Shown here: in pieces, positions 1 to 64,000 of the stretch
Layout: each line of letters begins with the position of its first letter
Numbering within the stretch: position 1 is the first letter of the stretch
Origin: Candidatus Gastranaerophilales bacterium
GTDB lineage: Bacteria > Cyanobacteriota > Vampirovibrionia > Gastranaerophilales > CAJFVJ01
NCBI GenBank assembly: GCA_944323485.1
Contig: CALUSR010000002.1
Location: forward strand, 1 to 64,000
Direction of reading: 5' to 3'
DNA: 64,000 nt
Position numbers and translations under genes: made by a program
The notes under the pieces: generated by a model
Told to the model about the DNA's origin: nothing
Seen by the model: only the letters and a program-made list of their open reading frames with translations
The model's database searches: none

Positions 1-2027
1 GCGCTGTTATCAGGTTTGTAGTTCTCAAGAGCTGCTTTAAACTCAGATATCTCATCTGTGAGCACTTTTACACGCTCATCAATATTTGACCCCAGTTCAT
101 TTTTCAACACTTCAAAAGAAGTATCGAGTTTTGAAATAACCTCACTGTTTGATTGTTTCAAAGAGTCAATTGACAATTTGAAAGAAGAAATTTCTGTTTC
201 AAGTAACTTAACTTTTTCTTCAAGAGCTGCATTTATTGAATTTTTTGCTTCTTCCAATATTCTATCAAAATTCGATAAGACATCCTGTATTGATGATTTA
301 TCGGCACTTATAGAAGCAATTGATGTTTTCAGCGATGAGATTTCTTCGCTGAATTTTACACCAAAGTTATCCTCAAATTCGGTCATACTTGAATTGAGTT
401 TTGAGATTATTTCTTTCAAATCGCAGCTTATAGAAGGAGATATTTCGTCAACAGAGTTTTTTACATCAGAAAGATTTGCTTCAATTGATGAAATAGCATC
501 TTTCATCTCAGAAACTTTATTGTTGAACCCGGAACCGAAGTTTTTTTCAAACTCACTCAAGCCTGCATCAAATTTAAACAGCATATCTGCAAGCTCGCTG
601 CCCATATTTGCTGAGATATCACCAATCGAATTTTTGATATCGGAAATAGAATTTTCTATAGATTCAATGTTTGGTTTCAAATCAGAATTTACATCTTTTT
701 TGATATCCCTGATAGCTGAGTCCACTCTTGAAAAATATTCCTTTGACTCCTTGTTTGCTGCTGAAAAGCTGTTAAATCCGTCTTTTATGGTTGTATTAAA
801 CTCTTTTTGCAGTGAATCAAGAGAAGAATAAAGTTTATTTATCAGTTCTTTTGTTTCTGCATTGTTGCTGTTTTGAGAATTCTGGTTATCTTTGAAATTA
901 TTATCAATATTCTCCTGAATAGTATCTAAAGAAGAGTATAACTTGTTCATGAGTTCTCTTATTTCTGAATTATTTTTGTCTATTGCTTCAAAATTATCAG
1001 AAACACTCTCATCTAAACCTGTATGAATACTGTCAATTGATACACTCAGTTTTTCTATCAAATTTTTAATATCTGATGATGATACTTCATTCAGCTCTTT
1101 AAGCGAACTCATTTTATCATCCAAATCTTTGAGATTATTTTTCAGTGTATATCTTACATCAGCTCTCACCTCAGAAAGAGTTGAGGTAACCCCTGATATC
1201 AAATCTTTCAGTTCTTTATTACCGTTTTGAAGAGCGGTATCTATTGTATCTTTAAAAATTAACAACTCTTTTTCAAGAGAGGAGACATTAAGTTTCAAAT
1301 CATCAAAATTTATATTAGAATCACTGCTGATACCCTTCAACATAAGATTGTATTTTGAATCAATTTCTCCAAGAGCCGATATAATCGAACTTATCCCTTC
1401 ATTGAATGCTTTTTCATCAGGAATAACAGGCTTCTCCTTTGAGTCAAATTCCTTAATCAACCCGAGAAGACTTTTCATTTTTTCATCAAGTGTATCCACT
1501 ATTTTTTTAAACTCTTCATCAAAAGAGACGACATCAGGTTTGATTGACTCAATCAAATTTTTAACATCTCCGTCTATATTAAGCTGTTCAAACTCAACAA
1601 CTTTGAAGTTAATGTTTATGATGATTTTCTTAAGAGTTTCGATATTTGCCGAAAAATTATTAACAACATCTTTTATGTCTTCGAGTAGTGTTACATCTAT
1701 ATCTTTATCAGGAGAGTTTGCAATGAGAATTTCCAATCTTGCAACCAATTTTGCTATTTCATCAAAGTATAGAGAAATACTGTTATATTTCGATTCAATA
1801 TTTTTATTTGCATCACTGATGAAGAGAGGAATTTCATCATCACCGAATGATTCAAGCTGAGAGAGCAATGACTCTGACTCTATTTGAGGAATGTTAGGTT
1901 CAATATCTCCAAACGTTTCGGAATTTTTGAAAAGAGATTTTTTCACAACATCCAAAATACTCCCGAGTCTTTTTCCAGAAGATTCGACCTGTTTTTCTAT
2001 ATTATCAAGTTTTTTCCCGTCAATCAC
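1..2027 (-). CDS. Very large coiled-coil protein, N-terminal 675 residues (3' end outside window)
   Basis: An uninterrupted minus-strand frame runs from a GTG at 2027 to the left edge of the window, so the C-terminus is missing. The GTG follows an in-frame TAA by only five codons and has a GAGAGAAG ribosome-binding site about six bases upstream, which fixes the start. The product is almost entirely heptad-like helix, rich in Ser, Asp, Lys, Ile and Leu, with short similar segments such as ELMNKLYSSLD and ELINKLYSSLDSLQ repeated about 60 residues apart. No signal peptide, membrane segment or enzymatic motif is visible in this part. It resembles filament, tether or chemoreceptor-like coiled coils, but I cannot name a family. 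The plus-strand open frames here are mirror images of it. Confidence 0.85.
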   Translation of the reverse strand, partial: MIDGKKLDNIEKQVESSGKRLGSILDVVKKSLFKNSETFGDIEPNIPQIESESLLSQLESFGDDEIPLFISDANKNIESKYNSISLYFDEIAKLVARLEILIANSPDKDIDVTLLEDIKDVVNNFSANIETLKKIIININFKVVEFEQLNIDGDVKNLIESIKPDVVSFDEEFKKIVDTLDEKMKSLLGLIKEFDSKEKPVIPDEKAFNEGISSIISALGEIDSKYNLMLKGISSDSNINFDDLKLNVSSLEKELLIFKDTIDTALQNGNKELKDLISGVTSTLSEVRADVRYTLKNNLKDLDDKMSSLKELNEVSSSDIKNLIEKLSVSIDSIHTGLDESVSDNFEAIDKNNSEIRELMNKLYSSLDTIQENIDNNFKDNQNSQNSNNAETKELINKLYSSLDSLQKEFNTTIKDGFNSFSAANKESKEYFSRVDSAIRDIKKDVNSDLKPNIESIENSISDIKNSIGDISANMGSELADMLFKFDAGLSEFEKNFGSGFNNKVSEMKDAISSIEANLSDVKNSVDEISPSISCDLKEIISKLNSSMTEFEDNFGVKFSEEISSLKTSIASISADKSSIQDVLSNFDRILEEAKNSINAALEEKVKLLETEISSFKLSIDSLKQSNSEVISKLDTSFEVLKNELGSNIDERVKVLTDEISEFKAALENYKPDNS

Positions 2028-2118
2028 GTCAGCTTCTCTCTCTCTTATAAATACCCTTGTACTAATTCTATCAGATTATTTTCAATAGGGTAAAAACATT
2101 AAGAAAGTTAATATTTGG

Positions 2119-2691
2119 TTATAAAGAAACCAATTCATTTTTAATTTTTTCTATATCCTGATTGGTCAAAAAGCGCGGAGAGCCTTCTTCCGTAGAATGA
2201 TTTCTCAAGAGATATGACGGGTGAAATATTGGTATCATCTTTGAAAAATTTGGACCATCAAAGAATTTACCTCTTATTTTTGATATTGAAAGTTTGGTAT
2301 CAAGCATGGATTTTACTGCAGTCATGCCGCATAAAATAATTATTCTCGGATTTACATATTCTATTTGAGAATCCAAATACTCCCGGCATTGTTGTTTTTC
2401 AAAATCTGTTGGTACACGATTTTCAGGAGGACGGCATTTGACAGTGTTGCAGATATAAATATCTTTTTCTCTATCGATACCATGCTCGGTCAAAATTTTT
2501 GTAAGCAACTTTCCTGCTCTTCCGACAAAAGGCAAACCGGTTTCATCCTCGTTTGCACCTGGAGCTTCACCAATGAGCATAATTTTAGCCTGCCTGTTTC
2601 CATCTTCAAAAACGACATTTGTCCTTGTTTTTGAGAGCTCACATTTTTGGCATCCAAGACATTTCTTTTTCAAATCATCAAAATTTTTCAT
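2119..2691 (-). CDS. Uracil-DNA glycosylase, family 4 (Fe-S type)
   Basis: Removes uracil from DNA in base-excision repair. The 190-aa length fits family 4. It has the Fe-S cysteine layout: C14 and C17 at the N-terminus (CLGCQKC) and two later cysteines in VKCRPPENR and QQCREYL. Active-site motif A appears as GEAPGANEDETGLPFVGRAG, and the C-terminal motif as HPSYLLRN. Its ATG overlaps the stop of the upstream TPR gene by one base (TAATG), so the two are probably translated in a coupled way. The family was once annotated as phage SPO1 DNA-polymerase-related protein. Confidence 0.93.
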   Translation of the reverse strand: MKNFDDLKKKCLGCQKCELSKTRTNVVFEDGNRQAKIMLIGEAPGANEDETGLPFVGRAGKLLTKILTEHGIDREKDIYICNTVKCRPPENRVPTDFEKQQCREYLDSQIEYVNPRIIILCGMTAVKSMLDTKLSISKIRGKFFDGPNFSKMIPIFHPSYLLRNHSTEEGSPRFLTNQDIEKIKNELVSL

Positions 2692-4544
2692 TATTTTTTC
2701 TTTTTAAAAATATTTCTAAAAAAGTCTAACAGAGGGAAAGAGTAAAGTTTACGAATTTCTGCTATTTCTTTTTGGATATCTCTCATCTGCTCTGAATCAT
2801 ATGCACAATTTTGAGCAAATCGATTGAGAAGTTTCTTGGCTTTTGAAGGTTTCTTCATTGATTTATAGCAGGCTACAAGATTTTTGCATATTCCATAATC
2901 ATTCGGGTCAAAACGCAAAGCATAGTGAAGTTCATTTACTGCCTCATCAAACTTTTTAACCTGAATATAAGCTTCTCCTAAAGCTTTATAATAATCTTTT
3001 TGCATATTATCAAGAGAAACAGCTTCTTTCAGATATTTAATCGAGTTATCAAAGTCATTGTTTATCTTGAAAATTTGACCTATTTCATAATGCAATTTTG
3101 CGCTGTCAGGTTTGAGCTGGAGTGCATTCATATAATATTTGAAAGCTTCCGAGTATTCTTCTTTTTCTTTTTTAATATTAGCAATTTCAGTGAATATCTC
3201 AGGCATATTCTGGCTCTTTGATACAAGATAGCTGAAATATTCAAGCGCTTTTTCTTTGTTTCCGAGATATTTGTAGCAATAAGCAAGACCGATATAAGAG
3301 TTGATGTATTTGGGATTTTTTTCAACAACCTTTTGATAATACTCTATAGCCATATCATACATTTTTTTGTCTTCATAAATTTTGGCTATTTCAATATAAT
3401 TTTCGACATGCCCGCTATCTTTGCTTACAGCAGCAAGATAATACTCAAGAGCCTTATCTTTCATATCAAGAATATTATAAATATTAGCAATTGCATTGTA
3501 GATTTTTTCGTCATCTTTATTTACTTTGAGAGCCTGATCAAGATAATATAATGCCTCTTTGTAATTTTTCTTTTCAGTCAGTATTTTTGACTTCAACCAG
3601 AAAACAGATTCTTCTTCATCTCCTGAGTCAATCAGTTTATTCAAAAATTCTTCTGAACGGTCATATAATCCCTCTTGATAATATAAATAAGCAAGAGCGT
3701 ATTTAGCCTCGGTATCCTGAGGATGAATTTGCAAAACAGTATGATAAGCATAGGCGGCTTCCTGCTGCCAGCCAATAAGAGAATAGCACAACCCTAAATT
3801 CATATATGAATTTATATCGGTGGCGTCTATAGCTTCAACAACAAACTTGAACTCGGCAATAGCACCCTCATAATCTTCAAGCGCTGAATAAATCAAACCC
3901 ATATAATAATGCGGGTCTTTGAGATTGAAGTTCAAAGACAGAACATATTGAAATATATTTTTTGCATCTTCAAATCTGTTTTCACAATAGAAAACCTTAC
4001 CTAATGCAATTCTTACATCAAGATTGTCAGGATTCAATTCAAGCGCTTTATAGAAGTTTTCTGAAGCATCGTCGTATTTTTCTTCTTTTGCATCACAAAC
4101 CCCGAGAAGATGATAACATTCATCTGAGTTCGGAAATTTTTCAAGCATTACATTTTTGATAAAACATCTGGCTTCCTTGACCTTTGAAGAACTGAAATAA
4201 CTTTCAACAAGCTCCTTATGATAAGAAAAATCTTTTTCTACCTTCAGAAGTTCTTTCAAATACTCCTCTGTTTTCGGCAGATCTTTTTGTATTCTATACA
4301 CATTAATCAAACCCAAAAGAGTTTCTTTGTGGGATTTGTTTACTTCATAAGCTGCATCATAATAGTTCTTTGCTCTGTCAATATCACCAAGACCTATATA
4401 ACAATCTCCTATCATTGAGAGAATATCGGGATTATCAGGACTGAGCGACAAACTTTTGTAATAATGTTCTATCGCTGTTTTAAAATCTCGATTTTTCTTG
4501 TATTGATCAGCTAAAACTAAGAAATCATTCAAATCTTGATTCAC
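2691..4544 (-). CDS. Tetratricopeptide-repeat protein
   Basis: 617-aa protein built almost entirely of TPR units of about 34 residues, from near residue 5 to about 590, with typical W/Y-LG-Y-A-P spacing (for example ALELNPDNLDVRIALGKVFY). TPR arrays act as protein-protein scaffolds; no catalytic domain is fused here. No signal peptide is seen, and the tail is short, hydrophobic and then basic (DFFRNIFKKKK), which could touch a membrane. The start is a GTG at 4544 with a GAGGATA Shine-Dalgarno-like stretch upstream. It is translationally coupled to the downstream uracil-DNA glycosylase gene, though a shared role is not evident. Confidence 0.9.
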   Translation of the reverse strand: MNQDLNDFLVLADQYKKNRDFKTAIEHYYKSLSLSPDNPDILSMIGDCYIGLGDIDRAKNYYDAAYEVNKSHKETLLGLINVYRIQKDLPKTEEYLKELLKVEKDFSYHKELVESYFSSSKVKEARCFIKNVMLEKFPNSDECYHLLGVCDAKEEKYDDASENFYKALELNPDNLDVRIALGKVFYCENRFEDAKNIFQYVLSLNFNLKDPHYYMGLIYSALEDYEGAIAEFKFVVEAIDATDINSYMNLGLCYSLIGWQQEAAYAYHTVLQIHPQDTEAKYALAYLYYQEGLYDRSEEFLNKLIDSGDEEESVFWLKSKILTEKKNYKEALYYLDQALKVNKDDEKIYNAIANIYNILDMKDKALEYYLAAVSKDSGHVENYIEIAKIYEDKKMYDMAIEYYQKVVEKNPKYINSYIGLAYCYKYLGNKEKALEYFSYLVSKSQNMPEIFTEIANIKKEKEEYSEAFKYYMNALQLKPDSAKLHYEIGQIFKINNDFDNSIKYLKEAVSLDNMQKDYYKALGEAYIQVKKFDEAVNELHYALRFDPNDYGICKNLVACYKSMKKPSKAKKLLNRFAQNCAYDSEQMRDIQKEIAEIRKLYSFPLLDFFRNIFKKKK

Positions 4545-4556
4545 AAAAATTCTATC

Positions 4557-4603
4557 CTCAAAAAATAGGTTTATTTATACATTATAAGCATAAATAAACC
4601 TAT
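4557..4603 (-). terminator. Intrinsic terminator of the sugar aminotransferase gene
   Basis: A 13-bp inverted repeat, 4565-4577 with 4591-4603 (ATAGGTTTATTTA and its complement), is followed on the minus strand by a run of T. It lies just past the stop of the aminotransferase gene at 4633 and before the GTG of the TPR gene, so it separates two transcription units. Confidence 0.75.
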
Positions 4604-4632
4604 ACACAAATCATTTACAATAAATGACTTAT

Positions 4633-5748
4633 TTATTTGACTTTTACCGAGTCGAGTGCTCTTTTCAGAGTATCAACCACCTGTTTTTGCTGTTCAAGAG
4701 TAATCTCAGGGAACATTGGCAAAGACATAACTTTTGTTGTCTTATCTTCCGTAACAGGCAAATCTCCGAGTTTACCGCCGAGATAAGAATGTACTTTCTG
4801 CAGATGAAGCGGCACCGGATAATAAATCATCGCACCTATTCCGTTTTCCTGCAAGAATTTATGCACTTCATCACGATGAGGAACCTGAATAGTGTACTGG
4901 TGATAAACACAGTATGTATTCGGTCCTTCTTTAGGAGTTACAACACCTTCTGCATCTTTCAACAATTCGTTGTATCTATAAGCAACTTCACGTCTTTTTT
5001 TATTCCATTCATCTATATAAGGCAGTTTCACTCTCAGAATAGCAGCCTGTATTTCATCCATACGGCTGTTCAAACCGATTTCATCATGATAATAACGAAC
5101 AGCGCTGCCATGGTTTCTCAAAGAAACAACTCTTTTCGCAAGATATTCGCTGTTTGTCGTAATCATACCCGCATCACCGAACGCACCGAGGTTCTTTGTC
5201 GGGAAGAAACTGAAACATCCGATATCTCCGAATGTACCGACTTTTTGACCTTTAAACGTTGAACCTATTGCCTGAGCGCAATCTTCTATTACATAGAGAT
5301 TGTATCTTTTTGCAATATCCATAATAACATCCATCTGTGCAGGCTGACCATAGAGATGGACAGGAATAATAGCTTTTGTTTTAGGTGTAATTTTTGACTC
5401 AAGCAGAGATGCATCCAAGAGGAATGTATCCGGATCAATATCAACAAAAACATGTTTTGCACCGACAACCCCGATAGCCTCTGTTGTTGCAACAAATGTG
5501 AATGCAACTGTTATAACTTCATCTCCTTTGCCGATTTCTAAAGCTCTCAACGCAAGCTGCAGAGCATCCGTTCCGTTTGCACAGGTAACAGCGTGTTTTG
5601 CACCGCAATATTCAGCTATCTCAGATTCAAACGCCTTTACATTCGGACCGAGAATATAGCTTCCTGAGCGCAAAACCTCTATAACATTTTTTTCCAGTTT
5701 TTCTTGTATTTGTTTGTATTGACCTTTCAAATCTAAAATAGGAATCAT
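4633..5748 (-). CDS. DegT/DnrJ/EryC1/StrS family sugar aminotransferase
   Basis: PLP-dependent aminotransferase that moves an amino group from glutamate onto a keto-sugar nucleotide for surface polysaccharide synthesis. The 371-aa length is normal. The PLP lysine is K185 in FFPTKNLGAFGD, and the ring-nitrogen aspartate is D156 in IEDCAQA. The substrate loop with MIYYPVPLHLQ is typical of the WbpE/WlbC branch, which makes UDP-2,3-diamino-sugars. A Gfo/Idh/MocA dehydrogenase at 11124-12122 could supply the keto substrate, although it is not adjacent. Start ATG has an AAGAGGAT ribosome-binding site. The exact sugar is inferred, not shown. Confidence 0.9.
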   Translation of the reverse strand: MIPILDLKGQYKQIQEKLEKNVIEVLRSGSYILGPNVKAFESEIAEYCGAKHAVTCANGTDALQLALRALEIGKGDEVITVAFTFVATTEAIGVVGAKHVFVDIDPDTFLLDASLLESKITPKTKAIIPVHLYGQPAQMDVIMDIAKRYNLYVIEDCAQAIGSTFKGQKVGTFGDIGCFSFFPTKNLGAFGDAGMITTNSEYLAKRVVSLRNHGSAVRYYHDEIGLNSRMDEIQAAILRVKLPYIDEWNKKRREVAYRYNELLKDAEGVVTPKEGPNTYCVYHQYTIQVPHRDEVHKFLQENGIGAMIYYPVPLHLQKVHSYLGGKLGDLPVTEDKTTKVMSLPMFPEITLEQQKQVVDTLKRALDSVKVK

Positions 5749-5842
5749 AGAACAATCCTCTTCTTTTCAACTATTCTCTACGTTTACTAGTTTAGCATAA
5801 TATTCTTATGCCTTTATAAAATCTTTACCTGAAAAAGACATA

Positions 5843-6214
5843 TCAAATAAACGAAAGAATAAGACTGTTCAAAGGTTTTACAAGTTCTTCCATTTTATCC
5901 TGCTCATAAAACTTTTCAAAAACAAGTTTGTCATCAACAAAAACCATGACTGACGGAATTTTTTGGGGAATATTTATCCTGTGTTTTTTCACATATCTGC
6001 ATGAATCAGGGTCTTCTACATTGCATAAAAAATAGTCAACTTTTCCCCCGTAAGAGTCTATAAGTTTTTGCATAACAGTTTGAATGCCATGTGTATCAGA
6101 ATGCCAGCTTGCATAAAGAAGCAAAACCGTTACATCATCTTTTGCGAAGCATTGCAAAGGGAATAAAATGAAAATAGTCAAAATAAATAAAGCCGGTTTA
6201 AAAAATTTTCTCAA
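5843..6214 (-). CDS. Exported thioredoxin-fold-like protein without CxxC
   Basis: Small protein of 123 residues. I prefer the TTG at 6214 because an AGGAG ribosome-binding site lies seven bases upstream; a GTG at 6247 would add 11 residues. The N-terminus is a clear signal peptide (basic RKFF, a long hydrophobic stretch, QCFAKD cleavage region). The body follows a thioredoxin pattern: strand TVLLLYASWHSD, then helix, then DYFLCNVEDPDSCRYVKKHRI, then IPSVMVFVDDKLV with the cis-proline. The usual CxxC after the W is replaced by HSDT, so disulfide redox activity is unlikely; the two remaining cysteines are in the middle. It is transcribed divergently from ruvC. Confidence 0.72.
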   Translation of the reverse strand: MRKFFKPALFILTIFILFPLQCFAKDDVTVLLLYASWHSDTHGIQTVMQKLIDSYGGKVDYFLCNVEDPDSCRYVKKHRINIPQKIPSVMVFVDDKLVFEKFYEQDKMEELVKPLNSLILSFI

Positions 6215-6274
6215 AACAAAACTCCTGTTGTTATAAAGAAATATCACAAACTTTTTATATCCTCTCTCATTCTG

Positions 6275-6280
6275 TATAAT
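6275..6280 (+). promoter_or_regulatory. Candidate -10 box for ruvC
   Basis: TATAAT lies 24 bases before the ruvC ATG. The expected -35 position holds only T-rich sequence (TTTTTA, 17-bp spacer), so this is a partial match to a sigma-70 promoter. Confidence 0.4.
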
Positions 6281-6303
6281 AATAATTGAATATCGGAGGA
6301 GAT

Positions 6304-6798
6304 ATGCGAATAATAGGAATAGACCCGGGAATAGCTATCAGCGGATATGGAATACTTGACTTTGATGAGTATAAAAACACTTTTGAACTCATAACAAGCG
6401 GGTCAGTACAAACGGATAAAAATAACTCAACGGAGCAAAGATTGCTTGAACTGCATAATGACATAAGCGAGCTAATCAAAATGTATTCTCCTGATTGTGC
6501 TGTTATCGAGAAGTTATTTTATTTCAAAAATGCAAAAACTATTATTCCCGTATCGGAAGCAAGAGGAGTAATTTGTATGACTTTTGCTAAATACGGTATA
6601 AATATAGCAGAATACACCCCGCAGCAGGCAAAACAGGTTATAACAGGCTATGGAAGAGCAGAAAAACCGGAAGTAGCCGATATGGTCAAAATTATTCTCA
6701 ATACAAATAATATTCCAAAATTAGACGATACTGTAGATGCAATTGCTCTTGGCATCTGTCATATAAGAAACATAAAACTTACAGCAGAGGTGGTATAG
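6304..6798 (+). CDS. ruvC: Crossover junction endodeoxyribonuclease RuvC
   Basis: Cuts Holliday junctions as a dimer together with RuvAB. The 164-aa length is standard. The RNase H-like fold begins with MRIIGIDPG (catalytic D7). The second acidic residue is E69 in CAVIEKLFYFKN, and the C-terminal cluster is DDTVDAIALGICH (D142 and D145). I chose the ATG at 6304, four bases after a GGAGGAG ribosome-binding site, because RuvC proteins begin right at this strand; a TTG at 6286 would place the ribosome-binding site inside the gene. The membrane-protein gene starts directly after its stop. Confidence 0.95.
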   Translation: MRIIGIDPGIAISGYGILDFDEYKNTFELITSGSVQTDKNNSTEQRLLELHNDISELIKMYSPDCAVIEKLFYFKNAKTIIPVSEARGVICMTFAKYGINIAEYTPQQAKQVITGYGRAEKPEVADMVKIILNTNNIPKLDDTVDAIALGICHIRNIKLTAEVV

Positions 6799-7257
6799 AT
6801 GAAATATTATATAAAACAGGTTTTATACATAAGCGCAATCATAGGAGGAGTTCTCGGAGCGTTCTCCCTTATTCCGTATTTTATGTGTCTTGGTTCGTTA
6901 ATATTCTGCATTATCAGCGTCATAACAATAATTTTCCTCAAAAGAAACGGATATGCCGGTGTTATATCACTCAATGACGGAACCGTTATCGGAGCAATAT
7001 CAGGTTTCATCGGTGCAGCAGCAGCCTGTGTTGTTTATATGCCGCTTGCTTTTGTCGGTGCCATAATTTTTAAACAGCCTCTGCTATTCAAGTTTAATGA
7101 CCTTGTATTCATCGTTCCTATTACAATAGTTGTCTTCGGAATGTTAGGAGCTATTATGAATGCCTTCTGCGGTATGGTGACCGCTTATTTATACGAAAAA
7201 CTTGAAAAAGACCGCCCGGAAGAAGAACAGGTTGATTTTATTATTGATGAGGAATAA
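6799..7257 (+). CDS. Membrane protein of unknown function
   Basis: 152 aa with about four hydrophobic segments (near residues 8-28, 30-50, 60-90 and 100-130) and an acidic C-terminal tail (RPEEEQVDFIIDEE). Glycine- and alanine-rich stretches such as GFIGAAAACVVYMPLAFVGA suggest tightly packed helices. Its ATG abuts the ruvC stop, so the two are cotranscribed. I do not recognise the family; the organisation recalls small DUF4199-type or cyanobacterial hypothetical membrane proteins, but no motif decides it. Confidence 0.75.
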   Translation: MKYYIKQVLYISAIIGGVLGAFSLIPYFMCLGSLIFCIISVITIIFLKRNGYAGVISLNDGTVIGAISGFIGAAAACVVYMPLAFVGAIIFKQPLLFKFNDLVFIVPITIVVFGMLGAIMNAFCGMVTAYLYEKLEKDRPEEEQVDFIIDEE

Positions 7258-7300
7258 TTCTAAATCTTTAAACAGTTTATGCAAAAAAATTTCCACAAGC

Positions 7301-8383
7301 CTACTTCCTGTAAATAACAATGGCATTCGAAACTTTTCTGGCAGGTTTCTCACTCGGACAGTTTATGAGATGACCGTTTATAACCATCTGCGTTGAACCG
7401 CCGCCGTCAAAATTCATCGCCTGATAAGCCCCGAAAGACAACATCAAATCAGCAAGTTCAGAAAGAGTAGCACCCTCAGATACTCCCTTCTGGCGCCCAT
7501 CAACAGTCAGAATAATCAACCTGTTATCTTTAGAAAAACCAATTGCAGTCCTCGGCGCCTTACCTTTGAATATATCATTCTGAAATCTCTGATTCTGTAT
7601 AAATTTTTTACCGTTTCTAACAAGAACAGGTCCTGCAGCAACAGCATATTCCATATCATTCCATATATCAGGAGTAAGAGTGTATTTATATCTGACACGA
7701 GCTTTACATTCAAGATTTTTTTTGAGTTGTTTTTTGTTGAAGACAACGGCATAAGATTTTGCGGGTATTCTCACTCGTCCTGTTGCTATTTCCTTTATTC
7801 GTCCTCGTTTCACCACAACATGATAATATTCGCTCGAGGTTTCAGGAGTGTATCTTCCCCAAAGATTATTATAAATATAAGCTCCTTTTGAAGACATAAT
7901 AGGCTGGTTTATGTTTGTTAAAGGAAGAGTATTTCCTGAAATACTCACTCTGCCGCTTAGGCTGACTTCACCGATTTTGTATTCTTCATCTTCTGTCACT
8001 CCAAATGCCGTCCTTGAGAACAGAGGACCTGTCAAAAGTTTTCCATTCACAATAGACAAACCAAGAGGTGTACCGTCTCCTTTAAAATATTGAGCATTCA
8101 CTCCTGCATAAGCATATCTCGCAATATACCTGACTGAATGTCTTGCACGCATTTTTCTGCTGCCAAATGCCAATCTTACCTCATAGGGACTTTCTTCCTC
8201 AATTGTTATGACATTGACTATAGCAGGTCGTCCTCCGAGAGTGTATCGATAGCGGGAATGAGGAAAAGAATTTTGCAAATCAGGAATAAGAGGCAGCACT
8301 GTTGTTTCCTCTGCAAATACCTGCCCGCAGGTTATAATTAAAAGAAACACAAAAAGAAAATATTTAAAAGATAATTTGAACAT
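7301..8383 (-). CDS. Exported phosphodiester glycosidase (NAGPA-domain) family protein
   Basis: 360 aa with an N-terminal signal peptide (FKYFLFVFLLIITCGQVFA). The body matches the NAGPA/DUF2233 family, related to the phosphodiester glycosidase that exposes mannose-6-phosphate in animals and common in bacterial envelopes. Visible family marks are AGVNAQYFKGDGTPLGL, TAFGVTEDEEY, APRTAIGFSKDNRLIILTVDGR, and the C-terminal NFDGGGSTQMVINGHL. It is expected to act in the periplasm on glycan or phosphodiester substrates; the natural substrate is unknown. It converges on the ruvC operon and is likely cotranscribed with the genes upstream at 8407-10139. Confidence 0.88.
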   Translation of the reverse strand: MFKLSFKYFLFVFLLIITCGQVFAEETTVLPLIPDLQNSFPHSRYRYTLGGRPAIVNVITIEEESPYEVRLAFGSRKMRARHSVRYIARYAYAGVNAQYFKGDGTPLGLSIVNGKLLTGPLFSRTAFGVTEDEEYKIGEVSLSGRVSISGNTLPLTNINQPIMSSKGAYIYNNLWGRYTPETSSEYYHVVVKRGRIKEIATGRVRIPAKSYAVVFNKKQLKKNLECKARVRYKYTLTPDIWNDMEYAVAAGPVLVRNGKKFIQNQRFQNDIFKGKAPRTAIGFSKDNRLIILTVDGRQKGVSEGATLSELADLMLSFGAYQAMNFDGGGSTQMVINGHLINCPSEKPARKVSNAIVIYRK

Positions 8384-8406
8384 ACAACAAATTCCCCGAT
8401 AAAAAC

Positions 8407-8751
8407 TTATTTTTTCAAAGCTTCTTTCAAAGCAACCTCAAGTGTTTCAATCTTTGCCTCGAGCATTTTTATTTTATCCTGAGAGGCTTCGGCGCTGACA
8501 AGATTTTTTTCGGCATTTCTCGACTCTTTTTTCAGCTTGTATGATATAGCAGAAAAAGTAGAATAAGACAGACACAACGTAAAAATTATACCGCCCAAGA
8601 ATGCACCAAAAATCACAACAGCTTCACTCAAGCGGAATGTTTTTCTAAGCAGCGGATCTATTACATCAATGCTTACCCCAAAATTTAAATAACAAAGAGC
8701 TGCAAGCTTCACAAGTATCAACAGTGCTATTAACTTCAAAAATATATTCAT
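8407..8751 (-). CDS. LapA-like (DUF1049) small membrane protein with coiled coil
   Basis: 114 aa: two hydrophobic helices (about 2-25 and 42-68) followed by a C-terminal coiled coil rich in Lys, Glu and Leu (AKIETLEVALKEAL). This is the layout of LapA/DUF1049 proteins, which in proteobacteria join LapB in lipopolysaccharide assembly. The loop between the helices is longer than in many members. It sits directly before the stop of the pseudouridine synthase gene, in an apparent lspA-rluA-lapA-glycosidase transcription unit. Assignment rests on architecture, not a diagnostic motif. Confidence 0.65.
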   Translation of the reverse strand: MNIFLKLIALLILVKLAALCYLNFGVSIDVIDPLLRKTFRLSEAVVIFGAFLGGIIFTLCLSYSTFSAISYKLKKESRNAEKNLVSAEASQDKIKMLEAKIETLEVALKEALKK

Positions 8752-9675
8752 CTAATTTTTACCTCTCAATATTTTCAAAACTTTTTTTAACTCATCATCG
8801 GGTTCAAGCTCGATTACTTTCTGAATATTATCGCCCGGAGGGAGAAAAGTCAATTTATAAGCCTGCAAAACCTGCTCATTCAGTTTCATATTTGCAAAAC
8901 CGCCTCCATAAACACTGTCCCCGAGAATAGGATGCTTGATATAAGACATATGAACCCTGATTTGATGAGTACGTCCTGTTTCAAGAGTCATCTCAACATA
9001 AGTAAAATTCTTGAATCGCTCAAGAACTTTATAATGAGATACTGCTCTTTTTCCATCATCAACAACTCCCATTTTTTCACGGTGAAGAGGATGGCGTCCT
9101 ATTGGTGCATTAATTGTTCCCTCATCATCTTTTAATACGCCATGGACAACCGTTAAATATTGTCTTATGGCTGATTTATCTTTTATCTGCTGCGCAAGAA
9201 AATTGTGCGCATAATCGTTCTTTGCAATCATCAACAGACCTGAGGTATTCTTATCAAGACGGTGCAAAATTCCCGGGCGCATAATCCCGTTTATACCGGA
9301 GAGATTGTCATGGCAATAATATAAAAGCGCATTTACCAATGTATCTTCTTTTTGGACTGAAGTCGGATGAGTCAACATGCCTGATGGTTTGTTCACAACG
9401 AGCATATTATCATCTTCATATCTTATATCAAGAGGAATATTTTGCGCTTTTAACTCAAGAGGTTGAGCATCAGGAATTTCAACTTCTACAGAATCAGCTA
9501 TTTTAAGTTTATATGACGCCTTCTGCTCTTTGTCGTTTATTCTCACACAGCCTTTTTTGATTAAATTCTGAATATAAGAACGGGAAAAACCTTCCAACGC
9601 ATCTGAAAGATATACATCCAATCTTCTGCCGGCTTCATGAGGTTCGACAATCAAAATTATTTTTTGAAGCGGCAT
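8752..9675 (-). CDS. RluA/RluD-family 23S rRNA pseudouridine synthase
   Basis: Converts uridine to pseudouridine in rRNA. 307 aa. Residues about 14-75 form an S4 RNA-binding domain (GRRLDVYLSDALEGFSRSYI). The catalytic domain has the family signature GILHRLDKNTSGLLMIAKN with catalytic D141, then GRTHQIRVHMSYIKHPILGD. Full length with the S4 domain fits RluD (sites 1911/1915/1917 in E. coli) better than RluA, but the target site cannot be proven. Its start overlaps the end of lspA by 19 bases, a pairing seen in many bacteria. Confidence 0.92.
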   Translation of the reverse strand: MPLQKIILIVEPHEAGRRLDVYLSDALEGFSRSYIQNLIKKGCVRINDKEQKASYKLKIADSVEVEIPDAQPLELKAQNIPLDIRYEDDNMLVVNKPSGMLTHPTSVQKEDTLVNALLYYCHDNLSGINGIMRPGILHRLDKNTSGLLMIAKNDYAHNFLAQQIKDKSAIRQYLTVVHGVLKDDEGTINAPIGRHPLHREKMGVVDDGKRAVSHYKVLERFKNFTYVEMTLETGRTHQIRVHMSYIKHPILGDSVYGGGFANMKLNEQVLQAYKLTFLPPGDNIQKVIELEPDDELKKVLKILRGKN

Positions 9676-10139
9676 AATATATCCTCTGCTCCCAAAAGAG
9701 AAATTATCACCATAACGACACCGACAGTGATGGCTATATCAGCGGGATTAAATACGGCAAAGTTTATAAAATCAAGAGAAATAAAATCAGTCACAGCCCA
9801 GGTCCTCGAAAATGCCCTATCAACGAAATTACCGGCACTGCCGCCCAGAATCAATCCCCATGATATTTTTTGATAAAGTGAAAAATCTCTGCTGGAAAAA
9901 AGGAAATAAACACTTATTGACAAAATTGTAATAAAAGAAAACACGCTCAAAAAAACAATATTATCTTTCAAAATACCGAAAGCAGCACCTGTATTTTCTA
10001 TATAATAGATACTCAAAATATTTTTCAAAATAACAAGCCTTGTTTCAGGAATAAATATACAAGAAACAGCCGACTTCAACGCTCTGTCGACAAGCATAAC
10101 AATAAATGCAGTTAAAAATACCTGATGATTTCCAAACAT
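9657..10139 (-). CDS. lspA: Lipoprotein signal peptidase (signal peptidase II)
   Basis: Inner-membrane aspartyl protease that removes signal peptides from prolipoproteins. 160 aa with four membrane segments. Conserved boxes are present: VDRALK near the N-terminus, YYIENTGAAFGIL, GGSAGNFVDRAF with the first catalytic Asp, VTDFISL, and FNPADIAITVG with the second catalytic Asp. The gene overlaps the downstream pseudouridine synthase start and follows the exported 303-aa protein gene by one base. Confidence 0.95.
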   Translation of the reverse strand: MFGNHQVFLTAFIVMLVDRALKSAVSCIFIPETRLVILKNILSIYYIENTGAAFGILKDNIVFLSVFSFITILSISVYFLFSSRDFSLYQKISWGLILGGSAGNFVDRAFSRTWAVTDFISLDFINFAVFNPADIAITVGVVMVIISLLGAEDILCRFKK

Positions 10140-10140
10140 A

Positions 10141-11052
10141 TTAAAGCCTGCTCAAATCATCCGGGACAAAGGATTTTTCACCGGAAACATTTACCCTCTG
10201 CATAACAAGAGCAAGTCCTGTCACTTTGAGTCTTGAATTTTGATAGATATCAAAAACAGTTTCCGTAAAACCTAAAGAAGCAATAGCCATCTCATTGTTG
10301 TTATTCGAATTTGCTTTTACTATTCTCTCAAGAAGCCCTTTTTCATTAATCTGTCTGAAGACTTCTTTTGAATGAATTTCAGGATAAACTATCGGTTCTG
10401 CGCTGATAGAACTTACTACAACAGCATTTGGAGCCTTATTCACACGAAGAGAAATAGTATATTCTTCATTTGGTTTAACAATCTTGGGTGCTGATATTTC
10501 CATTGAAATCTTCTTTGAGCTTCCGTATTTCAAAACAGTTTTTTCAGACACAACTTTCTCAGCAAAAATCTTCCAATCCTTGCCTACTTTTTTGAAATAC
10601 AAAAGATTCTCAGATGAGCTGAACAACTCTCCGTAGTCATTTGTTACGTCAGACTTTTTGGCGGTTGTTGCAACAGCCTTATCAGAAGTCAAAACAACCG
10701 TGTATTTATCTCCGACTCTAATATCTTTAATCTGAGAAGAATATTTTATGTCAGGATATCCCTTCCAGGTTTCGTTTATAAGAGAAAACAACTTTTCTTT
10801 TCCAAAACCATCTGCATTCATATAATCTTCTGTATACATATCCTGAAGTTTGTCTATTTTAAACTCGTTAGAATATTTTGTATGCTGGGATACAGCCTGT
10901 TTTACCTCTTTGAATACTTTAGGATCACCCTGTATAAAAGATGATTTCACAGCCTGTCCATCAATCAAAGCACCTTGAGGAGCCACAGCATAAGACATGA
11001 GCGTTGTATTCAACAATATGATACCTGCAATAGCTATCAATTTTATATTCAT
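10141..11052 (-). CDS. Exported hypothetical protein with NTF2-like domain
   Basis: 303 aa with a signal peptide (IKLIAIAGIILLNTTLMSYA). Residues about 45-165 look like an NTF2/SnoaL-type cone fold: helix with KQAVSQHTKYSNEFKIDKL, YTEDYMNADGFGKE, then strands ending in WKIFAEKVVSEKT. The C-terminal half is strand-rich (SAPKIVKPNEEYTISLRV) and resembles a beta-sandwich. Function unknown; probably periplasmic or outer-surface. A related smaller NTF2-like exported protein occurs at 13167-13631. It sits immediately upstream of lspA on the same strand. Confidence 0.75.
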   Translation of the reverse strand: MNIKLIAIAGIILLNTTLMSYAVAPQGALIDGQAVKSSFIQGDPKVFKEVKQAVSQHTKYSNEFKIDKLQDMYTEDYMNADGFGKEKLFSLINETWKGYPDIKYSSQIKDIRVGDKYTVVLTSDKAVATTAKKSDVTNDYGELFSSSENLLYFKKVGKDWKIFAEKVVSEKTVLKYGSSKKISMEISAPKIVKPNEEYTISLRVNKAPNAVVVSSISAEPIVYPEIHSKEVFRQINEKGLLERIVKANSNNNNEMAIASLGFTETVFDIYQNSRLKVTGLALVMQRVNVSGEKSFVPDDLSRL

Positions 11053-11123
11053 ATTTTTATTGTTCCCAAATTAAGTATCTCATTTAATTTTATTTAATTT
11101 AAAATAAATAATCAATAAATTAT

Positions 11124-12122
11124 TTATTTTCCCGCAGTTCTTGAGGAAGAGAAATTGTAGTTATTCAGTTTTTGATAATCTGCCCCGAGCATATATTTAT
11201 CAGCTTCTTCAATTATCTTAATAACCTCATAACCGTTTGTTCCATCGCTTCTTGGTTTTGTCCTGTTAATTATACAGTTGATAAAATGCTGACACTCAAG
11301 TTTAAGCGGTTCTATCTCCATATATTCAGGAGTCAGGATATCTTCTTTTTTGTTTGAATTATTTTCAAAAATCAAAATTTTATGTTCGCAAACAGTATCA
11401 TCCAACATAGCGCTTGCTTTCGTTCCTCTGATTAAAAGCATTACCCTCTTCTGCGGATGTATCCAGCTTGTTGATATATGTCCGTAAACATCATCTTCGA
11501 AGTTCAAATCAAGATGAACTATATCCATGATATCATTGCCTGAAGTCGAAAAACCTACAGCTGACTTTACGCTTACAGGTTTTTTCCCGATGATATAACT
11601 AATCATAGATATATCATGCGGAGCCAGATCCCACATTACACTCTTGTCATTTTTAAAGTAGTTTATATTCAATCTATCACTCTGAGCATAAACTATATCA
11701 CCCAAAACTCCTTCGGCAACAAGCTCTCTAAGTCTTGCAACTGCCGGATGATAAAGAAGGAGATGTCCGACCATCAAAACTCTTCCAAGTTCTTCCGATA
11801 GGTCTTTCAACTCTTTTGCCTGATCAGCCGTCGTCGCAATAGGTTTTTCCACATAGACATCTTTACCGGATAAAAGTGCTTTTTTTACAACATCATAGTG
11901 CGTATGGCTCGGTGTTGCAACGACAACTCCTGTTATATCTTTTGATGAAATGACTTCATCTATGTTATTTATAAACTTTACGCCCTGATAGTTATCTTTT
12001 ATTGCGTCAATATTTTCCTGTCGCATATCGCATACGGTGTCAAGGACTTCAAGGTTATAAAAATTTCTTACTAAATTTTTCCCCCAAACTCCGCAACCGA
12101 TTACAGCTATTCTTGGTTTCAA
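11124..12122 (-). CDS. Gfo/Idh/MocA-family NAD-dependent sugar dehydrogenase
   Basis: 332 aa. The N-terminal Rossmann fold begins PRIAVIGCGVWGKNLVRN, and the family motif DVYVEKPIATTADQAKEL carries the active-site lysine. The later WDLAPHDISMISYIIG segment holds the conserved His/Asp region of the catalytic domain. By similarity of layout it fits WbpB/WlbA-type UDP-N-acetylglucosaminuronate 3-dehydrogenases, which make the substrate for WbpE-type aminotransferases like the one at 4633-5748. That pairing is inference. The tail (NNYNFSSSRTAGK) is unstructured. Confidence 0.88.
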   Translation of the reverse strand: MKPRIAVIGCGVWGKNLVRNFYNLEVLDTVCDMRQENIDAIKDNYQGVKFINNIDEVISSKDITGVVVATPSHTHYDVVKKALLSGKDVYVEKPIATTADQAKELKDLSEELGRVLMVGHLLLYHPAVARLRELVAEGVLGDIVYAQSDRLNINYFKNDKSVMWDLAPHDISMISYIIGKKPVSVKSAVGFSTSGNDIMDIVHLDLNFEDDVYGHISTSWIHPQKRVMLLIRGTKASAMLDDTVCEHKILIFENNSNKKEDILTPEYMEIEPLKLECQHFINCIINRTKPRSDGTNGYEVIKIIEEADKYMLGADYQKLNNYNFSSSRTAGK

Positions 12123-12228
12123 CTTTTTTCTCCCTATATATCCTTTATAATTTTATTTAACAATTATGAAAGATTAGAGTCAACCGAATTGTTACCGTAT
12201 TTATATTAATTTTTTATAAAGACATAAT

Positions 12229-12861
12229 CTAGTCAAACAAAGTAACCCAGTTTTCATCTCTGAGAGATTCAAAACACATCTTTATCTGTGCTTGATTATT
12301 TTTCTCTTCTGCAAGCTGAGGTAGATTATCTTCTGCAAAAAAACCGCTCGCAACAGTTTCTGTATTCGGTTTGAACTCTCCTCCAATCAACCTGCAGAGC
12401 ACAAATATTTTTATTATATCATAGGCATACACCGGCAGATTGTGCATTTTTCTGTCTTGAACAGCAATAATTCTCACAGCTTCGACATCAACACCTGCTT
12501 CTTCTCTGGCTTCTTTTTCTGTATTTGATTTCACTGACTCACAAGCATCGCACCAGCCGCCGGGGAGCGACCACTTTCCATTATTCTCCTGCACAAGAAG
12601 AATCTTCCCCTCCTTGAACACAGCAGCTCGTGTATCTATCTTCGGTGTTTGAAAGCCTGTTTCCGAGCAGAATAAATCCTTAACTTTTTCTTTTGATATA
12701 CCGCTTTTGTAAGAAATCATCTCCGAAGATATTTCTCTTATACGTTCAAAGCGCTCTATATCGAACTTATTCTGAGAATAAGCCAGTCCGCATTGAGCTA
12801 AAAACTGCAGCTCTTTTGCCCAGCCAAGCCATGGTTCATAAGATTTTTCTTGTTCGTTCAT
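12229..12861 (-). CDS. Nudix hydrolase with N-terminal helical domain
   Basis: About 210 aa. Residues 1-65 form the helical N-terminal domain found ahead of some ADP-ribose-type Nudix enzymes (PWLGWAKELQFLAQCGLAYS). The Nudix box runs from GWCDACE through EKEAREEAGV; the first Arg of the consensus REUXEE is replaced by Lys, the metal-binding glutamates are kept. It should cleave a nucleoside diphosphate linked to another moiety; the substrate is unknown. I prefer the ATG at 12861 (MNEQEKSYEPW), four bases after the parvulin stop, over an upstream ATG at 12903 that overlaps that gene and has no ribosome-binding site. Confidence 0.85.
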   Translation of the reverse strand: MNEQEKSYEPWLGWAKELQFLAQCGLAYSQNKFDIERFERIREISSEMISYKSGISKEKVKDLFCSETGFQTPKIDTRAAVFKEGKILLVQENNGKWSLPGGWCDACESVKSNTEKEAREEAGVDVEAVRIIAVQDRKMHNLPVYAYDIIKIFVLCRLIGGEFKPNTETVASGFFAEDNLPQLAEEKNNQAQIKMCFESLRDENWVTLFD

Positions 12862-12865
12862 AGAC

Positions 12866-13147
12866 TTATCTTTGAGCGGTAACAACGAGAAGATGCCATC
12901 CAAACTGAGTTTTTATCGGTTGAGAAACTTCGTTCAGAGGGAGAGAAAAAGCTGCATCTTCAAACTCCTTGACCATCTGACCTTTCGTAAAGAAACCGAG
13001 GTCACCGCCGTTTCTGCCTGATGGGCACATAGACACTTTTGAAGCAATCTCTGCAAAACTGGCACCGTTCAAAATTTCTTCTCTCAGTTTTTTTGCTTCC
13101 TCTTCCGTTCTTACTAATAGATGACTTGCTCTAACTTCTGTCGGCAT
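12866..13147 (-). CDS. Small parvulin-type peptidyl-prolyl cis-trans isomerase
   Basis: 93-aa stand-alone PpiC/parvulin domain, the same size as E. coli PpiC. Signature segments are RASHLLVRTEEEA, FAEIASKVSMCPSGRNGGDLGFF and VSQPIKTQFGWHLLVV. There is no signal peptide, so it acts in the cytosol on prolyl bonds of folding proteins. It has a good ribosome-binding site (GGAGAA) before the ATG. The Nudix gene follows closely and the pair is probably cotranscribed. Confidence 0.92.
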   Translation of the reverse strand: MPTEVRASHLLVRTEEEAKKLREEILNGASFAEIASKVSMCPSGRNGGDLGFFTKGQMVKEFEDAAFSLPLNEVSQPIKTQFGWHLLVVTAQR

Positions 13148-13166
13148 AATATTTTCTCCTGATTTC

Positions 13167-13631
13167 TTAAAGCAAAAAAGCTGCTTTAGTATGTGTAATA
13201 TCCTGTTTTATAACCATCTTTCCGTTTTGATTTTTTCCGACAACAAACTCTACCGCAAATTTTTCGTTGCTTGTTGATGGTTTTCTGTATCCCTTAATTT
13301 TGATATCATTCCCATATGGGATAAATTGAAGATTTGTGTATAAATTTTTATACTTTGTAACAGCAGCCATTTTGCTGTAATATTTCAGTTTCATCTTATA
13401 TGCCGAAGCTGAAATAACTTTTGTTTCAAAACTCTCAGGTCCTTTGATGATAATTCTTTTTATTGACGCATTATCATCATAAAAATTCAAAAGATTTGTA
13501 TCATATGAACTTGCTGCTTTAACAAAACTGTTGAAAAAATCCATTCCTTCATCAATAGAAATTGCAAAAGATACAGGACAAATAAAGAAAGCAGCTATCA
13601 ATCCCAAAAAGATACGTCTAACATAACCCAT
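13167..13631 (-). CDS. Exported small hypothetical protein (NTF2-like)
   Basis: 154 aa with a signal peptide (RRIFLGLIAAFFICPVSFA). The mature part starts with a helix (DEGMDFFNSFVKAASSYD) followed by alternating strands, as in small NTF2-like or SnoaL-like proteins. No catalytic residues are evident. It lies just upstream of the parvulin gene on the same strand and may be part of that unit. The role is unknown. Confidence 0.7.
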   Translation of the reverse strand: MGYVRRIFLGLIAAFFICPVSFAISIDEGMDFFNSFVKAASSYDTNLLNFYDDNASIKRIIIKGPESFETKVISASAYKMKLKYYSKMAAVTKYKNLYTNLQFIPYGNDIKIKGYRKPSTSNEKFAVEFVVGKNQNGKMVIKQDITHTKAAFLL

Positions 13632-13670
13632 AACGATCTCAATTCCTATTTACTCTCTTATGGAATAATA

Positions 13671-15104
13671 TTAACCCAATTTTTTTTGTTCTGCAAGTCT
13701 GTTTGCTTTTCCTTCTACAGCCTTGATTCCCGGCTGTTCTTTTGAACCTGTATATTTCTGTCTGAAAGCATACATAATTTTTGGAATAATAACAGAAACA
13801 AACAGAACGCTTGTTGCAATATTACCGATAATTCCAGCTCTTTTTACAACCTTTGCTTTATTCAGGAACTTCTCTGGATCAGCCGTTTTTTCTGCTGTTT
13901 CTGCAAACTGAATCATATTTTTATTGAGTTCTTTAATTTTATCAACATCAACAAATTTGAAGAGGTTTCTTTCTCCGTTTTTGGTTGAAATAAGTTTTGT
14001 TTTCTCAGCATATTTGAGTGTAATATCACTGAATTTTCCATCTTTCAGGTTGTTGTCAATAAAATTCAGCATCTCTTCTTCTCCCATATCTGCAAGAGAT
14101 TTTATGGGAGTCTTGTTTTTGATTGCTTCAGCGAAACTCTTGCCCTCAAGGACTTTAGGGTCAAGATTTATAGGAGTTTTGAGAAGTTTTTCAGAAACGC
14201 TTTCTATCAATTTTGCAAGATGATTGCCTCCTACATACATAAAGTACATAATTCCGCCTTCTCTGATAGCTGTTTCTAAAGCAGCTGCATGAGGGTGATT
14301 GTTTTTCTTGCCCTCGTTGGCTTTTCTTTCTCTCAACTCTTCGTTGACAATTCTGCTTCCTGAAATTCCGGCATCAAGAATAACCATATTGCTGAGCGGA
14401 CTGTGTTGAGCTGCCTGAGCTGCTACAATAGGATTCAGAATGTCTTTTATACCTTTGAATGATACATCGGATTGTGCATCTTTCTTTGTGAAAGCTCTAA
14501 AGTTCAAATCTTCCTGAGTTTTCTTTCTGATTAAATCGTTTGAACCTTTGAAATTCTTATCAAAATACTCTTTTCTTATAAAAGTATCTGAGTCAAACTC
14601 AGGATTTTTTGCCTTTTTGTTTATTACATTATTTGTTATTGAATAAATCCACTTCGGCAAAAACTTTGTCAGAACAATCAATGGAATAGCCGTTGATACA
14701 ACTGTTTTTGAAACATGAAGAGCTTTATAAGTTTTTGGATTATCCAGAACTTTCTGGAAGGCTTCTTTATCTGCCCCTTTTGCTTTTTCTGCCACTTTTT
14801 CAAGAGATTGAGCACCTTTATTCGTAAGATACTTCAAATCTATCTTCGGGTCATACCCTGCCATTTTGAAAACTGTTTTATCGAAAACTTTTCTAAGAAG
14901 CGGTATTCCTCCTAACCATACTGCAGAAGTTGCGCTTCCTTCTATAAATCTTTCTCTAGCCTCAAGAGTTCTTGTTTCGCCGCCGTTTTTGTAAGCCATT
15001 GCCGTTCTTCCGGCATTTTCGACTCCGTCTTTTATTGCGACTGGTAATAGTGATGTTGAATTATTTCCAAGTGATGAAAAAATATTAGTAACTGTTAGTG
15101 ACAT
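13671..15104 (-). CDS. Lineage-specific hypothetical protein with hydrophobic segments
   Basis: 477 aa, not a family I can name. Hydrophobic stretches occur near residues 60-75, 130-150 (TVVSTAIPLIVLTKFLP) and 435-455 (AGIIGNIATSVLFVSVIIPK), separated by charged helical regions. A short SFKG segment near residue 213 resembles the F-G/F-K motif seen at the N-termini of other accessory proteins in this window. It looks like a peripheral or integral membrane scaffold. The long upstream gap (15105-15514) holds a candidate structured RNA and terminator on the same strand. Confidence 0.72.
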   Translation of the reverse strand: MSLTVTNIFSSLGNNSTSLLPVAIKDGVENAGRTAMAYKNGGETRTLEARERFIEGSATSAVWLGGIPLLRKVFDKTVFKMAGYDPKIDLKYLTNKGAQSLEKVAEKAKGADKEAFQKVLDNPKTYKALHVSKTVVSTAIPLIVLTKFLPKWIYSITNNVINKKAKNPEFDSDTFIRKEYFDKNFKGSNDLIRKKTQEDLNFRAFTKKDAQSDVSFKGIKDILNPIVAAQAAQHSPLSNMVILDAGISGSRIVNEELRERKANEGKKNNHPHAAALETAIREGGIMYFMYVGGNHLAKLIESVSEKLLKTPINLDPKVLEGKSFAEAIKNKTPIKSLADMGEEEMLNFIDNNLKDGKFSDITLKYAEKTKLISTKNGERNLFKFVDVDKIKELNKNMIQFAETAEKTADPEKFLNKAKVVKRAGIIGNIATSVLFVSVIIPKIMYAFRQKYTGSKEQPGIKAVEGKANRLAEQKKLG

Positions 15105-15322
15105 TAAACTTGCTTTTCAGCCTCCGTACTCAAACAGGGTATTATAGACCCCAACTCAAATTCATTAACCTTTTTTGTTTGGCATTTGCCCTTATCTGAG
15201 TATTTCGTCGATTTATAAACATAATTTTCATTATCTCCTTTTTTATTTTTTTAATATCGCTGAATGTTAAAAAGTGCCAGTTTTTTTCTTTTTTTTGACA
15301 AAATGTAATAATTTTTGAATAT

Positions 15323-15348
15323 AAAAAACCTTCCTAGCGAAAGGAAGG
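15323..15348 (-). terminator. Intrinsic terminator downstream of plsY
   Basis: A 7-bp stem (CCTTCCT with AGGAAGG) and a 6-base loop are followed by six T on the minus strand. It ends transcription coming from plsY or from the structured RNA. Confidence 0.85.
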
Positions 15349-15445
15349 TCAAAACAAGCTAAAAATCATACCGAACGAATTCGGACTGTATCTTAGATGC
15401 AGCCTTCCGAGTTTGTATAAAAACAACGTCGTTGATATGATCTTA
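15323..15445 (-). ncRNA. Candidate structured RNA or attenuator leader
   Basis: On the minus strand this stretch can fold into a closed multibranch element. A 6-bp closing helix (15436-15441 with 15365-15370) encloses three hairpins: CAACG/CGTTG at 15424-15434, CTG-ATC/GAT-CAG at 15386-15402, and CCGAA-TTCG-TTCGG at 15371-15384, the last with a stable TTCG loop. It is followed by an intrinsic terminator. A GGAAGG at 15403-15408 (minus) could pair with the CCTTCC arm of that terminator, giving an antiterminator. It may be the 3' UTR of the plsY operon, a stand-alone small RNA, or a leader of the 477-aa gene. No known riboswitch class was recognised. Confidence 0.45.
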
Positions 15446-15514
15446 TTCTCATTTTAACCTCGCAAAATTTTTGTATAATTTATTTAAACACAAACACCAT
15501 GCCCTGTCCAGTAT

Positions 15515-16126
15515 TTATCTTACTTTATTTTCCTCACCTTTTATGAGCCTCAAAATGTTTGACCTATGCAGCCATACAATATACAATGCGCCTAAAGCAC
15601 AATAAATTATATAACTTTTCGGCTGTTTACACACCCACATAGCAACAGGAGCAAGCAAAAGAGCAATGATTGACGCAAGAGAAATATACCTTGAAAAATA
15701 GGCAATAACTGACCATATCACAGCAATCGCCATGCCTGCAATCCAATTTAAGCCCAAGATTGTTCCGACTCCTGATGCAACAGATTTTCCGCCTGAAAAA
15801 CCGAGAAACAAAGATTTGCTGTGCCCGATAATAACGGCAACAGAAACGGCAACAGGTAGAATATGCCATGAAAGAAGAATATTAAACCTGACTTCAAGAT
15901 ATTTTGAAAGAAGAACGGGAATAAGCCCTTTCATTGCATCAAGAAAAAGAACTATAAAAAACCACTTTGTTCCCATAACTCTTTTAACATTCGTTGCCCC
16001 TGTGCTTCCGGAGCCTGTTTCTCTTATATCAATGCCTTTAAAATGCTTAACAATAAGATACCCTGTCGGAATCGAACCTATAACATAGGCTGCTGCTACG
16101 ACCAATAAGAAATAAATATATTGCAT
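15515..16126 (-). CDS. plsY: Acyl-phosphate:glycerol-3-phosphate acyltransferase
   Basis: Makes lysophosphatidic acid from acyl-phosphate and glycerol-3-phosphate, the first acylation in phospholipid synthesis. 203 aa, five or more membrane helices. Family motifs are visible: GSIPTGYLIVKHFKGIDIRETGSGSTGATNVKR near residues 17-48 (motif 1) and GHSKSLFLGFSGGKSVASGVG (motif 2, residues about 100-120). It lies 15 bases after der in the miaB-der-plsY operon. Confidence 0.96.
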   Translation of the reverse strand: MQYIYFLLVVAAAYVIGSIPTGYLIVKHFKGIDIRETGSGSTGATNVKRVMGTKWFFIVLFLDAMKGLIPVLLSKYLEVRFNILLSWHILPVAVSVAVIIGHSKSLFLGFSGGKSVASGVGTILGLNWIAGMAIAVIWSVIAYFSRYISLASIIALLLAPVAMWVCKQPKSYIIYCALGALYIVWLHRSNILRLIKGEENKVR

Positions 16127-16141
16127 TGTATTCTCCTTCGA

Positions 16142-17479
16142 CTATTTTCTTTTTGCCTTTTCGCTCTTTTCTCGGGGAATTATACGAATAGGCGTGCCCA
16201 AAAAGCCGAATGCCTCACGCATTTTTCTCTCGAGATATCTCTTATAGCTGTCTTTCAAAAGCTTTGCGTTGTTGACAAATATCACAAAACTTGGAGGTGC
16301 CGCTGAAGTCTGAGTTGAATAATAAATCTTCGCCCTCTTTCCTTTTTCGGACAGAGGCGGGTTCAGGTCAAACGCTTCGTTGACAACCTTATTCAACAAG
16401 CTTGTTGATACTCTTTTGTTGCAGCTTGCATAGACATCAACCGCAGTTGAAAAAATCTTGTTCAGCCTCAGTTTCGTTTTTGCGCTTATGAAAATTATCG
16501 GTGCATAATCTAAAAACGGTGCCTCGGAGCGTATTTCTTTTTTGAACTTATCAGCAGTATTCGAGTCTTTATCTTCTACAATATCCCATTTATTTACTGC
16601 AATAATCAGCCCCCGACCGGCATCTATCGTCAGCTCGGCAATTTTTTTGTCCTGCTCCGTCAACCCTTCAAGCGCATCAACAACAAGAACAGAAATATCA
16701 CTGCGGCTAATCGCCTTGATTGCCCTGTCAACAGCAAATTTTTCAACGCCGTAGTCAACTTTTGATTTTTTCCTTATGCCTGCCGTATCAACAATTACAA
16801 ATTCTTTATCATCAACAACAAGTGTTGAGTCAATCGTATCTCTTGTTGTGCCTGATACATCACTTACGATAACTCTGTCTTTCCCGAGAACCGCATTTAC
16901 AATAGAAGATTTACCCGCATTAGGTTTTCCGATTATGGCAAGTTTTATCGGCGGAGCTTTTTTTTCCTCAACAAAATCAGGCAAAAACTCAGTGATAATA
17001 TCAAGCAAATCACCGACTCCGCCTGTTCCATGCAGAGCAGATATCGGATATGGCTCACCAAGCGATAGCTGATAAAACTCATGAATGTACGCTTCTTTTT
17101 CGGGGACATCAATTTTATTCACAGCGAGAAAAACTTTTTTTCCGCTCTTTCTCAAAACATTGGCAATATCTTCATCAACAGGAGTAATTCCCTCTACCCC
17201 GTCGACAAGAAAGATTACCGCATCAGCTTCTTCACAGGCTATTTTTGCCTGATCAAAAATAGAGAGCATTATCTCATCTTCATCCCCGGGGATAATACCG
17301 CCCGTATCAATCACCGAAAAAGATTTTCTGTTCCACTCTACATCAAAATAGAGTCTATCACGTGTTACACCGGGCATATCATCAACGATTGACTGTCTTT
17401 TCCCCAACAATCTGTTGACGAATGTTGATTTACCGACATTCGGACGTCCGACTATTGCGACTGTTGGTTTCTTCTTCAT
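16142..17479 (-). CDS. der: Ribosome-assembly GTPase Der (EngA)
   Basis: Essential GTPase with two tandem G domains, needed for 50S maturation. 445 aa from the ATG at 17479. The first P-loop is GRPNVGKSTF with DMPGVTRD and DTGGI; the second is GKPNAGKSSIVNA with DVSGTTRDTID and DTAGIRKKS. The C-terminal KH-like domain follows with PPSFVIFVNNAKLLKDSYKR. The chosen ATG overlaps the miaB stop as ATGA, showing translational coupling; an alternative start at 17503 would only lengthen the overlap. Confidence 0.97.
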   Translation of the reverse strand: MKKKPTVAIVGRPNVGKSTFVNRLLGKRQSIVDDMPGVTRDRLYFDVEWNRKSFSVIDTGGIIPGDEDEIMLSIFDQAKIACEEADAVIFLVDGVEGITPVDEDIANVLRKSGKKVFLAVNKIDVPEKEAYIHEFYQLSLGEPYPISALHGTGGVGDLLDIITEFLPDFVEEKKAPPIKLAIIGKPNAGKSSIVNAVLGKDRVIVSDVSGTTRDTIDSTLVVDDKEFVIVDTAGIRKKSKVDYGVEKFAVDRAIKAISRSDISVLVVDALEGLTEQDKKIAELTIDAGRGLIIAVNKWDIVEDKDSNTADKFKKEIRSEAPFLDYAPIIFISAKTKLRLNKIFSTAVDVYASCNKRVSTSLLNKVVNEAFDLNPPLSEKGKRAKIYYSTQTSAAPPSFVIFVNNAKLLKDSYKRYLERKMREAFGFLGTPIRIIPREKSEKAKRK

Positions 17480-18798
17480 ACAATTTTCCCTTTCAGACAC
17501 CATGTTGATGCTTCTTCTATTTTGACATTAACAATCGTTCCAATCATCGATTCATCACCTTGAGCGTGAACGACTTTGTTGCTTCTTGTTCGTCCTGAAA
17601 CAACAATTTTACCGTCTTCGAGTTTTGAACTTTCAACAAGAATATCCATAACTTTGCCCACGCATTTTTGGTTTGAATAAAGTGAGTAATCTTTCACCTT
17701 CTGATTCAAAATTGCAAGACGCTCTTTTTTTGTTTTTTCATCAATAAACCTGTCTCTCCAGGTAGCTGCGGGAGTTTGTCTTCTTGGAGAGTATGATGCC
17801 GTATTTGAATAATCCAAACCTGCCTCATCAATTATTGAAATAGTGTCTTCAAACTGTTCCTGAGTTTCGCCTGGGAAACCGACAATAAAATCAGATGTAA
17901 TACTCACATCAGGCATAGCTGTTCTTATTTTGTTGCAAATTTCAAGATATTGCGCTCTTGTGTACCGGCGGCGCATATTTTTCAACACCTCATCATTTCC
18001 TGACTGCATAGGAATATGAAAATATTCGCAGACTTTATCAAGCTCTTTCACTGTTTGTATGAGCTCATCAGTTATATCAGTAGGATAAGACGTGACGAAT
18101 CTTATTCGCAAAAGACCATCTAAAGAATGAAGAGAACGCAGAAGATTTGAGAGGTTGACTGAATCATCGTCTATATCCCGTCCGTAAGAATCAACAGTCT
18201 GTCCTAAAAGAGTAATCTCTTTATACCCCTGAGCGACAATACGTTTTGCTTCCTCAAGAATTTCTTCAGGCATGCGGCTTCTCTGGCGCCCGCGGACATA
18301 GGGAACAACGCAATAGGTGCAGAAATAGTCGCAACCTTCGATAATAGGAAGCCATGCATTAACCCCCTCTGCTCTTTCAATAGGGTAATCAAGTGCATTT
18401 GCCTTATATGGTTCCTTCCTAATCGCACAAACCTGCTCCCCGTCGCTAACCATTTTGATTAAGTCAGGAAGTTCATAAATATTGTGAGTTCCGAAGACAA
18501 GATCAACACCGCGAAGACGTTTGAAGACCTGTTCTTTATCCTGCTGGGCAACACATCCGCAGATTGCTATTTTGATATCAGGATGTTCTTTCTTTCTCTG
18601 ACACCATTTTCCAAGGAGACTATAAGCCTTATCAGCAGAAAGCTGGCGAATATTGCATGTGTTTACTATCAATAAATCGGCATCTTTTGAGTCATCACAT
18701 TTTGAATAACCGCATTGAGATAAAATCCCGAAAATACGCTCCGAGTCAGACTTGTTCATCTGACATCCGAGAGTTTCTATATAGACATTTTTATTCAT
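17476..18798 (-). CDS. miaB: tRNA-2-methylthio-N6-dimethylallyladenosine synthase
   Basis: Radical SAM enzyme that adds the methylthio group to i6A37 of tRNAs reading UNN codons. 440 aa. The N-terminal UPF0004 domain has its cluster cysteines in ETLGCQMNKSDSE, VNTCNIR and CGCVAQQ. The radical SAM motif is CDYFCTYCVVPYVRGRQRSR. A C-terminal TRAM domain ends near SMIGTIVNVKIEEAS. The start MNKNVYIETLGCQMN is canonical. The gene is first in the operon with der and plsY. Confidence 0.96.
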   Translation of the reverse strand: MNKNVYIETLGCQMNKSDSERIFGILSQCGYSKCDDSKDADLLIVNTCNIRQLSADKAYSLLGKWCQRKKEHPDIKIAICGCVAQQDKEQVFKRLRGVDLVFGTHNIYELPDLIKMVSDGEQVCAIRKEPYKANALDYPIERAEGVNAWLPIIEGCDYFCTYCVVPYVRGRQRSRMPEEILEEAKRIVAQGYKEITLLGQTVDSYGRDIDDDSVNLSNLLRSLHSLDGLLRIRFVTSYPTDITDELIQTVKELDKVCEYFHIPMQSGNDEVLKNMRRRYTRAQYLEICNKIRTAMPDVSITSDFIVGFPGETQEQFEDTISIIDEAGLDYSNTASYSPRRQTPAATWRDRFIDEKTKKERLAILNQKVKDYSLYSNQKCVGKVMDILVESSKLEDGKIVVSGRTRSNKVVHAQGDESMIGTIVNVKIEEASTWCLKGKIV

Positions 18799-18963
18799 AT
18801 TATTATAATTTCAAATATATCTGATACACTAAAGAAGTTTATAACATAAAGGTATAAAAAAATCACAAAACCTGTCTGTTTGTAAACTACTACCCGGGTT
18901 TATTATTGTGGATTTTTTAAAGTTCATATAACATATAAAATAAAAGAACAAAGAAAGAATTCT

Positions 18964-19473
18964 ATGAGATTATTTATTGCATTCTTATTTTTAATCATGA
19001 ATATATTCAGCCCTTATGCCGTAAATGCTGAAGTTCTCAAAGGCGGCATTTCTGCAGTTGATATGATACCCGATGAATTTTACGGGACATGGTCTGTCAT
19101 ATCAACAAGAATTGAAACAAACAACGAAAGTTTCTTCAAAGAAAGAACTTCTGATATATGGATTTTGCAGAGAGCAGGAAATGCAATAACCCTCACAAAC
19201 CCAGCGACTCTTGCAACTTCAACCATCTCTGTTGACGAAGTTGAAAATAACACGGCAAAATTTTCACGGGTATCAAAAAACAAATACGAAGATGAAACAG
19301 AATACGTCACGATTACATTAAATGACAATACATTTATCGGAGAAGACGCACTTGAAATGAAAAAATTCTCGATAGATAATAAACTTATAGAGCATAATAT
19401 AGTAAAGTATAGACTTGAAGGTAAGAAAATTTCAGGAAGAAATGCCATTTTGTATAAAACTATAAGGGAATAA
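18964..19473 (+). CDS. Exported hypothetical protein upstream of trxB
   Basis: 169 aa with a signal peptide (RLFIAFLFLIMNIFSPYAVNA). The mature region is strand-rich (EFYGTWSVISTRIETNNES, TDIWILQRAGNAITLTN, EYVTITLNDNTFIGED), which recalls small lipocalin-like or heme/lipid-binding beta barrels, but no signature is diagnostic. Its stop is three bases before the trxB start, so the two are one transcript with ferritin downstream. A role in the cell envelope linked to redox or metal stress is possible but only inferred from context. Confidence 0.75.
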   Translation: MRLFIAFLFLIMNIFSPYAVNAEVLKGGISAVDMIPDEFYGTWSVISTRIETNNESFFKERTSDIWILQRAGNAITLTNPATLATSTISVDEVENNTAKFSRVSKNKYEDETEYVTITLNDNTFIGEDALEMKKFSIDNKLIEHNIVKYRLEGKKISGRNAILYKTIRE

Positions 19474-19476
19474 AAA

Positions 19477-20427
19477 GTGAGCGAAAAAGAAATTTTGAAC
19501 TATGATTTATTAATACTCGGAGGAGGTCCTGCAGGACTAAGCGCAGGGATTTACGGAGCAAGAGGAAATGTATCAACAGCTATAGTTGATATCAGTATGT
19601 TCGGCGGGCAGCCATCACTGTATCTTGAAGTTGAAAACTACCCGGGGTTCAAACTCGTTGGCGGATTTGATTTGATGAACGAATTTGAAGAACATGCTGA
19701 CAAATTTGCAATAAATAAATACCCTAATGAAGAAATCATCTCGGTAGACCTCAAAGAGAACGATAATACAGTAGAAACATCAAAAAAAATATTCAAAGCG
19801 AAAACACTTATCATAGCAGCAGGAGCACAGGCGAAAAAATTGGGAATCCCAGGAGAAAAAGAATTCGCAGGAAGAGGAGTCAGTTACTGCGCTATATGCG
19901 ACGGGTCGTTTTTCAGAGATAAAGTTGTCACGGTTGTCGGCGGTGGCAACGCTGCTGTTGAAGAAGCGATTTATCTCACAAAATTTGCTTCAAAGGTCAA
20001 TCTTATGCACAGAAGGGATTCTCTTCGTGCTGATAAAATCGTTCAAGAGCGAGCTTTCAAAAATCCGAAAATTAACTTCATATGGAATGCCGTTCCTGTT
20101 GAAATAAAGGGGGAAAATACGGTATCAGAACTTATAATTAAAAATACCAAAACAGATGAAGTTTCATCTCTCAAAACAGATGGAGTGTTCCCATACATCG
20201 GATTTGCTCCGAACTCCCAGTTGTTTGCTTCTCAGCTGGATATGGACTCTGCAGGATTTATCGTTACTGATGAATATATGCAAACGAGTGTCCCGGGAGT
20301 TTATGCTGCAGGTGATATAAGAACAACACCTCTTCGGCAGATAATCACCGCAGCAGCAGACGGTGCCGTTGCAGCAACATCTGCAATAAAATATTTGGAA
20401 AAATTACACGAAGAAGTTGTCGTGTAG
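19477..20427 (+). CDS. trxB: Thioredoxin reductase (NADPH)
   Basis: FAD enzyme that reduces thioredoxin. 316 aa, the usual size. It shows the FAD-binding GGGPAGLSAGIYGARG, the redox pair in SYCAICDGSFF, the NADPH-binding GGGNAAVEEAIYL, and the C-terminal FAD motif GVYAAGDIRTTPLRQ. The start is GTG at 19477 (VSEKEILNYDLLI). It follows the exported protein by three bases and precedes ferritin by 39 bases. Confidence 0.96.
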   Translation: MSEKEILNYDLLILGGGPAGLSAGIYGARGNVSTAIVDISMFGGQPSLYLEVENYPGFKLVGGFDLMNEFEEHADKFAINKYPNEEIISVDLKENDNTVETSKKIFKAKTLIIAAGAQAKKLGIPGEKEFAGRGVSYCAICDGSFFRDKVVTVVGGGNAAVEEAIYLTKFASKVNLMHRRDSLRADKIVQERAFKNPKINFIWNAVPVEIKGENTVSELIIKNTKTDEVSSLKTDGVFPYIGFAPNSQLFASQLDMDSAGFIVTDEYMQTSVPGVYAAGDIRTTPLRQIITAAADGAVAATSAIKYLEKLHEEVVV

Positions 20428-20466
20428 AAAATTAGCTTATCAGAGTGAATATAGGAGAAAAACAAA

Positions 20467-20976
20467 ATGTTAAGCGAAAAAATGGTAAAAGAACTGAACA
20501 ATCAAATAAACGAAGAATTGTTCTCTTCATATCTTTATCTTTCTATGTCATCTTATTGCAATGCACAGGGTCTTGCAGGCTTCTCAAACTGGATGAGAGT
20601 ACAGGCTCAAGAAGAATTATCTCATGCAACAAAAATTTTCGATTACCTGCTTGAAAGAAATGCTCAGGTTACACTGGGTTCAATCGAGCAGCCGAAACAT
20701 GAATGGAAAGATTTGCTGAATGTATTTGAAGAAACACTTGCGCATGAAAAACATATCACAGGCAGATTCAACCTTCTTATGTCAGTTGCAATAGAAGAAA
20801 AAGACTACGCAACACAATCATTCCTGAAATGGTTTATTGATGAACAGGTCGAAGAAGAGTCAAATGTTGACAATATGCTCAGCAAGCTGAAACTCATCGG
20901 CGATAACACAAGTGCTGTTTTCTATCTTGATCAGGAAGCATCAACACGTGTTTATGTCGCACCTACAGCAGAATAA
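20467..20976 (+). CDS. ftn: Ferritin (non-heme)
   Basis: Iron-storage protein, 169 aa, forming a 24-mer shell with ferroxidase sites. Ligands are visible in NEELFSSYLYLSMSSYC, QAQEELSHATKIFDYL (E and H of the di-iron site), HEKHITGRF and DEQVEEESNVDNML. The C-terminal LDQEASTR segment is family-typical. The ATG follows an AGGAGAAA ribosome-binding site. Cotranscription with thioredoxin reductase suggests a joint oxidative-stress and iron response. Confidence 0.95.
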   Translation: MLSEKMVKELNNQINEELFSSYLYLSMSSYCNAQGLAGFSNWMRVQAQEELSHATKIFDYLLERNAQVTLGSIEQPKHEWKDLLNVFEETLAHEKHITGRFNLLMSVAIEEKDYATQSFLKWFIDEQVEEESNVDNMLSKLKLIGDNTSAVFYLDQEASTRVYVAPTAE

Positions 20977-21021
20977 TATCAAGATAATTCATATAGAGTA
21001 GAAAAAATATAAAAAAAACTC

Positions 21022-21050
21022 TTTACAATAAATTTTGACGTTGATATAAT
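21022..21050 (+). promoter_or_regulatory. Sigma-70 promoter of tRNA-Asn
   Basis: TTTACA (21022-21027) and TATAAT (21045-21050) are separated by exactly 17 bp and lie 23 bp upstream of the tRNA. Confidence 0.8.
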
Positions 21051-21073
21051 ACACACATAAACTAAAGAGACGT

Positions 21074-21145
21074 TCCTCAGTAGCTCAATGGCGGAGCAAC
21101 CGGCTGTTAACCGGTAGGTTGTTGGTTCGAGTCCAACCTGGGGAG
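21074..21145 (+). tRNA. tRNA-Asn (GTT)
   Basis: Folds as a full cloverleaf: acceptor TCCTCAG with CTGGGGA, discriminator G at 21145, anticodon stem ACCGG/CCGGT, loop CTGTTAA with anticodon GTT at 21106-21108, and T-arm loop TTCGAGT. The CCA end is not encoded. A T-rich run follows. Confidence 0.95.
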
Positions 21146-21169
21146 GTCTTTTTTTATGAGAAAAAACTT

Positions 21170-22060
21170 TTATACTCTGTCGTTCAAAATATATTTAAAC
21201 AATCCGGCTATACATTTCGGATATTTGAAAATATTCATCCCGAAATTGAAGAGCATAAGACTTTTTATCCAAAAAATATTTTTCCTGTTGCCATAACACA
21301 GACGTAAAAACAAATACTGGCTCTTTCTGTATTCGTAAACTTTTCTTTCGTTTTCTTTGGGCGATTTCCCATGAAGATGTATAATCTGTGCCTCGGGGTT
21401 TATAAAAATATCATAACCTGATTTTCTTATTCTATATTGCAGCTCGTTTTCTTCAAAATAAAGAAAAAATCTTTCATCAAAAAGCCCAGCTTCATCAAGA
21501 ACGGATTTTCGAACCATCATATCAGCGCCTGTGATATAATCAACTGATTTGAGTTCATTCTGCTGATTATATCCCTTATCAAACATCAGCTTCATCTCGT
21601 TTGGAAAGAATATTCTGAACATAAAAAACGTCTTCAACATCTGTCTTTTCAGAGTCAAAAAGACGCCATAGGAATGAATATGATTCATATTTTCATCGTA
21701 AAGATTTGCACCGCAAACACCCACCTGCCTATTATTTTCGAGAAAATCATGAAGAATTTTGACCGCATTATTCACAAGCAGAGTATCAGTGTTCAAAAGA
21801 AAAACATATTCTGCATCAGATTCTTTGATTGCCAGATTATTTGCCGCACCAAATCCGATGTTTTGAGAATTTTCTATCAACTTCACAAAAGGGAATTCTT
21901 CTTTCAGCATCTCGCATGTGCCGTCTTGAGAGTTGTTATCGACAACAAAAATGTCGTAAGATATATTTTTTGTCTTTTCAACTATTGATTTTATGCAATT
22001 TCTTGTCAAATCTTTTGTTTTGTAACTGACAAGAATAATTGAAACATCTTTCCTGACCAT
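21170..22060 (-). CDS. Family 2 glycosyltransferase
   Basis: About 296 aa. A GT-A fold starts at VSIILVSYKTKDLTRNCI, with VDNNSQDGT and the metal-binding region VFLLNTDT (DxD-like), then GADMMVRKSVLDEAGLFDERFF and ENELQYRIRKSGYDI (ED motif). This is the pattern of WbbL-type rhamnosyltransferases and related enzymes for surface polysaccharides. The C-terminus ends with helices rich in Phe and Lys that may contact the membrane. The start at ATG 22060 is preferred to a TTG at 22069. It converges with tRNA-Asn. Confidence 0.9.
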   Translation of the reverse strand: MVRKDVSIILVSYKTKDLTRNCIKSIVEKTKNISYDIFVVDNNSQDGTCEMLKEEFPFVKLIENSQNIGFGAANNLAIKESDAEYVFLLNTDTLLVNNAVKILHDFLENNRQVGVCGANLYDENMNHIHSYGVFLTLKRQMLKTFFMFRIFFPNEMKLMFDKGYNQQNELKSVDYITGADMMVRKSVLDEAGLFDERFFLYFEENELQYRIRKSGYDIFINPEAQIIHLHGKSPKENERKVYEYRKSQYLFLRLCYGNRKNIFWIKSLMLFNFGMNIFKYPKCIAGLFKYILNDRV

Positions 22061-22069
22061 AATATCCAA

Positions 22070-22373
22070 ATACCGGAACTATTCTAATTTATTTAATATA
22101 AATTCTATATACAAAAAAAAAAAAAAGTAAATATATACATGTTAAAATAAGTACATACATATTTACATAAAAAACTTTCTTTATAGTAACTGTTTTTATT
22201 ACCTGAAGCTCTTTATCTCAACTTCTGAAAAGTCCCAGTTCAAATTTCACTGTATCTTCATCCTGCATTTTGGAACAAGCTCGATGTGATAATAATTCAT
22301 TTATTATTTTTTTTGTATAATAAATCTTATAGAGTCGGTAAATGATGCTGGTTAACCCTAAAGGTTCAAATTA
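22070..22373. other. 304-bp gap: gene remnant and symporter promoter
   Basis: 22070-22195 is AT-rich with no pattern I can support. 22199-22273 is a remnant of an AsmA-like gene (separate entry). The last 60 bases hold a TATAAT at 22316-22321, a plausible -10 for the symporter, with only a weak -35. Confidence 0.55.
22199..22273 (-). pseudogene. Decayed C-terminal fragment of an AsmA-like gene
   Basis: On the minus strand this piece reads MKIQ-stop-NLNWDFSEVEIKSFR-stop. It aligns without gaps to the last residues of the intact AsmA-like gene at 23786 (VKMQGNLNQDSIDVEMKSIR), with about three quarters of bases identical over some 70 positions, ending at the same stop codon. An internal TGA replaces a glycine codon. 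The fragment has no start of its own. The intact copy lies on the other side of the symporter gene. Confidence 0.7.
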
Positions 22374-23771
22374 ATGGAAGCAATTTTATTTCCTTTTGTA
22401 GCAAAATTTAATGAATATCTATCCAATTATATTCTTGTATTTTTACTTGTAGGCGTAGGACTCTGGTATACAATAAAAACAAAATTTGTCCAAATAAGAT
22501 GTTTCAATGAAGGTCTAAAAAATTTATTTGGAGAAATAAATATATTTTATAAAACAAAAGATCAGGGTATGACATCATTTCAAGCTCTTGCGACAGCAGT
22601 TGCCGCTCAGGTAGGAACAGGAAATATAGTTGGCGCTTCAGGAGCTATTTTAATCGGTGGTCCGGGTGCTATTTTTTGGATGTGGATAATAGCTTTTTTA
22701 GGAATGGCAACTATATATGCGGAGGCTACTCTTGCTATAAAAACAAGAATTATAGAAGAAGACGGGAATATAAAAGGAGGTCCTGTTTATTATATAACCA
22801 CAGCTTTTAAAGGACTTTTCGGAAAAATATTGGCTGCATTTTTTGCTGTTGCAATTATTCTGGCACTCGGTTTTATGGGATGCATGGTTCAGTCTAATTC
22901 AATTGCTTACTGCATGGAAACAGCTTTTGGCATAAAACCCTGGATAATGGGAATTTTCCTTGTTATAACATGTGCAATAATTTTTATAGGAGGAATAAAA
23001 CGACTCGCTCTTGTTGTGGAAAAACTGGTTCCTTTCATGGCTGCACTGTTTATAATCGGAGGACTTGCTATCTTAGCTGTAAGGATTAAATATATTCCCG
23101 AAACATTTTTTATGATTTTTAAATATGCATTTATGCCTCAGGCTATTTTAGGAGGCAGTTTCGGATATGCAATTATGCAGGCGATAAGTCAGGGAGCAAA
23201 AAGAGGATTATTTTCAAATGAGGCAGGGATGGGCTCTACTCCTCATGCTCATGCCCTTGCAAACGTAAAAAATCCTCATACTCAAGGAACTGTCGCAATG
23301 CTCGGTGTTTTTATTGATACATTTGTGATACTTACTCTGAATGCTCTTGTTGTAATCTCTACTCTTTATACACATGATGGAATTTTATCGAATGGATATA
23401 CAGAAGAAGTAATGGGAATATTAAACAAAACAAATCTGGTACAAACCGCTTTTGGAAGTGTCTTTGGAAATTCCATCGGAGCAATCTTTGTTGCTGTATG
23501 TCTGTTTTTCTTTGCTTTCTCTACTATTTTAAGCTGGAATTTATTTGGGAAAATAAATGTACTATATCTGTTTGGAAAAAGAAATCAAAAAATTACAGAA
23601 TTAGTCTATATGATAACAGCACTCGGATTCATCATGCTCGGAAGCCTAATTTCAAGTGATTTTGTCTGGGAGCTTACAGATATGTTCAACAATTTGATGG
23701 TTATTCCGAATGCCATAGCACTCTTTGCCCTAACAGGAGTTGTTGTACAGTTAGCTGCAAAAAAAGAATAA
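22374..23771 (+). CDS. Sodium:alanine/glycine symporter (AGCS family)
   Basis: 465 aa with about eleven membrane helices. Family signatures are TAVAAQVGTGNIVGASGAILIGGPGAIFWMW region near residues 75-105, then GGPVYYI, and QGAKRGLFSNEAGMGSTPHAHA near 280-300. It should import alanine or glycine with sodium into the cytosol. The start is the ATG at 22374. The gene is a single-gene insert between two pieces of AsmA-like sequence, suggesting local rearrangement. No glycine-riboswitch pattern is visible upstream. Confidence 0.93.
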   Translation: MEAILFPFVAKFNEYLSNYILVFLLVGVGLWYTIKTKFVQIRCFNEGLKNLFGEINIFYKTKDQGMTSFQALATAVAAQVGTGNIVGASGAILIGGPGAIFWMWIIAFLGMATIYAEATLAIKTRIIEEDGNIKGGPVYYITTAFKGLFGKILAAFFAVAIILALGFMGCMVQSNSIAYCMETAFGIKPWIMGIFLVITCAIIFIGGIKRLALVVEKLVPFMAALFIIGGLAILAVRIKYIPETFFMIFKYAFMPQAILGGSFGYAIMQAISQGAKRGLFSNEAGMGSTPHAHALANVKNPHTQGTVAMLGVFIDTFVILTLNALVVISTLYTHDGILSNGYTEEVMGILNKTNLVQTAFGSVFGNSIGAIFVAVCLFFFAFSTILSWNLFGKINVLYLFGKRNQKITELVYMITALGFIMLGSLISSDFVWELTDMFNNLMVIPNAIALFALTGVVVQLAAKKE

Positions 23772-23785
23772 GTACTATTCAGTAA

Positions 23786-26368
23786 TTATCTGATGCTCTT
23801 CATCTCAACATCAATGGAGTCCTGGTTCAAATTACCCTGCATCTTCACCCTGAAATATTTTTCATTCTGCTTAGATGCTTCAACTGACGGTATCTGCTTG
23901 AGCTTATCAGAATAAAACTCACGAGTATCCTCAGGTTTTAGAACAAAATTCAAAATCCAGTTCAGAGGAATAAACACAATCTTTACCCCGCGTGGCACTT
24001 CTTTATTGTACTTGCCGTACAAGTTCAAGAGGGCATACTGTTTTTCCATATCATATTTTCCTTCAATAAATAAGGACAAATACTGCTGCTGCGTGGTCAG
24101 ATTTATATCCTTCAGTAAATTGTTATCAACCCTGAAAAAACCCTTGATATCAGATTCAAAAGCCTTTTTCGTTTTCAAATCCGAGTCTACATCGATAATA
24201 TCCATCAATTTTACTCTTTTCTCATTCTTGAGCATAAATTCAGTGCTGCCGATTTTCGGAAGGAAACCGTTATCAACGGAAAATTGCACGACAGCCTGTA
24301 CATCATCGAGCCAATTTTTTGTATAAAGTTGCAGGGTTGCATTTGCAATCCCCTCAATTTGATTATGCAGCCCGAAAATTGTATCGGCAGCAATATTTGA
24401 ATTTATATTTTTGGCAACAAAATCAACGCTGGATGAATTATCTTCAAAGTTGTATCTTCCGTTTGCCTCAAGAATTCCATCAGCAAACGACAGTTTATTC
24501 ATCGTAAACTCAAATATCTTATTTTGAAGACTGCCGTATAAAAATATATCCCTGAGAATAATTCTCCCGCTTCTAAGTTCATTCATTCTGATATTCCAGT
24601 TATCGATTGTTACATCAAAATCTCTTGCCCTGGAATAAAACTTCCGTCGCATATCACTAAATTTTCTACTTTTCGGACGTTTTTTACGTCCGCTTTTTAT
24701 AACGTATTTATCTAAAAATAAATCAAGGTCATAAACATGAATGGTATTTGAACCAAACTGATTTTCTGCTTCCAGCTCACATCCGAATTTTTGTCTGTGA
24801 AATAAACCTCCTGCAATTATTTTCACTCTCTCAGAAGCAGCAACTCTTGCTGATTTAACATGAAAATTCTTGAACCTTGTATCCTTGAGTTCAAAATCAC
24901 CAAGCAGCCTATCTCCCAAAAAATCGATTTTCAAATTCCCTTTGAACGTTCCTCCTCGAATATATCTGCCGAGAGCTCCTATTGCTGAAACAGGCGCATA
25001 GTCATTTGTTTTACAGTTGAAATACGCAGGTTTCAGTTTTCCCTCCTGTTTAATAAACAGCCCGTCGCCCATTATCAGCGGAATATAGCCGTTTTCTTCG
25101 GATATAGAATAGTTATAGTTTTTTACAAACAAATTATCTCCATCTTTGAGCGTTTCAAAATAAAATTTTCGTTTTTTATCTCTCAACCCTAAAAATGCAT
25201 TTTTATAGAAAACATCGGAGTTCTCTGAAAAATCAAGAGAATATTTCACATCAATTTTTTTGTTTCTTATAAAATAGCTGACCCTTGCATCAGCAGTATT
25301 CAAGACTCTCAATCCTTTTATATAGCGAAAATTTTTTGTCAGAGTAGTCTTGACATCGCCATGAACCTCTTTCTCAGGAGTACCCAAGTTAACTATCTCC
25401 AAATCATGAGAAACGGGCTCTCCTCCGAGAGTACCTGTTGCATGAGAGGTTATACGTTTTTTTTCAAAAACAAACGGAACTTCTTTGAACTCAACAGGAA
25501 TATCAAACCAAACCATATTTGCACTCAAATTTTTTGCCAAACATTTTCCAAAAATCCCATCTTCCGTTACTCTCAAATTAACATCAGCTTTTCCTTGATA
25601 ATTTCTAAAATTTTCAAGAAACTTTTTGGCAGGATCCTGCTGTTTCTGATAATACAAAAGAGTTTTTTCAAGATCACTGACAGGCAAATCAAAACCTTTT
25701 ACAAAAAAATCTTTCCCTCCGTAGATATCTCCGCTTATCACAATTTTTGATTTACCGAGATTAACCTCTACATTATCAGCAAAAAATTTTTTCCCTATGA
25801 GTTCAAACAATGCACCATGAATAAAAATATCTTCATCCAGCATATAAGAGTCAATATCTGCATCAAAAGCAAGTTTCTTATCATTGTATGACATATCTCT
25901 AAGAGATAAGATAAAATCATCAGACTTGTAAACAAATTTTTTTATCTCAAGCTCAGGCAGCTTGTTGAAGTTATATTTGACAGGCTTATTTTTCCTTTTT
26001 CCGAATATCTTTCTAACAGCATCACCGTCAACAAAAATATCATCTGCATATAAATTCTCAAATTTCAAATATTTTATATCAACAGTACAGCTGATTTTTT
26101 CAATAAGTACTGCCTGATTATTTTCTTTATCTCTTGCATCAATTCTATCAGCATCAAATTTATAGACAAGCATAGGTGATACTTGCAGTCTTGGATTTTC
26201 CAAATTTATCACCATACCTGTTTTTTGATAAATACTTTTTTCTAACTTCTGCCTTACTTTCTCAGAATTTATAACGGCAGAAGGAATAAAAAGAAAACAC
26301 GAATATATTATGACAAACAGCATTGCCACAAAGAAAAATAAATAAAAACCTAATCTAATTTTTTTCAT
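23786..26368 (-). CDS. AsmA-like / DUF748-type envelope protein
   Basis: 860 aa anchored by one N-terminal membrane helix (LGFYLFFFVAMLFVIIYSCFLF), followed by a long strand-rich periplasmic body, as in AsmA/TamB/YhdP relatives thought to carry lipids between membranes. The N-terminal segment ending in YQKTGMVINLENPRLQVSPML matches the AsmA start pattern. A basic stretch (SGRKKRPKSRKF) sits near residue 570. Its start overlaps the 64-aa gene upstream by 14 bases. A degraded copy of its C-terminus lies at 22199-22273. Confidence 0.82.
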   Translation of the reverse strand: MKKIRLGFYLFFFVAMLFVIIYSCFLFIPSAVINSEKVRQKLEKSIYQKTGMVINLENPRLQVSPMLVYKFDADRIDARDKENNQAVLIEKISCTVDIKYLKFENLYADDIFVDGDAVRKIFGKRKNKPVKYNFNKLPELEIKKFVYKSDDFILSLRDMSYNDKKLAFDADIDSYMLDEDIFIHGALFELIGKKFFADNVEVNLGKSKIVISGDIYGGKDFFVKGFDLPVSDLEKTLLYYQKQQDPAKKFLENFRNYQGKADVNLRVTEDGIFGKCLAKNLSANMVWFDIPVEFKEVPFVFEKKRITSHATGTLGGEPVSHDLEIVNLGTPEKEVHGDVKTTLTKNFRYIKGLRVLNTADARVSYFIRNKKIDVKYSLDFSENSDVFYKNAFLGLRDKKRKFYFETLKDGDNLFVKNYNYSISEENGYIPLIMGDGLFIKQEGKLKPAYFNCKTNDYAPVSAIGALGRYIRGGTFKGNLKIDFLGDRLLGDFELKDTRFKNFHVKSARVAASERVKIIAGGLFHRQKFGCELEAENQFGSNTIHVYDLDLFLDKYVIKSGRKKRPKSRKFSDMRRKFYSRARDFDVTIDNWNIRMNELRSGRIILRDIFLYGSLQNKIFEFTMNKLSFADGILEANGRYNFEDNSSSVDFVAKNINSNIAADTIFGLHNQIEGIANATLQLYTKNWLDDVQAVVQFSVDNGFLPKIGSTEFMLKNEKRVKLMDIIDVDSDLKTKKAFESDIKGFFRVDNNLLKDINLTTQQQYLSLFIEGKYDMEKQYALLNLYGKYNKEVPRGVKIVFIPLNWILNFVLKPEDTREFYSDKLKQIPSVEASKQNEKYFRVKMQGNLNQDSIDVEMKSIR

Positions 26369-26549
26369 ATCGTTTTTCTATAACTTGCCGCATTGCTCCG
26401 TTGAGTTTCTTTAGTAAACGTTCTAAATCCTTTATATTTTTATCGGTATTTTTCTCAAAAAACTCAATTCTTTTTAACTCAGGAAGACTACATAGCAAAT
26501 GCTTGGTTTCCATAACCTCATTATACAGTGAAATAATATCTCTCGTCAT
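26355..26549 (-). CDS. Small helical protein (64 aa)
   Basis: Short charged protein with predicted helices (NTDKNIKDLERLLKKLNGAM) and no signal or membrane segment. A GGAG ribosome-binding site about ten bases before the ATG, and a 14-base overlap with the AsmA-like gene, support that it is real and translationally coupled. Unknown function. Confidence 0.6.
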   Translation of the reverse strand: MTRDIISLYNEVMETKHLLCSLPELKRIEFFEKNTDKNIKDLERLLKKLNGAMRQVIEKRYEKN

Positions 26550-26573
26550 CGCAATCTGTACTCCACAACTGTC

Positions 26574-28130
26574 TTACTGTTTACTTACGGTTGTTTGTTT
26601 ATCTTTCTTAAGAAGAAAAATTAAAAATAAAATTATAATTCCTGCAACAGCAAAAATCCTGAAAGAATCGACATAAGCCCACAACCTCGCCTGTGCCTGC
26701 AGTTGATTATAAATTAACGTCTGTCCCATATAAGTTGCCGTCGACAAATCAGTCATCGACATAAACTGCGAAGAATACGCCTGCAATCTCTCAACATAAA
26801 CAGAGTTTGTTTCCGTAAGATGTTTTACCATCATATTCTGATGGATTTGAGAAAATCTCGAAATAAAAGTCGCAACAAGAGAAGTTCCTATAGCTCCGCC
26901 TATTGTCTTAATAAAATTCTGAATACCGCTCGCATTAGACATTCTGTCTGCTGCAATTGTTTTGCATGAAAGCGTAATAATAGGTATCATTCCGATTGTC
27001 ATCCCGATTCCATACATAATATTCGGTATAACAACAGACATAGACGATATCTCAAGATTAATAAATCCAAGAGACCAGCTCCCCAAACAAAGGATAAACA
27101 CTCCTATCGCCGCAAGAATTCTCCCATCCATCCTTGGCTGCAAATACCCGCTCAAAACACAGCCGATAAGACACCCGACACCTCTAGGCATCATGGTTAA
27201 TCCGCTCGTAAAAGCATCATACCCCATCATATTCTGCATAAACTGCGGCAGCATTGCCATTGATGCGAGCAAAATAGCATTCATAATCGTCAGACATATA
27301 GTCCCTACAACAAAATTATAATCCCTGAATGCATCAAATTTAACAAGAGAATCTTTTTGCTTTATCTGAGAGATTATCAGCAAAATCAACGCAACAACCC
27401 AGACAACAGTCAACTTGCATATAAAAGGAGACCCGAACCAGTCCAAATCGTTGCCTTTATCCATCATCACTTCAAACGCAACGGCAAAAGTACACAAAAA
27501 CAGTATTCCCCAGTAATCTGTTTTTACATTTTCCTGCTTCTGTGCATATGGAGGGTCAACAATCATTGTTTTGGCAAGAATTAAAATAATTATCCCTATA
27601 GGCACATTTATGAAGAAAATCCAGTGCCATGAATAATTTTCGGTAATCCATCCCCCGATTACAGGACCGATAATCGGAGCAATAATTACGACCATACCAA
27701 AAATTGTTCCCGCTAAAGATAACTCATCTCCCTCAAAAGCTTCCATCATAATTGCCTGTGCTATAGGTATGAGAACTCCGCCGCCCAAGCCCTGCAAAAA
27801 TCTTGAAACAACCATCATCCCCATAGAATCTGATATTCCGCATAAGAACGATGCAACAGTGAACACAAATACACAGAGCATAAACATATTCTTTCGACCG
27901 AGCAAACGGCTTAACCAGTCAATCATCGGAATTGTCAAACAGCTTGCGACAAGATAGCTGGTCAAAATCCAAATGGACTCCTGAGAACTGACAGAGAAAG
28001 ACCCCGCTATATGAGGCAGAGCAATGTTCGCTATTGTTTCATCCAACGCAAACATAAACGCAGCAAGCATAGTAGGAACAAGCAACAACCAGCGTTTTAT
28101 TCTCTCGGAATCAGCATTTGAAATCTCCAT
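26574..28130 (-). CDS. DHA2-family (EmrB/QacA) multidrug efflux transporter
   Basis: 518-aa MFS drug:proton antiporter with 14 predicted membrane helices. DHA2 marks include the N-terminal FALDETIANIALPHIAGSF, the motif A loop DWLSRLLGRKNMF, RFLQGLGGGVLIPIAQA, and motif C GMVVIIAPIIGPVIGGWI. It lacks an EmrA-like adaptor next to it. A marR-type regulator is directly upstream on the same strand, with an inverted repeat just before the transporter ATG, so drug-induced expression is likely. Confidence 0.94.
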   Translation of the reverse strand: MEISNADSERIKRWLLLVPTMLAAFMFALDETIANIALPHIAGSFSVSSQESIWILTSYLVASCLTIPMIDWLSRLLGRKNMFMLCVFVFTVASFLCGISDSMGMMVVSRFLQGLGGGVLIPIAQAIMMEAFEGDELSLAGTIFGMVVIIAPIIGPVIGGWITENYSWHWIFFINVPIGIIILILAKTMIVDPPYAQKQENVKTDYWGILFLCTFAVAFEVMMDKGNDLDWFGSPFICKLTVVWVVALILLIISQIKQKDSLVKFDAFRDYNFVVGTICLTIMNAILLASMAMLPQFMQNMMGYDAFTSGLTMMPRGVGCLIGCVLSGYLQPRMDGRILAAIGVFILCLGSWSLGFINLEISSMSVVIPNIMYGIGMTIGMIPIITLSCKTIAADRMSNASGIQNFIKTIGGAIGTSLVATFISRFSQIHQNMMVKHLTETNSVYVERLQAYSSQFMSMTDLSTATYMGQTLIYNQLQAQARLWAYVDSFRIFAVAGIIILFLIFLLKKDKQTTVSKQ

Positions 28131-28146
28131 AAATCATCCTCTTTAT

Positions 28147-28164
28147 ATGTGGATTATTCCACAT
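28147..28164. promoter_or_regulatory. Candidate MarR operator
   Basis: Perfect inverted repeat ATGTGGA-TTAT-TCCACAT in the 84-bp gap between the marR-type gene and the efflux gene, 17 bp before the efflux ATG. MarR dimers bind palindromes of about this size. Confidence 0.5.
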
Positions 28165-28214
28165 GTTTATCACAAAAAAAATTATTATGTCAACAATTTT
28201 TCAAAAAATAACAA

Positions 28215-28694
28215 CTACAACTTGACATCATATTCTTTACTCAAATAAGAAACTATCTCGAACATATGTTTTATCATTTCTTTTGTTTGTTTGCGCTGTT
28301 CATCACTGATACTGTTTTTATTTATTTCTTTCAATATCCAATTTTTGACTTCATTATAAGCCTCAATCCCTGAGTCAGTGATATATGATTTCATTACAAT
28401 TTTTTTCTTGCCTTTTATTGACTGAGTTCTTTTGATATACCCTGACTCCTCAAGCTTTGCAAGCAGTTTGCCGACATAAGAACGCTGCATGAATATTTTC
28501 TTTGCTATATCTATTTGAATAATCCCCGGATTCAAACAGACGGTTTCAAGAATAATATACTCTTCATGACTCACTTTAAAGTTCATTTCCTTATCGACTT
28601 TGCGCATAGTTTCTTTGATTGCTTTCGTAAGAAGCTCTGCAGCAAATTCAAGAGATTGAGTATATGTTGTATAGTTTTCATCAAATTTTTTCAT
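28215..28694 (-). CDS. MarR-family transcriptional regulator
   Basis: 159 aa with a winged helix-turn-helix between residues about 40 and 115 (EEYIILETVCLNPGIIQIDIAKKIFMQRSYVGKLLAKLEESGYIKR, then the wing with KGKKKIVMKSYITDSG). The flanking N- and C-terminal helices form the dimer interface. It probably represses the downstream efflux gene. A second inverted repeat, roughly GTACCTCA...TGAAGTAC around 28705-28735, lies upstream of its own ATG and could serve autoregulation. Confidence 0.92.
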   Translation of the reverse strand: MKKFDENYTTYTQSLEFAAELLTKAIKETMRKVDKEMNFKVSHEEYIILETVCLNPGIIQIDIAKKIFMQRSYVGKLLAKLEESGYIKRTQSIKGKKKIVMKSYITDSGIEAYNEVKNWILKEINKNSISDEQRKQTKEMIKHMFEIVSYLSKEYDVKL

Positions 28695-28730
28695 AACAAT
28701 TATTGTACCTCAACTTATAGCATTTTTTGA

Positions 28731-29099
28731 AGTACATATCATTGAACAGACATTGCAGGAATTTGATTTTTTTGAACTAATAGGGGTGTGTTTCAAATAT
28801 ATCTTGATTTTTTTAGTCGGAAATCGCTAAAAATGAAATTCCTGAACTGGCAAAAAAGTCCGATTACTGTCCGTCAATGTCTAAAACAAGACAGTGTCTC
28901 AAAACCTTAAATGGCGGGAATTTTGGGACAGTTCAGGAATTTTGGGACAGGACAAGGTTGAAAAATTTTTCAAAATTTTGAGTTTAAGTGGAAATTTATT
29001 TTTATGTACTTAGCAAAAAGTGACAAAAAATTTTGAGATTTTCGTATAATTTAACATCTCAAATGTACTATTTTTATATATTTATATTATACTTAATTC
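28731..29099. repeat. Intergenic repeat cluster, possible mobile-element relic
   Basis: A 14-bp inverted repeat (28836-28849 with 28929-28942, core AAATTCCTGAACTG) encloses about 80 bases. A 15-bp direct repeat, GGAATTTTGGGACAG, occurs at 28917-28931 and 28936-28950. No transposase frame is present. This piece looks less AT-rich than the foreign-looking gene that follows. It may be the decayed end of a mobile element. Confidence 0.5.
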
Positions 29100-30206
29100 A
29101 TGAAACGTCTTAGATTCATCTTAACATTGGGACTTTTATTGTTATTATTTAATAATACACCGGCTTACGCTGATGGAGGAATCCCGTTATGGATATACGC
29201 ACACGAATATGCATTTTCATCATTAGCTTTTAAAACAGGCTTTTTTGATGCTAATTTTTTGCATGGTTTAATATTTTTACTGTTAGTTATTATTGTCGAA
29301 TTAATTGTATTTCAATTTTTAGATAAAAATAAAAAAATTAGTATAAAAGAAAAGTTTTATTCTTTAACTCTTGCTAATATTTTTTCAACAATTGCAGGTG
29401 TAATATTAATTGTCCCAATTTTATATTTAACTCAAAAATCTAATATTCTTAACTATTTTGTTATTTTTGAATTATTTCTTTTGTTGTTACACGTAATTTG
29501 TTTTTTTATTTCTTACTATATCGAGTTATGGACATATAATAAATTTTTTAATAATAAATTAGAATTTGCTTTCATAAAGAAAGTGACTTTATGGACTAAT
29601 ATTTGGACGTATTTTATATTAAATCCGTTGATAATAATATTATTGATTTGTTCATTTCTTCAATTAGGAGATTACCTTAATCATTTAATGCCGTCTATAA
29701 CAGATAAACGTGAAAATGTAAAAAGGCTAGATTCATCGGTAATAATAAATGATGTAAAAATAATAACACCTTCATTTTCGCCAAAAGCTGTTTCTATTAT
29801 GGATTGTCAAAATTTAAAGAAAAAGGGCTATAATATAAATGGTTCTTGTGAGTTAAAAAAACACAGACACGATGTTTATTTTGAATGGGTAGATGCAAAA
29901 CGCCAATGTGAGGATGTAGGAGGTAAATTACCAAGTTACGATGAAATATTGGTAATTGTAAGATATGTATATAATATACCACTAGATACCAAAATCAGTA
30001 AGGATAGATATACCACTAATTTAAACTTTAATTCTACAAAAGCCAAACAAATACATTTCCCAATAGGACCAGAGTTTTATTTGTTATTTGATAATGACCA
30101 TCCTTTTTTCTGGAATTTTAATGATGTATCCACTGGATTACCAATGCAAAATTCATCTTGGGAAAAAGCAAAAAAACGATTATATGCTATATGCATTGCT
30201 AAATAA
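29100..30206 (+). CDS. Exported/membrane protein with C-terminal DUF1566-like domain
   Basis: 368 aa with a signal peptide (RFILTLGLLLLLFNNTPAYA), four or so hydrophobic helices between residues 50 and 190, and a C-terminal extracellular part (about 225-368). The tail resembles C-type-lectin-like/DUF1566 folds: DAKRQCEDVGGKLPSYDEI early, and KKRLYAICIAK at the very end. Base composition is strikingly more AT-rich than neighbours, and no Shine-Dalgarno site precedes the ATG, while a TATTAT lies a few bases before it. It sits between a repeat cluster and tRNA-Gln, which suggests acquisition by transfer. Function unknown. Confidence 0.72.
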   Translation: MKRLRFILTLGLLLLLFNNTPAYADGGIPLWIYAHEYAFSSLAFKTGFFDANFLHGLIFLLLVIIVELIVFQFLDKNKKISIKEKFYSLTLANIFSTIAGVILIVPILYLTQKSNILNYFVIFELFLLLLHVICFFISYYIELWTYNKFFNNKLEFAFIKKVTLWTNIWTYFILNPLIIILLICSFLQLGDYLNHLMPSITDKRENVKRLDSSVIINDVKIITPSFSPKAVSIMDCQNLKKKGYNINGSCELKKHRHDVYFEWVDAKRQCEDVGGKLPSYDEILVIVRYVYNIPLDTKISKDRYTTNLNFNSTKAKQIHFPIGPEFYLLFDNDHPFFWNFNDVSTGLPMQNSSWEKAKKRLYAICIAK

Positions 30207-30295
30207 AAACTTCAAATCTACTGTTACATTTCTGCAAAATAGGTGTTAATTTCCAGTACAAAAACAATTTGAAACAAACAAAACACACTCAAAAG

Positions 30296-30323
30296 TTGAC
30301 AATAATTGTTATTTCGTTATAAA
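30296..30323 (+). promoter_or_regulatory. Sigma-70 promoter of tRNA-Gln
   Basis: TTGACA (30296-30301) and TATAAA (30318-30323) with a 16-bp spacer lie 24 bp upstream of the tRNA. Confidence 0.75.
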
Positions 30324-30347
30324 ATTTGCTAGTAATAAAAAACTCAT

Positions 30348-30418
30348 TCCCGGATCGTCTAGCGGCAGGACAGGAGACTCTGGATCTTCTAACGGTGGTT
30401 CGAATCCATCTCCGGGAG
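30348..30418 (+). tRNA. tRNA-Gln (CTG)
   Basis: Cloverleaf with acceptor TCCCGGA/TCCGGGA and discriminator G at 30418, D-stem GTCT/GGAC, anticodon stem GGAGA/TCTTC, loop CTCTGGA with anticodon CTG at 30380-30382, and T-loop TTCGAAT. CCA is not encoded. The foreign-looking gene lies just upstream. Confidence 0.93.
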
Positions 30419-30431
30419 TTTTTTATTGCGC

Positions 30432-31451
30432 CTAATCCATAACACCCATATCAACCATTTTTTGACGTTTTTCTTCAATATTCATTGAACGCAGATAAAA
30501 ACTCATCGGCAGACTATTCATCAGCTGGAAAAATTCATATCCGTCAGGAGAATATTTTTCACCGTTGTTTTTCATAGCTTTTGTATATTTATCAATAACC
30601 GTCATTGTATTTTCAAAAGCCTTGTTTGATTCTTCTTCAGGCATAGGAGAGTTATCATGTTTTGACATAAATGTGGGCAGATATGAAATATTGCTCAAAG
30701 CCCAGAGAGCGTTTCCAAGGTCATTTTTACTGCCTTTTTGAGTTTTTTCAAGATCAATTATATTAATCTTTCCGCCTTCTTCATCAAGAAGAAAATTATT
30801 CGGATTATAATAGTCAAATCTATAGCCCGCTTCACCAAGGTAAGAGAGATTATGAACAAGCTCATCATAACTTTCCTGAGGCATATCTGCTAATATCTGG
30901 AGGCATTTTGCATAATGTTCTTTTCGCTCACGTGCTTCATAGGGAAGCTCTCCTGGCTTGAGGGTTCCATTTTCAAAAAATATAACACTCGATGGAGGAT
31001 TGCCGTTTGTTATTCCTTTTTGTTTTTTGAGAACAAAAATCTCAGGTTTTCTATAATCCGAGCTTTTTATTTTTGCAACACACTGCCCATAGTTACCATC
31101 AAGATTTTTATCCTCTGTATCCTCAAGAGAATAATCGCTTAAGTCATCAAAATTTAAATCGCTAGAATTTGACACTCTCAAAACATATTCTTCATTCCCG
31201 GGGATTTTATAGACGGTGTTCGAAAAACCTTTTCCGAGAATATTATCTTCATTCTTCATCACTTCAGAAAGTTTTTGAGGGAAGAAATTTGTCGCCTCCG
31301 CCCATTGTATAAAATCATTTTGAGAAGAATTTTGTGCTCCGGTTGTTCTAATAAAACAATCATTCTCCATCGGTTTTGTTTTGTTTCCGAATGATGTTTG
31401 TCTGTTTATGTTATAAGTAATATTTCCTAAAAAACTAACTGCATTAATCAT
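30432..31451 (-). CDS. Kinase-like protein with lineage N-terminal motif
   Basis: 339 aa. A glycine-rich loop ILGKGFSNTVYKI (72-83) is followed by the strand YVLRV, where Arg92 occupies the usual lysine position. A catalytic-loop-like DYYNPNNFLLDE (Asp213, Asn218) and an IIDLEK segment (Asp233 in the DFG position) follow. This order matches protein-kinase or aminoglycoside-phosphotransferase-like folds. The first 25 residues carry FLGN and SFGN motifs like those of other accessory proteins here. No signal peptide. The substrate is unknown, and the replaced lysine means activity is uncertain. Confidence 0.7.
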   Translation of the reverse strand: MINAVSFLGNITYNINRQTSFGNKTKPMENDCFIRTTGAQNSSQNDFIQWAEATNFFPQKLSEVMKNEDNILGKGFSNTVYKIPGNEEYVLRVSNSSDLNFDDLSDYSLEDTEDKNLDGNYGQCVAKIKSSDYRKPEIFVLKKQKGITNGNPPSSVIFFENGTLKPGELPYEARERKEHYAKCLQILADMPQESYDELVHNLSYLGEAGYRFDYYNPNNFLLDEEGGKINIIDLEKTQKGSKNDLGNALWALSNISYLPTFMSKHDNSPMPEEESNKAFENTMTVIDKYTKAMKNNGEKYSPDGYEFFQLMNSLPMSFYLRSMNIEEKRQKMVDMGVMD

Positions 31452-31545
31452 ATAATACCTTTCATATATAACCTTACTTACTACTAAGTCAAAAAGTACG
31501 TAAAATTGATGAAAATATTAGTTCTGTTACAATAAATTAACAAAA

Positions 31546-31591
31546 AGTGTCTGATAAAAAATTTAACCTAAAATATTTTTTGAAAGACACT
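31546..31591 (+). promoter_or_regulatory. Stem-loop in the leader of the ankyrin gene
   Basis: AGTGTCT at 31546-31552 pairs with AGACACT at 31585-31591, extended by A/T pairs inward. It ends just before the AAAGGA ribosome-binding site of the ankyrin gene, so it could affect translation or mRNA stability. Confidence 0.4.
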
Positions 31592-31605
31592 AAAAAGGAT
31601 TTAAT

Positions 31606-32187
31606 ATGAAAAAACTGTTGATTATATTCTTTTTCATTTTGATATTTTTTCAGACACCACTGCTAACAACGGCTCAAACACAGCAAGATAAGCCATCACC
31701 ACGGTATGAAGGAATGATTAAGAACATAAAAATTCCTCCTTCATCTTTTATCTACTATATCGTCGAGGGAGATAAAATAACCGTTGAAAAGCTAATTGAA
31801 GAAGGAGCTGATCCGAACTTTACATATATGAGAATTCCTGCCACTTTTTTTGCTTCTTATTACAAACAATATGAAATAATGAACCTCCTCCTCGCTCATG
31901 GCGCAGACATAAACAAAAAATGTTTGGGTATTACGCTTCTTGACTTTTCAGTTTACAATCTCAATGCAGAAAGTACCCGCATAGCAATAGACCATAAGGC
32001 TGATTTCAACAAAGATAAAGAAGGTGTAGAATATCTTGGATATGCAATAAAAAAGAATAATCTTGAGTTAATAAAGCTCTTTCTTGACGAAGGAGTCATA
32101 CCTGATAGATATTGCATAAAAAAAGCCAAAAAACTGGACGATGATAATCTCAAAAATTTAATAATACAAAAAGGAGAACAAAAATGA
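31606..32187 (+). CDS. Exported ankyrin-repeat protein
   Basis: 193 aa with a signal peptide (KLLIIFFFILIFFQTPLLTTA). Residues about 50-180 contain three or four degenerate ankyrin repeats (GDKITVEKLIEEGADPNFTY; YEIMNLLLAHGADINKKC; IKKNNLELIKLFLDEGVIPD). Ankyrin arrays bind proteins; export suggests an envelope or secreted target. The stop overlaps the ATG of the next gene by four bases (ATGA), so the two proteins are made together. Confidence 0.85.
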   Translation: MKKLLIIFFFILIFFQTPLLTTAQTQQDKPSPRYEGMIKNIKIPPSSFIYYIVEGDKITVEKLIEEGADPNFTYMRIPATFFASYYKQYEIMNLLLAHGADINKKCLGITLLDFSVYNLNAESTRIAIDHKADFNKDKEGVEYLGYAIKKNNLELIKLFLDEGVIPDRYCIKKAKKLDDDNLKNLIIQKGEQK

Positions 32188-32537
32188 ACGTACAAAAAAT
32201 CAGCATGATCACTCCTCATCACAAATCAGCTCTAAATTTCAAAAGCAATGTGCAACCTCAAACACCACCATCTGAGCAAACAAACGATTTTGAACTCCCC
32301 TCTGCACAGGAGGCACTTGCTCAATCAGGAGTAATGATTGTATCCTCAACAAAAACAATCGCACATCCTGATGACGGTACAACCGAAAAACAAAACTACA
32401 CTGCGCTCATCAAAGACGGTAAAGTACAAGAAGCAGAAACTACCATACAATACTTCACACAGAGCGGAGAAAACTATGGCACTGTAGTAGAAAAAGAAGA
32501 CATTGAAGACGATATGTCTTATGATGACGAAGAATAG
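32184..32537 (+). CDS. Small acidic protein with lineage N-terminal motif
   Basis: 117 aa. The N-terminus MNVQKISMI...ALNFKSN aligns position for position with the 116-aa protein at 37517 (MSLDRVTMI...VAFKTQ), both with F19-K20. The rest is polar, with a Pro/Thr-rich linker, a strand-like part (NYTALIKDGKVQEAETTIQYF) and an acidic end (EDIEDDMSYDDEE). No signal peptide or known domain. It is translationally coupled to the exported ankyrin protein, which suggests a functional pair. Confidence 0.72.
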   Translation: MNVQKISMITPHHKSALNFKSNVQPQTPPSEQTNDFELPSAQEALAQSGVMIVSSTKTIAHPDDGTTEKQNYTALIKDGKVQEAETTIQYFTQSGENYGTVVEKEDIEDDMSYDDEE

Positions 32538-32551
32538 ACATAATATAAAAT

Positions 32552-32588
32552 AAAAAGAGAGGAAGTCATAAAGACTTCCTCTCTTTTT
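32552..32588. terminator. Bidirectional terminator
   Basis: A perfect 16-bp inverted repeat (32552-32567 and 32573-32588) with a 5-base loop and A/T tails on both sides lies between convergent genes ending at 32537 and 32594. Confidence 0.92.
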
Positions 32589-32593
32589 GCAAT

Positions 32594-33181
32594 CTATGCT
32601 TCAATTTTTGAACCAAGCAGTTTCAAAAACGCTCTCATCCACTCAGGATGCCCCGGCCACGCAGGAGAGGTTACGAGATTTCCATCGACCACCGCATTTG
32701 ATGCAGAAGCATTAGGTTCGACAAATACACCTCCTGCCATCTCAATATCAGGTTTGAGAGCAATATAAGCAGTACAATTTTTCCCCTTCAAAACATCGGC
32801 ACTGACCAAAATCTGAGGGCCATGGCATATTGCTGCAATCGGCTTATTTGCATTTGCAAAATATTTCACAATATCAATAACCCTTTTATCTAATCTTAAA
32901 TATTCAGGAGCTCTCCCTCCTGGAATAACAAGTCCGTCATAATCATCAGACTTTATTTGAGCAAAATCAGCAGTAATCGCAAAATTATGCCCCCTTTTCT
33001 CGCTGTAAGTCTGATCACCCTCAAAATCATGGACAGCTGTCTTCACGCAATCACCTGATTTTTTCCCCGGAGACACAACATCAACACTGTGACCGACCAT
33101 TAACACCATTTGATATGGAACCATAGCTTCATAATCTTCGACATAATCACCGACTATCATAAGAATTTTTTTTGAACTCAT
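32594..33181 (-). CDS. DJ-1/PfpI-family protein
   Basis: 195 aa. The nucleophile elbow is [10 protein letters not shown], with the conserved Cys, and the acidic partner region occurs early in the fold. [15 protein letters not shown] marks the PfpI subgroup, often called intracellular protease or glyoxalase-like. Typical roles are deglycase, protease or stress chaperone; which one applies cannot be read from sequence. A second conserved block is [17 protein letters not shown]. Single-gene unit, divergent from the Skp-like gene. Confidence 0.92.
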
Positions 33182-33361
33182 CTGTTTTTCCTCAAAAATA
33201 ATTACCTGTTTTTTAGAAATTATAACACATGAATTTAGCGAAAAATAAGATTGACCGCCAGACTGACCACTATATCAACCATCAAATAGCCCTGCTTACC
33301 TATAAGTCTTATTCATCCTGTATGATAAACTCTAAACGTAAATTTAGTTGAGGATAAGAAA

Positions 33362-33820
33362 ATGAACAAAACCCTGAAATTATCTTTCATTGCACTGCTT
33401 GCAGGATTATGTATTATGACTCAAAGCTACGGAGAAGAACAACCACCCTGCAAAATAGGAATAGTCGATATCAAAAAAGTCGTAGCAAACTCTTCAGAAG
33501 CAAAATCAATACAAACAGAACAAAAAAAGAAAATAGACGAACTCACAAGATTTATCGAAAAAGCACGTCTTAGCGTAGATAAAGAAAAAGATCCCAAAAA
33601 ACAAAAAGAACTTGAGGAAAAATTTACAAAAGAACTGAATGAAAAACGAACGGCAATAGATAGTGAATATACAAAAAAACTTTCCCTTGCAGAACAGGAT
33701 ATAAGAAACATAATCGAAACAACGGCAAAAGATAAAGGTTATTCCATGGTTATTATGAAAAGCGTTGTTCTCTACGGAGGAGAGGACATCACTGATGAAG
33801 TTGCAAAAGCCGTAAAATAA
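33362..33820 (+). CDS. OmpH/Skp-family periplasmic chaperone
   Basis: 152 aa with a signal peptide (NKTLKLSFIALLAGLCIMTQSYG). The mature protein begins with the family strand CKIGIVDIKKVVANSSEAK, then a long charged coiled coil (about 45-115), then a closing strand YSMVIMKSVVLYGGEDITDEV. Skp trimers hold outer-membrane proteins while they cross the periplasm. The presence of this gene supports a two-membrane cell. Confidence 0.9.
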   Translation: MNKTLKLSFIALLAGLCIMTQSYGEEQPPCKIGIVDIKKVVANSSEAKSIQTEQKKKIDELTRFIEKARLSVDKEKDPKKQKELEEKFTKELNEKRTAIDSEYTKKLSLAEQDIRNIIETTAKDKGYSMVIMKSVVLYGGEDITDEVAKAVK

Positions 33821-33839
33821 ACATCTCTCTATTTGTATT

Positions 33840-33881
33840 AAGAAGTCTGTTCTTTTAAATATTTAAAAGAACAGACTTCTT
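33840..33881. terminator. Long perfect palindrome, bidirectional terminator
   Basis: 42 bases form a perfect inverted repeat with no spacer (arms 33840-33860 and 33861-33881), followed by T on the plus strand and A on the other side. It lies between the convergent Skp-like gene and the 471-aa gene. Confidence 0.9.
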
Positions 33882-33894
33882 TTTTACATTTTTT

Positions 33895-35310
33895 TTATCT
33901 TTCAACCAAAGTTTTCAAAACAGTCATCCTTTGAGCATAAGATAAACAGCCTATTCTGTTTAAAATCTCTTCAACACTCTTATCTTTTATTAACACACAA
34001 CAAGAAGATGCAACAGCCTCTATCCCCAAAAATTTTGTTGCCATCTCCTTTATCTTTAACTTGAAATCAGAAACATCCTCATCACTCCAATCTTTTGGGA
34101 CACGGGACTTATTAACAAATGTCGCAATACGCTCTATCCACTGTTGATTTGAAATAACATCCTCTCGAATATTATTGTACATAATTTTCAACTCTCTATC
34201 ATACAAAAACTCTTCTGCTTCTTCAAAACGTTTTTTCAATGATTCTCTTTCAAATTCATAAAAAGCAGAAAAGAAAAATCCGTTAATTTCTGAAATCAAA
34301 TTGTCATAACATCCCTTCAATTCCTTGCACGCATCGGCAAATGCATTAACAATAGAACTGTCGCACTCTTTCAAAAGCTTTCCGCACAAAACTCTCGGAA
34401 TATCACGATAAAAAAGACTGACCGGATCTTTTGCGTTCAAAATAACATTCCTGAATCTTATCGTCCTCTTCGATAAACGCTCCGTATGCAGCGTATATTT
34501 TTCAAGACTTCTTACAAAATATATAAGTCCTCTTGTCAAATCAAGAATATTTGACGACGGCTCCGGTAATATAAGCAACGAAATTTCTTTCAAAACAGGA
34601 ATTTCTTCCATCTCTGTTTTTTGAAGCTCAAAATTCTGAGGACAAAACATCATTCTGTCAAAAATAAGCACATCAAACTTAAGTTGAAACTGATGCCGCT
34701 CATATATAGCAAAAATGTTCTTATTGCGTACAAGAATATCAAGCAGAAAAACAGAAACTAATGAACGGGTAAGCCCGTAAGGCGGAGCCATGAATTTTTC
34801 AAATAAATCTTGAAGAAAAACTCTCCCACCCTCAAGCAAATAATTTTCCATTTCCAAACGTACAGACCGGCAACTTGCCTCTCCATCAAACAGCTCTCTA
34901 TATATAAACTCTTCAGTAGAATTCTTCCGGAGCTCACATCCTTCAAGAAGATGTTTTGCAAGAAGTCTTATTGCCCGAGTAAGTGTTGAAGGAGCTTTCT
35001 CCTTGGTCAACGCATCGCATATAATAACAGGTGTCTTTTCATAAACCTTCCTGAAACCGAACTTTATTTCATTCGTTGTTTCTTCATCAAAAATACGGTT
35101 CAAAAACTCCTTTCCTTTTTCGGTAAGAAAATATTCTCTTTTATGTTCTTCCAAAAAATTCTCACGTATCAGATGCTTCCTCAGCTCATGCATCTTTGTC
35201 TTTGCTAGCCCGCAAAAATAAGACGCATCCTCCTTCAAAAAAAACTTCGCATCATTTCTCACACAACATAACATCCTGAAAACATTCTTTGAAGATAAAC
35301 AATCACACAT
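33895..35310 (-). CDS. Large hypothetical protein with winged-helix N-terminus
   Basis: About 471 aa from the ATG at 35310, which has an AAAGGA site nine bases upstream; an upstream ATG at 35466 would translate through a terminator-like hairpin. The first 70 residues look like a winged helix (AKTKMHELRKHLIRENFLEE, then EYFLTEKGKEFLNRI). Near residues 176-190 a PPYGLTRSLVSVFLLDIL segment recalls C-terminal parts of large phage-defence ATPases of the PglY/BrxC type, but no P-loop is present, so this is only a weak resemblance. The rest is helical with many Cys. Unknown function. Confidence 0.6.
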   Translation of the reverse strand: MCDCLSSKNVFRMLCCVRNDAKFFLKEDASYFCGLAKTKMHELRKHLIRENFLEEHKREYFLTEKGKEFLNRIFDEETTNEIKFGFRKVYEKTPVIICDALTKEKAPSTLTRAIRLLAKHLLEGCELRKNSTEEFIYRELFDGEASCRSVRLEMENYLLEGGRVFLQDLFEKFMAPPYGLTRSLVSVFLLDILVRNKNIFAIYERHQFQLKFDVLIFDRMMFCPQNFELQKTEMEEIPVLKEISLLILPEPSSNILDLTRGLIYFVRSLEKYTLHTERLSKRTIRFRNVILNAKDPVSLFYRDIPRVLCGKLLKECDSSIVNAFADACKELKGCYDNLISEINGFFFSAFYEFERESLKKRFEEAEEFLYDRELKIMYNNIREDVISNQQWIERIATFVNKSRVPKDWSDEDVSDFKLKIKEMATKFLGIEAVASSCCVLIKDKSVEEILNRIGCLSYAQRMTVLKTLVER

Positions 35311-35336
35311 AAACAACAATCCTTTCTTAAAAACAC

Positions 35337-35361
35337 AAAAAACACGCACCTGCGTGTTTTT
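35337..35361 (-). promoter_or_regulatory. Terminator-like attenuator hairpin
   Basis: GC-core stem (ACACGC with GCGTGT, loop of four) flanked by A and T runs, about 27 bases before the 35310 ATG. On the minus strand it is followed by a T-rich run. It could stop or attenuate transcription of the 471-aa gene. Confidence 0.55.
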
Positions 35362-35605
35362 ATCAATAAACTTATTTTTTATAAGATAAAAAATCTTTTC
35401 AAACGGCATAAATAGCCCGTCTATTTTGCAAAACACCTGACTATCAAAGAGCGTGGGATATTGCAAAACAAATTTATTATAACCGGATTTTATCTTTCTT
35501 AAAATTTTTTTTATTTTCTTTTAACAATTAACCCGTAAAATTTTTAACTGATACTATATGTTTATAGTAGAATAAACTCATAAACAAAAGGAGTTCGCAG
35601 GGGAT

Positions 35606-36025
35606 TTGAAAAAACTTTTTATAATACTGATTATAATATTTTGCATATCACATCAAACAGCGCTTGCTAAACCCAAAAGCACCTTTTTCTACGAAAAAGA
35701 TTACCAGAATGCCTGGTGCAGCACACATCACGGTCAACAGGAGGTAGTATTATCGGATAAAGCAAGAATAGACTGTCTCACGCAAACTCATGCAATCGAA
35801 TTTGACTTTGCAAAAAAATGGGCAGAATCTATCGGGCAGGCTCTTTATTACGCACAGGCAACGCACAAAAAAGCAGGAATAGTCCTGATAGTCGAAAATG
35901 CTCAAAAAGACCAAAAATATCTGGATAGAGTCAAAGCTGTCGCAGCTTTATATAACATAACTCTCTGGACCATATCACCGCAAGAGATCAAAGACTTCAC
36001 AACACAGATAACAACCGACAAATAA
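35606..36025 (+). CDS. Exported PD-(D/E)xK-like hypothetical protein
   Basis: 139 aa beginning at TTG 35606, the only start that gives the clear signal peptide (KKLFIILIIIFCISHQTALA); AAGGAG and AGGGGA stretches precede it. The mature protein has ARIDCLTQTHAIEFDFAKKW, where D and E-x-D/K residues sit as in PD-(D/E)xK nuclease folds, then IGQALYYAQATHKKAGIVLI, which is a recurring pattern in small bacterial hypothetical proteins. Whether it is a nuclease is untested. It precedes the SDR gene by nine bases and is likely in the same operon. Confidence 0.72.
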   Translation: MKKLFIILIIIFCISHQTALAKPKSTFFYEKDYQNAWCSTHHGQQEVVLSDKARIDCLTQTHAIEFDFAKKWAESIGQALYYAQATHKKAGIVLIVENAQKDQKYLDRVKAVAALYNITLWTISPQEIKDFTTQITTDK

Positions 36026-36034
36026 GGGGTAAAA

Positions 36035-36871
36035 ATGGCAAAAACAGTACTTCTTACAGGAGCGTCATCAGGCATCGGACGTGCAACAGCAGACCTGCTC
36101 TCACAAAATGACTTCAAAATCATTGCAACAGTCAGAAAAGAAGAAGATAAAACATCTCTCGAATCTCTAAACAAAAACATAAAATGTATATTCCTCGATG
36201 TAACAAACTCTGATGAAATAAAACAAGCCCTCACCCTCGTCAAACAGGAAACAGATGAACTCTACGCAATTATTAACAACGCGGGACAAGCCTACACAGG
36301 TATCGTTGAATACGCAAATATTGAAGAAATTAAACAACAATTTGCAATAAATACCCTTGCTCCGCTCGAAATTACAAAAACTTTCCTGCCTATGATTAAA
36401 CAAGGAAAAATCATCAACATAAGCTCTGTATCCTCAAATGTCGTATACCAGTTTATCTCACCATACTGCGCATCAAAAAAAGCCCTCGATATATTCTTTC
36501 AGGCGCTTACCCTAGAGATGGACAACCCGAATATAAAAATAGTTTCAATAAAACCGGGGATTGTAAAAACCCCTATATGGGAGAAATCTCTTGATGCAGC
36601 ATATCAACGCCTGAATGCCCTTCCTGATGAAGCAAAAGAAAAATATCAAAAAAAACTCAATATCCTGCTTGAAAAAGTCAGAAAAAGCATAAAATACGGC
36701 AAAGAGCCCGAGGATGTTGCAAATCTCGTTCTGAAAATTCTGAAAATGAAAAATCCGAAACTTTCTTATAATTTGGGATTTGGTGCTCACATAGGCGAAA
36801 TTTTGAGCAAATTTTCGCCTGATTTTCAATGTTTTATACTCAAATGCGGGGAAAAATATGTCAAAAAATAG
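36035..36871 (+). CDS. Short-chain dehydrogenase/reductase
   Basis: 278 aa, classical SDR. NAD(P) motif TGASSGIGRATADLL near residue 7, then NNAGQAY, and the active-site SSVSSNV...YCASKKALD (Ser, Tyr, Lys). The C-terminal part is longer than the 250-aa norm. The Arg/Lys at position 34 (TVRKEED) hints at NADPH. The substrate is unknown. It is cotranscribed with the exported PD-(D/E)xK-like gene. Confidence 0.92.
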   Translation: MAKTVLLTGASSGIGRATADLLSQNDFKIIATVRKEEDKTSLESLNKNIKCIFLDVTNSDEIKQALTLVKQETDELYAIINNAGQAYTGIVEYANIEEIKQQFAINTLAPLEITKTFLPMIKQGKIINISSVSSNVVYQFISPYCASKKALDIFFQALTLEMDNPNIKIVSIKPGIVKTPIWEKSLDAAYQRLNALPDEAKEKYQKKLNILLEKVRKSIKYGKEPEDVANLVLKILKMKNPKLSYNLGFGAHIGEILSKFSPDFQCFILKCGEKYVKK

Positions 36872-36988
36872 TTTATTAAGTTTTGTATCAATCTAAATTT
36901 CTACACAATAACACTATCAAGTTTTTTTATTTTTGTTTATTAAATAATTGTATTATTTTAGTTTTTACATTCAAAAAGGGGAAAAAAA

Positions 36989-37345
36989 ATGAAAACTGAT
37001 GCTATTCAAGGCGCAACTCTCTACTCAGGAAGAGTCAACGGAAAATCTGTTACAGTCCAGAAAAAAACACACTACTCATCTTATGGTGACCCGAACGGTC
37101 ACAAAGTGCCGGTTGATGGTGTTAGAATAACAGTAAAAGACAATGACATTGTCACGGCAGAAACATTCCTCGCTTACGCAGGTCTCAGCAGTGATCCAAA
37201 AGAAAGAAGAGAGAAAATTGCTGAAACTATTTATGGAATGACAGAAACCCCGGAAGTCGAAGTTCCGGAAGTCGAAGAAACAAGAGAAGACAGAAATCCT
37301 GACTATCAATGCGGAAGAGATTCTCACGAAGCTTATCTTTACTAA
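36989..37345 (+). CDS. Small hypothetical protein (118 aa)
   Basis: Polar, strand-rich N-terminal half (ATLYSGRVNGKSVTVQKKTH; VDGVRITVKDNDIVTAETF), helix (KERREKIAETIYG), and a Pro/Glu repeat (TPEVEVPEVEETRE) at residues 85-100. No signal or membrane segment. A GGGG-type ribosome-binding site precedes the ATG, and a strong terminator follows. The family is not recognised. Confidence 0.7.
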   Translation: MKTDAIQGATLYSGRVNGKSVTVQKKTHYSSYGDPNGHKVPVDGVRITVKDNDIVTAETFLAYAGLSSDPKERREKIAETIYGMTETPEVEVPEVEETREDRNPDYQCGRDSHEAYLY

Positions 37346-37359
37346 TCAAAAATCAACGC

Positions 37360-37390
37360 AAAAGAAACAGCTCTCAGGGCTGTTTCTTTT
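37360..37390 (+). terminator. Terminator of the 118-aa gene
   Basis: A 12-bp stem (37360-37371 with 37379-37390), 7-base loop, then T-rich sequence. Confidence 0.88.
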
Positions 37391-37446
37391 TGTATAAACA
37401 CGACCCTTATCCGAGTTCTCACAAATGAGAACTCAGAAAAAAATCT

Positions 37447-37514
37447 GTAAAAAACGGCTTAACCTGAGGGAGAACAAAAATCCGTACAGATGGATATTTT
37501 GTCTTCCCGGTTAA
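37447..37514 (-). terminator. Long stem-loop terminator of the 116-aa gene
   Basis: An imperfect hairpin of about 56 bases (TTAACC at 37459 with GGTTAA at 37509-37514, and inner GGGAG/CTTCCC and ACAAAAATCC/GGATATTTTGT arms) is followed on the minus strand by TTTTTT. It starts three bases past the gene stop and is unusually long for a terminator. Confidence 0.6.
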
Positions 37515-37516
37515 AA

Positions 37517-37867
37517 CTATGCTAACTCATACCACATAAGGGGCCAGGGAGCTTCATTCTGATCGCTGACTGCATCATGAGCAAACTCTGAAGCAACAAA
37601 GTTCAAAACGTCATCATCATCTTTGTTCAACTCTGAATAAACTCCTGCTGCAGCAGAACCGATTTCTTCCCTCAGAGAATCATTCAATGACAGACTGCTA
37701 AGAGGAATAAATCTCTCTGCAGTAATCATCTCATCTGCGCTGAGTTGTTTTTCTCCCACAACACTGATTCCTTCAACAGGCTCGCTGTTGAGGTTATCCT
37801 TTTGGGTTTTGAAGGCAACAGAAATAGCCGTCGGATTTCCGATCATAGTGACTCTATCAAGACTCAT
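37517..37867 (-). CDS. Small acidic protein with lineage N-terminal motif (116 aa)
   Basis: The first 22 residues (MSLDRVTMIG...VAFKTQ) match the same positions of the 117-aa protein at 32184, with F19-K20 in both. The remainder is helical and acidic (SAADEM-like and NKDDDDVLNFVASEFAHDA segments) with Trp near the C-terminus (APWPLMWYELA). An AGGAGG ribosome-binding site precedes the ATG. No signal peptide. Unknown function. Confidence 0.72.
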   Translation of the reverse strand: MSLDRVTMIGNPTAISVAFKTQKDNLNSEPVEGISVVGEKQLSADEMITAERFIPLSSLSLNDSLREEIGSAAAGVYSELNKDDDDVLNFVASEFAHDAVSDQNEAPWPLMWYELA

Positions 37868-37989
37868 TTCGTCCTCCTTTTTTCTTAACTAAACCAAAAA
37901 ACAGAACACATCAGTTTGTGTGCAAGATAATATTCTATCACATTTTTTTGAATATGTCATCAGTTTTTTGAAAAAACTCATATATCCGC

Positions 37990-38029
37990 AAAACAAAAGG
38001 AGAAGCCCTCTTTAAAAGAGGGCTTCTCC
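37990..38029 (-). terminator. Terminator of the cysteine-rich gene
   Basis: A perfect 12-bp stem (37999-38010 with 38018-38029) with 7-base loop, then TTTTGTTTT on the minus strand, past the stop at 38056. Confidence 0.9.
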
Positions 38030-38055
38030 GGTTTTGATACTGAATACAAATACAA

Positions 38056-39366
38056 CTATCTATTTTTATATTCGCATCCATCCATTATGATTTTAACACT
38101 CTTCACACCGAAGTCATCATAGTCAGAACCATCAGACAATGTTCCTGCTGTAAGCTTAATTGTAACTTTCTTATGGTCTGAACTTACTTCACACCTGGCA
38201 GTACTAAGTGTATTAAAACCATTTCCGGCATTACTTACACCGTACTTACCGTTCCAAGTTTGACCACCACCTCCAGTATAAGCATTACAGTATCTTCCTG
38301 TTATAGCATCATTTCTGTCACAATAGTCCATACCAACAGGAACAGGTGTGCAGGAAACTATCTTATAATCATTATTATCAGTTATGCCAAAATCACTAAG
38401 GCTAAGTGTTTCTTGATAAGAACATCCGCCTGCTGTTGCTCCGCTTCCTGCGCCGCCGCAGTCACCTTTTCTGTGAGTATCTATAAAGGCCTCATCAGAT
38501 GATGTACCATAGTCATTACCTATAACAATAGCACCTGTTGTAATTGCCTTCTCACCGCAAGCTGGAGGATCAGGACATGGTTTCCCGTTATCATATGATT
38601 CATTACATGAAGAATTTGTGCAAACCTTCAATATTCTTGGAGGATCATTTGCTGTACATGGAGCATTCTGGAAAGTACAAGTTCCGCACTCGGTACAAGT
38701 ATCAGCATTTCCTGTCTGCATGCATTGACATGATGAGCAGAATCCAGGAGGACTTTGATACTTGCGTGAACACAGAGGGTCTGCATATGTATAATACAGA
38801 GTTACCTTGCTCAGAGTATCATTCACCGCTTCTTTTCTCATGCAGCGTCCGTTGCTCTTCCACTCAACACATTTTTTACATGTTTTAGGTGACAAAGTAG
38901 TACCGCATGAATAATATTCATATCTGGCACATGTTTTGCATGCAGCATATGTCTGCCAGTCATTGCCTGAACATGTCCTTGTACATTTTGTCTGCATATG
39001 AACCCTTATTGTAAATGTTTGGGCAGAATAGTTATAACCTGTCACCTCGCATTTAAAACCGTTGTTTGTTTCGCATTTTTCAGGAAGGAAATATGGACTC
39101 AACTTTCCTTCTTTGGTTGAAAGATTTCCGGCTACAGGATTATATGGTTCATATTCAACAATCTGGTCTTCATTTCTGTAGTTATTTGAATTATCTTTTA
39201 CTCTTCTCAGGTTATAAACTTCTTTATTTACATGAGAAGAAGGAATTTTTATCGTATAGTCTTTTGTTGTGGTTGTGCTACTTGATTTGCTTGATGGACA
39301 AGTATTTCCAATCAAATTTCTACAATACTTAAAGTTGTACGGCAGCCCGGGAACATTTGTCGACAA
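38056..39366 (-). CDS. C-terminal part of a split cysteine-rich surface protein
   Basis: 436 aa rich in paired cysteines (CKTCARYEYYSC, CKKCVEW, CSSCQC, CTECGTC), like a secreted disulfide-bonded protein, but there is no signal peptide or prepilin N-terminus. The usable start is a weak TTG. Coding-like sequence continues upstream of it (QADQNGTGKTDNAY; YSCACEQ) to a TGA at 39469, and beyond that as RCQVRRY. It is probably the C-terminal half of the gene at 39513-41480, split by a frameshift and the TGA. It may be expressed poorly or only by readthrough. Confidence 0.65.
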   Translation of the reverse strand: MSTNVPGLPYNFKYCRNLIGNTCPSSKSSSTTTTKDYTIKIPSSHVNKEVYNLRRVKDNSNNYRNEDQIVEYEPYNPVAGNLSTKEGKLSPYFLPEKCETNNGFKCEVTGYNYSAQTFTIRVHMQTKCTRTCSGNDWQTYAACKTCARYEYYSCGTTLSPKTCKKCVEWKSNGRCMRKEAVNDTLSKVTLYYTYADPLCSRKYQSPPGFCSSCQCMQTGNADTCTECGTCTFQNAPCTANDPPRILKVCTNSSCNESYDNGKPCPDPPACGEKAITTGAIVIGNDYGTSSDEAFIDTHRKGDCGGAGSGATAGGCSYQETLSLSDFGITDNNDYKIVSCTPVPVGMDYCDRNDAITGRYCNAYTGGGGQTWNGKYGVSNAGNGFNTLSTARCEVSSDHKKVTIKLTAGTLSDGSDYDDFGVKSVKIIMDGCEYKNR

Positions 39367-39468
39367 CTGCTCGCAGGCACATGAATATTCTACATTGCCG
39401 GTATCAAAGCCTTTATATCTGCTATAGGCATTATCAGTTTTTCCTGTTCCGTTCTGGTCAGCCTGTGA

Positions 39469-39471
39469 TCA
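39469..39471 (-). other. In-frame TGA at a cysteine position of the split gene
   Basis: The frame before it reads RCQVRRY-TGA-SQADQN. In the upstream protein the same motif is CTQVRREC, so the stop sits where a Cys codon (TGC/TGT) would be expected; one base change would explain it. Confidence 0.5.
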
Positions 39472-39510
39472 GTATCTTCTAACCTGACACCGCGCATCTG
39501 ATGTTCTGTT

Positions 39511-39529
39511 TTTTATTTTATTTTATTTT
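39511..39529. repeat. TTTTA pentanucleotide repeat
   Basis: Three copies of TTTTA plus TTTT at the 3' end of the prepilin-like gene. Removing one 5-bp unit puts the upstream gene in frame with the RCQVRRY coding sequence that follows. Repeat-length change could switch the C-terminus. Confidence 0.6.
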
Positions 39530-41480
39530 CTGAATAGCACGCACTGCATCCAAGCAGGTTTTTAGACTTATCTGACTTAAAGCCCTGATTGAATGTTGTA
39601 TCTTCGCATTCTCTGCGAACCTGCGTGCACGCCGTCATATATTTGAAGGTGTGTTTGTTTAGTTCCGTTGAATTTGAAGATGTTGCCGATTGTGCATTTT
39701 TATCCGTTTTGAGGAAATAACTATTGAACAAATTACATGGTTTGCAGCCTCTTTTACCTCCGTCGTAATCATACGGCTCACTTCCGAGGTTCATATTTCC
39801 ATCTCCGCCTTTACTTCCTCCGGGGAAGTTTGATGAGAAGTCATATTGTGTTCCTCCTACTGTCAATGGAGGGCATTCTCTTCTTGCCTGTGAGCACTGC
39901 ATTTTATATTTCGTATCTGTCCAGTCATTCGGACAATCTCCGTATGTACTTGCCGTTCTGCAGCTATAATCGGCATTCTTCGGATCTGTCATTGTGACTT
40001 TCAAGATATTCCTTGTCGGAAATTCACATTTCTGGCACGTTGTTACTCCGTCGTTTCTGTTTCCGAATACATACGGCATATCGAATTCTTTATATTGATA
40101 AAATGCGGTTCCTCCGCAGTCTCTTTCTATTTGCGCACACTGATTCAAATATCCGCATCCGAGGTTTATATAGTCCTTGTTGCTTCCTTCGTTTTTCAAG
40201 AACAATTTCAACGACGTAGGGTCTGTCATTCTCACTGATGCGCCTCTTCCGTCTTTTCTATATATTGCGCTGTCTATTGTGCTGCAGTCGTTTCCTGCCC
40301 CGATTCTCAATGAACCGCTTATTGTATTACTTGATTGATTTGCATTCCACAGCAGCATGGCGGCTGTACTCATTCCTGAGATTTCTTTTGATACTGAAAT
40401 TCCTTTGTCGTATACATGCTGGTTTATCAACACTGCTCTTTGTCTTATTGTGCAGTTGTCTGTTTTGGTTATGTGGGCTTTTCCGTAGTAACCGCCTGTA
40501 TGTTTTTCTTTTTCTCCTTCTTTTGATGTTCCTATTGTATTTAAATCTTCATTCAGAGTAATCTTTCCTACTGAGCTTCCGTCCTCATACTTAAAGGAAC
40601 CTATATTTATTGTTCCGTCCGTTACTGATGCAGGGCATAATCTCTTATATTCTATTCCCGCTCTGTATGTACTTGCCATGTTGGTTATCGGGTCTATTGA
40701 TATTACTTTATTTGTTCCTATCAAGACTTTTCTATCTTCTACATCAGGACATTCTATGCAGACCTCCGGTCTTGTTGTTTCTGTCGTTTCTCCGTCTTTT
40801 ACGCAGCGGATTCTTTCCTGATAGCACAATCTATGTGATACGTTTGCTTTTTCATTTTCTGCTTTATCTGATATATTTTCTCTGCTTATTACTGTTGTTA
40901 TCGGCGTGCATATTCCGAGCGCTCCGTCTTTATCCGGCGTTCTGCTTGTATTTGCTACTTCATGCACCCCGATTTTTCCGTTTTTATACAAATCAAGTGC
41001 TACTATATCTTCTCCGAGTTTATTATTCCCTTTTTTCGGTCCGTTTACGTCCGTTAAGATTTTTATCGGTTCATCTCCTTCGAAGTTCTGGTTTAATCCC
41101 CACCATACTTCTCCGTTTGATGCTTTTATATTCGCTTTATTATACAGGTCTGAATCTTTTGACAGACCATTTACTGCTGCATTCTCGATGTTCTCTACTG
41201 GCTCGTTCTGATTACAGTCTACGTTTACTCCCATTTTAAACAAGCCTGCGTAGTCTTTACAGAATTTCTCTCCGTTTTTAAATTCTTTGCCAGGATATTT
41301 CCTGTCATCCTCCAGCATCGTTTTTACTCCTTCGCTAAGGGTTACCGATGCTTTCTTCGCTGTATATGTATAGTCCTCTGGAATTACATTCCTCAGCACT
41401 CCTATTGTTACTGCTGCTACTACTCCCAATATCGCCACTGCCAGCAACACTTCCGCCAGCGTAAATCCAAGCTTCTTCAT
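39513..41480 (-). CDS. Type IV prepilin-like cysteine-rich protein
   Basis: 655 aa. The N-terminus is a class III prepilin signal: KKLG cleaved before FTLAEVLLAVAILGVVAAV, with Glu at position 5 of the mature form, followed by a helix. The rest is a very large Cys-rich body with repeated C-x-Q-x-R-R-x-C units (CSQARREC, CTQVRREC, CAQIERDC) and C-x2-C pairs (CQKCEF, CKPC, CSAC). Ordinary pilins are 120-200 aa, so this is a giant pseudopilin-like surface protein. A GGAGA ribosome-binding site precedes the ATG. The end runs into the TTTTA repeat and the split C-terminal part. Confidence 0.82.
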   Translation of the reverse strand: MKKLGFTLAEVLLAVAILGVVAAVTIGVLRNVIPEDYTYTAKKASVTLSEGVKTMLEDDRKYPGKEFKNGEKFCKDYAGLFKMGVNVDCNQNEPVENIENAAVNGLSKDSDLYNKANIKASNGEVWWGLNQNFEGDEPIKILTDVNGPKKGNNKLGEDIVALDLYKNGKIGVHEVANTSRTPDKDGALGICTPITTVISRENISDKAENEKANVSHRLCYQERIRCVKDGETTETTRPEVCIECPDVEDRKVLIGTNKVISIDPITNMASTYRAGIEYKRLCPASVTDGTINIGSFKYEDGSSVGKITLNEDLNTIGTSKEGEKEKHTGGYYGKAHITKTDNCTIRQRAVLINQHVYDKGISVSKEISGMSTAAMLLWNANQSSNTISGSLRIGAGNDCSTIDSAIYRKDGRGASVRMTDPTSLKLFLKNEGSNKDYINLGCGYLNQCAQIERDCGGTAFYQYKEFDMPYVFGNRNDGVTTCQKCEFPTRNILKVTMTDPKNADYSCRTASTYGDCPNDWTDTKYKMQCSQARRECPPLTVGGTQYDFSSNFPGGSKGGDGNMNLGSEPYDYDGGKRGCKPCNLFNSYFLKTDKNAQSATSSNSTELNKHTFKYMTACTQVRRECEDTTFNQGFKSDKSKNLLGCSACYSENKIK

Positions 41481-41824
41481 TTCGTTTCTCCAAATTTAGT
41501 TTGTCATGTTGTTTATTATATTATTTTATATTTTATAAGGGAATTATTTAAACTTATTTTTATATATATCTACTTTTTATATTCCATATTTTTTTAAAAA
41601 TATGCACAGACAATTTTTATGAAAATATTTTCAAAATAATTAAAGTATACTAAAAAAACATTTTCCCCCCAAAAAAATACAATAAATATGCAAAAAAAAT
41701 AATAAAAATTTTAGAAATTTTTATTTCAAAAAACAGATAAAAGAATATTTTTCCGAAAATCGAAAATAAATATTTTTTACATTTTTGTTAATATATGTTA
41801 ATAAAAACAATTAGTTTCAAAATT
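41481..41824. other. 344-bp very AT-rich gap
   Basis: The gap holds no coding frame I can support. It is dominated by A and T with several TATAAT-like strings near 41510-41540, where the prepilin-like gene promoter should lie, and a short C-run at 41666-41671. No hairpin stands out near the tolC-like stop. Confidence 0.5.
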
Positions 41825-43198
41825 TTAGAGAGAAACATTCATATCAAGTGTTTCATCATTATACTCACGAAGGAAGTTAATCCAAGAAATATAGTAGTTG
41901 CACAATGAATCTATGTAAGCGTCCATTATTTCGCTGTAAGACTGCTGTACGAAGACGAGAGAGGTTACGTCTGATTTTTCCTGAGCATAGTTCTGAGCAG
42001 CTATTTTGAGAATTTCTTTCGAATTAGAAATCAAGTCAGAATTATAATAGTTGAGGTTCTTCTGGGCAATTATGAATTTTTCGTATGCGCTCATAAGATT
42101 TGAAGTTGCTTTATTTTTGGTTGATTCATAACGCAGCTGGGCCTGTTCAAGCTGGAGTTTAGCGTTTTTTATCTCAGGAGAGTAGTTATACAAAAGCGGT
42201 AAGTTTACGAGGTTTGCTTTTGCATAGGCACCTGAAATCATTCCGTTTCCTTCATTTTGATAAGAGGACATATATGCATAGCCTCCTCCGAGTTCAATAT
42301 CAGGGATTCGTTGTCTGATTATAATATCAAGATTTTTCTTGGCTGCTTCAATTTCATTTTTTGCTATTTTCAAATCGTATCTTTTTTCATAAGCTGATGA
42401 AGCTACATCGTCAAATTTTGGCATAACGCTCTTTGGAGATGGTGTCAGATGAGAAACAAATCCGTCGTCTTGCAAATCATCATCTTCTATATCAAAAAAA
42501 GTGTTATCTTCCTGCGAGCGATTGATATTCAACGCTTTATTGAAATCATATTTGGCGGCAAGCACAGCGGCTCTTGCGTTATTTTCCTTTAATATGAACT
42601 GATTCAGAACTATTTTTGACGGCATAATATCCATATCAGGAGTATTTGGTTCTATTTTTGTTTCAGAAATAGACACAAGTTTCAGAATAATTTCTTTTTG
42701 GTCGTGTATATTTTTCAATTTTGATTTTGCTGCCGCAAGTCTGATAAATGCCTCTCGCACGTCCATTTTCACTTCAAATTCGGCTGCTTTGATAATATCG
42801 TCGCTCAATAAAAGTTCGACCTGAGCTTTCTTTTTCCGAGGAGAACGTTTTCCAATCTCAATTAGCTGAGATATCCCTATTTGCTGAGGATTTCCCTTAT
42901 TTGTATTACCTATTCCGTAGTCCATTTCAAAAGAAGGGTTTTGAAGGCGGTTTGCTATTTTTACATTATTCTTTGCTATCTCATAGTCTTTTCTTATCTG
43001 GTTTAAATCAACATTTTTCTCAACAGCAAGCTCTATTGCCTCATGAATATTAAGTTTATTACCGCTTTGAGATGAAGAGGCAGAAAGAGGTAACTCCGGT
43101 TCTTCAAGCCGTTTTGAATCACTACTATTCTCTCCGGCATAAGATAAATTTGTTATTAAAAACGAAATCAAACAAAAAAATAAAAAGAACTTTTTCAC
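41825..43198 (-). CDS. TolC-family outer-membrane efflux protein (second copy)
   Basis: 457 aa with a signal peptide (FFLFFCLISFLITNLSYA). The OEP fold is visible as long paired helices (KLNIHEAIELAVEKNVDLNQIRKDYEIAK; AKSKLKNIHDQKEIIL; AYEKFIIAQKNLNYYN) around short membrane strands. It is the last gene of the efflux operon and is only distantly similar to the tolC-like gene at 46338. It should form the outer-membrane channel for the transporter, perhaps for another substrate. Confidence 0.88.
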   Translation of the reverse strand: MKKFFLFFCLISFLITNLSYAGENSSDSKRLEEPELPLSASSSQSGNKLNIHEAIELAVEKNVDLNQIRKDYEIAKNNVKIANRLQNPSFEMDYGIGNTNKGNPQQIGISQLIEIGKRSPRKKKAQVELLLSDDIIKAAEFEVKMDVREAFIRLAAAKSKLKNIHDQKEIILKLVSISETKIEPNTPDMDIMPSKIVLNQFILKENNARAAVLAAKYDFNKALNINRSQEDNTFFDIEDDDLQDDGFVSHLTPSPKSVMPKFDDVASSAYEKRYDLKIAKNEIEAAKKNLDIIIRQRIPDIELGGGYAYMSSYQNEGNGMISGAYAKANLVNLPLLYNYSPEIKNAKLQLEQAQLRYESTKNKATSNLMSAYEKFIIAQKNLNYYNSDLISNSKEILKIAAQNYAQEKSDVTSLVFVQQSYSEIMDAYIDSLCNYYISWINFLREYNDETLDMNVSL

Positions 43199-43263
43199 TA
43201 CAAAATATTCTCAAAAACATCTATCAAATTAATTTTATCTTAGACAAAAAAAACTATCAATAA

Positions 43264-44493
43264 TCACTCATACCTTAATGCTTCTATAGGATCAAGAAGA
43301 GAAGCTCTATAAGCCGGGTAATATCCGAAGGTTACTCCAACAAGTCCTGAAAAGCCAAAAGACAATAAAAGCGACCACCAGGCAATATAAACAGGTAAAT
43401 CAAAAAACGCTTCAACAAACTTGGCGAGAAGAATGCCCAGTACAACTCCGACTGTTCCGCCCATCAAAGAAAGCAAAAGAGATTCGAGGAGAAACTGTAT
43501 TCTTATATCGGAGGCTTTAGCACCTATTGCCATTCTAATACCGATTTCTTTCGTTCTTTCAGTGACAGATACAAGCATAATGTTCATAATCCCTATACCT
43601 CCTACCAAAAGAGAAACTGAAGCAATAGAACCGAGCAAAATAGCCATAATCTTTGCTGATTCTTTTGCCGTTTCCATCATCTGGGTAAGGTTTCTTATAG
43701 TGAAATCATCTTCCTGCTTGCTTCCAAGGCGATGACGTTCTCTTAAGAGCTCTTTTATTTCATCCTGCGCAGTATAGACTGCATTTTCATCAACGGCTTT
43801 TACCATAATATGTCTTACCATACCCGGAAAATCAACACCTATCAACTTTTTTTGCGCTGTAGTTATTGGAATCATAATCGTATCATCCTGATCTTGCCCC
43901 ATTCCTGATTGTCCTTTTGATTCAAGAACGCCTACAACAGTGAAAGGCATTCCCTCTATTCTCACGGTTTTTCCTACGGGATCCAAATCCCCGAAAAGAT
44001 TTTCTGCGACAGTCTGTCCCAAAAGACATACCTTTGTTGAGTTGCTCACATCTTCATCAGAAAAAGAACGTCCGTATTCAACTCCCCAATCTCTTACAAT
44101 CATTACATTTGGAGTTGTTCCCTGAATTCCTGTCGACCAGTTTTGATTGCCGAAGACAACCTGTTTTGTACCGGATAAATACGGAGCAACAGCAAGAACT
44201 GAAGGACATTTTTTTTGAATATCAAGTGCATCAGAATAAGTAAGCGTCTGTTTGCTGCCTGCGCCCATTCTTATTCCTCCTGATGTTGTTGACCCGGATA
44301 CGACCATCAAAAGATTACTGCCCATTTTTGCCATATTTTCAGCCATTGAACGCTGAGCACCCATACCTATTGCAAGCATAATAATAACCGAGCTTACTCC
44401 GATGATTATGCCCAAACTTGTCAAAATTGAGCGCATTTTATTTATTCTGATTGTTCTTATGGCTATTCTCAAAGTAGATTCCAAGTCAATCAC
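43264..44493 (-). CDS. MacB-like ABC transporter permease
   Basis: 409 aa with the MacB/FtsX layout: first membrane helix (SILTSLGIIIGVSSVIIMLAIGMGA), a large periplasmic domain (about 50-280, GSTTSGGIRMGAGSKQTLTYSDAL), and three C-terminal helices with ERTKEIGIRMAIGAKASDIRIQFLLESLLLSLMGG as the FtsX motif. It works with the ATPase at 44490, whose stop it overlaps by four bases, and the adaptor at 45184. Unlike E. coli MacB the ATPase is a separate protein. Confidence 0.92.
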   Translation of the reverse strand: MIDLESTLRIAIRTIRINKMRSILTSLGIIIGVSSVIIMLAIGMGAQRSMAENMAKMGSNLLMVVSGSTTSGGIRMGAGSKQTLTYSDALDIQKKCPSVLAVAPYLSGTKQVVFGNQNWSTGIQGTTPNVMIVRDWGVEYGRSFSDEDVSNSTKVCLLGQTVAENLFGDLDPVGKTVRIEGMPFTVVGVLESKGQSGMGQDQDDTIMIPITTAQKKLIGVDFPGMVRHIMVKAVDENAVYTAQDEIKELLRERHRLGSKQEDDFTIRNLTQMMETAKESAKIMAILLGSIASVSLLVGGIGIMNIMLVSVTERTKEIGIRMAIGAKASDIRIQFLLESLLLSLMGGTVGVVLGILLAKFVEAFFDLPVYIAWWSLLLSFGFSGLVGVTFGYYPAYRASLLDPIEALRYE

Positions 44494-45182
44494 TTTTTAT
44501 TTACCTCATCTTTTATAATATGGCCGTCTCTAAAGTGAACAACTCTTTTTGCATAGTCTGCAATATCCTGTTCATGGGTTACCAGCATAATTGTTTTATG
44601 CTGTTCTTCATTCAATCTGACAAAAAAGTCCATAACTTCATAACTTGTTTTGGTATCGAGATTTCCGGTCGGTTCATCAGCGAGAATGACAGGAGCATCG
44701 TTCACAATTGCTCTTGCTATTGCGACTCTTTGCTGCTGTCCGCCTGAGAGCTGGTTGGGAAGGTTATACATTTTTTTCTCGAGTCCGACTATTTTTAGAG
44801 CTTCTTTTGCTCTTTCTATACGTTCTTTGGGTTCAATGCCTTTGTATATCATCGGCATCTCAACATTTTCAAGAGCCGATGTTCTTGAAATCAGGTTAAA
44901 CCCCTGGAATACAAAACCTAATTTCAAATTTCTGATATCTGCAAGTTTATCTTTTGATAATTTTGAAACATCAATCCCATCAAGGAAATACTGCCCTGAA
45001 GTCGGAACATCAAGACAGCCGATTAAATTCATAAAAGTAGATTTACCAGAGCCTGATGAGCCCATAATTGCCACAAATTCACCGTATTCAACACTCAGAC
45101 TTACTCCGTTAAGAGCATAAAACAGAGAATCTCCGGTATTATAAGTTTTGACAATATTTTCGGTTTTTATCAGCGAAGTCAT
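44490..45182 (-). CDS. MacB/LolD-type ABC ATPase
   Basis: 230 aa. Walker [11 protein letters not shown]-loop FVFQGFNL, signature [15 protein letters not shown], Walker [14 protein letters not shown]-loop MLVTHE. This is the typical MacB/LolD ATPase set. It sits one base from the adaptor stop and overlaps the permease start by four bases, a tightly coupled operon. Confidence 0.95.
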
Positions 45183-45183
45183 A

Positions 45184-46341
45184 TTAGAACGGTCTCATAC
45201 GTCTTTGAGCTGCAGCTTTTTCTTTGCTTGTAGAAGAAATAATCACTCTATCACCTTCTTTAAGTGCATCAGAGGTTATTTCAGTGTAATCTTCATCGCT
45301 TGCTCCTATTTGGACTGTAACCCGCTTGGGTTTATTTTTCTCGAGTATCCAGACACCATACTCCTGATATTTTTTCTTAGTACCGTCTTTTGATGTCTGT
45401 GGGCTGAATTTTAGAGCTCTGTTATCAACACAAAGAACATTTTCCTTTTTATTTGTAATAATAGAAACATTAGCAGTCATACCCGGTATCAGCTTCAAGT
45501 CTTTATTATCAATTATAATAACGACATTGTAGGTAACAACGTTCTGAACGGTTGTCGGAGAAATTCTGACCTGAGAAACTTTTCCTGTAAAAGTTTCATC
45601 AGGATAACCGTCAATGGTATATTCAACGTCCTGACCGACTTTGACACGTCCTATATCCGCTTCTACAACACTCGTATCTATTTGCATTTTTGTCAAATCT
45701 TGAGCGACAGAGAACAATGTAGGAGTTTGAAAGCTGGCAGCAACGGTTTGTCCGACATCAACCGAACGAGAAACTACTATGCCGTCAACAGGGGAGATTA
45801 TTCTTGTATATCTCAGGTTCGTAAGATTATTATCAAGAGTAGCTTTTGCCTGTTCAATTTGAGCTTTCGCTGCATTTAACGAAGCGACATCCGCCTTATA
45901 AGTACTCTCTGCCAAATCAAGTTCACTTTTGGCAACAAATTTTCTTTCATAAAGAGCTTTATATCTGTTATAAGTTTTCAGATCATTTTCCATAACGCTT
46001 TTAACTCTCTCATAGTTTGCCTGAGCATTATTCAAACTGGCACGTGATTCGTTAACCCTGGCTTCAAAAAGAGCAGGGTCTATCTGGGCCAGCAGCTGAC
46101 CTTTTTTTACTTCCGAGTTATAGTCAACATAAAGTTCTTTAATTGTTCCAGAAACCTGAGAACCAATGCTGACAGTAATAACAGGATTAACAGTTCCAGA
46201 GGCAAACACGCTTTGAACTATTGTACGTTTTTTCAGAGCTCTTGTTTTATACTGTTCTTTGTTTGCATTCATATTTATAAATGAAAACAAAGCAATTATT
46301 ACCAAAATTACACCAAGGATAATGAGTCCTTTTTTCTTCAT
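45184..46341 (-). CDS. MacA-like periplasmic adaptor (HlyD family)
   Basis: 385 aa with an N-terminal membrane helix (GLIILGVILVIIALFSFINM), a lipoyl half-motif (GTVNPVITVSIGSQVSGTIKELYVD), a long hairpin coiled coil (ARVNESRASLNNAQANYERVKS... AAKAQIEQAKATL), the second lipoyl half (RIISPVDGIVVSRSV), then beta-barrel and membrane-proximal domains. It joins the inner-membrane pump to the TolC channel. It starts four bases inside the tolC-like gene end, so the two are translationally linked. Confidence 0.93.
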   Translation of the reverse strand: MKKKGLIILGVILVIIALFSFINMNANKEQYKTRALKKRTIVQSVFASGTVNPVITVSIGSQVSGTIKELYVDYNSEVKKGQLLAQIDPALFEARVNESRASLNNAQANYERVKSVMENDLKTYNRYKALYERKFVAKSELDLAESTYKADVASLNAAKAQIEQAKATLDNNLTNLRYTRIISPVDGIVVSRSVDVGQTVAASFQTPTLFSVAQDLTKMQIDTSVVEADIGRVKVGQDVEYTIDGYPDETFTGKVSQVRISPTTVQNVVTYNVVIIIDNKDLKLIPGMTANVSIITNKKENVLCVDNRALKFSPQTSKDGTKKKYQEYGVWILEKNKPKRVTVQIGASDEDYTEITSDALKEGDRVIISSTSKEKAAAQRRMRPF

Positions 46342-47828
46342 TTTACCCCCATAGAATATTCAAGATAAATTCTTGCCATGTTGTAATCATAAACAGCCTG
46401 AGCATACGCAAGCTGTGCGTTGTTATAATCAGTTTGAGCATCCTGCAGCTCGATATAATTTCCAAGACCGACTTCATATCTGCCATCAGCGAGTTCAAAA
46501 TTCTGGAATGCCTGCTTTACTGTTGCATCAAGAAGAGGAATTCTTCTTTCTATTTCTTTCAGGTTTGTATGCGCCTTTTGAACATCAAAGAAAATATTTT
46601 GTTTTTGAAGATTAATATTAGCAAGAGCAGTACTGAGATTAACTTTGCTCTCATCAATTTTATATTTTGTCAACATAGGGTTAACTGTAGGAATATTCAA
46701 AGACGCCCCGAGGCGAAGAGTGTGATGAACAGGGAAGTTATCTCCCATAAACCCTGTTGATAAACTTGCATTCAAATCAGGAAAATACTCTTTTTTTGCC
46801 AATTTCAAGGATTCTTTTGCGGATTTTTCTTTTGCAAGAAGAGCTTTCAAATCGGGCCTGTTCTCGTATGCCGTTTTTATTGCTTCGTCCATTTCAATAT
46901 TATATGGAGTAAACTTAAAGTTCTCAAGCATATTATGTTTTACAAGACCTGATTTCAAAACAACTGACGATGTTCCTGCGTCTGTTCCAGTTTGAGCGCT
47001 GTCGTCAATATTTTTAGAAATATGATTTTTCTCCGGTAAAACATACTTTTGATAGACCTCTTCCGCCTCTTTTTCTGACAATCCCTTTGGCATATTGAAA
47101 TCTTCCGTATCAGAAACAGAATATTTTGCACTGTCAACAAGATACATGGAGTTATTTAGAGCAATAATTGCGTTTCTGTAGTTCGTCATAGCCTGAACAT
47201 ATTCTATTTTGGCGTTGTTATAGGTAACTTCAGCATTTGTCACATCTATATAAGATTTCATGCCGACATCGTAGAAACCTTTTGCCATTTCATAATGTCT
47301 TTCTGCAAGCTGGGCATTTCTCAGTTTTATATCCTGTTCAACTTTTGCAAATAAAACTCCGTAGTAAGCATTTTTTACATTATATATTGTTTGAAGAATA
47401 ACATTTTCAAGCCCGAAGTCAGCTGATTTCAGGTTGAATTTCTGTACTTTTATTTTTGAAGAAGTCTTTCCGAAGTTATATATAAGCTGATTTACGGATA
47501 AGTTAGCAAGTACAAGCTCATCTATCAGACTGTTTTTGGTATGCGAATACCCGTTGCTAAGCCCGAGAGTCGGAGAATAATCGGATTTTGCCTGACCGAG
47601 TCTTGCCTTATAGAGGAGAATTTCGTTCTCAGAGATTTCTATCTGCGGGCTGTTTCGCAGGGCTATTTTTATGCAATCATCAAGATTTAAAATAACATCT
47701 TTGCTGACTTTTGCTTCGACCGGTTTATTCTCGATTGTTTCTTCATCTATAGCAAAAACAGCGTTTTGAGCAAAAAACAGCAAACAAATACAGAATACCG
47801 AATTAAGAACTTTTTTTTGGAAAGACAT
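46338..47828 (-). CDS. TolC-family outer-membrane efflux protein
   Basis: 496 aa with a signal peptide (VFCICLLFFAQNAVFA). First gene of the operon. Two OEP repeats: LDDCIKIALRNSPQIEISENEILLYKARLGQ and its later match starting DEAIKTAYENRPDLKALLAKEKS, each with long helices (RYEVGLGNYIELQDAQTDYNNAQ is typical). It should trimerise into the outer-membrane tunnel fed by the MacA-like adaptor. It differs clearly from the operon's second TolC gene. Confidence 0.92.
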   Translation of the reverse strand: MSFQKKVLNSVFCICLLFFAQNAVFAIDEETIENKPVEAKVSKDVILNLDDCIKIALRNSPQIEISENEILLYKARLGQAKSDYSPTLGLSNGYSHTKNSLIDELVLANLSVNQLIYNFGKTSSKIKVQKFNLKSADFGLENVILQTIYNVKNAYYGVLFAKVEQDIKLRNAQLAERHYEMAKGFYDVGMKSYIDVTNAEVTYNNAKIEYVQAMTNYRNAIIALNNSMYLVDSAKYSVSDTEDFNMPKGLSEKEAEEVYQKYVLPEKNHISKNIDDSAQTGTDAGTSSVVLKSGLVKHNMLENFKFTPYNIEMDEAIKTAYENRPDLKALLAKEKSAKESLKLAKKEYFPDLNASLSTGFMGDNFPVHHTLRLGASLNIPTVNPMLTKYKIDESKVNLSTALANINLQKQNIFFDVQKAHTNLKEIERRIPLLDATVKQAFQNFELADGRYEVGLGNYIELQDAQTDYNNAQLAYAQAVYDYNMARIYLEYSMGVK

Positions 47829-47926
47829 CTTTAAAAATATTCTCCTAAGAAAATTTTATCATTATATGTCCTATAAATATTAATTCATTTGGCGTATTTA
47901 TTGTATAGCTCTTTGTAGTCAATCAT

Positions 47927-49165
47927 TTATAAAAGCTTTTTAGATTCTTTTATTACATCGAATACTCTGCTCAGGCTATTTTCTGATATGCAATAAGGTG
48001 GCATGACATAAACGGTATTTCCGAGAGGTCGCAAGAGTACATCATTCTTTCTGTAAAAGTCATAGAGTTTTGGGGCAACATTGGCAAGATAATCATTTCC
48101 CTCGCCATCGATATCAAAAGCAAAAATATCTCCCAAAATTCTCGGATTTTTAAAATCAGACGCCTGTTTTTCATAGAATTCGGTTATTTTTCTAACTCTG
48201 CCAAGGATATCCTCTTCTTTCCATATTTCAAGATTTGCAGCAGCTGCAGCGCAGGCAACAGGGTTTGCAGTGTAAGAAGAACTATGGTAAAACATTTTTG
48301 CTTTATCTTTGCTGTAGAAAGCTTCATAAATTTCATCTGTCGCAACGGTAACAGCAAGAGGCAGTGAACCACCTGTCAAACCTTTTGATAGACATATAAT
48401 ATCAGGGACTGTATTTGTTTGTTCAAAGGCAAACATGGTGCCTGTTCTTCCCCACCCTGTCATAACTTCATCGAGAATAAAAAACACATCGTACTCTTTT
48501 GAGAGTTTGTATAATTCATCAAGAACAAACGGTTCATAAGTCAACATACCGCCTGAGCCAAGGATAAGAGGTTCCAAAATAATTGCACCTATTTCATTAT
48601 ATTTTTGTTCGAGAAGTTTTTTATATGCACTTATGGTTTTCTCTTCTCTGCCTTTTTCAGGATATGGAATGTGAGTGACATCAAAGAGCATATGAGAATA
48701 CGGCTTGTTGAACACACTCCTCGCACCTGAAGACATACCTCCGAATGTATCACCGTGATATGAGTGCTCGAAAGCAACTATTTTAGATTTATCTTTTCCT
48801 AATTTATTATAAAAATATCCTACAGCCATCTTTAGAGCAACTTCAACCGAAGTTGAACCGCTGTCAGAAAAGAAAGTGTATTTGAGTTTTTCAGGAAGAA
48901 ATTCTCCAAGCATCTTCGCTACTTTAAGCGCAGGTTCATGGGTAAAACCTGCAAAAATCAACTGGTCTGTTTTTTTTGTTTCTTCTTCTATTGCATGCAT
49001 AATTTTGGGATTACGATGCCCGAGTGTGTTCACCCACCAGGAAGAAATCCCGTCTATAATCTTTCTCCCATCAGATGATATAAGAAATTCATCCTGTGTA
49101 TAAGAAATTTTGATTATATCCTCTTCAAGACCGTGTTGAGTAAACGGATGCCAGATAGTATTCAT
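47927..49165 (-). CDS. bioA: Adenosylmethionine-8-amino-7-oxononanoate aminotransferase
   Basis: Makes 7,8-diaminopelargonate in biotin synthesis, using SAM as amino donor. 412 aa, class III PLP aminotransferase. BioA marks: start IWHPFTQH, DGISSWWVNTLGHRNPKI, SYHGDTFGGMS, ILDEVMTGWGRTG, and the PLP lysine in CLSKGLTGGSLPLAV. No other bio gene lies in the window. Confidence 0.95.
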   Translation of the reverse strand: MNTIWHPFTQHGLEEDIIKISYTQDEFLISSDGRKIIDGISSWWVNTLGHRNPKIMHAIEEETKKTDQLIFAGFTHEPALKVAKMLGEFLPEKLKYTFFSDSGSTSVEVALKMAVGYFYNKLGKDKSKIVAFEHSYHGDTFGGMSSGARSVFNKPYSHMLFDVTHIPYPEKGREEKTISAYKKLLEQKYNEIGAIILEPLILGSGGMLTYEPFVLDELYKLSKEYDVFFILDEVMTGWGRTGTMFAFEQTNTVPDIICLSKGLTGGSLPLAVTVATDEIYEAFYSKDKAKMFYHSSSYTANPVACAAAAANLEIWKEEDILGRVRKITEFYEKQASDFKNPRILGDIFAFDIDGEGNDYLANVAPKLYDFYRKNDVLLRPLGNTVYVMPPYCISENSLSRVFDVIKESKKLL

Positions 49166-49237
49166 TTTTTCCTTTCTTTCAAAGAGTCCTTATTCTAAAT
49201 TTTAGTACAAAGAAAATGTTTGGATTAGAATATTATT

Positions 49238-49780
49238 ATGGGTGCATCATTTATTAATATATTTCTTGTATTTCTGAAAATTGGCTGTCTTTTGCTCGGC
49301 GGAGGATATGTAATTGTTCCTTTGCTGCAATCAGAACTGGTTGATAAAAGAGGATGGATAACAAAAGAAGAATTGATTGACTTTTATGCGCTCGGTCAGT
49401 GCGTACCGGGATTGATTGCAGCAAACACTGCTATTTTTATCGGTTATAAGCTCAGAGGAAAAACCGGAGCTCTTGTAACTCTGCTCGGACTCACAATTCC
49501 TCCGTTTCTTACGATTATTCTGCTTGCATCAATCTTAACCGAACTTGCGAAATCAACGATTATGAATAACATCTTCTGGGGTGTGAACATAGCGATTATC
49601 ATACTCATTTTTTTGACGGTAAAAGAGGTATGGAATACAAGCATTGTGGATAAGTTCACGCTATTTGTATTCATTTTGATGTTTATTCTTTCAATCATCG
49701 GGGTTTCTCCCGCTTTATTAATAATCTTCGCCGCTGTGCTCGGAATTGTCTGGAAAAAGAGAAAAGAGGGCAGAAGATGA
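49238..49780 (+). CDS. chrA: Chromate transporter, N-terminal half (short-chain ChrA)
   Basis: 180 aa with about six helices. Family marks are FLKIGCLLLGGGYVIVPLL near the N-terminus, YALGQCVPGLIAANTAIFIGYK, and GLTIPPFLTIILLASI. Short-chain chromate ion transporters come as two proteins that together equal one long ChrA; the second half is coded immediately after. The natural substrate may be another oxyanion. Confidence 0.92.
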   Translation: MGASFINIFLVFLKIGCLLLGGGYVIVPLLQSELVDKRGWITKEELIDFYALGQCVPGLIAANTAIFIGYKLRGKTGALVTLLGLTIPPFLTIILLASILTELAKSTIMNNIFWGVNIAIIILIFLTVKEVWNTSIVDKFTLFVFILMFILSIIGVSPALLIIFAAVLGIVWKKRKEGRR

Positions 49781-50352
49781 AGCTGTATTTCTTTTTATAT
49801 TTTGAATTTTTCAAAATAGGTTTGTTCTCTTTAGGCGGCGGATATGCGACTCTCCCGTTTTTATACCATATGTCAGAGCAATATCACTGGTTTTCACCTG
49901 TTGAGTTAACACAGATGCTTGCAATTTCGAGCATAACCCCTGGGCCGGTCGGTCTAAATGTTGCGACATATGCAGGTTTCAAAACAGCAGGAATAATAGG
50001 TTCAATACTTGCGACATCAGCCATTATGATGCCGTCTTATTTTATGGTTGTAATGATATCTAAGATGCTGAAAAAATTCAGAAACAATTTTTTTGTTGAA
50101 TCTGCTCTTTATGCCCTGCGTCCTGCAACGGCAGCAATGATAGGAGCTGTGTCCATCAGATTATTCAAAGATTGCACAATCAGATCTATGGCGTTGAATT
50201 CTTTTTCTTTTGCTAAAATCACATCTTTTCTTGATATAAAAGCAATAGTTTTAATTATATGTCTTTTCATTTTCAGCTTCTATTACAAGAGAGATCCTCT
50301 GATTTTTTTGCTTATAGGAGCTGCTGCCGGAATTATTATGCATATTCTTTAG
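49777..50352 (+). CDS. chrA: Chromate transporter, C-terminal half (short-chain ChrA)
   Basis: 191 aa, homologous to the preceding gene (FFKIGLFSLGGGYATLPFL; ITPGPVGLNVATYAGFKTAG; MMPSYFMVVMISKML). Overlaps it by four bases, so the halves are made in equal amounts. About six membrane helices. Expected to pair in opposite topology with its partner. Confidence 0.92.
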   Translation: MKLYFFLYFEFFKIGLFSLGGGYATLPFLYHMSEQYHWFSPVELTQMLAISSITPGPVGLNVATYAGFKTAGIIGSILATSAIMMPSYFMVVMISKMLKKFRNNFFVESALYALRPATAAMIGAVSIRLFKDCTIRSMALNSFSFAKITSFLDIKAIVLIICLFIFSFYYKRDPLIFLLIGAAAGIIMHIL

Positions 50353-50406
50353 CAATTTATTTTCTTTTTTGAGTTTAACTAAATATGTCTAAAAGGAGAA
50401 AGAATA

Positions 50407-50862
50407 TTGCAAATCAATAATAATCATAACTACATAAACTTTGGAGAGAAATTTAAAACAAAAGATATTCTCTCTTTTATATCCGGATATCCTATTTCTC
50501 GAAAATCAGGAACAATTGAGACTGATAAGAAAATCATAAAATCGATGACAGGCATTGATGTCAACAGCGACTCTTTCAAAAAAACAGGTTTGTCAAATAC
50601 GCTTGGAGAGATTGTCTTGCAAACAAAATGTATAGAAGAGATGGGAAAACAAAATCCCCTGCTAAAAAAGGCTGATGAAAGTGCAGATGATATATTCATA
50701 AAAGTTCCAAAAGATAAAAAAGAAATAAAAAAATGGGCTGATACTTATACTAAAGCAATAGGAGAAGAAATTGATATAAAACCGTTTAAAATATCTTATG
50801 ATGTTCTGAAAAAAGAATATTTTGAATTGCTTGAGTCTATAAGTTCAATAAGATTTTTCTAA
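50407..50862 (+). CDS. Small hypothetical protein with lineage N-terminal motif (151 aa)
   Basis: Starts at TTG 50407 with an AAGGAGAAAG ribosome-binding site. The N-terminus QINNNHNYINFGEKFK carries the NFG-type motif also seen in the proteins at 30432 and 54124. The rest is helical and lysine-rich (SADDIFIKVPKDKKEIKKWADTYTKAIGEEIDIKP). It lacks signal peptide, membrane segment and known domain. It ends at a strong terminator. Confidence 0.7.
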   Translation: MQINNNHNYINFGEKFKTKDILSFISGYPISRKSGTIETDKKIIKSMTGIDVNSDSFKKTGLSNTLGEIVLQTKCIEEMGKQNPLLKKADESADDIFIKVPKDKKEIKKWADTYTKAIGEEIDIKPFKISYDVLKKEYFELLESISSIRFF

Positions 50863-50902
50863 AAAAAAAGAGAGTCCGAAAATTCAGACTCTCTTTTTTT
50901 TA
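50861..50902. terminator. Bidirectional terminator
   Basis: Stem AGAGAGTC (50869-50876) with GACTCTCT (50887-50894), extended by A and T runs on both sides, between convergent genes ending at 50862 and 50919. Confidence 0.88.
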
Positions 50903-50918
50903 TAAATAATATTAATTA

Positions 50919-52196
50919 TTATTTATTAGGAACTGTAAGAGGTTTGCAGAGTTCAACAAGAACAGCTTCACCTTCTTTAGCGCTGTAGTTAACACCATTT
51001 GTAACCAAACCTGTTACCAAACCAACGCCTGCACCTACAGGAAGACCGATAGCAGCAGCACCGACACCGTATTTTTTAGGATCAGGAATAGCTGCAAAAC
51101 CTGTACCGACTGCAGCACCGATAGCACCGCCACCAGCTGTATAAGCAAGCGGTTTAACCCATCTGTTTTCAGTCAAAACACCATCGTTCTTCAACGGTTT
51201 AGCATAGAACGGAACTGTTTTTCCGCAAGGAAGAATCAATTTTTCAAATACAGGAACAACTTTTACGTTTTTGTTCATTTTTTCTGATGGGACGATTTCC
51301 TGTATTTTAGCAATCATTTTTGAACCAGCAGGAATAACAAGTGTTCCTTCAGTTGTGTAGACGTCTTCTTTTGCATAGAATTCAACTACATCACCTGCAG
51401 CATGTTCTTTTGATTTGAAGTCGTTGACAAAGTATACTTTCAAAACGTTCTTCGCATCAACAACAACACCTGTTTCCATAATAGTAACAGTGTTTACTTC
51501 TGCTTTGTCATAAACATCCAAATGTTCTACACCCAATCCGGCATTTTTATATTGAGATTTAACCAAATTGAGTTGATTTTTCAACTTGTAGAGCAAAACA
51601 GCTGTTTCAGCTCTGTTGAGTTTTTTGTTTGGCAGAAGTTCTTTTTCGTCAGGATAGTTTACGTACAAATCATATTTGATTGCTTTCGGATAAGATTTTG
51701 CAGCCCAAGCAGGAATTGTATCTTTATCAGAAAATTTATCCAGAATAGATTCATCGCAAGCTGTATCAGTTGTAATATGACTCAAAACAGAAGTAGCCTC
51801 TGCTTTAGTCATAATTCTTGCAGCCTTGAAGGTTTTATCCGGATAACCGTAAACCAAACCTAGTTGTTCTGATCTCAAAATATCAGAATAGTTTTTTGTT
51901 CCTGATGCGCTGATATCTGTGAATGGATTAGCAATTTTGACCTGCATATCATCACTGCCTACAGTAACGAGAAGCATTTTAACAAAATCACCTCTTGATA
52001 CCAATTCTTCAGGTTTGAATGTTCCGTCGTCATAAGCTTGCATAATGTTGTCTTCTACAACAGCATTAATTTCTTTCGAAGCCCAATAACCTCTAGGAAC
52101 ATCTGAGAAATCTTTTGCAGCAAACGCAGTAGTTGTTGAGGCAACTAAAGCTACAGCCATCATAGACATTGCTGCAATTTTTTTCATCATTTTCAT
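50919..52196 (-). CDS. SLH-domain envelope protein with glycine-zipper region
   Basis: 425 aa with a signal peptide (KKIAAMSMMAVALVASTTTAFA). Three SLH-like repeats bind the cell wall: DFSDVPRGYWASKEI...MQAYDDGTFKPEEL; GLVYGYPDKTFKAARIMTKAEATSVL; and TIPAWAAKSYPKAI...LNRAETAVLLYKL. After a linker and strand domain with KMIAKIQEIVPS, residues about 350-400 form a glycine-rich, zipper-like stretch (GGGAIGAAVGTGFA; GAAAIGLPVGAGVGLVTGL). It may tether outer membrane to peptidoglycan, as in Cyanobacteria, but the beta-barrel of SLH-porins is missing. Confidence 0.88.
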   Translation of the reverse strand: MKMMKKIAAMSMMAVALVASTTTAFAAKDFSDVPRGYWASKEINAVVEDNIMQAYDDGTFKPEELVSRGDFVKMLLVTVGSDDMQVKIANPFTDISASGTKNYSDILRSEQLGLVYGYPDKTFKAARIMTKAEATSVLSHITTDTACDESILDKFSDKDTIPAWAAKSYPKAIKYDLYVNYPDEKELLPNKKLNRAETAVLLYKLKNQLNLVKSQYKNAGLGVEHLDVYDKAEVNTVTIMETGVVVDAKNVLKVYFVNDFKSKEHAAGDVVEFYAKEDVYTTEGTLVIPAGSKMIAKIQEIVPSEKMNKNVKVVPVFEKLILPCGKTVPFYAKPLKNDGVLTENRWVKPLAYTAGGGAIGAAVGTGFAAIPDPKKYGVGAAAIGLPVGAGVGLVTGLVTNGVNYSAKEGEAVLVELCKPLTVPNK

Positions 52197-52256
52197 CTTT
52201 TTGTCCTCACTTTAAATAAATAACACGTATTTATTTTTTACTATTCTACCATTTAG

Positions 52257-52646
52257 CTATTTTTGAAGATTTTGTATTCTTTTATCATAAGATTTTTCTA
52301 TCAAGTCAGCTTTCTTTTCTAAAGAAGCTATTTCCCACTCTAACTTGTCAGTTTGTTTTTTCTGCTCCAAGTAAGAGATTTTAGACTTTTTGATTGTATT
52401 GATTTGCTTTTCTTTGGCAGCTATTTGATTGTTGATTTCTCTCAACTTTGCTCTTTTTTCGCTTCTTAAATTAGCAATCTGCTGCTGTTTGTACTTGCTT
52501 GCTGTTTCATCTGATGATTGAACAGCATCTCTTGTATCCTTAGCTTTGTCGATAAAGTCCCCTGCTTTATCCAAAAAATCTGCCTGAGCAATATTATAGC
52601 TCATAACCAATCCGCATAATATTGCTGAAATCATAATTTTTTTCAT
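52257..52646 (-). CDS. Exported coiled-coil protein (129 aa)
   Basis: Signal peptide (KKIMISAILCGLVMSYNIAQA) followed by an almost fully helical, charged mature part with heptads (REINNQIAAKEKQINTIKKS; LEWEIASLEKKADLIEKSYD). Likely a periplasmic coiled coil. No family recognised. It is upstream of the SLH gene on the same strand and could be a partner in envelope tethering, which is inference only. Confidence 0.75.
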   Translation of the reverse strand: MKKIMISAILCGLVMSYNIAQADFLDKAGDFIDKAKDTRDAVQSSDETASKYKQQQIANLRSEKRAKLREINNQIAAKEKQINTIKKSKISYLEQKKQTDKLEWEIASLEKKADLIEKSYDKRIQNLQK

Positions 52647-52737
52647 AGTAACGACCTATCTTTTTACACATAATAACAAAACTATCCTCAGTTATTATAT
52701 TATAAGGTCAAATTTAAATCAAATGTCTGATAAGATT

Positions 52738-53592
52738 TTATTCTGATTTTTTATCTGATTTTATATTTAAAATTATAATCTCGGGAAAATTATTGAATCT
52801 CACAGGAAAAACAGACGTGCCTATCCCGCCTGTTACAAACATTTTTTTATTTTTTTCTTCAAAATATCCCTTGGAATATTTCTTTCCGTATTTTGATGGA
52901 ACATAAATCGGACCATAAAACGGAATAACGACCTGCCCGCCATGAGTATGCCCTGCAAGAGTCAGCTCAATACGTTCATCAACCTCTGGAAAAACATCAG
53001 GAGTGTGACTCAAAAGTATAACAGGATTTTCTTCATCACTCACCTGTTTTGTATTATAATCAAGATGGGTATGACAGACTGAAAAATCCTGTATTCCGAT
53101 TAACCATAAACGTTTTCCTTCTATATCCAAAGGTAATGTATCATTCTCAAGAACTTTTATTCCGTTTTTCTCAAGTTCTTTTCTTATCCTGAGCGGGTTA
53201 TAATCATAATCATGGTTGCCAAGCACCGTATAAAATCCGTATTTTGACTTAATTTTTCCGAGCTCTTTTGCGATAACTCTCGGATATAGCGTTTCTTTAT
53301 AACTGTTTCCGTTTACATAATCCCCTATTGATAAAACTATATCAGGTTTTTGTTCGTTTACCTTTGAAACAACTCTCTTCAACCGGTCAAGGTCTATCGG
53401 CTTTGTATGCAAATCACCGAGAAAAACTATCTTCAGCGAATTATGCTCGCTGTGCCATTTTTTGAGAGAAATATCAATATTTCTAATAACAAGGATATTC
53501 GGCTCAGCAAATATTCCCCATAAAATAAGTATAGCAACAGCTAAAAAGAAAAAAAGAGTTATTCTTCCGAACAATGTTTTCATAATATTCAA
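52738..53592 (-). CDS. Metallophosphoesterase (YaeI/YkuE-like)
   Basis: 284 aa with an N-terminal membrane helix (RITLFFFLAVAILILWGIFA). Calcineurin-like motifs: FLGDLHTKPIDL (D-x-H), LSIGDYVNG (G-D), VLGNHDYDY (GNHD), and LLSHTPDV with AGHTHGGQVVIPF (GHTH). This branch includes enzymes acting on lipid or nucleotide phosphodiesters at the membrane. The substrate here is unknown. Confidence 0.92.
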   Translation of the reverse strand: MNIMKTLFGRITLFFFLAVAILILWGIFAEPNILVIRNIDISLKKWHSEHNSLKIVFLGDLHTKPIDLDRLKRVVSKVNEQKPDIVLSIGDYVNGNSYKETLYPRVIAKELGKIKSKYGFYTVLGNHDYDYNPLRIRKELEKNGIKVLENDTLPLDIEGKRLWLIGIQDFSVCHTHLDYNTKQVSDEENPVILLSHTPDVFPEVDERIELTLAGHTHGGQVVIPFYGPIYVPSKYGKKYSKGYFEEKNKKMFVTGGIGTSVFPVRFNNFPEIIILNIKSDKKSE

Positions 53593-53606
53593 TTTTACTA
53601 TGAAAA

Positions 53607-53963
53607 CTAAATATTATTCAATGACGCTTTGACAACACTCGAAAACTCTGGCCATATCTCAGATAGCTCCTCTTCAACATTCTTTTCCCATATTAAGCTA
53701 GCAAATTTTCTTTTTCCTGTTTCGCTCAGATGGGTAAACTCATACAAAAAAGCCTTCTCTAGACTTTCTTCACTTGTTGCAGAAATAGGAGAGGTCATAT
53801 AAGCCGAATCTTTCAAACTTTTTCTGAAATTATACAAACGTCTTGCCAAATCTTCACCTCTTTTTTCTTGAATTTCTTTCGCACTGAGATAAAAATCGGC
53901 TTCCCGTCTGTTTTCATAAGGACTTGATGTATATTTATAATGTTCATTTCTTCCTTCAAACAT
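53607..53963 (-). CDS. Small hypothetical protein (118 aa)
   Basis: Charged and helical (ENRREADFYLSAKEIQEKRG; EKAFLYEFTHLSETGKRKFASLIWEKNVEEELSEIWPEF). No signal, membrane segment or domain recognised. It lies 14 bases before the metallophosphoesterase gene on the same strand and is probably cotranscribed. Confidence 0.65.
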   Translation of the reverse strand: MFEGRNEHYKYTSSPYENRREADFYLSAKEIQEKRGEDLARRLYNFRKSLKDSAYMTSPISATSEESLEKAFLYEFTHLSETGKRKFASLIWEKNVEEELSEIWPEFSSVVKASLNNI

Positions 53964-54123
53964 CTAAAAACACCTCTATAGTTCTTATATATATAAAGAT
54001 TTTCTGCTATGAAAAATATCCATACCTGAATTTACATTGTAACATTATTTTACACAATAAACTATATTTACGGGTTTTGTATAAATGAAAAATTTTTATA
54101 TGAATTGAGGTCTTATTTTTATT

Positions 54124-56949
54124 ATGCAAATCAACAGGATATCTTCTCTGAATTTTTTCACCGCACAAAACTCAACAAAACAAACTAATAGCAAAAATAC
54201 TAAAAATTCAGCTTCTTCAATAAAACCAACCACAAACCCTCTTGATTATCACTTTAATGATTATCTTCTATCTTTTGAGGCAAGAGTAGATAAAGGTCTT
54301 CCGCGATTTTATGAAGAAAACAAAGACAGAATGCCTCATACAGTCAAAACATATATTGATACACTTCCGAACAAGCGGGGACTCTCTCCTCTGCAGGCTC
54401 AGTACAATGCCTATAAATCAATTGTTTATGCAAAAACAACGGATGAAATAAAACAAGCTTATCCTGATGAAGAACTATTCTCAGAGCTTAAATCATCCTC
54501 TGAGAATAAAGCCAAAAAAGGTCTTCTTTATGAAATAAAAATTATGTCTGATGACCTCAAAAAAGGAGGAGAAACAGTCCTGCCTGATGATGAAGACCTT
54601 AGTGTATATATCGTCAAAAAAATCTTTCTCGAAGCAAAATCTCTCAGCGAGATTAATGAAGACCTTGATAAAGACCTAAACCCAATTTTCAAAAAAGAAG
54701 ATAAAAACTACATAAACTACTCTACTCTTGAAACACTTGGCATAAAACTTCCGAACCAGGAATACCTGACTTCACTTCGATTTACGAGGGACGGTTATTC
54801 TGACGAAATCGGTTCTAAAATCTCTGAAGCTCAACAAAAATACTACGACAGCCTTACACCTGAAGAAAGAGCTCAAAGAGCAAAAAAATCTCTTTCAAAT
54901 ATCGAAAACTGGTGGAATTCACTCTCAGACAGCGATAAAAAAGAACTCTTGCTATCTCAGGATCAAGAACTTGAACTTCTGAAAAAATTCCAAAACAGAA
55001 AAAAAACTCTAACAGGAGAACACCCAACGCAGAAAAAAGAATCTGCGTCTCAACAGACAATACCCCAACATCCTCATCAGTCAAAAGAAAAAATAAGAAC
55101 TTCACTCTCCGATGATCCTCTGTTCCTGGAATGGGCAGAAAAAAATCTCAAGTTATACTACGAAAATCTATCTGATGAAGAAAAACAACAAATATCTGAA
55201 AAACGTTCTCAAACAATGATAGCTCGCTGGAACTCTATGGATGAAGCACAAAAAGCGGATTACATAGAAAAGATGCAAACAGGAAGCGAAAAACAACGTT
55301 TTGCAATGATTAACGCCTGGAACAACTGCAACGATATCAGAAACCACATGTCAGAATTTATGAGAGAAAGAAACATCCATAATATAGGAAACTTCATTTA
55401 TCGTTCTAAAGAATATACAGAAGCACAGAGAAATCTCATGATATCCTTCTGGAGCACTTATCCTGAAGATGCAAAAAAACTAGGAGAAGAAATCAAGAAC
55501 TCCTGGGCGGAAATAAACAAAGCCGTAGAGAACAACTCTTTTGAAGAGCTGAAAGAGTCAATAGTCGTAACTCAAACAAGAATAAAAAAAGACCTGAAAA
55601 AACATCGCCAGTCAGTAGAGATGAATCCATCTTTGAACAATTTTGCAAAAATTTACAGAGGAGCTTACTCATATCTTCCTGAAGAATACCTGCAAGCATA
55701 CTTCAATCTTGCAAGCAAAACACTGGATGAAAAAGATCTCAGAATATGGGGAAAAATACTAAAAGATGAAGCGCCTACGGAAACTGAAAGAACCAAACTG
55801 GCTGCAAAAATGAAATCAATCGATGACAGCGTTATATTTACGGAAAAACGTGCAATGGAACAATCTCTTGCAGAAATATTATATGATGCAACAGACGAGC
55901 CTGAAATGTTTTCTTTGAGCTTTAACGACCTGAACCTAATAGCAGCTACTTCAGAGAATATGGACTTTTCAAAACGTAAGAGCTGGAGCTTTGAACTTAC
56001 ATCAGAAGATCAATCTAAAAAAATTGTCACCATGAAAAAACAACCTGATTTCTCAAAAATCGATAGACTATATAGAAAATACAACAAAAAACTTTCTGAT
56101 AGAGATATCGACTCCATAATAAAAACAAACTTCATAATCGCAGAAGAAGATATGAAAAAAATGGAACAGCCTCTGAGAGAATTTCTGGCAAACTACGGTC
56201 AGGCTGCTATGTTCATCTTCGGTCAGAACGGAACGGAAGAAACAAAAACTGCCGCCTACAAAAAATTCCAAAATCTTATGCCTGAAGAATTGAAACAGGA
56301 TGGAGTACACTCTGAAGTTCTTGATAACTCCTTTGAAAACATAGTGTATAACAAATACAGCCGGGAATACTACTTTATCCCCGAAGAATTCAGAAAATTC
56401 TACGTAAGTCAAATGACTGAAAACAAAACATCTTCTGAATGCAAAGCTTTGCTCAAATCATTGAACGCTCCAAAAGACAAAGCAATCCCGCCTGAAGAAC
56501 CTAGAAAATTCTCAACAGAATTTATCAGAAAAAGACTTGCGATGGAACAGGCTCTTGCAGAATCTGTCTACGAACAGACAGATAACCCGCTTGCATTTGC
56601 CCTAACTTATGAACAGCTGGCTTATTTTGCAAAAACACTGCTGCAAATACCACCGTCACAGTTCCCGCAGATGTTTTCCCTGAAATACGACGAATACGAC
56701 AAAAACGAAACTATAATGTTGGTCAAGGCTCCTATTGATACAAGTGATTTAACATCAAAATATAATAAATATAAAAAAGAACTCTCCCCTAAAGGGAAAT
56801 CTTTCTTGGAAGAAAAAAACCAAAACTATCTTGCTGATACCTCTATAGTTGATAACTACGGTTCAACACTCGGATACATTACAAAGCCGCAAATTATGAA
56901 AATAGTCTGCAACAAAATGGCAATATATCACGGAACGAGAAAACAGTAG
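54124..56949 (+). CDS. Giant lineage-specific protein with internal duplication (941 aa)
   Basis: Starts MQINRISSLNFFTAQN, an N-terminus of the same type as other accessory proteins here, then an Asn/Ser/Lys-rich linker to residue 38. Residues 240-268 and 345-372 form a small repeat (YYDSLTPEERAQ...WWNSL; YYENLSDEEKQQ...RWNSM). Residues about 515-660 and 749-886 are a larger duplication (SYLPEEYLQAY/YFIPEEFRKFY; KRAMEQSLAEILYDATD/KRLAMEQALAESVYEQTD). The rest is helical and charged. No signal peptide, no known domain. It appears monocistronic. Confidence 0.78.
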   Translation: MQINRISSLNFFTAQNSTKQTNSKNTKNSASSIKPTTNPLDYHFNDYLLSFEARVDKGLPRFYEENKDRMPHTVKTYIDTLPNKRGLSPLQAQYNAYKSIVYAKTTDEIKQAYPDEELFSELKSSSENKAKKGLLYEIKIMSDDLKKGGETVLPDDEDLSVYIVKKIFLEAKSLSEINEDLDKDLNPIFKKEDKNYINYSTLETLGIKLPNQEYLTSLRFTRDGYSDEIGSKISEAQQKYYDSLTPEERAQRAKKSLSNIENWWNSLSDSDKKELLLSQDQELELLKKFQNRKKTLTGEHPTQKKESASQQTIPQHPHQSKEKIRTSLSDDPLFLEWAEKNLKLYYENLSDEEKQQISEKRSQTMIARWNSMDEAQKADYIEKMQTGSEKQRFAMINAWNNCNDIRNHMSEFMRERNIHNIGNFIYRSKEYTEAQRNLMISFWSTYPEDAKKLGEEIKNSWAEINKAVENNSFEELKESIVVTQTRIKKDLKKHRQSVEMNPSLNNFAKIYRGAYSYLPEEYLQAYFNLASKTLDEKDLRIWGKILKDEAPTETERTKLAAKMKSIDDSVIFTEKRAMEQSLAEILYDATDEPEMFSLSFNDLNLIAATSENMDFSKRKSWSFELTSEDQSKKIVTMKKQPDFSKIDRLYRKYNKKLSDRDIDSIIKTNFIIAEEDMKKMEQPLREFLANYGQAAMFIFGQNGTEETKTAAYKKFQNLMPEELKQDGVHSEVLDNSFENIVYNKYSREYYFIPEEFRKFYVSQMTENKTSSECKALLKSLNAPKDKAIPPEEPRKFSTEFIRKRLAMEQALAESVYEQTDNPLAFALTYEQLAYFAKTLLQIPPSQFPQMFSLKYDEYDKNETIMLVKAPIDTSDLTSKYNKYKKELSPKGKSFLEEKNQNYLADTSIVDNYGSTLGYITKPQIMKIVCNKMAIYHGTRKQ

Positions 56950-56958
56950 CAATAAGCA

Positions 56959-57375
56959 CTACTCAGCGGCTGACTCTTCTTTAGGCTTTTCTTCAACAGG
57001 TATCATCAACCCGTTGACAGGATAAGTCCTCTCAACTATTACCTTATCTCCTTCCATAACAATGAAAGAAAGATTTTTTACATCAGACCCTATTGTGAAT
57101 TTTAGATTATTTGCCAATGCGTTATAAACAAAGTTATCACTCGGAATATCAACCTTGATATCACCAAGCTTTGTAAGCTCTTTATCATCAGGTCTGAAGT
57201 TTATTGTAATCACATGCTCGCCATGCTCCCACCCGGGCCCGCATAAAACAGCCAAATCAAAAACGAACTCGGCAGGAAGCTTTAGCGCAACAAAATGATC
57301 ATAAATATTTATAGCCGTAAGTTTATTATTTTTATAAAAAATTGTTTCTGCAATCAATAAATACTGGTTTTTCAT
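56959..57375 (-). CDS. Hypothetical protein (138 aa)
   Basis: Beta-strand-rich, without signal or membrane segment (QYLLIAETIFYKNNKLTAIN; HVITINFRPDDKELTKLGDI; LSFIVMEGDKVIVERTYPVNG), with an acidic tail (EEKPKEESAAE). This resembles small cyanobacterial or Melainabacteria DUF6941-type proteins, which is a guess from pattern. It lies just downstream of the symporter on the same strand with 17 bases between, likely the same transcript. Confidence 0.65.
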   Translation of the reverse strand: MKNQYLLIAETIFYKNNKLTAINIYDHFVALKLPAEFVFDLAVLCGPGWEHGEHVITINFRPDDKELTKLGDIKVDIPSDNFVYNALANNLKFTIGSDVKNLSFIVMEGDKVIVERTYPVNGLMIPVEEKPKEESAAE

Positions 57376-57392
57376 AATATACTCCCGAAAAA

Positions 57393-58742
57393 TTACTTGG
57401 TTATTGATTCAAAATTTTCTTGATTATCATCCGCATATCCTGCTGAATAAGATGGTTCCGAGTGGACTATTTCTTTAACAAAGCTTTTTTTTTCAACCTT
57501 ATTTGAATCAATATACTCATTCATTTTTTCATAATCAAACATATTTTCCCATTTTGCAATAACCGTAGTGGCTACACAGTTTCCTACCAAATTTACGGTA
57601 GTACGCCCCATATCCAAAATCTGATCTATACCAAGCAAAATAGCAACTCCGATAACCGGAATATTGAAACTGCTTAATGCCGCAATCAATACAACAAGAG
57701 AAACTCTTGGAACTCCGGCAATCCCCTTGCTTGTCAACATAAGAGTCAACATCATCATTACCTGCTGTTCAAGAGTCAAATCAAGCCCTACAACCTGAGC
57801 AGAAAACAAAACTGCAAGCGAAAGATAAAGAGTACTTCCGTCAAGATTAAACGTATACCCCGTAGGCATAACAAAACCGACAATATTTTTAGGCACACCG
57901 AATTTTTCCATCTGCTCCATTGCTTTAGGAAGAGCAGCCTCGCTTGTAGCCGTTGAAAAAGCAATCAATGCAGGTTCCTGAATAGCCTTAATCAACGCAA
58001 GTATCGGGATATTGCATATTCTGCATACCGCAAACAGGACAATAGCAAGAAATAAAATCAACGCCCCGTATAAAACAACTATCAATTTCGCATAAACAAG
58101 CAATATATCAAGACCGTTCAATGAAATAGTATAAGCCATAGCCCCAAAAACACCGATAGGAGCAAATAACATAACATATTCAGTAAACTTGAACATTATC
58201 TTCGATAAAGAATCAAGCATATTCAAAACAGGTTTTGCTCTGTCTCCGACAGCACAAATAGCTATTGCAAAAAACACGGAAAAGACAACTACCTGAAGAA
58301 TATCACCCTTTGCCATAGCTTCGATTACACTTGTCGGAAACATATGAACAAGCGTATCTGTCAATGATGTGCTTACATGCATATGCTGCATATTCGCAAG
58401 CGATTTCATACTCTCAGCTGACGCAAAATCGACAGTAAAACCTTCGCCGGGTTTAAAATAATTTCCGGCAAAAAGCCCTATAAACAAAGCAATAGTTGTC
58501 ACTATTTCAAAATAAATTATTGTTTTTACACCAATTTTTCCGAGCTGCTTGATATTTCCATGTCCGGCTATTCCAACAACAAGAGTCGAAAACAACAACG
58601 GAGCAATAATCATCTTCACCATACGCAAAAAAGCATCTGCAAGAGCATGGAGCTTCAACCCAGATTCAGGGAAGAACCATCCTGTCAAAATACCAAGAAC
58701 TAATGCGATAAATATATAGAGAGTTAATCTGGACTTACCCAA
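57393..58742 (-). CDS. Dicarboxylate/amino acid:cation symporter (DAACS family)
   Basis: 449 aa, GltP/DctA/GltT-like. Eight helices with two re-entrant loops: the serine-rich AFSTATSEAALPKAMEQ loop, the NMDGT-like motif in TGYTFNLDGSTLYLSL, and the last-helix GRTTVNLVGNCVATTVIAK. It imports glutamate, aspartate or C4-dicarboxylates with protons or sodium. Exact substrate not readable. A PadR-type regulator is encoded just upstream on the same strand. Confidence 0.94.
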   Translation of the reverse strand: MGKSRLTLYIFIALVLGILTGWFFPESGLKLHALADAFLRMVKMIIAPLLFSTLVVGIAGHGNIKQLGKIGVKTIIYFEIVTTIALFIGLFAGNYFKPGEGFTVDFASAESMKSLANMQHMHVSTSLTDTLVHMFPTSVIEAMAKGDILQVVVFSVFFAIAICAVGDRAKPVLNMLDSLSKIMFKFTEYVMLFAPIGVFGAMAYTISLNGLDILLVYAKLIVVLYGALILFLAIVLFAVCRICNIPILALIKAIQEPALIAFSTATSEAALPKAMEQMEKFGVPKNIVGFVMPTGYTFNLDGSTLYLSLAVLFSAQVVGLDLTLEQQVMMMLTLMLTSKGIAGVPRVSLVVLIAALSSFNIPVIGVAILLGIDQILDMGRTTVNLVGNCVATTVIAKWENMFDYEKMNEYIDSNKVEKKSFVKEIVHSEPSYSAGYADDNQENFESITK

Positions 58743-58878
58743 AAAAATTGCTCCTTAAAAATTGCCAATAATTATATTAACAAAAAAAACTCCGAACATA
58801 GTAATACAAGCGTAGTATTTTTTTAAGTTTAGTTAATAATAATTACTGAATTCTATCTGACACTAAAACAATAACACT

Positions 58879-59376
58879 TTACAATTTTTCTTCAAGCCAT
58901 TTAGCATAATCATTAATCTGTTTTATGAGAAACTCTATATGATTTCCCTGCAGGTCGCTAATTTTTTGCTTCTTCTCTAAAAGGCTCAAGATTTGCTTTT
59001 TCTCCTCCAGCTTATTTATTATCTTCGTGAACATGGTTTTTCGATACTCTTCTTCAAGAAATTCACTGAACGTAATCTTCGCAGCGACAAACAATTCAAG
59101 ATGATTCATCGGACAGTCAAAATCTTCAGTCATTCGCCTAAAAAAAACTTCTTCACCTTTTTTTGTTATCGAAACGGTCTTTTTCTTAAGCCCGCCTTTT
59201 GTATAAGATACCTTCTGGTTTATCAATCCGTCTTTTTCCATATTGTTTATCAACGGATAAATAGCCCCCATGCTCGCAGAGTATAAATATGGCAATTTTT
59301 CATCAAGATTTTTTTTTATTGCATATAAACTCAACTTTTGTTTTTTCAACAAATATAAAATCGATAACTCTAACAT
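58879..59376 (-). CDS. PadR-family transcriptional regulator
   Basis: About 165 aa from ATG 59376, the start that begins directly at the DNA-binding helix as in other PadR proteins (LELSILYLLKKQKLSLYAIKKNL); a longer frame to 59490 would run into uppS. The winged helix includes SASMGAIYPLINNMEKDGLINQ with wing TKGGLKKKTVSITKKGEE. The C-terminal helices (residues about 85-165) form the dimer part. It could regulate the downstream symporter. Confidence 0.85.
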   Translation of the reverse strand: MLELSILYLLKKQKLSLYAIKKNLDEKLPYLYSASMGAIYPLINNMEKDGLINQKVSYTKGGLKKKTVSITKKGEEVFFRRMTEDFDCPMNHLELFVAAKITFSEFLEEEYRKTMFTKIINKLEEKKQILSLLEKKQKISDLQGNHIEFLIKQINDYAKWLEEKL

Positions 59377-59462
59377 AACTGCAAAATCCGTCTTTATTTT
59401 TTTAGTGTAGCATAAAATTTTATTTGTTTTATAATAAAAAAAAATACTCGAGAGAAGAATAT

Positions 59463-60230
59463 ATGTTATTAAAAATAAAATCTCCAACAATTACAAAATC
59501 AAATGATGAAGAAACAATAAATCTTGCAAAAGAATGCAAATTACAGCATATAGCAATTATTATGGACGGGAACAGACGATGGGCAAAACAAAAAAACCTT
59601 CCCTCCGTAGCTGGTCACAACCAGGGAGTTGTCGCCCTGAAAAATACGGTCAGAGCAATGAAAGATTTCAAAATACAAAATCTGACCGTCTATGCGTTCT
59701 CAACGGAAAATTGGAAAAGAAGCCCCAAAGAAGTAGAATTTCTCATGTTCCTGCTTGGTGAAACCCTCAAAAACGAAACGCAGGAACTCCATGAGAACGA
59801 TGTGAGAATAAGAATTATCGGAGATACTCAAAAACTTTCTCCATCTTTGCAGGAAATTATCAAAAAATCTGAAGAAAAAACGGCAAACAACAAATCTCTC
59901 AACTTACAAATAGCTATCAACTACGGAGGAAGAGCAGAGATAGTCAATGCAATCAAACAAATTGCAAAAGATATAACCTCAAACAAAATTTCTTCTGATG
60001 ATATTTCTGAAGACTTGGTTTCCAAATATTTGTACACAAACTACATCCCCGATCCTGATTTGATAATCAGAACCGGCGGAGAATACAGAATCAGCAACTA
60101 CCTCCTGTGGCAGATTGCCTATTCTGAATTTTATATCACAAAAATGCTCTGGCCTGATTTTGACAAAGAAGCGCTAAGACTTGCTATATCAGATTTTGCA
60201 AAAAGAAACAGACGTTTCGGGAGAGACTGA
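59463..60230 (+). CDS. uppS: Isoprenyl (undecaprenyl) diphosphate synthase
   Basis: Makes the C55 lipid carrier for peptidoglycan and surface polysaccharides. About 255 aa from the ATG at 59463, which has a GAGAGAAG ribosome-binding site. Cis-prenyltransferase marks: IAIIMDGNRRWAKQ (catalytic Asp), VYAFSTENWKRS, AINYGGRAEIVNAI, and PDPDLIIRTGGEYRISNYLLWQ. rdgB begins one base before its end (TGATG). Confidence 0.96.
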   Translation: MLLKIKSPTITKSNDEETINLAKECKLQHIAIIMDGNRRWAKQKNLPSVAGHNQGVVALKNTVRAMKDFKIQNLTVYAFSTENWKRSPKEVEFLMFLLGETLKNETQELHENDVRIRIIGDTQKLSPSLQEIIKKSEEKTANNKSLNLQIAINYGGRAEIVNAIKQIAKDITSNKISSDDISEDLVSKYLYTNYIPDPDLIIRTGGEYRISNYLLWQIAYSEFYITKMLWPDFDKEALRLAISDFAKRNRRFGRD

Positions 60231-60805
60231 TGAAAAAAATCGTTCTTGCAACAAAAAACAAAAATAAACTAAAAGAAATAAACAGTTTATTCAAATCGTT
60301 GCTTGATATAGACGTTGTTTTGCCTGATTCGGACATAGACGTTGAAGAAACAGGAGAAACTTTTCTCGAAAATGCCTCATTGAAAGCATCAGAAACCGCA
60401 AAAAAAATGCATCTTCCTTCTCTTGCCGATGACTCGGGACTCTGTGTTGATGCACTCAACGGAAGACCAGGCGTATACTCTTCAAGATATGAAAAAGACG
60501 ATAACTCAAGAATAAACAAACTCCTCTCGGAATTGAAAGACAAAGATAACCGCTCGGCACATTTCTGTTGCGCAATGGCATTGTCTGATGAAAACGGAAA
60601 TATATTCTTTACTGCAGAAGGCAGATGTTTCGGCGAAATAATCAACGAAAAAAGAGGCTCAAACGGATTTGGTTATGACCCTGTATTTTTTATTCCGGAG
60701 TTGAATAAAACTCTTGCAGAAATATCAATGGAAGAAAAAAATAAAATCAGCCACAGAAGTAAAGCTCTCTCTCAGGTCATAGATTTTTTGAAAACAAAAA
60801 ACTAA
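60230..60805 (+). CDS. rdgB: XTP/dITP pyrophosphatase (RdgB/HAM1)
   Basis: Removes inosine- and xanthosine-type triphosphates from the nucleotide pool. 191 aa. Marks: LATKNKNKLKEI near the start, GETFLENASLKA, LADDSGLCVDALNGRPGVYSSRY, and GFGYDPVFFIPE with ISHRSKAL near the end. It overlaps uppS by one base and converges with the helicase gene by four bases. Confidence 0.95.
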   Translation: MKKIVLATKNKNKLKEINSLFKSLLDIDVVLPDSDIDVEETGETFLENASLKASETAKKMHLPSLADDSGLCVDALNGRPGVYSSRYEKDDNSRINKLLSELKDKDNRSAHFCCAMALSDENGNIFFTAEGRCFGEIINEKRGSNGFGYDPVFFIPELNKTLAEISMEEKNKISHRSKALSQVIDFLKTKN

Positions 60806-63800
60806 ATTCGCAATGAGAATATTTCCATAATTTCTTTATCCGTAAGCTCTGTGATATTTTGTTCTCCCTCAAATAAAGACATATCAAGCAGCTTCTGTTT
60901 TGATTTAAGGATATCATCAATCTTCTCTTCGAACGTGCCGATTGTAATCAGCCTGTGAACCATTACGTTTCTCGTCTGCCCGATTCGATAAGTTCTGTCT
61001 GTTGCCTGATTTTCAACAGCGGGATTCCACCACAAATCATAATGAATTACATTCGCAGCAGCAGTCAAATTCAATCCCGTTCCTCCTGCTTTCAACGATA
61101 AAATCATAATCTTCCTGTCATCATTCTGTTGAAAATCAGATATTAGCTCTTCTCTTTTTATCCTGCTCAAGCTGCCATGGAAAAATGAGGCATCCTGATT
61201 AAGCTCTTTTGCGATAATCTGCTGCAGAATCTCACCCATCTCACGGTATTGAGTGAATAACAAAACTTTTTCATTATTATCAACAATATTTCCCAATATC
61301 TCCATCGTCATCTGAGTTTTTCCTGAAGACTCTGATGTAAAATGTTTTTCCTTCGTAAAGTGTGCAGGATGATTGCAAATCTGCTTCAATGATGTAATCA
61401 GCTTCAGGATATTTCCCTTCCTTGTTATACCCGAAGAAGATTTTATAGAATTCATTGTATTTGACAGAGTCTTTTCATACAGCACTGCCTGCTCTTTTGT
61501 AAGATTACAATAATCATCAAGTACAAGTTTTTCTGGCAAATCACCGATTATGGACTTGTCTGTCTTCAACCTGCGCATTAAAAACGGAGATGTAACCTTC
61601 TTCAAACGATTGGCTGTTTCAACATCTTTTTCTCTTTCTATCGGCACGCTGTAACTTGAATGAAATTCACCCAATGTCCCGAGATAACCTTTATTGAGAA
61701 AATCAAAAATACTCCATAGCTCGCTCAATCTGTTTTCAATCGGCGTACCTGTCATCGCAACATAAGCACCGCCCTTCAAAGTTTTGACGGCAACAGATTG
61801 TGCAGTTTGAGGATTTTTGATATTCTGTGCTTCATCAATAATTACAAAAGAATACTCATGCTTTGATAAAACTTCCAGGTCCATACGAACTATCGCATAA
61901 GAAGTTATTATCAAATCAGCCTTCATATCAAGTTTTCTATCCAAACCATGATAGATGCAAACCTTCAAACTCGGAGCAAATTTTTCGCACTCCTTCTGCC
62001 AGTTTCCAATCAGTGTTGTTGGAACAACAACAATTGACGGAGTTTTCGGCTTATTTTCCTCCTTGTATTTTAGAAGAAGGCTCAAAACCTGAATCGTCTT
62101 CCCTAAACCCATATCATCAGCTATACAACAGCCGAAATGTTTCTTTGTATTTGAATATAACCACTTGAAGCCGTTTACCTGATACTTTCTCAACTCTCCG
62201 TTCAGGGTCTTCGGAATATCCGTTTCCTCGGGATTTATCATATCAACGAGCGCTTTTCTGAACAACTCGTCATAATCAACTTCAACATCATCAATTGTTT
62301 GTGATAATGCGCTGTGCAAAAGCTGCAAACTGTTCATCTTTGTATGCAGAGGCTTTTTAAGCTGTTTTATAAGACTTGTTATCTCTGATGGTTTTAATAT
62401 GACATACTTATCCCTGTAGTTTATTAACCCCTCAGCCTTTTCAGACAAAGCCATAAACTCTTCAGGAGTAATAATGGTATCTCCTAAAGCAATTTTGTAC
62501 GAAAAATTCATAATATCATCAAGAGATATCAAAGATGTTCTTGAAAACAATGTCGTAAAGTCAACTTCTTTGTTTAATTTTGTTTGAAGAAGTATCTTCG
62601 GACGGACTATATTTTTCAAATCTTTCGGAATTATTATCTCTATTCCTGCTTTTGCCCAAGGAGAAGAACACTCCTGTATCAAATAGAATAATTCCTTCAA
62701 GTCTATTTTTGCAGGAGTCTTGGTATAAAGAACAAAAGACAGACGTTCAAACTGTTTTGACAAAATATAAACCTGTGCTGATATTTCAGAAATAATCTTC
62801 TTCCTGTTTTCAAAATTTTCATTATCAAAAACATCTTTTATGTTCACAAGACCTGTATTGGTATCTTTTGTATCAACTATATCTACGTTCAAAAAGAATT
62901 CTGTTTCCGTAATTTTTTCAACCCTAATCAACGGACGATACTGATATTTCAAAATTCCGATTGAATCAAACCATGTTGATAAAGCACTGGCTACATTATT
63001 GCTGCCCTTCATCACTTTGTAATTTTGCTTTTTCACAAAGTACAATAACACGGGATTAGGTTTTAGTTTGGAGGCCTTTATCGAAATAAATTTCCATAAG
63101 CAAAAATCCAAATATTTATTCAATAATTCAATGGCAAAATTTTTATTTTTCAAAGTATTGCTATCTTTGTTGAATGCAATTGTCTCAGGCATAAAATCAA
63201 CAATAAAGCTGACAAGATTTTCTATCTCATCATTTGCATAAAGAAGCTCGTATTTTATATTGAAAATATTCTCATTCTCATAATTGACAAATGGTTTGAA
63301 ATAACAATTTTTCACAGCCTCTTTCACAACAAGAGCGATATAATTCAAAAATTTCGACGAATGGGAAACAGCAGGAACATCTACAAATTCAGAGAAATTA
63401 AGAAAATATTCCAAAACAACATCAGCCTCAATATCAAGCCCCTGTTTTTCTTCAAAAATGATTTCACCTTCTTTTTTTAATGGTACAGCCATCATCTTCA
63501 CCTTATAACGGAACAAAGACCCTCTCGACTTAAGATAAAAAGAAAAATTTGTATGCGGTGAAATGAAAACTCTCAGCTCGTTATTTTCGTTGTAAAAATA
63601 GAAATCAGTGTTTCTAAGAACAGCGAGATTGTTATTGAAAGCAAGTGAAGAAAAATCATCCTCAACTGTTTCATACAATGTCATCAAATTAAACTTGAAA
63701 TCCTTGCCCTTAAAAAACAGAGGATTTTTATCAACAAATTGAAACAACTCTTCTATACCCAATTTGCTCAAAAAAACAGGCGGAAGCTCTCCGGTGTTAT

Positions 63801-63981
63801 GAGAGCCATCAATCCCTACAACATCGTTTTGTTTCTTTGTCAAATCAGCCTGCAGTTTCTCAATATCTATACCGTTTAAGAGAAAAATCAGCGTATTATC
63901 TACTGATATATCATCACTCAGATAATTACAAACAGTGACATAAGCACTTTTTACATCTTGAATATCCGTCTTAATATTCAT
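60802..63981 (-). CDS. SNF2-family DNA helicase/translocase
   Basis: 1059 aa, no signal. Residues 1-550 are a bacterial SNF2-associated N-terminal region with strand-rich parts. The motor follows: Walker A DDMGLGKTIQVLSLL, motif II VIIDEAQNIKNP, motif III AMTGTPIENRLSELWS, and in the second lobe LLFTQYREMGEIL, ILSLKAGGTGLNLTAA and DRTYRIGQTRNVMVHRLI (motif VI). This matches bacterial HepA/SNF2 proteins near RNA polymerase or DNA repair, but its exact role is unknown. The ATG has a GAAGAG ribosome-binding site just before the window end. Confidence 0.93.
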   Translation of the reverse strand: MNIKTDIQDVKSAYVTVCNYLSDDISVDNTLIFLLNGIDIEKLQADLTKKQNDVVGIDGSHNTGELPPVFLSKLGIEELFQFVDKNPLFFKGKDFKFNLMTLYETVEDDFSSLAFNNNLAVLRNTDFYFYNENNELRVFISPHTNFSFYLKSRGSLFRYKVKMMAVPLKKEGEIIFEEKQGLDIEADVVLEYFLNFSEFVDVPAVSHSSKFLNYIALVVKEAVKNCYFKPFVNYENENIFNIKYELLYANDEIENLVSFIVDFMPETIAFNKDSNTLKNKNFAIELLNKYLDFCLWKFISIKASKLKPNPVLLYFVKKQNYKVMKGSNNVASALSTWFDSIGILKYQYRPLIRVEKITETEFFLNVDIVDTKDTNTGLVNIKDVFDNENFENRKKIISEISAQVYILSKQFERLSFVLYTKTPAKIDLKELFYLIQECSSPWAKAGIEIIIPKDLKNIVRPKILLQTKLNKEVDFTTLFSRTSLISLDDIMNFSYKIALGDTIITPEEFMALSEKAEGLINYRDKYVILKPSEITSLIKQLKKPLHTKMNSLQLLHSALSQTIDDVEVDYDELFRKALVDMINPEETDIPKTLNGELRKYQVNGFKWLYSNTKKHFGCCIADDMGLGKTIQVLSLLLKYKEENKPKTPSIVVVPTTLIGNWQKECEKFAPSLKVCIYHGLDRKLDMKADLIITSYAIVRMDLEVLSKHEYSFVIIDEAQNIKNPQTAQSVAVKTLKGGAYVAMTGTPIENRLSELWSIFDFLNKGYLGTLGEFHSSYSVPIEREKDVETANRLKKVTSPFLMRRLKTDKSIIGDLPEKLVLDDYCNLTKEQAVLYEKTLSNTMNSIKSSSGITRKGNILKLITSLKQICNHPAHFTKEKHFTSESSGKTQMTMEILGNIVDNNEKVLLFTQYREMGEILQQIIAKELNQDASFFHGSLSRIKREELISDFQQNDDRKIMILSLKAGGTGLNLTAAANVIHYDLWWNPAVENQATDRTYRIGQTRNVMVHRLITIGTFEEKIDDILKSKQKLLDMSLFEGEQNITELTDKEIMEIFSLRI

Positions 63982-64000
63982 TTGATTCTCTTCAACGGGG

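Follow-up and report, generated by a model that had tools for sequence, protein, structure and literature searches.

On the minus strand of the window (the whole 64-kb stretch of DNA analysed here), a long prepilin-like frame is followed by a second long open frame (Table 1), the two frames being offset by 5 bp, and the question is whether these are two genes, the halves of one broken gene, or one gene that can at times be read through. The preliminary description of this locus proposed that a single ancestral gene, more than 1,100 codons long, has been split by a pentanucleotide repeat and a TGA codon, or else that the protein is a phase-variable surface protein. The repeat, the TGA and both frames are where it had placed them. 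On the plus strand the repeat reads (TTTTA)3 at 39511–39525, followed by TTTT to 39529, giving AAAAT x3 on the coding strand, and the TAA that ends the 655-codon head falls inside it. It is the sole pentanucleotide found three times in tandem within the window, where about 0.1 such tracts are expected under a first-order Markov model.

Table 1. Parts of the split gene and of its surroundings (window positions), tracts identical to the paralog, and the three loci of the family with their neighbours.
Feature	Position or neighbour	Strand	Remarks
Head, 655-codon prepilin-like ORF	39513..41480	-	ATG at 41480, TAA at 39515-39513; type IV prepilin N-terminus and cysteine-rich body
Lesion 1, AAAAT x3 tract	39511..39529	-	Two units in paralog and sister-species ortholog; frame shifted
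Lesion 2, in-frame TGA at cysteine position	39469..39471	-	TGC in paralog and ortholog
Tail, 470-codon open frame	38056..39468	-	Cysteine-rich middle region and C-terminal module; no credible start of its own
Intrinsic-terminator-like hairpin, 14 pairs, T-rich tail	37999..38029	-	Directly after the tail frame
488-bp tract identical in window copy and paralog	38951..39438	-	12 differences from ortholog; gene-conversion tract
374-bp tract identical to paralog	41097..41470	-	Part of homogenised 5' end with first codons and upstream ribosome-binding site
Locus 1 (window copy)	Beside TolC-like gene		Neighbour named by sequence inspection
Locus 2 (paralog)	Beside serine-acetyltransferase-like gene		Neighbour named by sequence inspection
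Locus 3	Beside GroEL-like gene		Neighbour named by sequence inspection

Two relatives show what the unbroken gene looks like. A paralog in the same genome (contig C2, 351166–354618) is a single ORF of 1,151 codons spanning both halves; the head is 84% identical to its residues 1–655, and head and tail together align with it over its length. The second is a syntenic ortholog in the sister genome of Candidatus Adamsella avium (G001), on contig CAJFVJ010000003.1 (C3 of that genome), which is placed in the Cyanobacteriota/Melainabacteria group. On this contig the ortholog is assembled from about residue 569 on, and neither site interrupts its frame. Synteny is seen on either side: the second gene half with the downstream flank corresponds to the start of G001 C3 (93%), and the sequence upstream to the end of G001 C2 (88%). 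Aligned with the window copy, both relatives show two AAAAT units, exactly one fewer, and TGC in place of TGA, with which they read ENKIKNRTSDARCQVRRYCSQADQN in one frame. A 144-bp probe over the lesion site, searched against 20 relatives, gave convincing matches only at the window copy, the paralog and the sister-species ortholog; in two other genomes there were matches of 21–28 bp to the A/T-rich tract. The intact homologs, one a paralog and one in a syntenic position, thus read through both disabling sites, as for a pseudogene, and the proposal of a single ancestral gene exceeding 1,100 codons is borne out. Had the two frames always been separate genes, relatives would be expected to keep both, with an independent start for the second. 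This is not the pattern here, since no split relative was found and the tail frame offers, near its beginning, no start-like codon other than TTG at 39366 and 39315, neither with a clear Shine-Dalgarno sequence.

The TGA had been described as falling where a repeated CxQxRRxC motif has its cysteine. A cysteine is indeed lost there, conserved in both intact relatives, but the motif at this point is CQxRRxC, one residue shorter than the CxQxxRxC present three times upstream. At the repeat site the paralog (ATA AAA AAC) contains an in-frame A-AAA-AAC heptamer, the shape of a classic -1 slippery sequence, which is probably a matter of chance in A-rich DNA.

The reading favoured here, with a probability of roughly 0.78, is that a giant prepilin-like gene of a Candidatus Adamsella species, intact until very recently, was split by two small lesions. 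The first would have arisen by tandem duplication of the 5-bp AAAAT unit, shifting the frame into the TAA, and the second by a C-to-A change producing a TGA at the conserved cysteine. Exactly two lesions were found in the more than 1,100 codons of the window gene as assembled, in which the start, the ribosome-binding site and the terminator are all still in place; the sister-species ortholog and the paralog, too, have a hairpin and T-rich tail at their 3' side. The most that the window copy would now yield is a prepilin cut short at 655 residues, lacking the middle region and the C-terminal module, and this copy is presumably non-functional other than as a recombination partner.

The age of the break was judged from the tail, which is 98% identical to the sister-species ortholog. 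The two differ by nine nonsynonymous and 27 synonymous changes (dN/dS 0.096); for the 108 codons just upstream dN/dS is 0.099, from few changes (four nonsynonymous, 10 synonymous). Neutral evolution of the tail over the whole time since the two species parted would predict about 52 nonsynonymous differences rather than the nine seen, and the neutral period can occupy at most about 15% of the branch (a rough 95% limit). The relaxed selection in the tail that would go with an old break is not found, dN/dS being equal to that upstream. With a tail dN/dS of about 0.1 against the sister species, the break would be very recent, unless it is an artefact of assembly; “recent” here refers to one comparison, between two genomes of the genus.

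The window copy belongs to a small family. Both Adamsella genomes have three giant cysteine-rich prepilin-like loci (Table 1), two of the three genes being of about 1,150 codons; synteny of the paralog locus with the sister species was confirmed on both sides. BLASTP self-comparison of the paralog reported no internal repeats, and only the short cysteine motif recurs. The tail of the window copy is present in two of 97 genomes, both of this genus, and a third genome of the family (82% complete) had no match. All six ends of the three G001 contigs lie inside the three giant prepilin genes, so closing this chromosome is probably possible by resolving three repeats, and in the window's genome the GroEL-linked third copy is split between the ends of contigs C3 and C1. 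Adamsella genome assemblies are broken by these genes at exactly these places.

This bears on a competing explanation, in which the gene is in truth unbroken and the lesions were produced by a strain mixture or by poor resolution of near-identical copies. They could be assembly or consensus errors since both adjoin the 488-bp exact repeat common to two copies on one contig, and breaks inside this family occur in three of three sister-genome contigs and in two contigs of the window's genome. Purifying selection on the tail up to the present also fits; a tail without relaxed selection is the pattern of an intact gene as well. However, the paralog and the sister species are free of both lesions, which therefore cannot be simple copies from a known relative; the gain of a 5-bp unit plus a separate transversion would be an unusual pair of errors, and both halves and the flanks of the split gene are otherwise clean. 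An artefact is worth weighing but unlikely.

The identical tracts also suggest how the family evolves. Over about the first 375 bp the window copy and the paralog differ by one base, and the identity continues upstream for some 18 bp, covering the ribosome-binding site, before it stops. The same holds for the two G001 heads, which are nearly identical and have in common differences from the window's genome. With 5' ends near-identical within each genome and differing between genomes, concerted evolution is indicated. The 488-bp run is not expected from the overall divergence of the two copies either: none of 20,000 permutations of the variable sites gave one as long. Beyond this common tract the tails of the window copy and the paralog diverge. 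At the position of the tract, another type of block is found in the G001 gene of the paralog's locus (about 45% identity overall), whose middle block and tail both differ (37% and 45% identity). On the most direct reading the window locus was the donor in a conversion of the paralog's locus, with a replacement in G001 as an alternative. The exactness of the tract could come in part from an assembler merging near-identical copies, but merging cannot account for the difference in block type at the paralog's locus. Identical tracts set against divergent orthologs are the pattern of recombination between gene copies, as in pilE/pilS-type systems.

The tail of the third locus is 99% identical between the two species, but those found at the paralog's locus are strongly different in the two. 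A loosely similar module with a C...AG...DG...(Y/F)D(D/G)(W/F) pattern closes each of the four tails; the truncated window product would lack it. On the favoured reading the family evolves by recombination between copies, with gene conversion homogenising the 5' ends, ribosome-binding site included, as well as internal blocks, and with locus-specific, replaceable C-terminal tails. A broader and more tentative idea, though an improbable one, is that the three giant prepilin-like genes make up a diversity system particular to this genus of cyanobacteria-related gut bacteria, in which recombination, driven by homogenised 5' ends and internal blocks, would reshuffle the cysteine-rich bodies and tails while copies cycle between broken and intact states and restore one another.

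The window copy might also be kept as a silent donor, a conversion reservoir for the intact copy as pilS is for pilE. Gene conversion between window copy and paralog since the species split, together with the different middle block and tail in the sister species' gene at the paralog's locus, would agree with this, and it could hold together with a recent split. Against it, the copy retains a start, a ribosome-binding site and a terminator of its own, purifying selection acted on it as a coding gene up to a recent time, and homogenisation occurs also without a dedicated system. A whole-genome search showed only the three loci, with no silent partial cassettes devoid of start and promoter. A reservoir role is considered quite unlikely.

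The second proposal of the preliminary description, phase variation, would have slippage in the pentanucleotide tract switch the tail on and off. The tract is unique of its kind in the window and has one unit more than in relatives, and such tracts switch surface genes elsewhere, as in opa (PMC7157529). However, it alone cannot switch the full protein, because in the two-unit frame translation meets the TGA (39471–39469) about 15 codons later, so that neither repeat state gives a full-length product. Three units also make a short tract, and relatives have only two; in meningococcal opa, tracts of five or fewer units mutate at 0.007 per month of carriage versus 0.09 for those of 6–8 units, a rate about 13-fold lower (PMC7157529). 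The proposal is therefore not supported and is regarded as very improbable. Decoding of the TGA, as selenocysteine at a cysteine position or through some other reassignment, is scarcely credible even though it replaces a conserved cysteine codon, since no SelA match was found in the window's genome (99.5% complete), the upstream frameshift would persist, and relatives use TGC.

To return to the split prepilin-like gene, its likely function is suggested mainly by the N-terminus. The head ORF starts MKKLGFTLAEVLLAVAILGVVAAVTIGVL, a prepilin signal, and scores above the curated cut-offs for PF07963 (22.0 bits against 21.2) and TIGR02532 (21.5 bits against 16.3). After the first ~25 residues no Pfam or NCBIfam domain exceeded its cut-off; a PDB sequence search gave only weak matches, to the N-terminal helix of geopilin (first 64 residues), and no relatives were found on viral contigs. 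Predicted structures were too poor for use, with a mean pLDDT of 34 for the head and 31 for the second half of the ortholog. Residues 1 to ~170 place the protein in a prepilin family matched in 363 of the 383 genomes of the order, at roughly 26–52% identity and mostly in frames of 200–270 aa. These N-terminal residues are thus ordinary for the order, and the giant form is seen only in this genus. Judging from the N-terminus and from the family, the intact protein would be exported and processed like a type IV prepilin, with insertion in the membrane, the action of a prepilin peptidase and display through a pilus-like machine; its outer part would be large and rich in disulphides. Upstream of the gene (window 41825–47828) is an export cluster that is ABC-type by look, judged from sequences only, with two TolC-like proteins, a MacB-like permease, an ATPase and a membrane-fusion protein.

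The locus offers a clean case of a pilin-like gene apparently caught just after breakage, with the intact version kept in two relatives. Nothing on pilins of Adamsella was found in the literature searched, and giant cysteine-rich prepilin-like proteins encoded at three loci that recombine with one another, in bacteria of the gut that are uncultured, are apparently undescribed as a family.

Among known systems, the Adamsella proteins share with type IV prepilins and pseudopilins carrying a class III signal (PF07963, TIGR02532) the N-terminal GFTLAEVLLAVAILGVVAAVTIG signal and hydrophobic helix, but differ in their size (~1,150 residues) and cysteine content (58 in the intact paralog); the order-wide prepilins are without the cysteine-rich body and tail. 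In Neisseria the pilin gene pilE recombines with other copies in the genome, the pilS loci. The Adamsella genes are similar in that a pilin-like gene recombines with other genomic copies, and different in that no 5'-truncated silent cassettes were found and copies with an assembled 5' end have their own start. A further likeness is to Rhs core/tip genes (PMC2935791), in which a conserved 5' part is likewise joined to C-terminal tails that vary from locus to locus and undergo replacement between related genomes. No sequence relation is expected, and the cargo of the Adamsella genes is presumably a surface domain.
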